From IMG/VR virus record IMGVR_UViG_3300027777_000015, positions 1 through 31,143 of that record: DNA of 31,143 bases, one strand, 5' to 3'. Made by a program: the position numbers and the translations under genes. Origin of the DNA: a virus. Shown here piece by piece: positions 1-31,143 of the stretch. The notes under the pieces are model-generated. The model was not told the DNA's origin. It searched no databases and was given only the letters and a program-made list of their open reading frames with translations. Position 1 is the first letter of the stretch, and each line of letters starts with the position of its first letter.

Positions 1-99
1 ACTATTTTAGATGCTATCTACGCAGCAGTACCAGCAAGAATTGCAGACAAAGACAATATCAAATTGTTTATGGGTATAGATAACTTCAAATTGGCTTTG
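1..99. repeat. 99-bp terminal overlap, left copy
   Basis: Bases 1-99 are identical to 31045-31143. The repeat lies inside the major capsid gene and keeps its reading frame, so joining the ends restores one intact 310-codon gene. An exact odd-length overlap of this kind is typical of an assembler closing a circle. It indicates a complete circular or circularly permuted genome of 31,044 bp and is not evidence of a biological terminal repeat. Confidence 0.95.
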
Positions 100-393
100 G
101 TTAACTTGAAAAATGCTAACCTTTACCACTACGTTGCAGATGCTACAAGTGAATTGAAAATGATTTGGCCTGGTACTAACGTTGAAATTATCGGTGTAGG
201 TGGTTTGAACGGAACAAACAAAATGGTTTGTACTAATTTAGACAATTTATTTGTAGGAACTGATTTGGCACATGAAGAAGAGGACGCCAAAATTTGGTAT
301 TCTCAAGATTCGGACGAGGTAAGATTCCGTTTGACAATGAAATACGGAACACAAATTGCATTCCCTGACCAAGTAGTTTATTTCACACTTTAA
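1..393 (+). CDS. Major capsid protein, C-terminal part (continues from 30505)
   Basis: This is the remainder of the capsid gene split by the linear representation. The frame is open from base 1 (TILDAIYAAVPARIADKDN) to TAA at 391-393. It includes KLFMGIDNFKLA and ends DQVVYFTL. An internal Met at 64 is not the start, because the frame is open upstream and matches the end of the window. The full protein is 310 residues, within the usual range for this capsid type. The tail-tube-like gene follows 12 bases later and a terminator at 938-965 closes the unit. Confidence 0.88.
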   Translation, partial: TILDAIYAAVPARIADKDNIKLFMGIDNFKLALVNLKNANLYHYVADATSELKMIWPGTNVEIIGVGGLNGTNKMVCTNLDNLFVGTDLAHEEEDAKIWYSQDSDEVRFRLTMKYGTQIAFPDQVVYFTL

Positions 394-405
394 TTTTATA
401 GATAG

Positions 406-912
406 ATGCCTTGTTTATTAACCCAAAGTATAGCCCTTGACTGCAAAGATGCAGTCGGGGGTATTAAGTCGATTCACTTGGTGAATTGGGCTAAAACTGG
501 ATTTACAGTTGCAAGTGGCGAGGTAACTGCTACAACTATTGCAAGTGGTGATGTTTATACTTACGAAATTCCAAAAGCAACTGGTTCTTTAACAAATACT
601 ACCAATGTAAGCACAGAAAATGGTACTGTTTATAACAGTACTGATATTATGTTTAAATTGCGTAGAATGTCTACAACCAAAAGAAACGAAATGAAGTTAT
701 TGGCACAAGGCAGAGCATTCTGTATTGTAAAAAATAACAACGACGAATATTGGTTAGTAGGTAAAGAAAGTGGATGTGAAGTATCTTCAATGGTAGCAAG
801 TAGTGGAACTGCTTTTGGTGACGCTAATGGTTATGAAATTACTTTACAAGCAATGGATAGCGAACAACCATACAAATTGAGTGGTGCAGTAGTTACAAGT
901 TTAGGAATTTAA
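406..912 (+). CDS. Virion structural protein, tail-tube-like
   Basis: This 168-residue protein starts MPCLLTQSIALDCKDAVGGI. The pattern C-x(4)-[SG]-x(3)-LDC[KR]D-VGGIK near the N-terminus recurs in proteins encoded just after the capsid gene in Bacteroidetes siphophages. The rest is rich in Thr, Ser, Val and Gly, as expected of a beta-rich protein, with one short basic helix near residues 85-100 (LRRMSTTKRNEMKLL). Position, size and composition fit a major tail (tube) subunit, but I see no diagnostic residue, so this is inference. It is the last gene before the terminator at 938-965 and should be transcribed with the capsid gene at high level. Confidence 0.5.
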   Translation: MPCLLTQSIALDCKDAVGGIKSIHLVNWAKTGFTVASGEVTATTIASGDVYTYEIPKATGSLTNTTNVSTENGTVYNSTDIMFKLRRMSTTKRNEMKLLAQGRAFCIVKNNNDEYWLVGKESGCEVSSMVASSGTAFGDANGYEITLQAMDSEQPYKLSGAVVTSLGI

Positions 913-937
913 GTAGTGTTTTTCATATAGTTTAATT

Positions 938-965
938 GGGGTAGCGTAATTGCTACCCTTTTTTT
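938..965 (+). terminator. Rho-independent terminator after the capsid operon
   Basis: GGGTAGC (939-945) pairs perfectly with GCTACCC (952-958) across a six-base loop, followed by seven Ts (959-965). It lies 26 bases after the tail-tube-like gene and just before the late-promoter motif at 969-996, so it separates two transcription units. Confidence 0.9.
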
Positions 966-968
966 ATT

Positions 969-996
969 GTAACAAATTTGTAAAAATGCTAATTTA
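969..996 (+). promoter_or_regulatory. Putative phage late promoter A
   Basis: GTAACAA (969-975), 13 bases, then CTAATTTA (989-996), six bases before ATG 1003. The same two blocks with exactly 13 bases between them occur at 22832, 28812 and 29902, each before a virion gene. Here the motif starts four bases after the T-run of a strong terminator, which is where a new promoter is needed. It does not match the host consensus TTTG-N19-TAnnTTTG. If the right block is the -10-like element, the transcript would be almost leaderless. A translation-enhancer role cannot be excluded. Confidence 0.6.
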
Positions 997-1002
997 ATAA
1001 TA

Positions 1003-1344
1003 ATGCTACTACTTACAAAAGGGGAATCAAAGAATTGGTACTTGACACTTACAGAAAAAGTGACAATTGCAAATCCTAAATATTTGTTTAGCATTACACA
1101 TCGTCAAACTGAAAAACAATATAACTTTTTGTTGACTGATATAAGTTCTTTTAAAGACCGATACAATAAGTTTTTAATAAACGAAAATACATATGATTTC
1201 TTTGAAGGTGAATACAACTATGTAGTTTATGCACAAACGTCAAGTTCAAATGTAAACCCATTACTTGCCAATGAACAAGTTGAAGAAGGTTTACTAAAAG
1301 TTCAATTATCTACCGAAGAAGAAATTTACTACACGCCAAGTTAA
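1003..1344 (+). CDS. Virion-associated protein, fibre-linked (unknown function)
   Basis: This 113-residue protein has NWYLTLTEKVTIANPKYLF near the N-terminus (residues 11-29), then FKDRYNKF and a YNYVVYAQ strand. Small proteins of this kind are common beside tail-fibre genes in Bacteroidetes phages. They look beta-rich and may be a collar or fibre-attachment component, but the function is not established. ATG 1003 is chosen because the late-promoter motif ends six bases upstream. The stop overlaps the next ATG (TAATG at 1342-1346), so it is probably translationally coupled to the 50-residue gene that follows. Confidence 0.75.
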   Translation: MLLLTKGESKNWYLTLTEKVTIANPKYLFSITHRQTEKQYNFLLTDISSFKDRYNKFLINENTYDFFEGEYNYVVYAQTSSSNVNPLLANEQVEEGLLKVQLSTEEEIYYTPS

Positions 1345-1496
1345 TGGAAAAAATAATCACCATACAATATAATTTAAAAACGTACAACCCTACGAATATA
1401 CAACGTATAATTTCACGGGCTGACAATGCGTTATTAAGCAATAAGAACTATAAATTATTATCACAAAAAGGAAAGACATTGGTATATGGCAACTAA
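1344..1496 (+). CDS. Small conserved-context protein, 50 aa (unknown)
   Basis: This 50-residue frame starts at ATG 1344, overlapping the previous stop in TAATG, and ends at TAA 1494-1496 inside the start of the fibre gene. The product is basic (MEKIITIQYNLKTYNPTNIQ at the N-terminus, QKGKTLVYGN at the end), with no membrane segment or known motif. Coupled overlaps on both sides support a real gene. I cannot assign a function. Its location suggests a virion or fibre-assembly accessory. Confidence 0.6.
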   Translation: MEKIITIQYNLKTYNPTNIQRIISRADNALLSNKNYKLLSQKGKTLVYGN

Positions 1497-3012
1497 AAAC
1501 TTTAAAGATTACGCAATAGCTGGTAGTAATGTCACATTGACTTATGACGATATTAACGACACGGTAACTTTTGCAGCACAAGGAAATGTGCAAAGTGTAA
1601 ATGGTAAAACGGGTGTAGTTGTAATAAACAAAACAGACGTTTCTTTGGGCAATGTCGACAATACAAGTGACATCAGCAAACCAATTTCAACCCTTGTACA
1701 AAATGCTTTAAATTTAAAAGAGGGTACAATTACTGCTGGTACAACTTCACAATATTATAGAGGTGATAAAACGTTCCAAACACTCGATAAAACTGCCGTA
1801 GGATTAAGCAATGTAGACAATACAAGTGATGCTAACAAACCAATCTCAAATGCCACTCAAACGGCTTTAAATAGCAAACAAGCGACTATCAGTTTAACTA
1901 CAACGGGCAATTCGGGTGCATCTACTTTTGCTGCAAATGTCTTAAACATTCCAAACTACACATTAGCTGGTCTTGGTGGTATTGGTTTGACTGCTTTGAG
2001 TGCGTTAACCCCTCTTGCATATAATAACACAACGGGACAATTTAGTATCCAACAAGCGACAACAAGTCAAAGTGGATACTTGAGTTCTACTGATTGGAAT
2101 ACATTTAATGGCAAACAAGATGCGCTAAGTGGTACGGGGTTTGTAAAAATTAGCGGTACAACAATTTCATACGATAATTCAAGTTATTATTTAAGTTCAA
2201 ACCCAAGTAATTATATTTCTTTATCTGCATTAAGTTCAACTGCAACGGGTTTAACATATACTAATACAACGGGTGTATTTAGTTTAACAACGGGTTATGC
2301 TATACCAACAACTGCAAGTGCGACAAATTGGGATAGTGCCTATACAAACAGAATTACATCGTTAACAACAACGGGTTCAAGTGGTGCGTCTACGTTAGTA
2401 AGTAATGTCTTAAACATTCCAACTTATTCTTTAAGTGGGTTAGGTGGTCAACCATTAAACGCAAACCTTACATCGGTTTCAGCATTAACCTATGCGTCAA
2501 CATCATTTGTAAAGATGACTGCTGCTGGTACTTTTGCGTTAGATACGAATACTTATTTGACTGCGGAAAGCGATACGTTGGCAAGTGTAACGGGGAGGGG
2601 GAATACGACTACTACAACTTTAATTTATAGTGGAACTACCGAAGGAATTCGTCCAAATACAGATTCAACTGGTTCAATTGGTGCTTCTAATTTTAGATTT
2701 CTTTCTTTTTACACCCGTTCAATTTCGGCAGTTAATAATAGTTTAGATATTATTGGTTCAAATATTAATTTAAATGATAGTAGTGGTAATATAAAATTAA
2801 AAGTTTTTGGGAGTACGGGAAACGTACTTATCCAAAACGGAGGAACTTTCACCGATGCTGGATTTCGACTTGACGTCAACGGATCAACACGTTTAAACGG
2901 GGCTTTAACATTAGGTATGTCCCCTATTGTGGCTGCTTCAGTTGTATCAACACATAAACTACAAATTACTATTGCGGGAACAACTTATTATTTATTAGCA
3001 TCTAACATATAA
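1486..3012 (+). CDS. Tail fibre / receptor-binding protein
   Basis: This 508-residue protein is dominated by Ser, Thr, Gly, Asn and Ala. Repeats typical of fibre shafts are visible: DVSLGNVDNTSDISKPIS (about 51-68) and a close copy at about 105-121, and a longer unit containing TTTG.SGAST...NVLNIP at about 138-165 and 293-321. The C-terminal third (GNVLIQNGG near residue 444, then FRLDVNGS and LNGALTLG) resembles the ends of many Bacteroidetes phage fibres. It probably forms a trimeric fibre that contacts the cell surface. ATG 1486 overlaps the upstream 50-residue gene by 11 bases. No intramolecular chaperone or hydrolase domain was recognised. Confidence 0.72.
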   Translation: MATKNFKDYAIAGSNVTLTYDDINDTVTFAAQGNVQSVNGKTGVVVINKTDVSLGNVDNTSDISKPISTLVQNALNLKEGTITAGTTSQYYRGDKTFQTLDKTAVGLSNVDNTSDANKPISNATQTALNSKQATISLTTTGNSGASTFAANVLNIPNYTLAGLGGIGLTALSALTPLAYNNTTGQFSIQQATTSQSGYLSSTDWNTFNGKQDALSGTGFVKISGTTISYDNSSYYLSSNPSNYISLSALSSTATGLTYTNTTGVFSLTTGYAIPTTASATNWDSAYTNRITSLTTTGSSGASTLVSNVLNIPTYSLSGLGGQPLNANLTSVSALTYASTSFVKMTAAGTFALDTNTYLTAESDTLASVTGRGNTTTTTLIYSGTTEGIRPNTDSTGSIGASNFRFLSFYTRSISAVNNSLDIIGSNINLNDSSGNIKLKVFGSTGNVLIQNGGTFTDAGFRLDVNGSTRLNGALTLGMSPIVAASVVSTHKLQITIAGTTYYLLASNI

Positions 3013-3014
3013 AT

Positions 3015-3269
3015 ATGATACAAATACAACCTATAATCGTGCCAACAAAAGGCGAAGGAACAATCTTCCAAATTGACGCTTTAAACTTTCCAATGAATCC
3101 AACATCTGTGACTTTCTATTGGCAAGTTTTATCAGTTGCAGACGAAACTTACACATCAATTTTGCAAGGCAATCTAACAATGGATGCTGAAACTTATGCT
3201 AACTGGAATAACGATGACAATTTTGTAATCAATTGGGCGTGTAATTTGCTTAATTTTGTAATCATATGA
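3015..3269 (+). CDS. Small fibre-associated protein, 84 aa (unknown)
   Basis: An 84-residue protein (MIQIQPIIVPTKGEGTIFQI at the N-terminus) starting two bases after the fibre stop. It has alternating hydrophobic residues suggesting beta strands (VTFYWQVLSV), an acidic middle (NWNNDDNF) and no membrane segment or signal peptide. The last codons overlap the next ATG at 3266. Similar small proteins often follow fibre genes in phages of this group. A fibre-cap or attachment role is possible but unproven. Confidence 0.65.
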   Translation: MIQIQPIIVPTKGEGTIFQIDALNFPMNPTSVTFYWQVLSVADETYTSILQGNLTMDAETYANWNNDDNFVINWACNLLNFVII

Positions 3270-3655
3270 AAAGAACAATATTAACACTTGGCGAAATTTA
3301 TACTCTTAATTTAGAGTTATTTGGTAACGAAAACAACAAAGGATTATTAGCACAACCGTTAACTTTAAAGGTAAAATATTGGCTGCAAAGATTAGCTGAT
3401 AAGTTAAAATCAGAAGTTGCCACAATTGATGAAATCAGAAACGGGTTAATCAAAGAACTTGGTGAAGAAATTGACGGACAAGTTCAAATCAAAACTGATA
3501 GCCCTAATTTTGTAAAGTTTCAAGAACAATATGTTGAACTTTTAGATACTGAAAAAGAAATTAGTCACGCTATCTTTACGCTTAATCAGTTCGAGAATTT
3601 GGAAGCATCAGAATATTACGCAGTATTTTTGAAATTAATAGATGAAGAACTTTAA
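3266..3655 (+). CDS. Helical protein, 129 aa (unknown)
   Basis: This 129-residue protein begins with a short beta-like segment (MKRTILTLGEIYTLNLELFG) and continues as predicted amphipathic helices rich in Glu, Lys and Leu, including LVDTE-type acidic stretches near the C-terminus. No catalytic motif is visible. It overlaps the preceding gene by four bases and the following holin-like gene by 14, so it belongs to the same tightly packed operon. A virion or fibre-assembly role is the most economical guess. Confidence 0.65.
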   Translation: MKRTILTLGEIYTLNLELFGNENNKGLLAQPLTLKVKYWLQRLADKLKSEVATIDEIRNGLIKELGEEIDGQVQIKTDSPNFVKFQEQYVELLDTEKEISHAIFTLNQFENLEASEYYAVFLKLIDEEL

Positions 3656-3815
3656 CGATACCAATGCAGATGCAGTAATTACGGCAACTTTAATAAGTGC
3701 AGTAACACACTATGCAACATTATTACAACCTATATTGTCTTTTTGCGTGGGTGTTTTAAGTTTAATTTCTGCTGTATTTGCAATCCGTTACTACTATTTA
3801 AAAACTAAAAAATGA
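3642..3815 (+). CDS. Holin-like small membrane protein, 57 aa
   Basis: ATG 3642 opens a 57-residue frame ending in TGA 3813-3815, which overlaps the next ATG in ATGA. The N-terminus is polar (MKNFNDTNADAV). A long hydrophobic stretch follows (about residues 27-48, including LSFCVGVLSLISAVFA), then a basic end (RYYYLKTKK). This one-membrane-span layout with a positively charged tail is common among small holins and antiholins. Together with the next gene it could form the pore that releases endolysin. The membrane segment is visible; the lysis role is inferred. Confidence 0.6.
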   Translation: MKNFNDTNADAVITATLISAVTHYATLLQPILSFCVGVLSLISAVFAIRYYYLKTKK

Positions 3816-4000
3816 GATTCAAAGGATATTTTCAACCAACACCAAAAAGATTTCGTGTACTCGGTGATTCACTTGCTGGTATGTCGTTATTCATTGCCAG
3901 TTTAAATGTAGACAATCCAAAGTTTATGTTGATTTGTGGTATATGTGGTGCAGTGGGAAAATTTATAACAAACTTCTTTACCGATGGAAAACAAATTTAA
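3812..4000 (+). CDS. Putative holin, 62 aa
   Basis: This 62-residue protein has a basic N-terminus (MRFKGYFQPTPKRFRVLGD) and two short hydrophobic segments (about 22-32 and 37-52, LICGICGAVGKFITNFF). The ending GKFITNFF recurs in small holin-like proteins of Bacteroidetes phages. It overlaps the previous membrane-protein gene by four bases and the portal gene by 17, so the pair is co-translated. The endolysin lies in the same unit at 8424. A holin role is inferred from size and topology only. Confidence 0.55.
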   Translation: MRFKGYFQPTPKRFRVLGDSLAGMSLFIASLNVDNPKFMLICGICGAVGKFITNFFTDGKQI

Positions 4001-5720
4001 TTTACACAGACTTTCGTTTTTAGACGATAGTTTACCGATATTCAAAGAGAATAAAGCAAAGGGTTATATGACCTATGGGTTAGATAATCTTTACCCACAA
4101 GAACTAATCAGACTTTACAATAGCAGTCCTAAACACAACGCTATTATCAACCAAAAAGCAGCATACATTATAGGTGCAAGTACTGATATTAAAGGTAAAA
4201 ACACAATAGATGTTGCAATTACCGAAGACTTTTTGGCAAACATTAACGCTTATGAAGATTTTGAAAACCTTAAAAGTAAATTAGCACAAGATTATGAGCT
4301 ATTTGACGGCTTTGCAGTTGAAGTAATTTGGAATAAAGCAAAGACTAAACCAGCAGAATACTATCATTTACCATTTCAAAACGTGCGTTTAGGCAAAGAT
4401 TGTGCGTATTATAGTGAAGATTGGCAAAACCAACGTGCAGAAATATGTCAATATCCTTACTTTAACGCAAACACACGTGAGAATAAACAAGTATTTTACT
4501 TTAAATTATATCGTGCTGGTCAAAAAGAATATCCTTTGCCATCATATATTGGTGCATTAAGGTACATTGAGATAGATAGCGAGATACAAAACTGGCACTT
4601 TAATTCTATTAAAAATGGTTTTTCTGCACAAACATTAATTCAGTTCTTCAAAGGTATTCCAACACCCGAAGAAATGAGATTAACTGAACGTAGATTTAAA
4701 TCACAAAAAACTGGTACACATAATGCGGGTGGAATGATTATTGGGTACAACGAACCAAGCGAAAGACCAGCAGAAATAACCAACTTACAACCAAGTGATT
4801 TTGACAAGCAATTTTTACAACTAAACGACACAGTAAGAGATGAAATATTTGTTGGGCATCGTATATCTAACCCTGTGCTATTTGGTATTTCTACTGCGGG
4901 TGCATTAGGACAACGTAACGAACTTATTGAAGCATATGAATTGTTTCAACAAGCATACATAGAACCAAGACAAAAGCAATTTGATGCAGCGTTAAATTCA
5001 ATTTTAAAGTATGCTATACCTTGTCAAGTTGTAACTATCAATAAACCACCAATCGGACAAGATTATGTAGATTTATACACAAAAGGTATAATCACTAAAA
5101 ATGAAGCACGTGCAGAATTAGGGTTTGAACCTATTGAATCTACACCCCAAGCAATGTCTTCAAATTATAGTGAAAACGATGTTGTAAATATGTTTATGGC
5201 TTGTGGCGAAGACAAAGAAAACTTTGAGGATGTCAAAATGGAATTTGCAACTGCAATAGAAACTGCAATTTTGCAGCTCTTAAACGCAAACGATGGTACA
5301 ACAACGGGGGAACTTGCAAAGTACTTGAAGATAGACACACAAAAAGTAGTCGATACAATTGCAAAAATGGTCAAGGATGGACTTATTGACGATGTTAAAG
5401 GTAAACTATCAGTTTCGAAATTGGGTACAACAGAATTAAAGAAAGTAAGTGACCAACAAATTGAGATTAGATACGAATACGCACTTGATCCTGCATTTAG
5501 TGGTGAACGTAAATTGATAAAAACATCACGTGAATTTTGTAGGCAAATGGTAAATTCAAATCGTTTGTATTTAAGAAGTGAAATTGACACAATTAGTGCG
5601 AGAGTAGGTAGGGACATTTGGACAGAACGTGGTGGATGGTACACAATACCTGATACAACCGTTCACATTCACCATTGCAGACACATTTGGAATAGTAAAT
5701 TAGTAAGGAAAAAGATATGA
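3984..5720 (+). CDS. Portal protein with winged-helix and MuF-like C-terminal extension
   Basis: This 578-residue protein has a portal core in roughly residues 1-390: YGLDNLYPQELIRLYNSSPK, IINQKAAYIIG, a helix ending WHFNSIKNGFSA, and FVGHRISNPVLFGISTAGAL. Portals form the dodecameric ring through which terminase pumps DNA. After the core come a winged-helix-like segment (about 425-485, LAKYLKIDTQKVVDTIAKMV) and a cysteine- and histidine-bearing tail (about 500-575, SREFCRQM, RGGWYTIP, HHCRHIWNSKLVRKK). The tail resembles the MuF/SPP1 gp7 minor head domain. A portal, regulatory-like domain and MuF-like domain in one chain is notable. ATG 3984 overlaps the upstream holin-like gene. Confidence 0.83.
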   Translation: MENKFNLHRLSFLDDSLPIFKENKAKGYMTYGLDNLYPQELIRLYNSSPKHNAIINQKAAYIIGASTDIKGKNTIDVAITEDFLANINAYEDFENLKSKLAQDYELFDGFAVEVIWNKAKTKPAEYYHLPFQNVRLGKDCAYYSEDWQNQRAEICQYPYFNANTRENKQVFYFKLYRAGQKEYPLPSYIGALRYIEIDSEIQNWHFNSIKNGFSAQTLIQFFKGIPTPEEMRLTERRFKSQKTGTHNAGGMIIGYNEPSERPAEITNLQPSDFDKQFLQLNDTVRDEIFVGHRISNPVLFGISTAGALGQRNELIEAYELFQQAYIEPRQKQFDAALNSILKYAIPCQVVTINKPPIGQDYVDLYTKGIITKNEARAELGFEPIESTPQAMSSNYSENDVVNMFMACGEDKENFEDVKMEFATAIETAILQLLNANDGTTTGELAKYLKIDTQKVVDTIAKMVKDGLIDDVKGKLSVSKLGTTELKKVSDQQIEIRYEYALDPAFSGERKLIKTSREFCRQMVNSNRLYLRSEIDTISARVGRDIWTERGGWYTIPDTTVHIHHCRHIWNSKLVRKKI

Positions 5721-6292
5721 GCAATTTTGTATATTTAATCAGCACCACGTTTTTAAAGGACAACACCCCTATAAACGAAAACGTAGACGATAAACTTTTA
5801 AAAAGTGCCATAAAAGAAGCACAAGAAATCTATATTCGTGACGTTATTGGTAGTGGAATTTATAATGAGTTGCAAACACAGGCATTTAATGGTAATATAT
5901 CTAGTGCGAATACAACGCTTTTAGACGTTTATATTGCACCTTGTTTGAAATACTACACGTTGACTGAATCTATGTTGCCTATGACGTTTAAAATGCTAAA
6001 TAAGACGCTTGGAACAAGGACATCGGACAACACACAACCAGTTAGTATTGACGAAATGACGTTAATTGAACGTAGATATAGGGACAAAGCAGAATACTAC
6101 GCACAAAGATTGCGTGAATTTCTACAAGCTAATAGCACGATTTATCCTTTGTTCTTTAATCCTGGTTCTACCATTGATACAATAAGACCACATAACACCC
6201 AACTATTTGGGGGAATATATTTACCACCGAACTATGACGAAGACTTTAGATATTACGATTTCCCAAAAGGGGAAAGTCCGAACAAAAAATGA
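5717..6292 (+). CDS. Head-tail connector-like protein (resembles DUF6712)
   Basis: This 191-residue, largely helical protein starts four bases before the portal stop. It contains the pattern ENVDDKLLKSAIKEAQEIYI...DVIGSGIYNEL and a second conserved-looking region (ERRYRDKAEYYAQRLREFL), which match my memory of DUF6712 proteins found next to portals in Bacteroidetes phages. Its position and helical make-up suit an adaptor that docks on the portal after packaging. That function is inferred from context and has not been demonstrated for this family as far as I know. Confidence 0.68.
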   Translation: MSNFVYLISTTFLKDNTPINENVDDKLLKSAIKEAQEIYIRDVIGSGIYNELQTQAFNGNISSANTTLLDVYIAPCLKYYTLTESMLPMTFKMLNKTLGTRTSDNTQPVSIDEMTLIERRYRDKAEYYAQRLREFLQANSTIYPLFFNPGSTIDTIRPHNTQLFGGIYLPPNYDEDFRYYDFPKGESPNKK

Positions 6293-6315
6293 AACTAAAC
6301 TTTTAAACTTTTTAA

Positions 6316-6750
6316 ATGACGTTAAATCAAATAATATCGACAATTCAAACTGCATCGGAAAGCCACAAGCAAGTAAATAAATTTATTGTTGGTGAACTTG
6401 ACTTTACAGAGGAGAATTTAAAATACTACCCATTGGTGTGGTTAGTACCTAACGGATTTAACTTTGATACTGAAGGTAAAAAAGTCGTTTACAATTTTAT
6501 GCTTATGGTTTTAGATCGTCACTTTGAAAGCCAAACAAATATGATTGAAGTGTTAAGCGACACGGCACTAATTATGCAAGATATTATAACCCTATGCAAA
6601 CGCAACACCTACGAAGATGAAGTGTTTTTTAGTGTGAATGGAAATGCAGAGGCAATTATGGATAATAAAGCTGATATATTAGCAGGATATGGAGTTGAAA
6701 TCAATGTTGAAGTACCTTATAGCGAGTCTTATTGCGATATTCCTTTGTAG
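6316..6750 (+). CDS. Tail completion/terminator-like protein, 144 aa
   Basis: This 144-residue protein of mixed alpha/beta character includes YPLVWLVPNGFNFDTEGKK and VVYNFMLMVLDRHFESQTNM, followed by a helix (IEVLSDTALIMQDIITLCKR). The size, order after portal and connector, and pattern of a helix, a central sheet and a C-terminal strand fit tail-terminator proteins that cap the tube. No residue is decisive. A membrane-protein frame starts inside its last 62 bases. The 23-base gap upstream holds only an A/T-rich start region without a Shine-Dalgarno sequence. Confidence 0.6.
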   Translation: MTLNQIISTIQTASESHKQVNKFIVGELDFTEENLKYYPLVWLVPNGFNFDTEGKKVVYNFMLMVLDRHFESQTNMIEVLSDTALIMQDIITLCKRNTYEDEVFFSVNGNAEAIMDNKADILAGYGVEINVEVPYSESYCDIPL

Positions 6751-6988
6751 CATATTGTATATCTATGATAAGCGTGTGGTTTATAATAATAATACCAAGC
6801 GCAGTATTGATACACTTTATTTCCATAAGGAAACAATTATACAAAAAGAAAAAGAAAAACTAAAAATAAAATATGACACTATCGAAATACATTTATCTGA
6901 TTCTTTTTATAGCACCGAGTTTTTGCAAAGGGCAATCAATTTGCATAGATTCATCGACACTACGGAATGCAAACCTTTATTTAATTAA
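6689..6988 (+). CDS. Inner-membrane spanin-like protein, 99 aa
   Basis: ATG 6689 (or 6704) opens a frame inside the end of the tail-terminator-like gene. The protein has one N-terminal membrane span (about residues 7-25, LKYLIASLIAIFLCSILYIY), then a charged, coiled-coil-like region (ETIIQKEKEKLKIKYDTIEI). This is the layout of an inner-membrane spanin (Rz type), which spans the periplasm to help fuse the inner and outer membranes at lysis. A second membrane-protein gene starts within it in another frame. The function is inferred from topology and the overlap. Confidence 0.6.
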   Translation: MELKSMLKYLIASLIAIFLCSILYIYDKRVVYNNNTKRSIDTLYFHKETIIQKEKEKLKIKYDTIEIHLSDSFYSTEFLQRAINLHRFIDTTECKPLFN

Positions 6989-7193
6989 AGGTGCAAAAGC
7001 ACGTGAAGAAAACAGAATCTACAAGGCGAAGATTCACAACGATAGCACACATATAGTTTTTTTAGATAGTACAATTACAGACTTGCAATTTGGTATTTGC
7101 GAAGTTGAACAAGAAAATAAAGTGGTCAAAGAACGTTTTTTAACTGTCACATTTTATGCAATACTTGTGACTATATTTTACATCTTCAAATGA
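6873..7193 (+). CDS. Candidate u-spanin or outer-membrane spanin, 106 aa
   Basis: This 106-residue frame overlaps the preceding spanin-like gene by 116 bases. It has a signal-like N-terminus (MTLSKYIYLILFIAPSFCKG) with Cys18 at a possible lipidation site, a polar periplasmic-length middle, and a C-terminal membrane span (FLTVTFYAILVTIFYIF). A lipoprotein start plus a C-terminal anchor is the architecture of unimolecular spanins such as phage T1 gp11. An embedded overlapping gene is also typical of two-component spanins. The lipobox (PSFC) is a poor match to the standard form. The stop overlaps the phosphoesterase start (ATGA). Confidence 0.58.
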   Translation: MTLSKYIYLILFIAPSFCKGQSICIDSSTLRNANLYLIKGAKAREENRIYKAKIHNDSTHIVFLDSTITDLQFGICEVEQENKVVKERFLTVTFYAILVTIFYIFK

Positions 7194-8035
7194 AAAACAA
7201 CGTACATAAATTTGTAGTGCCTTTTGAAAACAAAAAGGTTCTTTTGCTCTCGGATTTGCATTGGGATAATCCACATTGTGATAGAGTACTATTAAAAAAA
7301 CATTTAGATTTAGCACTTGCTGGTAATCACGATGTACATTTAAACGGTGATACTTTCTGTTTGATGCAAGGTGCATACGATCCCCGAAAAAGTAAAGATA
7401 GCATAAGACCTGAACACAACGTAAATAACTATTTAGATGCAGTTGTGAATACTGCAATTGATTGGTTTAAACCTTATGCAAAAATTATCAAAGTTGTTGG
7501 GTATGGGAATCACGAAACAAACATTATCAAAAGGCAAGAAACAGACGTTATAGAAAGATTTGTTTTTGGACTTAATCGTGAATGCAATACTGAAATACAA
7601 ACAGGTGGTTATGGTGGATGGATAATTTATCAATTTGTAGATAAGAAAACAATTCGTAAAGCATTTAAAATAAAATATTTTCACGGTAGTGGTGGTGGTG
7701 GACCAGTTACACGTGGTGTAATTCAGTTCAATAGAATGTCAACATTTATAGAAGGTGCAGATATGATATGGATGGGACACGTTCACGAATGTAACGAGGT
7801 AGTTTATACTAATGAATGCTTGGATAATCAAAACAATATTAGACTGCGTAATATTTTGATGGTGCGTACTGCTACCTACAAAGAAGAGTATAACAATGGT
7901 TTAGGAGGTTGGCACGTGGAGAGAATGTCAACGCCCAAGCCTACCGGAGGTCGATGGTTAGAGATTTGCCCTGAAAGAAAAGTAATTAATGGTAATGAAC
8001 AATCAATATTAACTGCATTTACATATCGTGCCTAA
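7190..8035 (+). CDS. Calcineurin-like metallophosphoesterase
   Basis: This 281-residue protein carries the metal-binding motifs of the calcineurin-like family in order: SDLHWDN (D22, H24), NGDTF (D54), GYGNHE (N107, H108), a histidine in YFHGSGGG (H165) and GHVHE (H197, H199). The complete set suggests an active two-metal phosphoesterase. The substrate is not evident; relatives act on nucleic acids, nucleotides or proteins. It lies between spanin and endolysin genes in the late unit, so it may act late in infection. It is encoded with a four-base overlap upstream and eight bases downstream. Confidence 0.88.
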   Translation: MKNNVHKFVVPFENKKVLLLSDLHWDNPHCDRVLLKKHLDLALAGNHDVHLNGDTFCLMQGAYDPRKSKDSIRPEHNVNNYLDAVVNTAIDWFKPYAKIIKVVGYGNHETNIIKRQETDVIERFVFGLNRECNTEIQTGGYGGWIIYQFVDKKTIRKAFKIKYFHGSGGGGPVTRGVIQFNRMSTFIEGADMIWMGHVHECNEVVYTNECLDNQNNIRLRNILMVRTATYKEEYNNGLGGWHVERMSTPKPTGGRWLEICPERKVINGNEQSILTAFTYRA

Positions 8036-8243
8036 AATTAAATGTCATATCGTTATACTCGCAGATTCAGTCTACGAAGACAAAGAACAAGCGTGTGAGT
8101 TTTTAGAAGATGCAATTCTTGACACTGGTTATATTATTGCAGCAAACCAACATTGGGACTATACTGAAATACATTACATAAGTGGACACACATTTGTAAT
8201 TGATTTGGATTTTGACGACTTTTGTAAAAAATGGATAAAGTAA
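8028..8243 (+). CDS. Small protein, 71 aa (unknown)
   Basis: This 71-residue acidic frame starts at GTG 8028, inside the last codons of the phosphoesterase, and ends 13 bases into the next gene. The sequence alternates strands and helices (KCHIVILADSVYEDKEQAC, then a YIIAAN strand and an HTFVIDLDFDDF end). No known motif was recognised. Overlaps on both sides and the absence of another frame support coding. Confidence 0.6.
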   Translation: MPKIKCHIVILADSVYEDKEQACEFLEDAILDTGYIIAANQHWDYTEIHYISGHTFVIDLDFDDFCKKWIK

Positions 8244-8449
8244 ATAAACCAGCACACTACGAAGGTAGTATTGAGTGCATAGAAGCAATCAAATCGTCAA
8301 TGTCAAAAGAAGCATTCAAAGGATATTTGAAAGGCAATATTGAAAAGTATATTTGGCGTTATGATAGAAAGGGTGGGGTTGAAGATTTGCAGAAAGCAGA
8401 ATGGTATTTAAAAAGATTAATTGATGAAACAAGTACAACAATATCTTAA
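8231..8449 (+). CDS. DUF3310-like protein
   Basis: This 72-residue protein begins MDKVNKPAHYEGSIECIEAI. The VNxPxHY motif at residues 4-10, followed by IE-x-IKS and a KYIWRYDRKGG helix, is the signature of DUF3310 (SaV-like) proteins. These occur widely in phages, sometimes fused to nucleotide kinases or other nucleotide-metabolism domains. The function is unknown. Here it stands alone between a hypothetical gene and the endolysin, overlapping both. Confidence 0.8.
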   Translation: MDKVNKPAHYEGSIECIEAIKSSMSKEAFKGYLKGNIEKYIWRYDRKGGVEDLQKAEWYLKRLIDETSTTIS

Positions 8450-9017
8450 TAGGTTCGGATGCAACTTGGTAGTTGACGGAATCATTGGAGACAAAACAAA
8501 AGCAGAATTAAAGAAGTATGTTTTTAACCAAACAAAGGGAATCACATGGGTTCGATGCGATAAACAACTTACCAATACTTTTGACGATTTTGGGGTGTTG
8601 TGGGTTAATGGTGAAGTTACCGAAGTATTCCCGTGTTCAACTACTGCCGGAAAACATTATATAAACAACCCTATCACTTATGGTGGTGTAACAGGTACTG
8701 CAATTGCGTGTTCACAATTAGTTTATGGATCACATCAGTTCAAAACGGCTGCAAATTGGAAATCTTTATGGTTAGGTTGTCCATACTTTCAACAAATCAA
8801 ACCTATTCAAATTTTTCGTGACGGGAATAAGGATGCTAATATAGATGAAAAAGTAATTCAAAAAGGATTGTTTGGAATTAACTTTCACCAAGCTGGTTTA
8901 GGTAATTTCATTGACAATTGGAGTGCTGGTTGTCAAGTTGTGCCGAAAGCATATTGGTTAAAAGTTATACCATATTTTAAAGATGGCGAAATTATAGATT
9001 TTAGTTTGATTTACTAA
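8424..9017 (+). CDS. Endolysin: peptidoglycan-binding domain plus L,D-transpeptidase-like domain
   Basis: This 197-residue protein starts at ATG 8424; a TTG precedes it in frame. The N-terminus (QQYLNRFGCNLVVDGIIGDK, residues 5-24) matches the PG_binding_1 repeat. The rest ends in GINFH (H155) and WSAGCQV (C170), the spaced His and Ser-x-Gly-Cys pattern of YkuD-type L,D-transpeptidase folds. In phages such proteins may cleave peptidoglycan cross-links, so it is the likely endolysin, acting in the periplasm after holin release. No signal peptide is seen, which fits holin dependence. The gene overlaps DUF3310 and the next gene (TAATG). Confidence 0.72.
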   Translation: MKQVQQYLNRFGCNLVVDGIIGDKTKAELKKYVFNQTKGITWVRCDKQLTNTFDDFGVLWVNGEVTEVFPCSTTAGKHYINNPITYGGVTGTAIACSQLVYGSHQFKTAANWKSLWLGCPYFQQIKPIQIFRDGNKDANIDEKVIQKGLFGINFHQAGLGNFIDNWSAGCQVVPKAYWLKVIPYFKDGEIIDFSLIY

Positions 9018-9523
9018 TGGCAAAAGAACCTGATTTCCTCAAAGGACTTGGAATACAAAATATCACCGAAGAAATACAAAGTGGTGGTGTTAATTCTATT
9101 ATCCAAGATTGGGGAAACAAGTTAATTGAAGCACTACGCAGAAAGTTAAAAAACAACAAATCAAATGCAAGTGGTTCGTTATCGGCTAACATACAACCGA
9201 CTATTGAACCAACTTCAAAAGGCGAAAAACTAATAATCACAATGAATGAGTATTGGGTGGATGTCGAAGAAGGACAAGCACCTGGTACTATGGTATCTGC
9301 AAAATCTTTAATTCAATGGATGAAAGAAAAACGCAGATATGGTGCATTTAAAAGTGCATTTGATAAAAGAATTGAATCAGTAGTCGCACGAAAAATCAGT
9401 AAAAATATTTATGCTGGTGGTACAAAGGCAAGACCATTCATAAAACCTACATTAACGCAAAAAAGAATTAACGAATTAAGTCAAAACGTAGCAGATTATT
9501 TTGCTGCAAACCTATTTAAATAA
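9017..9523 (+). CDS. HK97 gp10-like tail completion/neck protein
   Basis: This 168-residue protein contains a long basic helix (WGNKLIEALRRKLKNNK), a strand and turn (YWVDVEEGQAPGTM) and a C-terminal GGTKARPFIKPTL segment. The phrase "valid margin, then A-R-P-F-I-x-P-T" near the C-terminus is characteristic of gp10-like head-tail joining proteins, which usually end with RPFLxPA and a helix. Gene order (after portal and connectors) agrees. It is the last gene of the late unit that starts at 1003. Start ATG 9017 overlaps the endolysin stop by one base. Confidence 0.65.
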   Translation: MAKEPDFLKGLGIQNITEEIQSGGVNSIIQDWGNKLIEALRRKLKNNKSNASGSLSANIQPTIEPTSKGEKLIITMNEYWVDVEEGQAPGTMVSAKSLIQWMKEKRRYGAFKSAFDKRIESVVARKISKNIYAGGTKARPFIKPTLTQKRINELSQNVADYFAANLFK

Positions 9524-9524
9524 A

Positions 9525-9540
9525 TTATTTTGTAAAATAA
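9525..9540. promoter_or_regulatory. Perfect AT palindrome beside promoter P1 (possible operator)
   Basis: TTATTTT (9525-9531), GT, AAAATAA (9534-9540) form a perfect inverted repeat that ends one base before the -33 box of the promoter for the HTH gene. It could be an operator for that protein or a weak terminator for the late unit. There is no following T-run and the stem has only A-T pairs, so an operator seems likelier. Confidence 0.35.
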
Positions 9541-9541
9541 A

Positions 9542-9572
9542 TTTGTTATATTGAAAACTATTTGTATATTTG
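9542..9572 (+). promoter_or_regulatory. Host-type promoter P1 (near-leaderless)
   Basis: TTTG (9542-9545), 19 bases, TATATTTG (9565-9572), an ideal match to the Bacteroidetes sigma consensus. The -7 box ends four bases before ATG 9577, so the message would have almost no 5' leader. The spacer holds ATATTGAAAA (9548-9557), which recurs at the same place in promoter P2 at 21257. Confidence 0.85.
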
Positions 9573-9576
9573 TGCT

Positions 9577-9765
9577 ATGGATATACAAGAAGTAATCAAA
9601 CAAATCAAGTTACACAAGAAGCACGGCATTGTATCAAAGGTCGCTGCACGTACGGGCATATCTATGCCAACTGTTCGTAAATACCTAAATGGTGATGTTA
9701 TACAACCGAAGGTATTAATCATTTTAAACACCGCAATCGACATTATCAATGAAGAATCTATTTAA
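9577..9765 (+). CDS. Small HTH DNA-binding regulator
   Basis: This 62-residue protein starts at ATG 9577, four bases after the -7 box; a longer frame to 9562 would run into the promoter. Residues 19-40 (VSKVAARTGISMPTVRKYLN) form a clear helix-turn-helix with the pattern A-x3-G-[IV]S-x3-V-x-KY. The rest is helical and may support dimerisation. It is the first gene of the replication region and overlaps the next by 17 bases. It probably controls early transcription, perhaps binding the shared elements in P1 and P2. No protease-cleavable domain is present, so it is not a CI-like repressor. Confidence 0.75.
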   Translation: MDIQEVIKQIKLHKKHGIVSKVAARTGISMPTVRKYLNGDVIQPKVLIILNTAIDIINEESI

Positions 9766-10054
9766 TCTTATGGATGAGAATTTGGTGCGTTTAAAAAAGC
9801 TGCAAATGAGTGCAAACTTTTACGAAGGTAAACTACATTTTTTTGATGGTTTTAACGACTACGAGTTTGACGAAGAATTGGTAAAAAGTTTACTAATAGA
9901 AAACGATGAAGATTTAGTAAACGAGTTTACACACTACGAAGAAGACGAAGACGGATCACCAACTACACATATTATGTGGGCAATTATGGAAGATTTTGCA
10001 CAATTTAGTTTGTGTGATGCTATTGACAAATTAATAACAGATAATAAACTATGA
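9749..10054 (+). CDS. Acidic protein, 101 aa (unknown)
   Basis: This 101-residue protein is strongly acidic, with clusters such as DYEFDEELV, ENDEDLVNEF and HYEEDEDGSP. It has no membrane segment or known motif. It overlaps the HTH gene upstream and the ERF gene downstream (ATGA), so it is co-expressed with recombination genes. High acidity would suit a DNA mimic or a partner of a basic DNA-binding protein, but this is speculation. Confidence 0.65.
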   Translation: MKNLFNLMDENLVRLKKLQMSANFYEGKLHFFDGFNDYEFDEELVKSLLIENDEDLVNEFTHYEEDEDGSPTTHIMWAIMEDFAQFSLCDAIDKLITDNKL

Positions 10055-10587
10055 AAGAACTATTTAATTCAGTAAGCAATTTTCAGGCAGAATGTTCGAA
10101 GATTAGCAAAGACGCATCTAATCCTTTTTTTAAAGGTTCAAAGTATGCAACACTCCCACACATTTTAAGTATCATTACACCTATTCTTAAAAAGAATGGT
10201 TTGTTGATTGTGCAACCAGTTATGAATAATTGTGTTGTTACAAAGTTGATTCACATCGAAACTGGTCAAACAATAGAAAGTGTTTATGACATTTTATGCA
10301 AAGATGCAACCAACCCACAACAACTTGGTAGTGGTGTAAGTTATGCACGTAGATATTCAATTTCATCTATATTGAATCTAAATATAGACGATGACGATGA
10401 CGGCAATGCAGCGACTGGTAATGTAGCACCACAATCTAAACAAGTTGCAAAAGAAGATTTAAACCCAAAGCATAGCAATTGGGCAAAGGCAAAAGAACAT
10501 CTACAAACGGGTGGACTAATGGAAGACATCGAAAGAAAATACACTATTAGTGCAGAAAACAAAAAGTTATTGATTGCAGCAAAATGA
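10051..10587 (+). CDS. ERF-family single-strand annealing protein
   Basis: This 178-residue protein shows the ERF hallmarks: a helix with FQAEC (11-15), FFKGSKYATLPHIL (26-39), the block GSGVSYARRYSISSILNL (93-110) and an acidic DDDDDGNA (113-120). ERF proteins bind single-stranded DNA and anneal complementary strands during phage recombination and replication. The YqaJ-like exonuclease directly downstream supplies the partner activity, giving a Red-like two-gene module. The C-terminal third is short and basic. It overlaps the acidic gene by four bases. Confidence 0.87.
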   Translation: MKELFNSVSNFQAECSKISKDASNPFFKGSKYATLPHILSIITPILKKNGLLIVQPVMNNCVVTKLIHIETGQTIESVYDILCKDATNPQQLGSGVSYARRYSISSILNLNIDDDDDGNAATGNVAPQSKQVAKEDLNPKHSNWAKAKEHLQTGGLMEDIERKYTISAENKKLLIAAK

Positions 10588-10604
10588 AATTTTGATTTAA
10601 ACTT

Positions 10605-11243
10605 ATGGAAATTACAATAACAAATAACGAAAGCGAATGGCTCAAAGTACGTGAAGGTAGATTTACCGCAAGTGACATACACAAGCTAATGGGTACTCCG
10701 AGAAACAAATCGGAGTACTTAAGCGAAACTGCAAAGTCTTTTGTCTACGAAAAAGCAAGTGAACTACTAACTGGTATTCGCAAACCAATTTGGGGTGAAG
10801 CATTAACGTGGGGAACTGAAAACGAAAAAGAAGCATTTGAAGTATTCCAACAAAACCAAGATGACTTTTATACTTACTATGGTGGTGAAACATACACGTT
10901 TATTCCCTATGGTGAGTATTCGGGTTATTCACCTGATGCACTTGGTAGCAATTGTTTGGTAGAAATAAAGAATCCATTCAATAGTGGCATACATTTAAAG
11001 AATCGCAGCATAAAATGTGCTGAAGATTTGCTAAAAATACACCCCGAATACTACTGGCAGATGCAACTTGGTATGATTGCAAGTGCTTGTGAGTTTGGGT
11101 ACTTTGTTTCGTATGACAAAAGGATGCCAGGTACACACAACTTGTTTATATCACACATAGAACTTGAAGATGTGAAAGAAATCATAGACGAAAAGCTATA
11201 TTATGCCAATGAATTATTACAGTCAATTGTCAAATTAATGTAA
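10605..11243 (+). CDS. YqaJ/lambda-exonuclease-family recombinase nuclease
   Basis: This 212-residue protein has the order of motifs of YqaJ-type exonucleases: WLKVREGRFTASDIHKLMG (12-30), WGTENEKEA (69-77), YSPDALG (108-114), LVEIKNP (118-124) and YYWQMQLGM (149-157). D111, E120, K122 and Q152 would form the PD-(D/E)XK catalytic core. The enzyme degrades one strand of duplex ends to make ssDNA for the adjacent ERF protein. A 17-base gap separates it from ERF. Transcription probably continues from P1. Confidence 0.88.
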   Translation: MEITITNNESEWLKVREGRFTASDIHKLMGTPRNKSEYLSETAKSFVYEKASELLTGIRKPIWGEALTWGTENEKEAFEVFQQNQDDFYTYYGGETYTFIPYGEYSGYSPDALGSNCLVEIKNPFNSGIHLKNRSIKCAEDLLKIHPEYYWQMQLGMIASACEFGYFVSYDKRMPGTHNLFISHIELEDVKEIIDEKLYYANELLQSIVKLM

Positions 11244-11279
11244 TATTTTATAATTATTTTTACCAAATTGAAAATAAAG

Positions 11280-11310
11280 TTTGCATTTAAAGAATTAATA
11301 ACTATTTTTG
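11280..11310 (+). promoter_or_regulatory. Host-type promoter P3
   Basis: TTTG (11280-11283), 19 bases, TATTTTTG (11303-11310), matching TTTG-N19-TAnnTTTG. It lies in the 89-base gap after the exonuclease and 22 bases before ATG 11333. The sequence ATTGAAAATAAA, also found in the spacer of P2, lies just upstream of the -33 box. Confidence 0.75.
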
Positions 11311-11332
11311 CTATACAATTAAGAACAACGAT

Positions 11333-11464
11333 ATGAAAAAACAACAAATTTTAAACAACATTGAACTTTTAAAACAAGCATTAAAAGACAAAACAATTAG
11401 CGTAAATGATTATTCAACTTTGTACTTTACGTATTCACAACAATTAAAAAAATTGGGGCTTTAA
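11333..11464 (+). CDS. Small protein, 43 aa (unknown)
   Basis: A 43-residue, mostly helical, basic frame (MKKQQILNNIELLKQALKDK at the start, QQLKKLGL at the end) begins 22 bases after promoter P3. No motif was recognised. A GC-rich inverted repeat covers its stop codon. The good promoter spacing and a plausible helical product support a real gene, perhaps a regulatory peptide. Confidence 0.55.
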   Translation: MKKQQILNNIELLKQALKDKTISVNDYSTLYFTYSQQLKKLGL

Positions 11465-11472
11465 TTAGCCCC
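11455..11472 (+). terminator. Weak hairpin at the end of the 43-aa gene
   Basis: GGGGCT (11455-11460), TTAATT, AGCCCC (11467-11472) form a six-base GC-rich stem, followed by TTTAATAAC. The T-run is poor, so this is a partial terminator or an mRNA end-protecting structure between the 43-residue gene and the next one at 11489. Confidence 0.45.
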
Positions 11473-11488
11473 TTTAATAACAAAAGAT

Positions 11489-11680
11489 ATGGAAAACAAA
11501 ACAACAATTATTCAGCAATTCCCATCATTGACAGAGGCATTTGAATGGGTGGTTACACAAGTTGCAGATGCAACAGTCGGTAACATTACAACTAAACATC
11601 AGTATCAAGGTACAGATGCAGTTATCGGTAGCACGGACAATGTTACTTATGTCGGACTTTTTAATTTAATTGAGCTATGA
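11489..11680 (+). CDS. Small protein, 63 aa (unknown)
   Basis: This 63-residue frame (MENKTTIIQQFPSLTEAFEW) has an N-terminal helix and then a Thr-, Gly- and Val-rich stretch that looks beta-forming. No motif was recognised. It lies after the weak hairpin at 11455 and overlaps the next gene by four bases (ATGA). Confidence 0.6.
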   Translation: MENKTTIIQQFPSLTEAFEWVVTQVADATVGNITTKHQYQGTDAVIGSTDNVTYVGLFNLIEL

Positions 11681-11910
11681 ATTTGTGGGATGGATTAGCA
11701 GTTGTCGGTGCAATGGTAAGCATTGCGTTTTGTGTATGGTGTGTATTAGTTGCATACCAAACTTTACAACAATTTGAAGAAGTAGAACACAAACCATTGC
11801 CTGAAGTTTATGACATTCCAAATTGGGATAAACTTAACCCAATAGGCAAAATGGCAAACAAAGAATTGAAAAAGATGTACAAAGGTAAAATGAAAGGGGA
11901 ATTGGTATGA
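11677..11910 (+). CDS. Small membrane protein, 77 aa
   Basis: This 77-residue protein has one membrane span near the N-terminus (about residues 7-28, AVVGAMVSIAFCVWCVLVAY) and a charged cytoplasmic-type tail ending KKMYKGKMKGELV. The basic tail suggests an N-out, C-in orientation. It overlaps both neighbours by four bases. The role is unknown; superinfection exclusion or host-membrane modulation are possibilities for small early phage membrane proteins. Confidence 0.65.
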   Translation: MNLWDGLAVVGAMVSIAFCVWCVLVAYQTLQQFEEVEHKPLPEVYDIPNWDKLNPIGKMANKELKKMYKGKMKGELV

Positions 11911-12206
11911 CTAAATTACTAATTATAAACCAGGTTAAACAACGTCTTGAAAATAGCACTAAAATGCGTGACGATGATGCGTTATTGATGGCAGACATTT
12001 GGCGAGAACAACTTGAACAAATGGGTGCAAAGTCAATGTACGATGTTTTAAACGCAGTTGCTGGTCGAATGGTACATTCACCTGAATCAATTAGACGATC
12101 ACGTCAAAAGGTACAACAAGACAATCCAAATCTTCGTGGTGTATTTTATTTTAAACGTCACGAAAAAGAAATAGAAGTTTTAAAAGAACTTGAATATATA
12201 AAATAA
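11907..12206 (+). CDS. Conserved phage protein, 99 aa (unknown)
   Basis: This 99-residue helical protein includes DDDALLMADIWREQLEQMG and a motif SPESIRRSRQKVQQDNPNLR (residues 58-77) that I recognise from small hypothetical proteins of many phages, where it often lies near replication genes. The basic SIRRSRQK region could contact nucleic acid. The function is unknown. It is the last gene before the structured RNA at 12225, and promoter P4 begins within its final codons. Confidence 0.7.
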   Translation: MTKLLIINQVKQRLENSTKMRDDDALLMADIWREQLEQMGAKSMYDVLNAVAGRMVHSPESIRRSRQKVQQDNPNLRGVFYFKRHEKEIEVLKELEYIK

Positions 12207-12220
12207 ATAAACTATATTTG
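12189..12220 (+). promoter_or_regulatory. Host-type promoter P4 for the kissing-loop RNA
   Basis: CTTG (12189-12192), 20 bases, TATATTTG (12213-12220). The -33 part lies in the end of the preceding gene. Expected initiation near 12225 coincides with the first base of the GTTAAG stem of the RNA that follows. Confidence 0.75.
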
Positions 12221-12224
12221 TATT

Positions 12225-12319
12225 GTTAAGTGAGATGTCAGATATCTCGATACTTTAACCACTTTTACCCCGTTGAATTTGTTGCAATCTGACTGCTACA
12301 TTTTTGATGGGGTTTTTTT
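12225..12319 (+). ncRNA. Structured RNA/leader with complementary 7-nt hairpin loops
   Basis: About 95 nt from promoter P4 to an intrinsic terminator, with no open frame inside. GTTAAG (12225-12230) pairs with CTTTAAC (12253-12259, one bulge) around hairpin 1: GAGAT, loop GTCAGAT (12237-12243), ATCTC. Hairpin 2 is the terminator: ACCCC/GGGGT at its base and GTTGCA/TGCTAC (one T-T mismatch) at its tip, with loop ATCTGAC (12287-12293). The two 7-nt loops are perfect reverse complements, so an intramolecular kissing complex, or a dimer, is expected. It ends just before the gene at 12325 and the replication genes, so it could be an attenuator or riboswitch-like leader, or a free small RNA. I match it to no known RNA family. 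Confidence 0.65.
12267..12319 (+). terminator. Intrinsic terminator of the kissing-loop RNA
   Basis: ACCCC (12267-12271) pairs with GGGGT (12309-12313), and the stem is extended inside by GTTGCA/TGCTAC. The T-run covers 12313-12319. The stem is long and imperfect and may depend on the state of the apical loop. The next gene starts at 12325. Confidence 0.65.
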
Positions 12320-12324
12320 ATGAA

Positions 12325-12522
12325 ATGAATTTTAAAACAAAAACTACTGTAAAAAACAATTTTGTCGTAATCGATGTATTTCAAGACAATGAATTTTGGC
12401 ACACTTATGATTTTCGCATTGAGAAAATTGAACAATTTTTAAAACAAATATCACATAAACGATGGGGTACTGTTGAGAATTTATTAGAAATTAAAACATC
12501 TACCAGTTATGGCAATATTTAG
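12325..12522 (+). CDS. Small protein, 65 aa (unknown)
   Basis: This 65-residue frame starts at ATG 12325 (MNFKTKTTVKNNFVVIDVFQ). A longer version from TTG 12304 would lie in the terminator hairpin, so I reject it. The product looks like a small strand-rich domain followed by a helix (RIEKIEQFLKQISHKR). No motif was recognised. It overlaps the replication gene by 14 bases. Being directly after the terminator-bearing leader, its expression may depend on readthrough. Confidence 0.55.
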   Translation: MNFKTKTTVKNNFVVIDVFQDNEFWHTYDFRIEKIEQFLKQISHKRWGTVENLLEIKTSTSYGNI

Positions 12523-13201
12523 AAAAATTCATACATCATTTTGGAGTGATACATTTATTCAAGACCTGGATAATGAACATCGATTATTTTATTTATATCT
12601 TTTGACAAATGAACGCACTAAACAATGTGGCATATACGAAATCAGTAAAAAACAAATGTCTTTTGATTTAGGATACAGTATAGATAGAGTATCTAAACTT
12701 ATTAAATACTTTATAAAAATAGGTAAAATTCTATATTCCGAAGATACAAAAGAGATTGCTTTAAAAAATTGGAACAAATATAATGGTTCTTCAAGTCCAA
12801 AAGTTGTAAGTTGCATACAATCAGAACTTAAACAAATAAAAGATAGAGTATTGATAGAGTATGTAAATGGTATATATACTGCATCACAAGAAGAACAAGA
12901 ACAAGAACAAGAAGAAGAACAAGAAAAAGAAGTATTTGATATTAGTGTATTTGAAGAATTTTGGAATTTGTATGAAAAGAAATTAAACAAAGAAGAAAGT
13001 TTAAGTGCATTTAAAAAAATAAAATCAAATGAGTATGATTTAATTAAAAACCATATTCCTATTTTCGTAAAACAATTTAAAGACAAACAATTTCAACCAT
13101 ACTTTTCAACATACTTAAATAAAAAAAGATGGCAAGATGAAGTTGAAGTAAAAAAACCAATAGCACCAAGAATAGAAAGACAAGCAACATTAGATGAATA
13201 A
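12509..13201 (+). CDS. Replication initiator / helicase-loader-like protein
   Basis: This 230-residue protein begins with a winged-helix-like domain (MAIFRKIHTSFWSDTFIQDL; LTNERTKQCGIYEISKKQM; GYSIDRVSKLIKYF, to about residue 90). It then has a Glu/Gln-rich linker (127-141) and a C-terminal domain starting FEEFWNLYEKK (148-158). This plan, a wHTH followed by a flexible linker and a DnaD/DnaB-loader-like end, is common in phage replication proteins located just before DnaB. It probably binds the origin and recruits the helicase. It overlaps the helicase gene by eight bases. Confidence 0.7.
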   Translation: MAIFRKIHTSFWSDTFIQDLDNEHRLFYLYLLTNERTKQCGIYEISKKQMSFDLGYSIDRVSKLIKYFIKIGKILYSEDTKEIALKNWNKYNGSSSPKVVSCIQSELKQIKDRVLIEYVNGIYTASQEEQEQEQEEEQEKEVFDISVFEEFWNLYEKKLNKEESLSAFKKIKSNEYDLIKNHIPIFVKQFKDKQFQPYFSTYLNKKRWQDEVEVKKPIAPRIERQATLDE

Positions 13202-14417
13202 TTATTTAGAAGAAAATGTAGTAGGAGCATTTATAATGTCGGACTACGCAAAGACAAAACTACCAAGTATAAACCCGAACTGGTTTAATGAGTTCAACAA
13301 AAGAGTTGTAACAGTTATGCAGCAACTTTATTTAGATTCTAAACCAATTGCACTACATACTTTGTTCCCATTTTTTAAAGACAAAGCATTTGAGTTGTCG
13401 GAGTTTACCCGAAAATACTATTCCGATGCCACCATTGAATATGATTTGTTGCAAATGGAAGTAATGTACAAACGCAAAAAGATAGTTCAGGATATACAAA
13501 ATTTAGATTTAGATTGTGATCTACACGAATTGCAAAACAAACTTGAAATTATAAACCAAGAAAGTAGGGTAAGTTTAAAAAACCAAGTAGTACCAATGAG
13601 TAAAATCGTAGGTAAAGTTTTAGACGAATTACAAGTTAGAATTGAACGTGGAAATAATTTAGAAGGACTTTCTACTGGGTGGAGATACTTGGATAAATAT
13701 ATCGGTGGATGGAACAAAGGGAATTTAGTTGTCATAGGTGCAAGACCAGGAATGGGAAAAACTGCACTTGGTTTAAATTTCTGCATAGAAGGTTGTCCAT
13801 TTGCAAAGTATGTTTTTGTTTCAGTTGAAATGAGTAACGAAGAATTAGCTAAAAGACAAATCAGTTATTTTAGCAAAGTTGAAAACTATAAAATTAGAAA
13901 TGCCACAATGAGTTTAAAAGAAGTTGAAAACATAAGTAAACAACTTTACAACCAAGAATACGACTACGATCTAATAGATAGCAAAGACAATAATGTTTTT
14001 AATATCATATCAATGTTGAAACTACAAAAGGCAAAAAAGGGTTTAGACGTGGTTGTAATCGATTATCTTCAAAAGATGGATGCTGGGGAACGAGATACAC
14101 GAAAGAACGTTTCTGTGATAAGCACAGCACTAAAAAACTTTGCACGTGAAAGTGGTATTACTGTTATTGCATTGGCACAATTAAATCGTGACGGCAAAGA
14201 CGATAGACCACAATTAACGGATTTGAAAGAATCAGGACAAATAGAACAAGATGCAGACGTAGTGTTATTCCCTTTTAGACCATCTTATTATTTAGATGTC
14301 AAACCCGATATTGAAGAAGATGCAGAATTGATTATTGCAAAAAATAGACACGGACAATGCACGGATATACCAGTTACATTTGAAGGCAAGTACACAAAAT
14401 ATACAGAAAGAATATGA
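13194..14417 (+). CDS. dnaB: DnaB-like replicative helicase
   Basis: This 407-residue protein has an N-terminal helical domain (1-120) and a RecA-type motor: Walker A GARPGMGKT (182-190), FVSVEMS (208-214), Walker B VVVIDYLQKM (286-295), then IALAQLNRDG and LTDLKESGQIEQDADVV with the downstream hexamer motifs, and IAKNRHG near the end. It unwinds DNA as a hexameric ring at the phage fork. Length is slightly below cellular DnaB because the N-domain is short. It is coupled to the loader-like gene upstream and overlaps the methyltransferase by four bases (ATGA). Confidence 0.92.
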   Translation: MNNYLEENVVGAFIMSDYAKTKLPSINPNWFNEFNKRVVTVMQQLYLDSKPIALHTLFPFFKDKAFELSEFTRKYYSDATIEYDLLQMEVMYKRKKIVQDIQNLDLDCDLHELQNKLEIINQESRVSLKNQVVPMSKIVGKVLDELQVRIERGNNLEGLSTGWRYLDKYIGGWNKGNLVVIGARPGMGKTALGLNFCIEGCPFAKYVFVSVEMSNEELAKRQISYFSKVENYKIRNATMSLKEVENISKQLYNQEYDYDLIDSKDNNVFNIISMLKLQKAKKGLDVVVIDYLQKMDAGERDTRKNVSVISTALKNFARESGITVIALAQLNRDGKDDRPQLTDLKESGQIEQDADVVLFPFRPSYYLDVKPDIEEDAELIIAKNRHGQCTDIPVTFEGKYTKYTERI

Positions 14418-15070
14418 TAAGCGAAGTTAAAAATATGGATTGCATAGAATACATGCAGCAGTTTGCTGATAATTATTTTGAATTAGCAATTGTTGATCCT
14501 CCGTATGGGATAGGTGAAGATGGAAGTAAAAATCATACACGTGGCAAATTAGCAATGGCAAAAAATTATAAATCATTTAGCGGATTTGACAAAGAACCCG
14601 AATCTTATGAATATTTTATTGAATTAAAACGAGTTTCAAAAAATCAAATTATTTGGGGAGCAAATCATTTTATTGAAAATATATTAAGTTCAAATAGTAG
14701 TTGTTGGATTGTTTGGGATAAAATTAACGGGAATTCCGATTTTGCAGATTGCGAATTAGCCTATACTTCATTCGAATATGCAGTTAGAAAATTTCAATAC
14801 AGATGGAGCGGAATGCTTCAGCAAGATATGAAAAATAAAGAAAACAGAATCCACCCTACCCAAAAGCCCGTCGCATTATACCGTTGGCTTTTACAAAACT
14901 ACGCAAAACCAAATGATAAAATTTTAGATACTCATTTAGGTTCAGGAAGCAGCCGAATTGCAGCAGATATGGAAGGATTTGATTTTTACGCTTGTGAACT
15001 TGACAAAGATTATTTTGATGCAAGTTGCAAAAGATTTGAAGATTATAAAAAACAATTAAAACTACTATGA
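14414..15070 (+). CDS. DNA methyltransferase (DPPY, probably N6-adenine)
   Basis: This 218-residue protein has catalytic DPPY at 28-31 (AIVDPPYGIGED), then HPTQKPVALYRWLL (147-160) and an AdoMet-binding DTHLGSGSS (172-180). Motif IV preceding the AdoMet motif marks a beta-class methyltransferase, usually N6-adenine or N4-cytosine. No restriction enzyme is adjacent, so it is probably an orphan that protects phage DNA or marks it for regulation. The region between is short and the target-recognition domain appears reduced. It overlaps DnaB and the next gene by four bases each. Confidence 0.88.
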   Translation: MISEVKNMDCIEYMQQFADNYFELAIVDPPYGIGEDGSKNHTRGKLAMAKNYKSFSGFDKEPESYEYFIELKRVSKNQIIWGANHFIENILSSNSSCWIVWDKINGNSDFADCELAYTSFEYAVRKFQYRWSGMLQQDMKNKENRIHPTQKPVALYRWLLQNYAKPNDKILDTHLGSGSSRIAADMEGFDFYACELDKDYFDASCKRFEDYKKQLKLL

Positions 15071-15522
15071 ACACCGAAGAAACAGACTACTTTGAAAGAT
15101 ACTTAACCTATCGTAAAAAGCACACGAACCTATTAAATAAGCAAGAACGAATGATAGCAAAATATGAAAAAGAAATATCACGTTTGAAACATTTGCTAAC
15201 TAATCCAATACAAAAAGAAAAAGTAGATGTCAATTTATCAACTATCCTGGATGCAGTATGTAGTTCAACTAATATTATTCCACACGATATTTTAGCACAA
15301 AATAGGCAACGAAGTATAAGTACGGCACGTCATTTGTTCTGCTACATAGCGAACATACATTATGGGTATTGTTTTACGGTAATCGGTAGGTTTTTAAGCA
15401 AAGACCATAGTACTGTAATTAATAGCGTAAATAGATTTCAAAACTTTTTGGACTGCAATTATAAACTTGAATCAAAATACTATGCACAATGTAAAAGAAT
15501 CTTATCAATTGGTGCTAAATAA
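15067..15522 (+). CDS. DnaA domain IV-like DNA-binding protein
   Basis: This 151-residue protein has a coiled N-terminal part (about 18-45) and a C-terminal domain with RQRSISTARHLFCYIANIHY (80-99) and SKDHSTVINSVNRF (111-124), matching the duplex-DNA-binding domain IV of DnaA, including the DHSTV signature. The AAA+ domain is absent. It may bind DnaA boxes in the phage or host genome, acting as an origin protein or as an inhibitor of host DnaA. It sits between the methyltransferase and a 50-residue gene, overlapping both. Confidence 0.8.
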   Translation: MNTEETDYFERYLTYRKKHTNLLNKQERMIAKYEKEISRLKHLLTNPIQKEKVDVNLSTILDAVCSSTNIIPHDILAQNRQRSISTARHLFCYIANIHYGYCFTVIGRFLSKDHSTVINSVNRFQNFLDCNYKLESKYYAQCKRILSIGAK

Positions 15523-15634
15523 AGGCAAAGAAAGTGTAACCTGGTGTTTACATACACTTGAAGAAGTAGAGTACTATCGTAAAAAATACGAAAAAAAAGG
15601 ATGGATATTTTTTAATTTGAAAAAAGTTTTATAG
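15482..15634 (+). CDS. Small basic protein, 50 aa (unknown)
   Basis: ATG 15482 opens a 50-residue frame overlapping the end of the DnaA-like gene by 41 bases and ending at TAG 15632-15634. The product is basic and aromatic at its end (VEYYRKKYEKKGWIFFNLKK). No motif was recognised. It fills the gap before the sigma factor gene and ends two bases before that gene's TTG start, which supports coupling. Confidence 0.55.
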   Translation: MHNVKESYQLVLNKGKESVTWCLHTLEEVEYYRKKYEKKGWIFFNLKKVL

Positions 15635-15636
15635 TT

Positions 15637-16140
15637 TTGTATATCAAAGATAAAATTTTAATAGAAGTTGCGACATCGGACTGGTTAAAACAAGCAGCAA
15701 AAAACATTTGCCCATTACACCACGAAGACTTGCAGCAACACCTACTTTTAATTTTATGTGAGATGCCTGATTATAAACTTATAGATTTAAACAAAAACGG
15801 ATATTTAAAATACTTTTGCGTTAAAGTTATGTTCAATCAAACTAAAAGCCCAAGACAAGCATTTAACAGACTGTTTGCGACAATTGGGGAATACGATATA
15901 CATAGTTTAGATTTGGTAGAAGTAGATAGTTTAGAAGACAAAATAACAAAAGAGAACCAGTTAACCACAATTGAAAAGGTAGTCAGCAAAAACCAATGGT
16001 ACGAAAGAGAAATATTTACTCAATGGTCAAATGGTAATTCAGCACGAAGCATCCATAGGCAAACAAAAATATCATTACGTGAAGTACTACGGGTAATTAA
16101 AGAAATCAAAGAACAAATAAATAATGAATATAATAATTGA
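15637..16140 (+). CDS. Phage sigma-70-like factor
   Basis: This 167-residue protein starts at TTG 15637 (MYIKDKILIEVATSDWLKQA); no ATG is available. The N-terminal half contains a region 2-like pattern (HHEDLQQHLLLILCEMPDYK, then NGYLKYFCVKVMFNQTKSP, about 28-72) seen in sigma-like proteins of Bacteroidetes phages. The C-terminus has a region 4-like helix-turn-helix (about 121-160, EREIFTQWSNGNSARSIHRQ then SLREVLRVIKEI). It would redirect host RNA polymerase. The four-copy motif GYAACAA-N13-CTAATTTA upstream of virion genes is the obvious candidate target, though this link is inference. The stop overlaps the next gene. Confidence 0.72.
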   Translation: MYIKDKILIEVATSDWLKQAAKNICPLHHEDLQQHLLLILCEMPDYKLIDLNKNGYLKYFCVKVMFNQTKSPRQAFNRLFATIGEYDIHSLDLVEVDSLEDKITKENQLTTIEKVVSKNQWYEREIFTQWSNGNSARSIHRQTKISLREVLRVIKEIKEQINNEYNN

Positions 16141-16348
16141 AATTTTAGGTATATCCTCACTTGGATTTATATTTTCAAGTGTAGTAACACCGATGTTACC
16201 ACAAAAGATAAAAGTAAAACCATTGACTTGTGAAAGTTGTTTAGCTTGGTGGTTAGGCATCGGATACTTTTACGGACAATACAATTTTGCAGCAGTAATA
16301 CCAGCAGCAATATGTTATATCATTGCATCAATAATTTGGAAACTATGA
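16124..16348 (+). CDS. Small membrane protein with CxxC (DUF1360-like)
   Basis: This 74-residue protein has membrane segments at about 3-23 and 54-72 and a CESCLAWW motif between them (C36, C39). This resembles small inner-membrane proteins of phages and bacteria in the DUF1360-like group. The CxxC could hold a disulfide or metal. The function is unknown. It overlaps the sigma gene by 17 bases and the next by four. Confidence 0.68.
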   Translation: MNIIIEILGISSLGFIFSSVVTPMLPQKIKVKPLTCESCLAWWLGIGYFYGQYNFAAVIPAAICYIIASIIWKL

Positions 16349-16551
16349 CGGCAAAAGACAAAGCAATAGATTTATGGTTAATGTACTATGAAATGGTAGA
16401 TGACATTTATTCTACTGATGCAGCAAAAAAAATTGCAAAAGGTTATGCGTTAATTTTAGTTGACGAAATGATTGCAGAATTAGATTCCGAAAGAGTTTTT
16501 GAAAGAATATATTATTGGAATGAAGTAAAAGAAGAAATAATAAAATTATGA
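16345..16551 (+). CDS. Small helical protein, 68 aa (unknown)
   Basis: ATG 16345 (MTAKDKAIDLWLMYYEMVDD) overlaps the previous stop in ATGA, so I prefer it over a longer upstream frame that would overlap the membrane-protein gene by 112 bases. The product is helical and acidic, with AAKKIAKGYALILVDEMIAE in the middle. Small proteins of this pattern are frequent in Bacteroidetes phages next to terminase genes. The function is unknown. Confidence 0.65.
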   Translation: MTAKDKAIDLWLMYYEMVDDIYSTDAAKKIAKGYALILVDEMIAELDSERVFERIYYWNEVKEEIIKL

Positions 16552-16859
16552 CAAACGAACAAATAGATTACATCTTAAGCGTAGAACACCATCTACACAC
16601 ATTTAGAAAAACGCAAGTGTTTAGACTAACACCGGAAGAAACATTAAAGGTAAAAACAATTTACCACGAAGTAATGGGCAGCCATATTCCAAATTGCAGT
16701 AGTTGTTTTATAGAACATTTTACTTCTATAATCATTCGTGCAAAGGCAATGAAGGAACAGCAGATTCCAACCATAGACGATGTAAACCAAAAGGCATTGG
16801 AGTTGGCACAATTAGCCGATGACGAACAAAAGATTAAACCAATAAGAAAAAAGAAGTAA
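16548..16859 (+). CDS. Conserved phage protein, 103 aa (unknown)
   Basis: This 103-residue helical protein has a central NCSSCFIEHFTSIIIRAKAM segment (about 49-68) with two cysteines and a very basic end (KIKPIRKKK). Proteins with YHEV-x-G-x(3-5)-N-C-x-S-C recur in Bacteroidetes phages near packaging or HNH genes. The function is unknown; a zinc-bound or nucleic-acid-associated role would fit. It overlaps both neighbours. Confidence 0.65.
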   Translation: MTNEQIDYILSVEHHLHTFRKTQVFRLTPEETLKVKTIYHEVMGSHIPNCSSCFIEHFTSIIIRAKAMKEQQIPTIDDVNQKALELAQLADDEQKIKPIRKKK

Positions 16860-17119
16860 TGCAAAAACACACACAGATTTATATGAAGTATTTCGGGTAT
16901 CATTTAAGTGACTGGATGCCTTGTGAAATTTGTGGATGCCAGGCAGTAGATTTACACCATATCGAAGCACGTGGTATGGGTGGATCAAATCAAGGTGATG
17001 TAATAGAAAACCTAATGGCACTATGTAGAGGACATCATATTTTCTACGGGGATAAAAAACAATACAAAGAAATGCTTATTCAACAACATTTAAAATTTAT
17101 GGAAAAAAATGGAAAATAG
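16859..17119 (+). CDS. HNH endonuclease
   Basis: This 86-residue protein has CEIC (22-25), DLHHIEARGMGGSN (31-44), ENLMALCRGHH (50-60): the zinc-binding cysteines, catalytic His pair, central Asn and final His of the HNH fold. Small HNH proteins next to terminase genes often stimulate cos or headful DNA cleavage by TerL, so a packaging role is likely. It could also be a homing or nicking enzyme. The next gene starts 11 bases before its stop. Confidence 0.85.
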   Translation: MQKHTQIYMKYFGYHLSDWMPCEICGCQAVDLHHIEARGMGGSNQGDVIENLMALCRGHHIFYGDKKQYKEMLIQQHLKFMEKNGK

Positions 17120-17678
17120 TTTTGGTGGTTTATGGGATGACAAAAAATGCTTTGATTACGAAATGGCAAATCAAATCCGTTTGGATAACGAAGGGTTTGT
17201 AAATATGTTTCGTGCAACTGCAAACAAAGTAGCAGAACTTGTAGAATTTAAAACTTTTGCTGATATAGGTGGTGGAGTAGGTGCGTATTCACTTGCAATG
17301 AAAGAATTAGACAAGCACGTAACTTACTACGATTTAAATAGGCATCACTTTGATTATGCTTCTTTACACAATGTCGCAAATACTTACGTTAAATGCGACA
17401 TCACAGATATAAAAATCAAAGCAGATTTAGTAGCTTGTATTGAAGTAATGGAACACATCACAGATGACAAATTACACCGAATGCTTGACAATGTAAATTG
17501 CAAGTACTTTCATTTTAGCAGCACACCACATTTAACCGACTTTGACGAAGACTGGGGACATATTAACATTAAACAAGAACACGAATGGATTGCATTTTTT
17601 GAACTGCACAACTACGAATTATTGAGCAAAATTGAAGTGCCTACAACCTGGTCACTTTTATTCAAGAAAAACAATTGA
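17109..17678 (+). CDS. SAM-dependent methyltransferase (class I)
   Basis: This 189-residue protein has AdoMet motif I DIGGGVGAY (52-60), an acidic residue at the end of strand 2 (YYDLNRHH, D75), CDITD (96-100) and a motif resembling post-I EVMEHI (112-117). It lacks DPPY or cysteine-loop motifs for DNA, so the target may be a glycan, protein or small molecule. A glycosyltransferase is encoded 1.4 kb downstream, so the pair could modify a virion or cell-surface glycan. This is inference. Confidence 0.78.
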   Translation: MENSFGGLWDDKKCFDYEMANQIRLDNEGFVNMFRATANKVAELVEFKTFADIGGGVGAYSLAMKELDKHVTYYDLNRHHFDYASLHNVANTYVKCDITDIKIKADLVACIEVMEHITDDKLHRMLDNVNCKYFHFSSTPHLTDFDEDWGHINIKQEHEWIAFFELHNYELLSKIEVPTTWSLLFKKNN

Positions 17679-17688
17679 AAAACAACCG

Positions 17689-18069
17689 ATGGCAGATAGA
17701 TTAGACAACCTAAAAAAAGCAAGTGGATTTGATAAAAACCCGCAGAATATTAATACACAAGGTAGACCTAAAAAGATAGTCACTCAACTAAAAGAATTGG
17801 GGTATTCAAAAGACGACATCAATCAAACGTATATGAATATGTGTGCAATGAATAGGCAAGAATTAGAAGGCATTGACAAAGACAAAACTGGTCAATACAC
17901 AATCATTGAGCAAATCATTGCGGGTTCACTTGTAAAGTCACACGATAAAAATTCATTGTACAATCTTGAAGCATTGGTGACACGTGTACACGGCAAACCA
18001 AAAGAGACAGTTGACAATAATATTAAGACAGACGAACCGATTACAATCACTTTAAACTTAAAGCAATGA
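17689..18069 (+). CDS. Terminase small subunit-like protein
   Basis: ATG 17689 gives 126 residues (MADRLDNLKKASGFDKNPQN); an upstream frame from 17632 overlaps the methyltransferase and is not preferred. The N-terminal GFDKNPQN-x-Q-GRPKK pattern and the C-terminal LEALVTRVHGKPKETVDNNI resemble DUF5681-like small terminases of Bacteroidetes phages. The protein would recognise the packaging site and recruit TerL, whose gene is at 20062. No clear helix-turn-helix is seen, so confidence is moderate. Confidence 0.65.
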   Translation: MADRLDNLKKASGFDKNPQNINTQGRPKKIVTQLKELGYSKDDINQTYMNMCAMNRQELEGIDKDKTGQYTIIEQIIAGSLVKSHDKNSLYNLEALVTRVHGKPKETVDNNIKTDEPITITLNLKQ

Positions 18070-18236
18070 CTGAAAAAGAAGCAATCATAATTTTGACGTA
18101 TTACAACGACTGGCGAATGGGTGAAGATATTGAAATGCCAAGCCCAAAATTAATAACTGAAGCAATTAAAGTAATTATACAAAAATTTAAAGAAAGAAAC
18201 TATGTTCACGAAAGCGTGAACGAACAACAATTATGA
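18066..18236 (+). CDS. Small protein, 56 aa (unknown)
   Basis: ATG 18066 overlaps the terminase small-subunit stop (ATGA). The 56-residue product (MTEKEAIIILTYYNDWRMGE) has the pattern W-R-x-G-x(4)-MPSPKLITEAI, familiar from small phage proteins of unknown function. A perfect seven-base hairpin (18204-18221) lies within its last codons. It overlaps the next gene by four bases. Confidence 0.7.
   Translation: MTEKEAIIILTYYNDWRMGEDIEMPSPKLITEAIKVIIQKFKERNYVHESVNEQQL
18204..18221 (+). other. Perfect 7-bp hairpin within coding sequence
   Basis: GTTCACG (18204-18210), loop AAAG, CGTGAAC (18215-18221). The stem is GC-rich compared with the surrounding DNA. It lies 12 bases before the start codon of the next gene at 18233, so it could modulate that gene's translation, protect mRNA or bind a protein. 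No T-run follows. Confidence 0.5.
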
Positions 18237-18460
18237 ACAACGAAACAATTTATTTAGGCAATGCGTGGGAAGACCAATATGGTTTAAACGTATCAATCAA
18301 TCTTGAAAAACTAAACCAAGCAATCTCAATTGGCAAACTTGAAAAGAACCAGTATGGTGATGTGAAAATAAGATTAGGCAAATTAAAGCAACCAAACGAA
18401 AAATCAAAAGCTACACATTTTGTGGCAGTACCTAAACCAAAGAATGATGTACCGTTTTAA
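18233..18460 (+). CDS. Small protein with SSB-like C-terminal tip, 75 aa
   Basis: This 75-residue protein begins MNNETIYLGNAWEDQYGLNV and ends PKPKNDVPF. The end resembles the DDIPF tip of single-strand DNA-binding proteins, which recruits repair and replication enzymes. The body, with KLNQAISIGKLEKNQYGDVK and IRLGKLK strands, could be a small beta barrel. It may be a minimal ssDNA-binding protein or may compete with host SSB for partners. The tip lacks the run of acidic residues usual in SSB, so this is tentative. Confidence 0.6.
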   Translation: MNNETIYLGNAWEDQYGLNVSINLEKLNQAISIGKLEKNQYGDVKIRLGKLKQPNEKSKATHFVAVPKPKNDVPF

Positions 18461-18466
18461 TGTCAG

Positions 18467-18484
18467 AGGGACATCAATGTCCCT
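18467..18484 (+). terminator. Inverted repeat after the SSB-tip gene
   Basis: AGGGACAT (18467-18474), CA, ATGTCCCT (18477-18484), a perfect eight-base arm repeat, followed by TTTGT. It starts six bases after the previous stop and lies 40 bases before ATG 18524. The short loop and weak T-run make it either an inefficient terminator or a protein-binding palindrome. Confidence 0.45.
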
Positions 18485-18523
18485 TTGTATACCAAATATC
18501 AGTTTAAACCTGACAATAACACT

Positions 18524-18745
18524 ATGGAAGCAATATTAAAATACAATTTACCTGATGACCAATTAGACTTTGATTTGGCAGTCAATGGTTCAAAATGGAT
18601 GGCTGCAATGTGGGAATTAAATAATTGGTTAAGGTCACAAACTAAACACGCAACTGATTCAATGAGTGATGACACATACAAAGCATTTGAAGATACACGT
18701 GATAAATTGTACGAAATACTACAAGAGGAAGGATTAAAGTTATGA
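18524..18745 (+). CDS. Conserved phage protein, 73 aa (unknown)
   Basis: ATG 18524 is preferred; an in-frame TTG at 18485 lies next to the hairpin. The 73-residue product (MEAILKYNLPDDQLDFDLAV) has the pattern NLP[DE]D-x(2)-DF-[DE]-LAVNG-x-KW and TRDKLYEIL, which recurs in Bacteroidetes and other phages. The function is unknown. It ends in an ATGA overlap with a 15-codon frame. Confidence 0.72.
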   Translation: MEAILKYNLPDDQLDFDLAVNGSKWMAAMWELNNWLRSQTKHATDSMSDDTYKAFEDTRDKLYEILQEEGLKL

Positions 18746-18789
18746 AACCATTATATTGGATGCACATACCATTATTACCAGGCGAATGA
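18742..18789 (+). CDS. Possible 15-codon micro-ORF
   Basis: ATG 18742 overlaps the previous stop and its own TGA (18787-18789) overlaps ATG 18786 of the next gene, so it links two genes in an unbroken chain of couplings. The product would be MKPLYWMHIPLLPGE. It could be only a translational bridge. There is no other support. Confidence 0.3.
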   Translation: MKPLYWMHIPLLPGE

Positions 18790-19052
18790 GTAAAGAGCAG
18801 TATTATATCGTTTTCTATTCCGAAGGTTCACACGGGGACTATTCTGTAATTGAACTATTTGTTACAAAGGATTATGAATATGCCAAAAAGTATATTGATA
18901 AATTCAATGCAATGTTACACAAATGGACAGAATACTATGACCAATTCAAAGATAATATGTGGGATGATGATTTCAACGAATATAAAAGAGATAAAATGTG
19001 GCAATTATACGAAATAAACGAAGCATCAATAAGCAAAATAGATTACAGATGA
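18786..19052 (+). CDS. Small acidic protein, 88 aa (unknown)
   Basis: ATG 18786 (MSKEQYYIVFYSEGSHGDYS) follows the micro-ORF; a longer frame from TTG 18756 is less likely. The product has a strand-rich start, helices with many aromatic and acidic residues (HKWTEYYDQFKDNMWDDDF) and no known motif. It overlaps the glycosyltransferase by four bases (ATGA). The YSEGSHGDYSVIELF pattern may mark a small family, but I cannot name it. Confidence 0.65.
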   Translation: MSKEQYYIVFYSEGSHGDYSVIELFVTKDYEYAKKYIDKFNAMLHKWTEYYDQFKDNMWDDDFNEYKRDKMWQLYEINEASISKIDYR

Positions 19053-20071
19053 AGATATTAGTATTAATGGACAACAATAGTGGGGTAAGTTTTCACAGAT
19101 TATTTACCCCCTATGCACGTATGCAGCAAGATTACGACATAATTGTTGACGTTTCGCAAACCCCAACCGATTGGATAAACATAGACTACACAAAATATGA
19201 TGCAGTAGTATTCAATAGATGGTGTGGAATTTACCAATACAACGTTTTTGAGGCAATATTAAAGGCAAAGTGTAAGTTAGTATGCGACATAGACGATTAT
19301 TGGGTAATACCACGTTCAAACCCAGCATTTAAGTTCTACAAGAAAGTCATTAAGAATTGCGTAAAAGATGCAATGTCATTGGCAGATATTGTAAGTTGTT
19401 CAACTGATCATCTTGCAAGTAAGATAAAAGAGTTTAACGAAAACACAATTACGTTTCCAAACGCATTAGACTTGACGGGTGAGCAATGGAATTTGCCAAA
19501 ACAAAAGGGTGATAAATTACGTGTTGGATGGGTAGGTGGTATTTCACATTTAGAAGATTTAAAGTGCGTAGGTGATAGCGTAAAACGATTCTGTGAAGAC
19601 TACGATGCTGAATTTTATATGTGTGGGTATCATTCGGATTCTACTGAATGGCATAGTTGCGAAAAAGCAATTACGGGTGTAGGATTAGATGAAAGACCAT
19701 CGTGGTTCAAAACTGTGTTAGGTACACGTGCAGATTTGTACGGACAATCTTATGCGTTATTTGACTTTTGCATTGCACCATTGCGTGAAGACAATTTCAA
19801 TCAGTATAAATCGGAGTTAAAAATAGTAGAAGCAGCAGCATACCAATTGCCAATTATTTGTAGTGATGTTAAACCATATAATTTTCATTTGTATAATCCT
19901 GGTGTATTACTTTGTCCAAATACTTTTGACCATTGGTATCAATGTTTAAAAAGTATGGTAAACCCAATAGAAGGGCGTGGGCAAGAAAACACAGACTATT
20001 GCAACAAATACCACAATTTAAAAATCATTAACGAGCAGCGATATAATATGCTTGTAGAACTATGCAAATAA
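19049..20071 (+). CDS. GT4-like glycosyltransferase
   Basis: ATG 19049 gives 340 residues; a frame from 18998 overlaps the upstream gene too far. The N-domain starts MKILVLMDNNSGVSFHRLFT and contains CDIDDYW (79-85). The C-domain has LRVGWVGGISHLED (157-170) and FCIAPLREDNFNQYKSELKI then VEAAAYQLPIICSD (240-273), the donor-binding pattern of GT-B retaining enzymes (GT4-like, E-rich motif at 256-261). It would transfer a sugar from a nucleotide donor. Such enzymes in phages may decorate virion or cell-surface molecules. It lies between small genes and TerL. The target is unknown. Confidence 0.8.
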   Translation: MKILVLMDNNSGVSFHRLFTPYARMQQDYDIIVDVSQTPTDWINIDYTKYDAVVFNRWCGIYQYNVFEAILKAKCKLVCDIDDYWVIPRSNPAFKFYKKVIKNCVKDAMSLADIVSCSTDHLASKIKEFNENTITFPNALDLTGEQWNLPKQKGDKLRVGWVGGISHLEDLKCVGDSVKRFCEDYDAEFYMCGYHSDSTEWHSCEKAITGVGLDERPSWFKTVLGTRADLYGQSYALFDFCIAPLREDNFNQYKSELKIVEAAAYQLPIICSDVKPYNFHLYNPGVLLCPNTFDHWYQCLKSMVNPIEGRGQENTDYCNKYHNLKIINEQRYNMLVELCK

Positions 20072-21249
20072 ACTATCAAAGACCATTTTTAACGACTTAC
20101 CAACAAGCCATACTTGATGCACCTGAACGTTACACGATAACGGCAGCAGCAACCAAGTGTGGTAAAACGGCAAGTCATATCATATGGATTTTTGAACAAG
20201 CATTGCAGTTAAAAGACAATCAATCGGTGTGGTGGATTGCACCAGTTTACCAACAAGCTGAAATCGCATTCCGTAGAATGAAATCACAAGTAAGTGAAAA
20301 AGACTTCTTTATTTCCAACGAAAGCAAACTAACATTAATACTACCAAATGGTGCAAGGATAGAATTTAAGTCAGGGGAAAAACCCGACAACTTGTATGGT
20401 GATGATGTGTACGCAGCAGTAGTTGATGAGGCAAGTCGTATGCGTGAAGAAAGTTGGTATGCACTACGTTCAACATTAACTGCAACCAAAGGCAAGTGCA
20501 AAATGATTGGTAACGTAAAAGGCAAAAAGAATTGGTTTTACAAATTAGGTGAACGTGCAAGATTAGGTGAAGCAGATTACAAGTTTTTCAAAATAACGGC
20601 ATACGATGCTGCAAAAGAAGGCATACTTGACGTAGAAGAAATAGAACAAGCAAAGAAAGATTTGCCCGAATTTGTATTCAAAGAATTATACCTTGCAGAA
20701 CCAGGTGATGACAATAGCAATCCATTTGGTTTAGACAATATCCGTAAATGCTACGCACCAATTTCAAACGGAACACCAATTGCATTTGGAATAGATTTAG
20801 CAAAATACACGGATTGGACTGTCATAATTGGGTTAGATAATCAAAATAGGGTGTGTTATACCGATAGATTTCAAAACGACTGGCAACAAACACAACAAAA
20901 AATTATACAAATAGTAGGTAGAACACCAGCACATATTGATAGTACGGGTGTAGGTGATCCTATTGTAGAAAATCTACAACGACTTTTACCCAATATAAAA
21001 GGTTTTAAATTTACAAGTCAAAGCAAACAACAACTAATTGAAGGTTTAGTAATGGAAATACAACAAAATTCTATTACATTTCCTGAATACCCAATAGGGT
21101 ACGAATTAGAGAACATTGAATATGAATATACCCGAACGGGTGTGAAGTATTCAGCACCACCAGGTTTGACCGATGACTGTGTGATGAGTTTAGCATTGGC
21201 AAACGATTGTAAAAAACACAACAGAAAAGGTATATTTGCATTTAGTTAA
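20062..21249 (+). CDS. terL: Terminase large subunit
   Basis: This 395-residue protein has Walker A AAATKCGKT (28-36), Walker B YAAVVDEASR (117-126), the C-motif region with NVKGKKNWFY (151-160), and a nuclease domain with AFGIDLAKYTDW (241-252, D245), HIDSTGVGDP (291-300, D293) and GLTDDCVMSLALAN (368-381, D371/D372). It hydrolyses ATP to pump DNA through the portal and cuts the concatemer. Length is on the short side of the family. It overlaps the glycosyltransferase by 10 bases. The HNH and small-subunit-like genes lie upstream. Confidence 0.94.
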   Translation: MQINYQRPFLTTYQQAILDAPERYTITAAATKCGKTASHIIWIFEQALQLKDNQSVWWIAPVYQQAEIAFRRMKSQVSEKDFFISNESKLTLILPNGARIEFKSGEKPDNLYGDDVYAAVVDEASRMREESWYALRSTLTATKGKCKMIGNVKGKKNWFYKLGERARLGEADYKFFKITAYDAAKEGILDVEEIEQAKKDLPEFVFKELYLAEPGDDNSNPFGLDNIRKCYAPISNGTPIAFGIDLAKYTDWTVIIGLDNQNRVCYTDRFQNDWQQTQQKIIQIVGRTPAHIDSTGVGDPIVENLQRLLPNIKGFKFTSQSKQQLIEGLVMEIQQNSITFPEYPIGYELENIEYEYTRTGVKYSAPPGLTDDCVMSLALANDCKKHNRKGIFAFS

Positions 21250-21256
21250 AAATAAA

Positions 21257-21287
21257 TTTGCAATATTGAAAATAAAATGTATATTTG
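21257..21287 (+). promoter_or_regulatory. Host-type promoter P2 (near-leaderless, twin of P1)
   Basis: TTTG (21257-21260), 19 bases, TATATTTG (21280-21287), with ATATTGAAAA in the spacer (21263-21272). The box ends four bases before ATG 21292. Counting from AAAATAAATTTG to ATG, it matches promoter P1 at 39 of 46 positions. Confidence 0.85.
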
Positions 21288-21291
21288 TACT

Positions 21292-21498
21292 ATGTTAAAC
21301 GCAACGATAGAAAACAGAGCAATTGAATATATCTTAAATGGTATGGATATTTTAGAAGCAGTTAAGAAAGCAATTCAAGATGAAAACGCTTTATGTATGG
21401 AAATACTACAAGGAACTACTGAAAGAGCTAAAAATGTTAAAAAGCAAATGTGTAAAAACGTTTATGCTATTATTCACTTACAAAATGCCCTTTCATAA
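21292..21498 (+). CDS. Small protein, 68 aa (unknown, first gene after P2)
   Basis: ATG 21292 is fixed by promoter P2, whose -7 box ends four bases upstream; a frame to 21277 would enter the promoter. The 68-residue product (MLNATIENRAIEYILNGMDI) is helical, with two cysteines and no known motif. Early expression driven by the host polymerase is expected. The stop overlaps the next ATG (TAATG). Confidence 0.65.
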   Translation: MLNATIENRAIEYILNGMDILEAVKKAIQDENALCMEILQGTTERAKNVKKQMCKNVYAIIHLQNALS

Positions 21499-21596
21499 TG
21501 GGACATCAAGTATTTGTATATGAGTGTAAAAGATGTAAAAAAAAAATTATTAGTTTTATGGGTAAGCAATCAAAATGCAATTGCAATAAAAAATGA
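21498..21596 (+). CDS. Micro zinc-ribbon-like protein, 32 aa
   Basis: ATG 21498 gives 32 residues with C-x2-C (CKRC, 10-13) and C-x-C (CNC, 27-29) spaced by 13 residues, a possible zinc-binding knuckle, in a very basic protein ending NCNKK. It overlaps the previous stop (TAATG) and the next start (ATGA). The paired cysteines and double coupling favour a genuine gene. The function is unknown. Confidence 0.6.
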   Translation: MGHQVFVYECKRCKKKIISFMGKQSKCNCNKK

Positions 21597-21790
21597 AAAA
21601 AACATCTATTGAATTATTAGAAGCATATTTTACATTGAATTGTAATAATATACATATACCAAAAGTTATTTGGGAAGATGCAAAAGAATTACAAAATAAA
21701 CAAGCTCAAAATTATGCAGAATTTTGCATAAAATGTGATAGAGAAAATTTGCCAATAATATATTTTGAAGATTGGATAAAATTTAATTAA
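21593..21790 (+). CDS. Small protein, 65 aa (unknown)
   Basis: A 65-residue frame (MKKTSIELLEAYFTLNCNNI) with an acidic aromatic C-terminus (IYFEDWIKFN). Helical, no recognised motif. It is coupled to the micro zinc-ribbon gene (ATGA) and ends 10 bases before the tail chaperone gene, so the P2 operon may extend into the tail module. Confidence 0.6.
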   Translation: MKKTSIELLEAYFTLNCNNIHIPKVIWEDAKELQNKQAQNYAEFCIKCDRENLPIIYFEDWIKFN

Positions 21791-21799
21791 AACATTTAA

Positions 21800-22360
21800 A
21801 TGATAACAATACAACAACTACAAGAATTAAAAGAGGTTGAAGACTACAACCCATTAGAAAAAGTCATTCATACTATCTGCATAGTTGACAATAAGATTAT
21901 TGACGATGTAGAAAATATGACAGTCAAAGATTTGTTTGCACGATTTAACGAGATAGTTGTAGAAATTACACCACGTGAAAACTTGCGTTTTACTTTTAAG
22001 TTAAAAGGTAGACGTTTTAAAATGATTCCCAATGCAACCGAGATGCAAGGTCAACATTTTATAAGTTTGCAGCAATATAGTGGCGATGAGATAGTAAACA
22101 ACTTGCACAAAATAATGGCAATGCTAACTACCGAAGTCAACATATTTGGCAAACCTAAAAAAGTTAAAAACCTTACAAAGCATTTTGAAGATGTGAGTGA
22201 ACTATTTTTGTCGATGCCATACGACATTGCAAATACTTACTCGCTTTTTTTTTCGCAACTTTATCCGAAGTTGTTGGAAAGTACACAGGACTTTTTGATA
22301 GCGAAGGTGAAGGAAATGGAACAAGAAGCAATCCGATTCAAAGCTGGTTTGAAATCGTAG
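21800..22360 (+). CDS. Tail assembly chaperone, short form (gpG-like)
   Basis: This 186-residue protein (MITIQQLQELKEVEDYNPLE) is mostly helical with a strand pair (ENLRFTFKLKGRRFKMIP). It lies upstream of the distal tail and tape-measure genes. Near its end the codons CTT TTT TTT TCG contain a U UUU UUU slippery heptamer (22246-22252), and the -1 frame is open for a further 282 bases. Two products from one start with the long form made by -1 frameshifting is the arrangement of gpG/gpGT tail chaperones, which bind the tape measure during tail assembly. Confidence 0.68.
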   Translation: MITIQQLQELKEVEDYNPLEKVIHTICIVDNKIIDDVENMTVKDLFARFNEIVVEITPRENLRFTFKLKGRRFKMIPNATEMQGQHFISLQQYSGDEIVNNLHKIMAMLTTEVNIFGKPKKVKNLTKHFEDVSELFLSMPYDIANTYSLFFSQLYPKLLESTQDFLIAKVKEMEQEAIRFKAGLKS

Positions 22361-22533
22361 ATAAGATTTGCAAAGGTAGACGTGAACAATGGGATTCTAT
22401 TTTGACTATGAATTTAATTGAATTTCTAAACACAGTAAGTTTTTACACAACCCAATGGAACAACTTTAATAAAGAAATGAAACGAGTTACCACATTTGAA
22501 GGTGCAGTTATGTTGTACTTGACAAAAATATAG
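21800..22533 (+). CDS. Tail assembly chaperone, -1 frameshift fusion (gpGT-like)
   Basis: Zero-frame codons run to 22252, then base 22252 is read again in the -1 frame (TTC GCA ACT ...) to TAG 22531-22533. The fusion is about 244 residues. The T-domain contains FEIVDKICKGRREQWDSILT and MNLIEFLNTVSFYTTQWNNF, helical and conserved-looking, and has no ATG at its beginning, so it must be made by frameshifting. The slip site is nine Ts (22245-22253) in which U_UUU_UUU fits the -1 consensus. A sequencing error in the T-run is the alternative, but it would not explain the standard position before tail genes. Confidence 0.65.
22246..22252 (+). other. Slippery sequence for -1 ribosomal frameshifting
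   Basis: T_TTT_TTT in the zero frame, within nine Ts (22245-22253). It is the only place where the chaperone frame can join the open -1 frame ending at 22533. Confidence 0.65.
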
Positions 22534-22541
22534 TATATTTG
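22513..22541 (+). promoter_or_regulatory. Host-type promoter P5 for the second structured RNA
   Basis: TTG (22513-22515), 18 bases, TATATTTG (22534-22541). The boxes lie on the end of the chaperone frame. Spacing is one base shorter than in P1 to P3. Initiation is expected near 22546. Confidence 0.65.
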
Positions 22542-22545
22542 CATA

Positions 22546-22691
22546 GTTCTTTCTTTCGTATCTTGTTAACATCGGTGTACCCAGATGTAAAACGAGTGCT
22601 ATTGGTCTCTGAAGAAAAGGGAACACGGGCAACTGCAAGATAAGTTGTATTCAATTACCCTCGTAGATTAAACCAACTACGGGGGTTTTTT
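22546..22691 (+). ncRNA. Structured RNA with three-way junction and pseudoknot
   Basis: About 146 nt from promoter P5 to an intrinsic terminator without a supported reading frame. TATCTTG (22559-22565) pairs with CAAGATA (22636-22642), closing a domain with hairpin ACATC/GATGT (22569-22573, 22584-22588) and a stem AGTGC/GCAACT (22595-22599, 22629-22634, one bulge) topped by TCTCT/AGGGA (22606-22610, 22618-22622). The first hairpin's loop, GTGTACCC (22575-22582), can pair with GGGAACAC (22619-22626, one mismatch), a pseudoknot that competes with the upper stem. TTGGT (22602-22606) is complementary to ACCAA in the terminator loop. I recognise no family. It may be a small regulatory RNA or a leader. 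Confidence 0.6.
22658..22691 (+). terminator. Intrinsic terminator of the second structured RNA
   Basis: CCCTCGTAG (22658-22666) pairs over nine positions (one G-T) with CTACGGGGG (22677-22685) around a ten-base loop, followed by six Ts (22686-22691). Confidence 0.88.
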
Positions 22692-22726
22692 GAGGGTGCT
22701 ATTGAGGGTGCTATTGAGGGTGCAAT
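22691..22726. repeat. Three tandem 12-bp repeats
   Basis: TGAGGGTGCTAT (22691-22702), the same again (22703-22714), and TGAGGGTGCAAT (22715-22726). They begin in the terminator T-run and are GC-richer than the flanks. The purpose is unknown; protein binding or an origin-type iteron are possible. The remaining stretch 22727-22831 is AT-rich with no feature I can support. Confidence 0.9.
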
Positions 22727-22831
22727 GTGTAATATAAGTTACAAAATGTATGGTTTATGCTACTTTAAAGACACTTTATTGCACTATTGTATGAATTTTA
22801 CCACATTATTAATGCAAATAAAATCATCAAA

Positions 22832-22859
22832 GCAACAAAAACTACATTTTGCTAATTTA
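22832..22859 (+). promoter_or_regulatory. Putative phage late promoter B
   Basis: GCAACAA (22832-22838), 13 bases, CTAATTTA (22852-22859), five bases before GTG 22865. It stands alone in the intergenic region between the structured RNA and the distal tail genes. Confidence 0.6.
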
Positions 22860-22864
22860 TTAAT

Positions 22865-24004
22865 GTGAGTATAACAGTCAATCAAAAACCTGATAACAAT
22901 AGTCCAGCATACAACGACTTAAATTTTGTCATTAGCGAAAGTTCAGGTGCAATTTATGGCAGCCCAAACTTCAAATACATTTGTGATGTGTACAATAATA
23001 GCACATTATTAGCACGTTTGAAGTCACCAGTTTATCCAAATAGTACAAACAAAGGAGTATTTAACATCTCAAGACTAATAGAAAACTTTGTAACCTACGA
23101 TTGGAATATCAATGATGTGTCAGTAAGTGGATGTCCTAATAGTAATTTCTACTACAATGTAAAATTCGGTTATGAATATTCTACTGGTAGCACATCACCA
23201 ATGATCACGTCAAGTGGTTTGACCAACGTCACGGGGCTAACTGCTTACAATATGGCATTGCACCCTATTGACTTTGCTACATTCATAGAAAACGACTACA
23301 ATATTAACACGTCAACAAACGCAAAGTTTTTGACAACGATGCGAAATAAAACGATACACAGAACACAAAAGGACTGGTTATACTTTTGGAAAGGGAATGC
23401 AAGTGCAGTGCAAATCAAAACATACCCAGCAGCAACAACGCAAAATATTGTGGTTAGTGGAATATTAGATTCAGTTTTACGCATTCCAATAATACCAAGT
23501 AGCGGTGCAACTTATTTAGAAGTCAAAGCAATTGGTAGTGGTTCAACAACTGAAACATACACCATTTACATAAAAGACGAATGCAGCAAATATGATACAA
23601 ACGACATTTATTTTCTTAACAGATACGGTGCAGTCGAGTCATTTCGTTTTGATAGGTTGCGAAGGGACAAATTTAATGTGGTACGGAAACAGTACAAACA
23701 AACACCTTACACTTTGGCGGGTAGTACGTACAAATACGGAACAGATGCAAAGTCAAAATCAAATTACGACACCGAAGCAAACCAAATCATAACACTAAAT
23801 TCCAATTGGATAACTGAAGAAGAAAGTGCGTGGTTAAAAGAACTGATAATGAGTCCATATGTGTGGTTGTTAGATGGTGGTGTACTTAAAAGTGTAAACG
23901 TAATCAATAGCGAATACGAAACCAAACGCACCATAAACGACAAAGTATTTAATTTTACGATCGACGTAGAACTTTCATTCACAGATAAGGTACAACGATT
24001 ATGA
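22865..24004 (+). CDS. Distal tail protein
   Basis: This 379-residue protein starts at GTG 22865 (the ATG two bases earlier is followed by a stop). It is beta-rich (MSITVNQKPDNNSPAYNDLN) with FKYICDVYNNSTLLARLKSP and the stretch YFLNRYGAVESFRFDRLRRD (about 254-273), which recurs in Bacteroidetes siphophage tail proteins. It probably forms the distal tail ring beneath the tube. A late-promoter motif ends five bases upstream. It overlaps the next gene by four bases (ATGA). Confidence 0.7.
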   Translation: MSITVNQKPDNNSPAYNDLNFVISESSGAIYGSPNFKYICDVYNNSTLLARLKSPVYPNSTNKGVFNISRLIENFVTYDWNINDVSVSGCPNSNFYYNVKFGYEYSTGSTSPMITSSGLTNVTGLTAYNMALHPIDFATFIENDYNINTSTNAKFLTTMRNKTIHRTQKDWLYFWKGNASAVQIKTYPAATTQNIVVSGILDSVLRIPIIPSSGATYLEVKAIGSGSTTETYTIYIKDECSKYDTNDIYFLNRYGAVESFRFDRLRRDKFNVVRKQYKQTPYTLAGSTYKYGTDAKSKSNYDTEANQIITLNSNWITEEESAWLKELIMSPYVWLLDGGVLKSVNVINSEYETKRTINDKVFNFTIDVELSFTDKVQRL

Positions 24005-26718
24005 TAAACTTATTTGTAAACACAGTCCTTATGGATTTGTCGGATGACTTCGACTTATTAATTACGAGGTCAATTGCAGACATTAAAAACCCCGAACAAC
24101 GTACAAGCGATTGGAGTAAAACAGTTGTGTTACCAGGTACAAAAGCAAACAATGTTTTGTTTGGTAATATATTTGAAGTAGACCACACAGTTTTGGGTAA
24201 TGGGCAATTCAGTCCAAACTTCAACCCCAACAAAAAAGCCGATGTACTTGTTTTAGTAGATGGATTTGAGCAGTTACGTGGATTTATACGGCTCATTCAA
24301 ATAAACGTCTTGGATAGCGATACGATAGAATATGAGTGTAGTTTACACGGACAGACGGCAGACTTGTTTACGACGCTTGGAAATGCAAAATTGAGTGAGT
24401 TAAACTTTGACGAATACAATCACGTTTTAAATAAAATCAATGTTACAAATTCTTGGGATACATCAATTGTAAAAAATGGTAGTTCACAAGCGTTTCAATA
24501 TGGTGAAGGTTATGTTTACGCACAAATGTTGTCAAAATATGGTAGTCAAAACAACAATACAAGTCAATGGAGAGTAGATGACCACGTACCAAGTTTGTAT
24601 GCAAAGACTATAATTGACAAAATATTTGCAAGTACACCATATACTTATACTACTGATTCATTTTTTAATACTGATAGGTTTAAGCGTTTAGTAATTCCTT
24701 ACAATAACTTCGGATTTGAGGCAGATGAAACTGCATTGACTACACGTTTATTTCAAGCTGGGTTTAATTCAGCAACAATTATACTAAATCCAAACGACAT
24801 TATCCCATTGAACAACGATTCAACTGGTGGCAACTTTGATAATGGTGGTAATTTTAACACTACAACTTATAGATATATTGCACCATTAGGTGGTAGTTAT
24901 GATTTCTTTCTAAAAGTAAACGCAGTTTCTACAGTATCTGTACCAATTCCATCAGCAGATTATGGAGTATTAACTTTTGGACTATTTAAAAACAATGTAC
25001 TTGTAAAAACATTTTCGGGAATTTCTGATAATGAGTCAAATGATGCTTGGTTTTTTGATTATACAGATGTACAAACAATTCAATTAATTGCTGGTGATTA
25101 TGTGCAAGTCAAATTTCTCAATCATAGATGGTTAGACGTTGGTTATGGTAGTGTAACTTTAAGTTTATCTAATGATAGTAAATTTTACAACCACGTAGAC
25201 GCATCTACTTTTGCTTACAACAACACAATTGATTTCGGTTTATTCTTTACTGGTGATGACTTGCAAAAAGATATGCTTTCAAACTTTGTCAAGATGTTTA
25301 ACTTGTATATTGAACAAGATATTCTTAACCCTAAAAGTTTACGATTTGTGCCACGTGATGAATTTTACAACGGGATAACAAAAGATTGGACAAAGAAATT
25401 AGACTACTCGCAAAACGTGACAATAGTACCAATGGGTAATTTAGAAGCAAATCCCTACACGTTTACTTTTAAAGAAGGACAAGACCAGTACAATAAAGAC
25501 TATAAACAAAGTACTTCACGAATTTATGGTGATAGGGTAATCCGTATTGACAACGACTTTGTAAAAGAAGAAAAGAAAATTGAAGTAACTTTTGCACCTA
25601 CTATCTTATTTCAGGCAGAAGATTCAAAACGATATTATTCTGCAATATTTAATAGCAATAACGACAAAGGACAATTACGATGTCTTTATTTTGGAGGGGT
25701 AAAAACTACACAAGTTTACGAGGTGTACGAAACTAACCCTACCAACAACCCAAACATCAATAAATATCCTTTAATACTACATATAGATAACGTATACAAT
25801 ATGCAATTTGACTTGAACTTTGGTATGCCATTAAATATCATTAGTAGCAAGGGTTTAAGTTACTCAAATCAAAACCTTGTCAATGTATATTGGTACAAAA
25901 CAATTCGTGAAATTACCGATAAGAACAGTAAGATTTTACGTGCATATTTTAGGATTACACCTTATGACTGGTACACTTTACAGTTCAAAGACTTGTACTT
26001 TTTTGAAGGTCAATATTGGAGGTTAAATAAAATAAGCGACTACAACCCATTGCAAGATGGTGTATTCTTATGTGAATTTTTATTAGTGACATATTACGAA
26101 CCAACCACAGTAACTAAAAAGAATGTGGGTATAGGTGTTCCTGATGTGTTAAGTGATAAATTTCCAAAAGGCACACCATTAGGATTTGTAGCAGTTAGTA
26201 GTGGTGGGGTAAACATAGGTAATAGTGGTTTAGATTGTTTAGATTCTGTGGTAATCGGTAACGACAATGTAAGTACTGCACGTTATTCTACCATTATAGG
26301 AGAGAAAGTAAACATTCCAAGTGGCTTTAAATATGTCACTGCAATAAATTGTAATGATTTTACGGCAGTTGAAAGCAACAAAGTCTATATGGACAATTTT
26401 CCACAAAGAGGTGCTTATAGTTGTGGTGGTAACGTAATAGAAATCAACAGTACGAATTCCCCGTACACTTGCGTTTATGATGACTACTTAATTATAGCAA
26501 CAACAACACTTGGTAATATATCAGTAGTGCTACCAACACCATCTACAAATAAAGGCAAAGTATTTGTAATTAAAAAACTGGGAATCATAAATTCAGTAAC
26601 AGTTAGTGCAGGTGATGGTTCTATTTTAATAGACGGAGTAACAACAAACGTAATCACAGCAGATAAAACTTCACGTCAATTTATATCAACTGGCACATCT
26701 TATATCGTAATCGTATAA
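24001..26718 (+). CDS. Large tail-tip / baseplate protein
   Basis: This 905-residue protein has an N-terminal part (MINLFVNTVLMDLSDDFDLL; FGNIFEVDH; a GFIRLIQINVLDSDTIEYEC segment) that resembles Bacteroidetes phage tail-tip proteins. The middle is rich in Tyr, Asn, Phe and Asp. The C-terminal 200 residues (SSGGVNIGNSGLDC; VVLPTPSTNKGKVFVIKKLG; VTVSAGDG) resemble repeats of beta-helical adhesin ends, perhaps a receptor-contacting domain. It would form the tail tip or central fibre. It is coupled to the distal tail gene and ends four bases before the tape measure start. Confidence 0.68.
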   Translation: MINLFVNTVLMDLSDDFDLLITRSIADIKNPEQRTSDWSKTVVLPGTKANNVLFGNIFEVDHTVLGNGQFSPNFNPNKKADVLVLVDGFEQLRGFIRLIQINVLDSDTIEYECSLHGQTADLFTTLGNAKLSELNFDEYNHVLNKINVTNSWDTSIVKNGSSQAFQYGEGYVYAQMLSKYGSQNNNTSQWRVDDHVPSLYAKTIIDKIFASTPYTYTTDSFFNTDRFKRLVIPYNNFGFEADETALTTRLFQAGFNSATIILNPNDIIPLNNDSTGGNFDNGGNFNTTTYRYIAPLGGSYDFFLKVNAVSTVSVPIPSADYGVLTFGLFKNNVLVKTFSGISDNESNDAWFFDYTDVQTIQLIAGDYVQVKFLNHRWLDVGYGSVTLSLSNDSKFYNHVDASTFAYNNTIDFGLFFTGDDLQKDMLSNFVKMFNLYIEQDILNPKSLRFVPRDEFYNGITKDWTKKLDYSQNVTIVPMGNLEANPYTFTFKEGQDQYNKDYKQSTSRIYGDRVIRIDNDFVKEEKKIEVTFAPTILFQAEDSKRYYSAIFNSNNDKGQLRCLYFGGVKTTQVYEVYETNPTNNPNINKYPLILHIDNVYNMQFDLNFGMPLNIISSKGLSYSNQNLVNVYWYKTIREITDKNSKILRAYFRITPYDWYTLQFKDLYFFEGQYWRLNKISDYNPLQDGVFLCEFLLVTYYEPTTVTKKNVGIGVPDVLSDKFPKGTPLGFVAVSSGGVNIGNSGLDCLDSVVIGNDNVSTARYSTIIGEKVNIPSGFKYVTAINCNDFTAVESNKVYMDNFPQRGAYSCGGNVIEINSTNSPYTCVYDDYLIIATTTLGNISVVLPTPSTNKGKVFVIKKLGIINSVTVSAGDGSILIDGVTTNVITADKTSRQFISTGTSYIVIV

Positions 26719-26722
26719 CAAA

Positions 26723-28810
26723 ATGGCAAAATCAACCGCAGCAATAGAAATCGAAGTTGTACCAAAGAATGGTGCAGATACAACTGTAAAAAGTTTTAAA
26801 GAACAATTATTAGAAGCACGAAAAGAAGCTGAAAAAATTGTACAAAATTTTGGGGCATTTAGTCCTGAAGCAATTGCAGCACAAAAAGAAATTGGTAAAT
26901 TAAATCATAAAATAGAAGATTTCAATAGCCAAGTAAAAGGAGTAACTGCAAATAATTTTCAAAAAATTGGTACTATTGCAACTGGAATTGCACGTGGGTT
27001 TGAAGCTGCACAAGGAGCAATGGCATTGTTTGGTGGTGAAAGTGATGATTTGACTAAACAACTTGCAAGGGTACAAGGTGCAATGGCATTTGCAGATGGA
27101 ATTGATAGCATAAGGCAAATGTCGGGGCAATTTAAAGCACTTGCAAAAGATGGTATACAATTATTAATTAAAGGATTTAGTTCGTTAAAAGCTGCTCTTA
27201 TTTCTACTGGTATTGGTGCATTAGTTGTTGCCGTAGGATATCTAATTACTCATATGGATGAATTAGGGCTTTCAGTTAAAAGTGATGCAGACAAAGCAGA
27301 TGATTTAACAAAGTCTAATGATGCTTTAAAAACATCAATGGATTTAACAAGTAAAAGCATTGAAGCAGAAACAGATTTATTAAAAGCACAAGGTAAATCA
27401 TTAAAAGAAATTAATGATATTAAAATAAAGAATTTAGAAATTGCAAATCAAACACTTGAAATTTCAACTGCTGAATTAAGGGTACAACAAGCAAATCTTG
27501 AACATTTGACGGATTTAAATTATACAATGTCTAAAAGTGAACAAGAGGCATTTGATAAAATAGATAAAATTCGCAAAGAAAATGAAATTGCCATAGTAAA
27601 AAATACTGCTACTATTTTAAATTTAAAATCCGAAGTAATTAAAGAAACTGCAGACCAGGACGCAAAAGCAGCAGAAGAAGCAGAAAAATTACGTTTAGAG
27701 CAAGAAGCAAAACAAAAAGATGCTGCTGCAAAACAATTAAAAGCAGTTCAAGAAAAATATGAAGCATTACGTAAATTAGATGAAGCAAATGCAACTGAAG
27801 GATTAGACTTAATTACAACGCAATATGCAAATAATTTATCACGTTTAAAAGAAGGACAAGACCAAGAATTAAAACAAGAAAATATAACAGATGCAGCAAG
27901 AACTGCAATTAATCTTAAATATTCTGCTTTAAGAGAAACAAATGAAATTGAAAGATTAAAAGCAGTTAATGAATTTACAAAAGCAAATGATCAAAAAATT
28001 ATTGATGATGCTAAAAAGAAAGATGAAGAAATTAAGGCAGCAAAAGAAAAATACATTGCAGCAGATATACAACAAATAAAAGAACAATATCAAAAAGAAA
28101 TAGATTTCATTCAAGAACGTGATAAAAATTTAACAGACCAAACTAAAACTAAAGAACAAATTGCAAAACTTGAACTAAAAAGTTTACAAGCACAATATGA
28201 TGAAAAGAAAAGATTAGGAGTAACTGATTTAGCACTTGCAGAACAAATTTCACAAAAGAAAACTGAATTTACCGATAAAGAAATTGCAGAACAAGAAAAA
28301 CTTTTAGCTAAGAAAAAACAAATACAAGATGATATTTACAAAGGCATTGGTGATTCCTTAAATGCAATTAGTGAATTAAATTCTGCTTATGCTGGTAGTA
28401 GTGAAGAAGAGCAAAAGAAAGCATTTGAAACTGACAAAGCATTAAAATATGCAAGTACTATTTTGTCAACTATTCAAGGTGCACAAAATGCTTTTACAAC
28501 GGGACTTGCATCACCTTTGACTGAAGTATTTCCAGCATATCCTTATGTACAAATGGGTGCTGCAATTGCAGTAGGTATTGCAAACTTAAAAAAGATTAGC
28601 AGTACTTCTTATCAAAGTAAATCAATTGATAAAACAAACCCATCACAAGCAAGTGGTCAAGGCACAATGCAATCATTTGCACCACGTATGTCAACTTTAA
28701 ATACAAATGAATCACTTACACAAAATCGTAAAGTATATGTTACCGAAGGTGATATCACACGAACACAACGTAGGGTAAGCAATAACCAAGCAATAAGCGT
28801 AGTAGAATAA
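26723..28810 (+). CDS. Tape measure protein
   Basis: This 695-residue protein is almost wholly helical, with long Lys/Glu/Ala/Gln coiled coils (about 190-550), a hydrophobic stretch (about 157-176, ALISTGIGALVVAVGYLI) and a second near 555-600 (LNAISELNSAYAGSSEE, then PYVQMGAAIAVGIANLKKI). This is the standard plan of tape measure proteins, which set tail length and pass into the cell at DNA ejection. Using the common rule of about 0.15 nm per residue, the tail would be near 100 nm. It is unusual that it follows the distal tail genes. The N-terminus has the KSFKEQLLEARKEAE pattern seen in Bacteroidetes phages. Confidence 0.85.
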   Translation: MAKSTAAIEIEVVPKNGADTTVKSFKEQLLEARKEAEKIVQNFGAFSPEAIAAQKEIGKLNHKIEDFNSQVKGVTANNFQKIGTIATGIARGFEAAQGAMALFGGESDDLTKQLARVQGAMAFADGIDSIRQMSGQFKALAKDGIQLLIKGFSSLKAALISTGIGALVVAVGYLITHMDELGLSVKSDADKADDLTKSNDALKTSMDLTSKSIEAETDLLKAQGKSLKEINDIKIKNLEIANQTLEISTAELRVQQANLEHLTDLNYTMSKSEQEAFDKIDKIRKENEIAIVKNTATILNLKSEVIKETADQDAKAAEEAEKLRLEQEAKQKDAAAKQLKAVQEKYEALRKLDEANATEGLDLITTQYANNLSRLKEGQDQELKQENITDAARTAINLKYSALRETNEIERLKAVNEFTKANDQKIIDDAKKKDEEIKAAKEKYIAADIQQIKEQYQKEIDFIQERDKNLTDQTKTKEQIAKLELKSLQAQYDEKKRLGVTDLALAEQISQKKTEFTDKEIAEQEKLLAKKKQIQDDIYKGIGDSLNAISELNSAYAGSSEEEQKKAFETDKALKYASTILSTIQGAQNAFTTGLASPLTEVFPAYPYVQMGAAIAVGIANLKKISSTSYQSKSIDKTNPSQASGQGTMQSFAPRMSTLNTNESLTQNRKVYVTEGDITRTQRRVSNNQAISVVE

Positions 28811-28811
28811 T

Positions 28812-28839
28812 GCAACAATTTCACAATAATACTAATTTA
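28812..28839 (+). promoter_or_regulatory. Putative phage late promoter C
   Basis: GCAACAA (28812-28818), 13 bases, CTAATTTA (28832-28839), six bases before ATG 28846. It sits in the short gap between the tape measure and the prohead protease. Confidence 0.6.
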
Positions 28840-28845
28840 TAGAAT

Positions 28846-29919
28846 ATGGATTTACCAATATACAAATTATCAATTGACGAATTTGACTTTGAAAGTGGCA
28901 TAGACTTTATTTCACTTGTTGAAAATCCTGCAATACAAAAGAACTTTTTAGCATTTAATAAAATAGAATTTTTACAACCAACTTCAGGTGAAACAAAAGA
29001 AGAATTTATACCCAAGTGCATAAAGTACGTAATTGACGAAGGTAAGGATAGTGAACAAGCAGTTGCTATTTGCAATTCAATGTGGGACAACAAAAACTTC
29101 GCACAAGGCGACAAAGTAAGTTTTGACTACGATGATACCTTATCTACTGCACACGGCAAAGAACTTGCAAAACAAGAAATAGAAAGTGGTTCTATTGTTT
29201 ACATTATTTCTGCACGTGATAACAAAGAAGGAATGTTAAGTGTTGCAAATGATTTAGGGATTGCTGAAAGTCGTGTTTATGCAACTGGTAGCAATAGTGC
29301 AAAAGTTGACAAAATAAAAGAACTTGGAATTACAAAACACTACGACAATAACCAAGACGTAATTGATGCACTTGGAAGTATAGGTGCAAAATTTGACATC
29401 ATTGTCAAAGATTTACCCAACTATATTAAGCAAATTAAGAAACCGAAAACAAAGTTTGCTATTCAAAACGAAGAAAAACGCATCATTACCGGTGCTGCAA
29501 TGTATGCTGACTTGCCTATTTACAGACGTGATGAAGAAAAAGGCGAGTACTATGTAGTATTTGACAAAGAAACTATCTTTAAAATTGCAAAAAAATGGGC
29601 TTTAAACAACAAATACAATGCAGTCAATACCGATCACGCTCAACCAATTGAGGGATGCACACTATTTGAAAGCTATTTATTAGACTTTGAACGTGGAATT
29701 ATGCCACCAAAAGGATTTGAAGATGCCAAAGACGGCAGTTGGTTTGTGAGTTACCTTGTAGAAGACGAAGGGGTATGGCTAAAATGCAAAGATGGTACTT
29801 GGAATGGGTTTAGTGTAGAAGGATTCTTTAACTTTCCTATCAATGCAGAAATACAATTTCTTTCACAATTGAAAGATATTTTACAAAAGCACATAAAAAA
29901 TGCAACAAAAAACACATAA
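28846..29919 (+). CDS. Prohead protease (XkdF-like) with inserted HAD-like domain
   Basis: This 357-residue protein begins with an XkdF-like start (MDLPIYKLSI; FISLVENPAIQKNFLAF, about 21-37) and then KCIKYVIDEGKDSEQAVAIC (58-77). An insertion at about 90-185 has HAD motifs: DYDDTLS (94-100), IISAR (120-124) and HYDNNQDV (165-172). The protease part resumes at NEEKRIITGAAMYADLPIYR (208-227), NTDHAQP (H264) and GFSVEG (S323), probable catalytic His and Ser. It would cleave the scaffold during capsid maturation. The role of the HAD domain is unknown. A late-promoter motif ends six bases upstream. Confidence 0.75.
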   Translation: MDLPIYKLSIDEFDFESGIDFISLVENPAIQKNFLAFNKIEFLQPTSGETKEEFIPKCIKYVIDEGKDSEQAVAICNSMWDNKNFAQGDKVSFDYDDTLSTAHGKELAKQEIESGSIVYIISARDNKEGMLSVANDLGIAESRVYATGSNSAKVDKIKELGITKHYDNNQDVIDALGSIGAKFDIIVKDLPNYIKQIKKPKTKFAIQNEEKRIITGAAMYADLPIYRRDEEKGEYYVVFDKETIFKIAKKWALNNKYNAVNTDHAQPIEGCTLFESYLLDFERGIMPPKGFEDAKDGSWFVSYLVEDEGVWLKCKDGTWNGFSVEGFFNFPINAEIQFLSQLKDILQKHIKNATKNT

Positions 29920-29929
29920 AACTAATTTA
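29902..29929 (+). promoter_or_regulatory. Putative phage late promoter D
   Basis: GCAACAA (29902-29908), 13 bases, CTAATTTA (29922-29929), seven bases before ATG 29937. The left block lies within the last codons of the protease. It would drive the scaffold-like and major capsid genes up to the terminator at 938-965. Confidence 0.6.
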
Positions 29930-29936
29930 TATAAAA

Positions 29937-30500
29937 ATGAACACAAAAGATTTAATCAAAGAAGTTAGAGAATTGATGTCTAAATTCAATTTCAATAACG
30001 AAGAAGTTAAAATGGAAAGTGCCGTTTTGACTGATGGCACAGTAATCAAATGGGATGGTCAATTAGTGGTTGGAAGTACTATTATAGTACAATCTGCTGA
30101 TGGTGATATTCCAGCACCTGACGCAACGCACGAACTTGAAGATGGTACATTAGTAACTACTGTTGGTGGTGTAGTAACTGAAATTGTAGAACCAGCTGAA
30201 ATTGAAACACCTGGTATGCAACCTACAACCGAAATGGCAAAAGAATTTGCAACCGTTGAGAAATTTGACGAAGTAGTTGCAAGTTTAGAAAACAAAATTT
30301 CTTTTTTAACTGAAGCATTAAACAAAGTAGTTTCAAGTCTTGAAAACCAAAGCGAAGCATTTAGCAAAACTGTTGATTTGGTAGAAAGAGTTGCTAATTT
30401 ACCGAGTGAAGCACCTATAAATGTAGACCAAACTAAATTGTCTAAAAAAGACCAACAATTTGAGAACATCAAAAAATTTGCACAACAACTAAAAAAATAA
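29937..30500 (+). CDS. Capsid scaffold-like protein
   Basis: This 187-residue, acidic protein begins MNTKDLIKEVRELMSKFNFN. A beta-rich middle (VLTDGTVIKWDGQLVVGSTI, about 30-49; ATHELEDGTLVTTVGGVVTE) is followed by long helices (about 100-187, EKFDEVVASLENKISFLTEA; NLPSEAPINVDQTKLSKKDQ) ending KFAQQLKK. The coiled C-terminus and position between protease and capsid genes are typical of scaffolding proteins. The biotinyl/lipoyl-like DGTVIKWDG pattern recurs in Bacteroidetes phages at this locus. Function is inferred from order and shape. Confidence 0.68.
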   Translation: MNTKDLIKEVRELMSKFNFNNEEVKMESAVLTDGTVIKWDGQLVVGSTIIVQSADGDIPAPDATHELEDGTLVTTVGGVVTEIVEPAEIETPGMQPTTEMAKEFATVEKFDEVVASLENKISFLTEALNKVVSSLENQSEAFSKTVDLVERVANLPSEAPINVDQTKLSKKDQQFENIKKFAQQLKK

Positions 30501-30504
30501 AAAT

Positions 30505-31143
30505 ATGTCATTTAACGTAACTGGTTTAACTAACTATACCAACGAACAATCTACCGATTTGTTGGTAAAAGCATTATTTAGTGGTAAGACTGCTAAATTA
30601 TTGTACGATGCTGGTCAAGTACAAGTAGGTGTAAAATCTGCTGCTGCTTTGAACATTCTTTCTTCTGATGTTTACTTCCAAACTGATGGATGTGGATATT
30701 CTCCAAGTGGTGTAACAAACTTCACACAACGTGTTATCACAGTAGGTAAAATTAAAGTTGAAGAACCTTTATGTCCTAAAACACTTGAAGCAAAATGGAT
30801 GCAAACACAAATTGCACCAGGTTCACCAACTGCTGTTCCTTTTGAAGAACAAATCGGTATGGAAAAATCAAAGAACATTGCTGAAAAATTGGAAATTGCA
30901 ATGTGGCAAGGTACTACTGCAACTGCTAACACTAACCCTAACACCAACAAATTTGATGGTTTATTAAAGGTTATTACTGATAGTGCTGCATTTGTAAGTG
31001 GTAATACTGGTTCAGTAACTGCGGTAACTTCTACTAATATTGGTACTATTTTAGATGCTATCTACGCAGCAGTACCAGCAAGAATTGCAGACAAAGACAA
31101 TATCAAATTGTTTATGGGTATAGATAACTTCAAATTGGCTTTG
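30505..31143 (+). CDS. Major capsid protein, N-terminal part (continues at 1-393)
   Basis: This open frame begins at ATG 30505, five bases after the scaffold-like gene, and runs off the window without a stop. Across the overlap it continues at base 1 and stops at 393, giving 310 residues. It starts MSFNVTGLTNYTNEQ and contains CGYSPSGVTNFTQRVITVGK (about residues 63-82), LCPKTLEAKW and EIAMWQG, features of HK97-fold capsid proteins of Bacteroidetes phages as I know them. It forms the icosahedral shell. Its place directly after a protease and a scaffold-like gene supports this. It probably shares the late promoter at 29902-29929. The assignment rests on pattern recognition and gene order. Confidence 0.88.
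   Translation, partial: MSFNVTGLTNYTNEQSTDLLVKALFSGKTAKLLYDAGQVQVGVKSAAALNILSSDVYFQTDGCGYSPSGVTNFTQRVITVGKIKVEEPLCPKTLEAKWMQTQIAPGSPTAVPFEEQIGMEKSKNIAEKLEIAMWQGTTATANTNPNTNKFDGLLKVITDSAAFVSGNTGSVTAVTSTNIGTILDAIYAAVPARIADKDNIKLFMGIDNFKLAL
31045..31143. repeat. 99-bp terminal overlap, right copy
   Basis: Exact copy of bases 1-99. It falls in the major capsid reading frame and should be counted once when the genome is circularised. Confidence 0.95.

Follow-up and report, generated by a model that had tools for sequence, protein, structure and literature searches.

A leader RNA with mutually complementary hairpin loops ahead of phage replication genes: a candidate self-paired transcription attenuator

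Directly ahead of the replication genes in the window, by which we mean the whole 31,143-nt stretch of viral DNA analysed here, two hairpins carry 7-nt loops that are exact reverse complements of one another, as an earlier note on this DNA had pointed out and as the sequence confirms. The locus raises the question of whether this match reflects a real RNA pairing and, if so, what such a pairing does at the entrance to a replication operon. A description of such an RNA was not found in the open-licence literature. The data described below point to a previously undescribed control of when the virus copies its DNA, and provide a concrete hypothesis for how carrier phages time or limit replication.

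Anatomy of the leader and its place before the operon

The features of the element and of the genes behind it are collected in Table 1. The −7 box of Flavobacterium covers positions −12 to −5 (PMC9723704), and the same offset in the window puts the predicted +1 at 12225. Transcription is thus predicted to start at the first base of hairpin 1 (P1), the position that the earlier note had proposed, and the leader RNA would be about 95 nt long. The note had further read hairpin 2 (P2) as an intrinsic terminator. This assignment holds, as the P2 stem has a G+C-rich base and leads into a T-run of the transcribed strand, correctly placed for an attenuator; a simple terminator scan missed P2 because of its internal loops. 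The element RNA folds at −28.6 kcal/mol as compared to −14.6 kcal/mol in shuffles (z −4.7; 0/200 shuffles). In the minimum-energy fold of the window RNA, hairpin 1 closes two extra weak pairs (G–U and U–A) and leaves a 3-nt loop; the predicted 7-nt loop 1 is supported by the homologues rather than by the single-sequence fold of the window. Elsewhere in the window, a terminator-like hairpin with a T-run (CCCTCGTAG...CTACGGGGG TTTTTT) is located at 22640-22666, with an end near 22691 and without a kissing partner, and a minus-strand terminator-like site lies between gene blocks at 11455-11472.

Table 1 Features of the leader element and of the adjoining genes in the window
Feature	Position	Strand	Basis or remark
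−7 promoter box TATATTTG	12213..12220	+	TAnnTTTG, Bacteroidota sigma-A type; from sequence
Hairpin 1 (P1)	12225..12259	+	fold and covariation
P1 outer stem	12225-12230/12253-12259	+	fold
P1 inner stem, GAGAT/ATCTC	12232-12236/12244-12248	+	covaries, 95.6% of cells paired
Loop 1, GTCAGAT	12237..12243	+	reverse complement of loop 2; kissing-helix covariation
Linker between P1 and P2, A/U-rich, single-stranded	12260..12266	+	lengthens if the P1 outer stem opens
Hairpin 2 (P2), intrinsic terminator stem	12267..12313	+	ACCCC...GGGGT base, internal loops; fold and covariation
Loop 2, ATCTGAC	12287..12293	+	exact reverse complement of loop 1; kissing-helix covariation
Terminator T-run, seven T	12313..12319	+	sequence
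First operon gene, 65 aa, no assigned function	12325..12522	+	ATG about 5 nt past the T-run
Replication initiator / DnaD-like helicase loader	12509..13201	+	phrog_6251 E 1e-47, phrog_1701 E 3e-37
DnaB-like replicative helicase	13194..14417	+	phrog_19 E 8e-74; PF03796 E 6e-69

The element was expected to stand ahead of replication genes, and the initiator followed by DnaB is indeed found downstream. Among the related loci described in the next section, a TAnnTT[TC]G box is located within 50 nt upstream of loop 1 in 92/95 elements, and the first substantial reading frame mostly begins 5–12 nt past the start of the T-run, though the first gene itself varies widely. Another promoter would not fit into such a spacing. 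With the terminator placed immediately before the first start codon, transcripts of the operon, whether they originate from its own or from any upstream promoter, must cross the terminator, and the replication genes would need readthrough. A homologous initiator is encoded within 3 kb in 92/99 elements. The other seven are found upstream of operons with an initiator of a different family or a more diverged one, where a DnaB-like gene usually comes next; examples among these seven include initiators of the DUF6291, DUF1376-like and Lin1244 types.

Two carriers illustrate the position further. A contig of a Saprospiraceae MAG (L142) holds one element directly upstream of the initiator and, at 3083-3150, a second terminator of the kissing-hairpin type (loops GTAGGAG/CTCCTAC, −41 kcal/mol) that is unrelated in sequence and stands directly upstream of a primase-helicase (Zn_ribbon_DnaG, Toprim, DnaB_C). 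In the isolate Tenacibaculum phage JQ (L066:5620-5740), the element lies upstream of an initiator relative and has 10-nt loops, AGCATCCTAC/GTAGGATGCT. As an isolated and named carrier, this phage makes the element testable in culture.

Distribution and covariation of the element

The kissing-loop element recurs across about 100 phage contigs. An exact 17-mer search recovered the whole element in ten viral contigs, plus two chance matches; some of the ten carry other downstream genes, and one is nearly identical to the window. Many further elements were found at loci near relatives of the initiator protein, where the loops differ yet remain exact reverse complements. Because searching for complementarity itself would bias the result, both loops were replaced by N in the construction of two covariance models. 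These loop-masked models matched 123 places with 74 distinct sequences, and the loops were perfectly complementary over 6–10 nt in 74/74 distinct matches, which comprise 22 loop pairs. A strict scan of 121 loci (769 kb) gave 97 elements on the plus strand, none on the minus strand and none in shuffles; since the scanned loci overlap, the number of independent elements is lower than 97. The claim that the loop match exceeds chance is borne out by both approaches. Two of the loop-masked matches, L082 (GAGCAG/CTGCTC) and L091 (GGGCAG/CTGCCC), are absent from the 7-nt scans because their loops measure 6 nt. One clear element was present in each of the seven long genome records examined, and the spacing between the loops is held at 45–59 nt across elements. 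A negative correlation between linker length and stem length, considered as evidence for kissing in cis, turned out to be an artefact of stem parsing and was discarded.

Searches of Rfam 15 gave no match in the window at the gathering threshold and none at E ≤ 1 in five diverse homologous loci, while a permissive search with the element alone returned only sub-threshold miRNA-like and sRNA noise. This agrees with the earlier note, in which no known family had been recognised. Most members are metagenomic contigs, and we infer from the promoter type and a few named relatives that the host phylum of the carriers is Bacteroidota. In 395 sampled Bacteroidota genomes, searched with strict filters and without a positive control, the element had no match, and a comparable element was not found in Firmicutes prophages with a related initiator.

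Two loci show related structures. A variant at L123:2870-3010 lacks hairpin 1; in it, a segment of the terminator hairpin forms the reverse complement of the predicted RNA 5′ end, GCTAACAATG. A further copy of this 10-mer spans the initiator start codon (GCTAACA-ATG), which offers the terminator segment a second possible pairing site. At L059:1430-1560, a TATAAT-type box is followed by an element-like structure with a 9-nt pairing, ACTTCCCCT/AGGGGAAGT, and a distant relative of the initiator is encoded downstream; this locus may lie outside Bacteroidota.

Covariation was analysed in an alignment of 18 distinct main-type members, in which 97.9% of all cells pair. In P2, 97.4% of cells are paired and two-sided changes are seen in 9/13 pairs. 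The kissing helix is Watson–Crick in 126/126 cells of the 18 members, with no G–U pair; its changes are two-sided in 43 cells and one-sided in none. The covariation score of the helix is 0.894 vs 0.223 when shuffled, and drops to ≤0.153 when slid. The proposal of a real RNA with loop-loop pairing is decisively supported by these 43 compensatory changes in homologues, and a helix free of G–U pairs suggests that strict matching matters. The stems of the same alignment contain 48 G–U and no A–C pairs. As the stems tolerate G–U and not A–C, the plus-strand RNA is the molecule under selection. At the level of comparative sequence analysis, this establishes an RNA with two hairpins and a kissing helix, its strand and its place before the operon.

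An element acting as DNA, with the inverted 7-mers as an origin hairpin or a binding site and no role for the RNA, is strongly disfavoured by the same data. Proximity to initiator genes and loops devoid of G–U pairs would be in keeping with such a site, but the stem pairs are those of a plus-strand RNA, the promoter before and the T-run after the hairpins are fixed on one strand, and a loop spacing of 45–59 bp matches no helical repeat.

Loop diversity and possible modes of action

Identical P2 arms of 20+20 nt are combined with three different loop alleles, GTAGGAT, GTCAGAT and GTCGGAT, and each allele is matched exactly by its partner loop. In a pairwise comparison of 18 related sequences, made without a rate model, four of the five divergence bins show a larger difference in loop 1 than in the remaining RNA (e.g., 0.30 vs 0.16 and 0.39 vs 0.26), even though each loop change has to be matched in the partner loop. 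The excess is modest, about 1.5–2 fold, and absent in the most diverged bin. The predicted kissing energy is −8.9 kcal/mol (sd 1.0), as compared to −6.2 kcal/mol (sd 2.5) for random genomic 7-mers. Loops that vary more than any other part of the RNA, and yet stay perfectly matched and constant in strength, would be read as a specificity code. The pattern is suggestive, as a changing loop sequence at steady pairing strength is what would be expected of a specificity determinant.

The reading we favour, at about even probability, is a self-paired transcription attenuator of the phage replication operon that has phage-specific loops and also acts between copies. Transcription of the leader would start at 12225, most transcripts would stop at P2, and the replication genes would be made only when RNA polymerase passes this hairpin. 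The 7-bp loop-loop helix would set the frequency of readthrough, with the loop code read within one RNA and also between RNA copies. Short RNAs released from many phage copies would then kiss nascent leaders and shift termination, and the outcome would be a phage-specific copy-number feedback in which loop pairing probably serves as copy sensing. As to the sign, our guess is that intramolecular kissing strains the terminator and allows readthrough, and that intermolecular kissing permits termination. By inspection, no alternative antiterminator stem was seen.

The linker length permits both intra- and intermolecular kissing. As ROOL RNA shows covarying kissing loops that are intermolecular (PMC12286853), loop covariation alone fits pairing within and between RNAs alike. 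A switch that acts in cis only, in which the loops kiss within the same nascent RNA and form a folding checkpoint with fixed or factor-dependent termination, is possible but rather unlikely. The loop spacing is kept to 45–59 nt, the linker can bring the two loops of a single molecule together, and the element is single-copy per phage genome, all consistent with such a switch. It leaves unexplained, however, why diversity is highest in the loops and why several alleles sit on an unchanged terminator. Action between copies is favoured because a cis-only fold hardly accounts for this diversification.

Within the favoured attenuator, it is tentatively proposed that one short RNA is target and effector at once, an allele-specific attenuator through which a phage gauges its own copy number and either recognises competitors or ignores them. 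With the same reserve, the 7-nt loop code may in that reading diversify like plasmid incompatibility types and gate the replication operon. The natural, strictly matched loop alleles also represent ready-made orthogonal pairs for studying the effect of kissing loops on termination.

An extra target of the loops showed no positional peak within 3 kb and no consistent extra copies in seven genomes; third sites numbered 20 vs 12.1 expected for loop 1 and 8 vs 9.2 expected for loop 2. This lack of an enriched third site bears on the idea that the terminated RNA is itself the product, be it a dimer or multimer, a regulator or an RNA with another role, and that its location is mere synteny. We consider this improbable. 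Its own promoter and terminator and a well-conserved structure would suit a stand-alone small RNA, the self-complementary loops permit multimers, and in L123 the initiator start codon is a further possible partner of the terminator segment. Still, the element keeps its place before the replication operon despite replacement of the initiator, and it ends just before the first ATG.

Slightly less probable again is an immunity RNA similar to CI of satellite phage P4, where the short RNA of a resident phage would silence the replication operon of an incomer with the same loops. Logic and place are the same as in P4, i.e., a self-complementary leader upstream of replication genes, and the loop alleles resemble immunity or incompatibility groups. 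Conversely, an integrase and a repressor were not found among the scanned window proteins (the window record may be incomplete), and the strictly filtered search of the 395 sampled Bacteroidota genomes mentioned above gave no match.

Comparison with known RNA regulators

Plasmids and satellite phage P4 already offer examples of RNA-controlled termination of replication initiators, in which a separate antisense or processed RNA is used. In pT181 and pIP501, the initiator mRNA is attenuated by a counter-transcribed RNA (PMC5703833), and a kissing-hairpin interaction is described for pT181 (PMC3753616). Common to these plasmids and the element is a terminator-like leader structure directly upstream of a replication initiator gene or operon. 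Their partner is an antisense RNA complementary to the leader, whereas here both partners, of 6–10 nt, lie on one RNA strand. A counter-transcribed antisense effector of the pT181/pIP501 type was considered and rejected on the basis of promoter signal only, as minus-strand −7 boxes are not enriched (within 150 nt downstream, 3/95 elements vs 10/95 for the control region).

In P4, the CI RNA pairs with two sites in the leader, and premature termination keeps the replication genes off (PMC4825925). Complementary segments inside the same leader before replication genes are found in both systems. P4 employs a processed RNA and two target sites (seqA and seqC), while the element fits two hairpin loops into about 95 nt, uses its second hairpin as the terminator itself, and has no Rfam match.

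The kissing of complementary 7-nt loops, supported here by covariation, is also the recognition step of ColE1 RNAI/RNAII. These two RNAs are transcribed from opposite strands and regulate a primer; in the element both loops are on the same strand, and a terminator takes the place of the primer. The suggestion of a ColE1-like pair in the strict sense was therefore not upheld, as there is no antisense signal and the complementarity is one-stranded and confined to the loops. Kissing loops also occur in phi29 pRNA, a homo-oligomeric phage RNA. ROOL and GOLLD belong to the same class of homo-oligomeric phage RNAs, and covarying self-complementary loops are described in phage RNAs of this kind (PMC12286853). 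All of these are larger or packaging RNAs, and an intrinsic terminator ahead of replication genes is not part of their design.

Metagenomic viral contigs often carry this family, which stays in place when the initiator gene is swapped. Because a separate antisense RNA shows no sign and a match in Rfam 15 is absent, the element is assigned to a new RNA family. It would be a new variant of replication-gene attenuation, outside the pT181, pIP501 and P4 systems, in which a single short leader supplies both complementary partners, one of them as the loop of the terminator hairpin.
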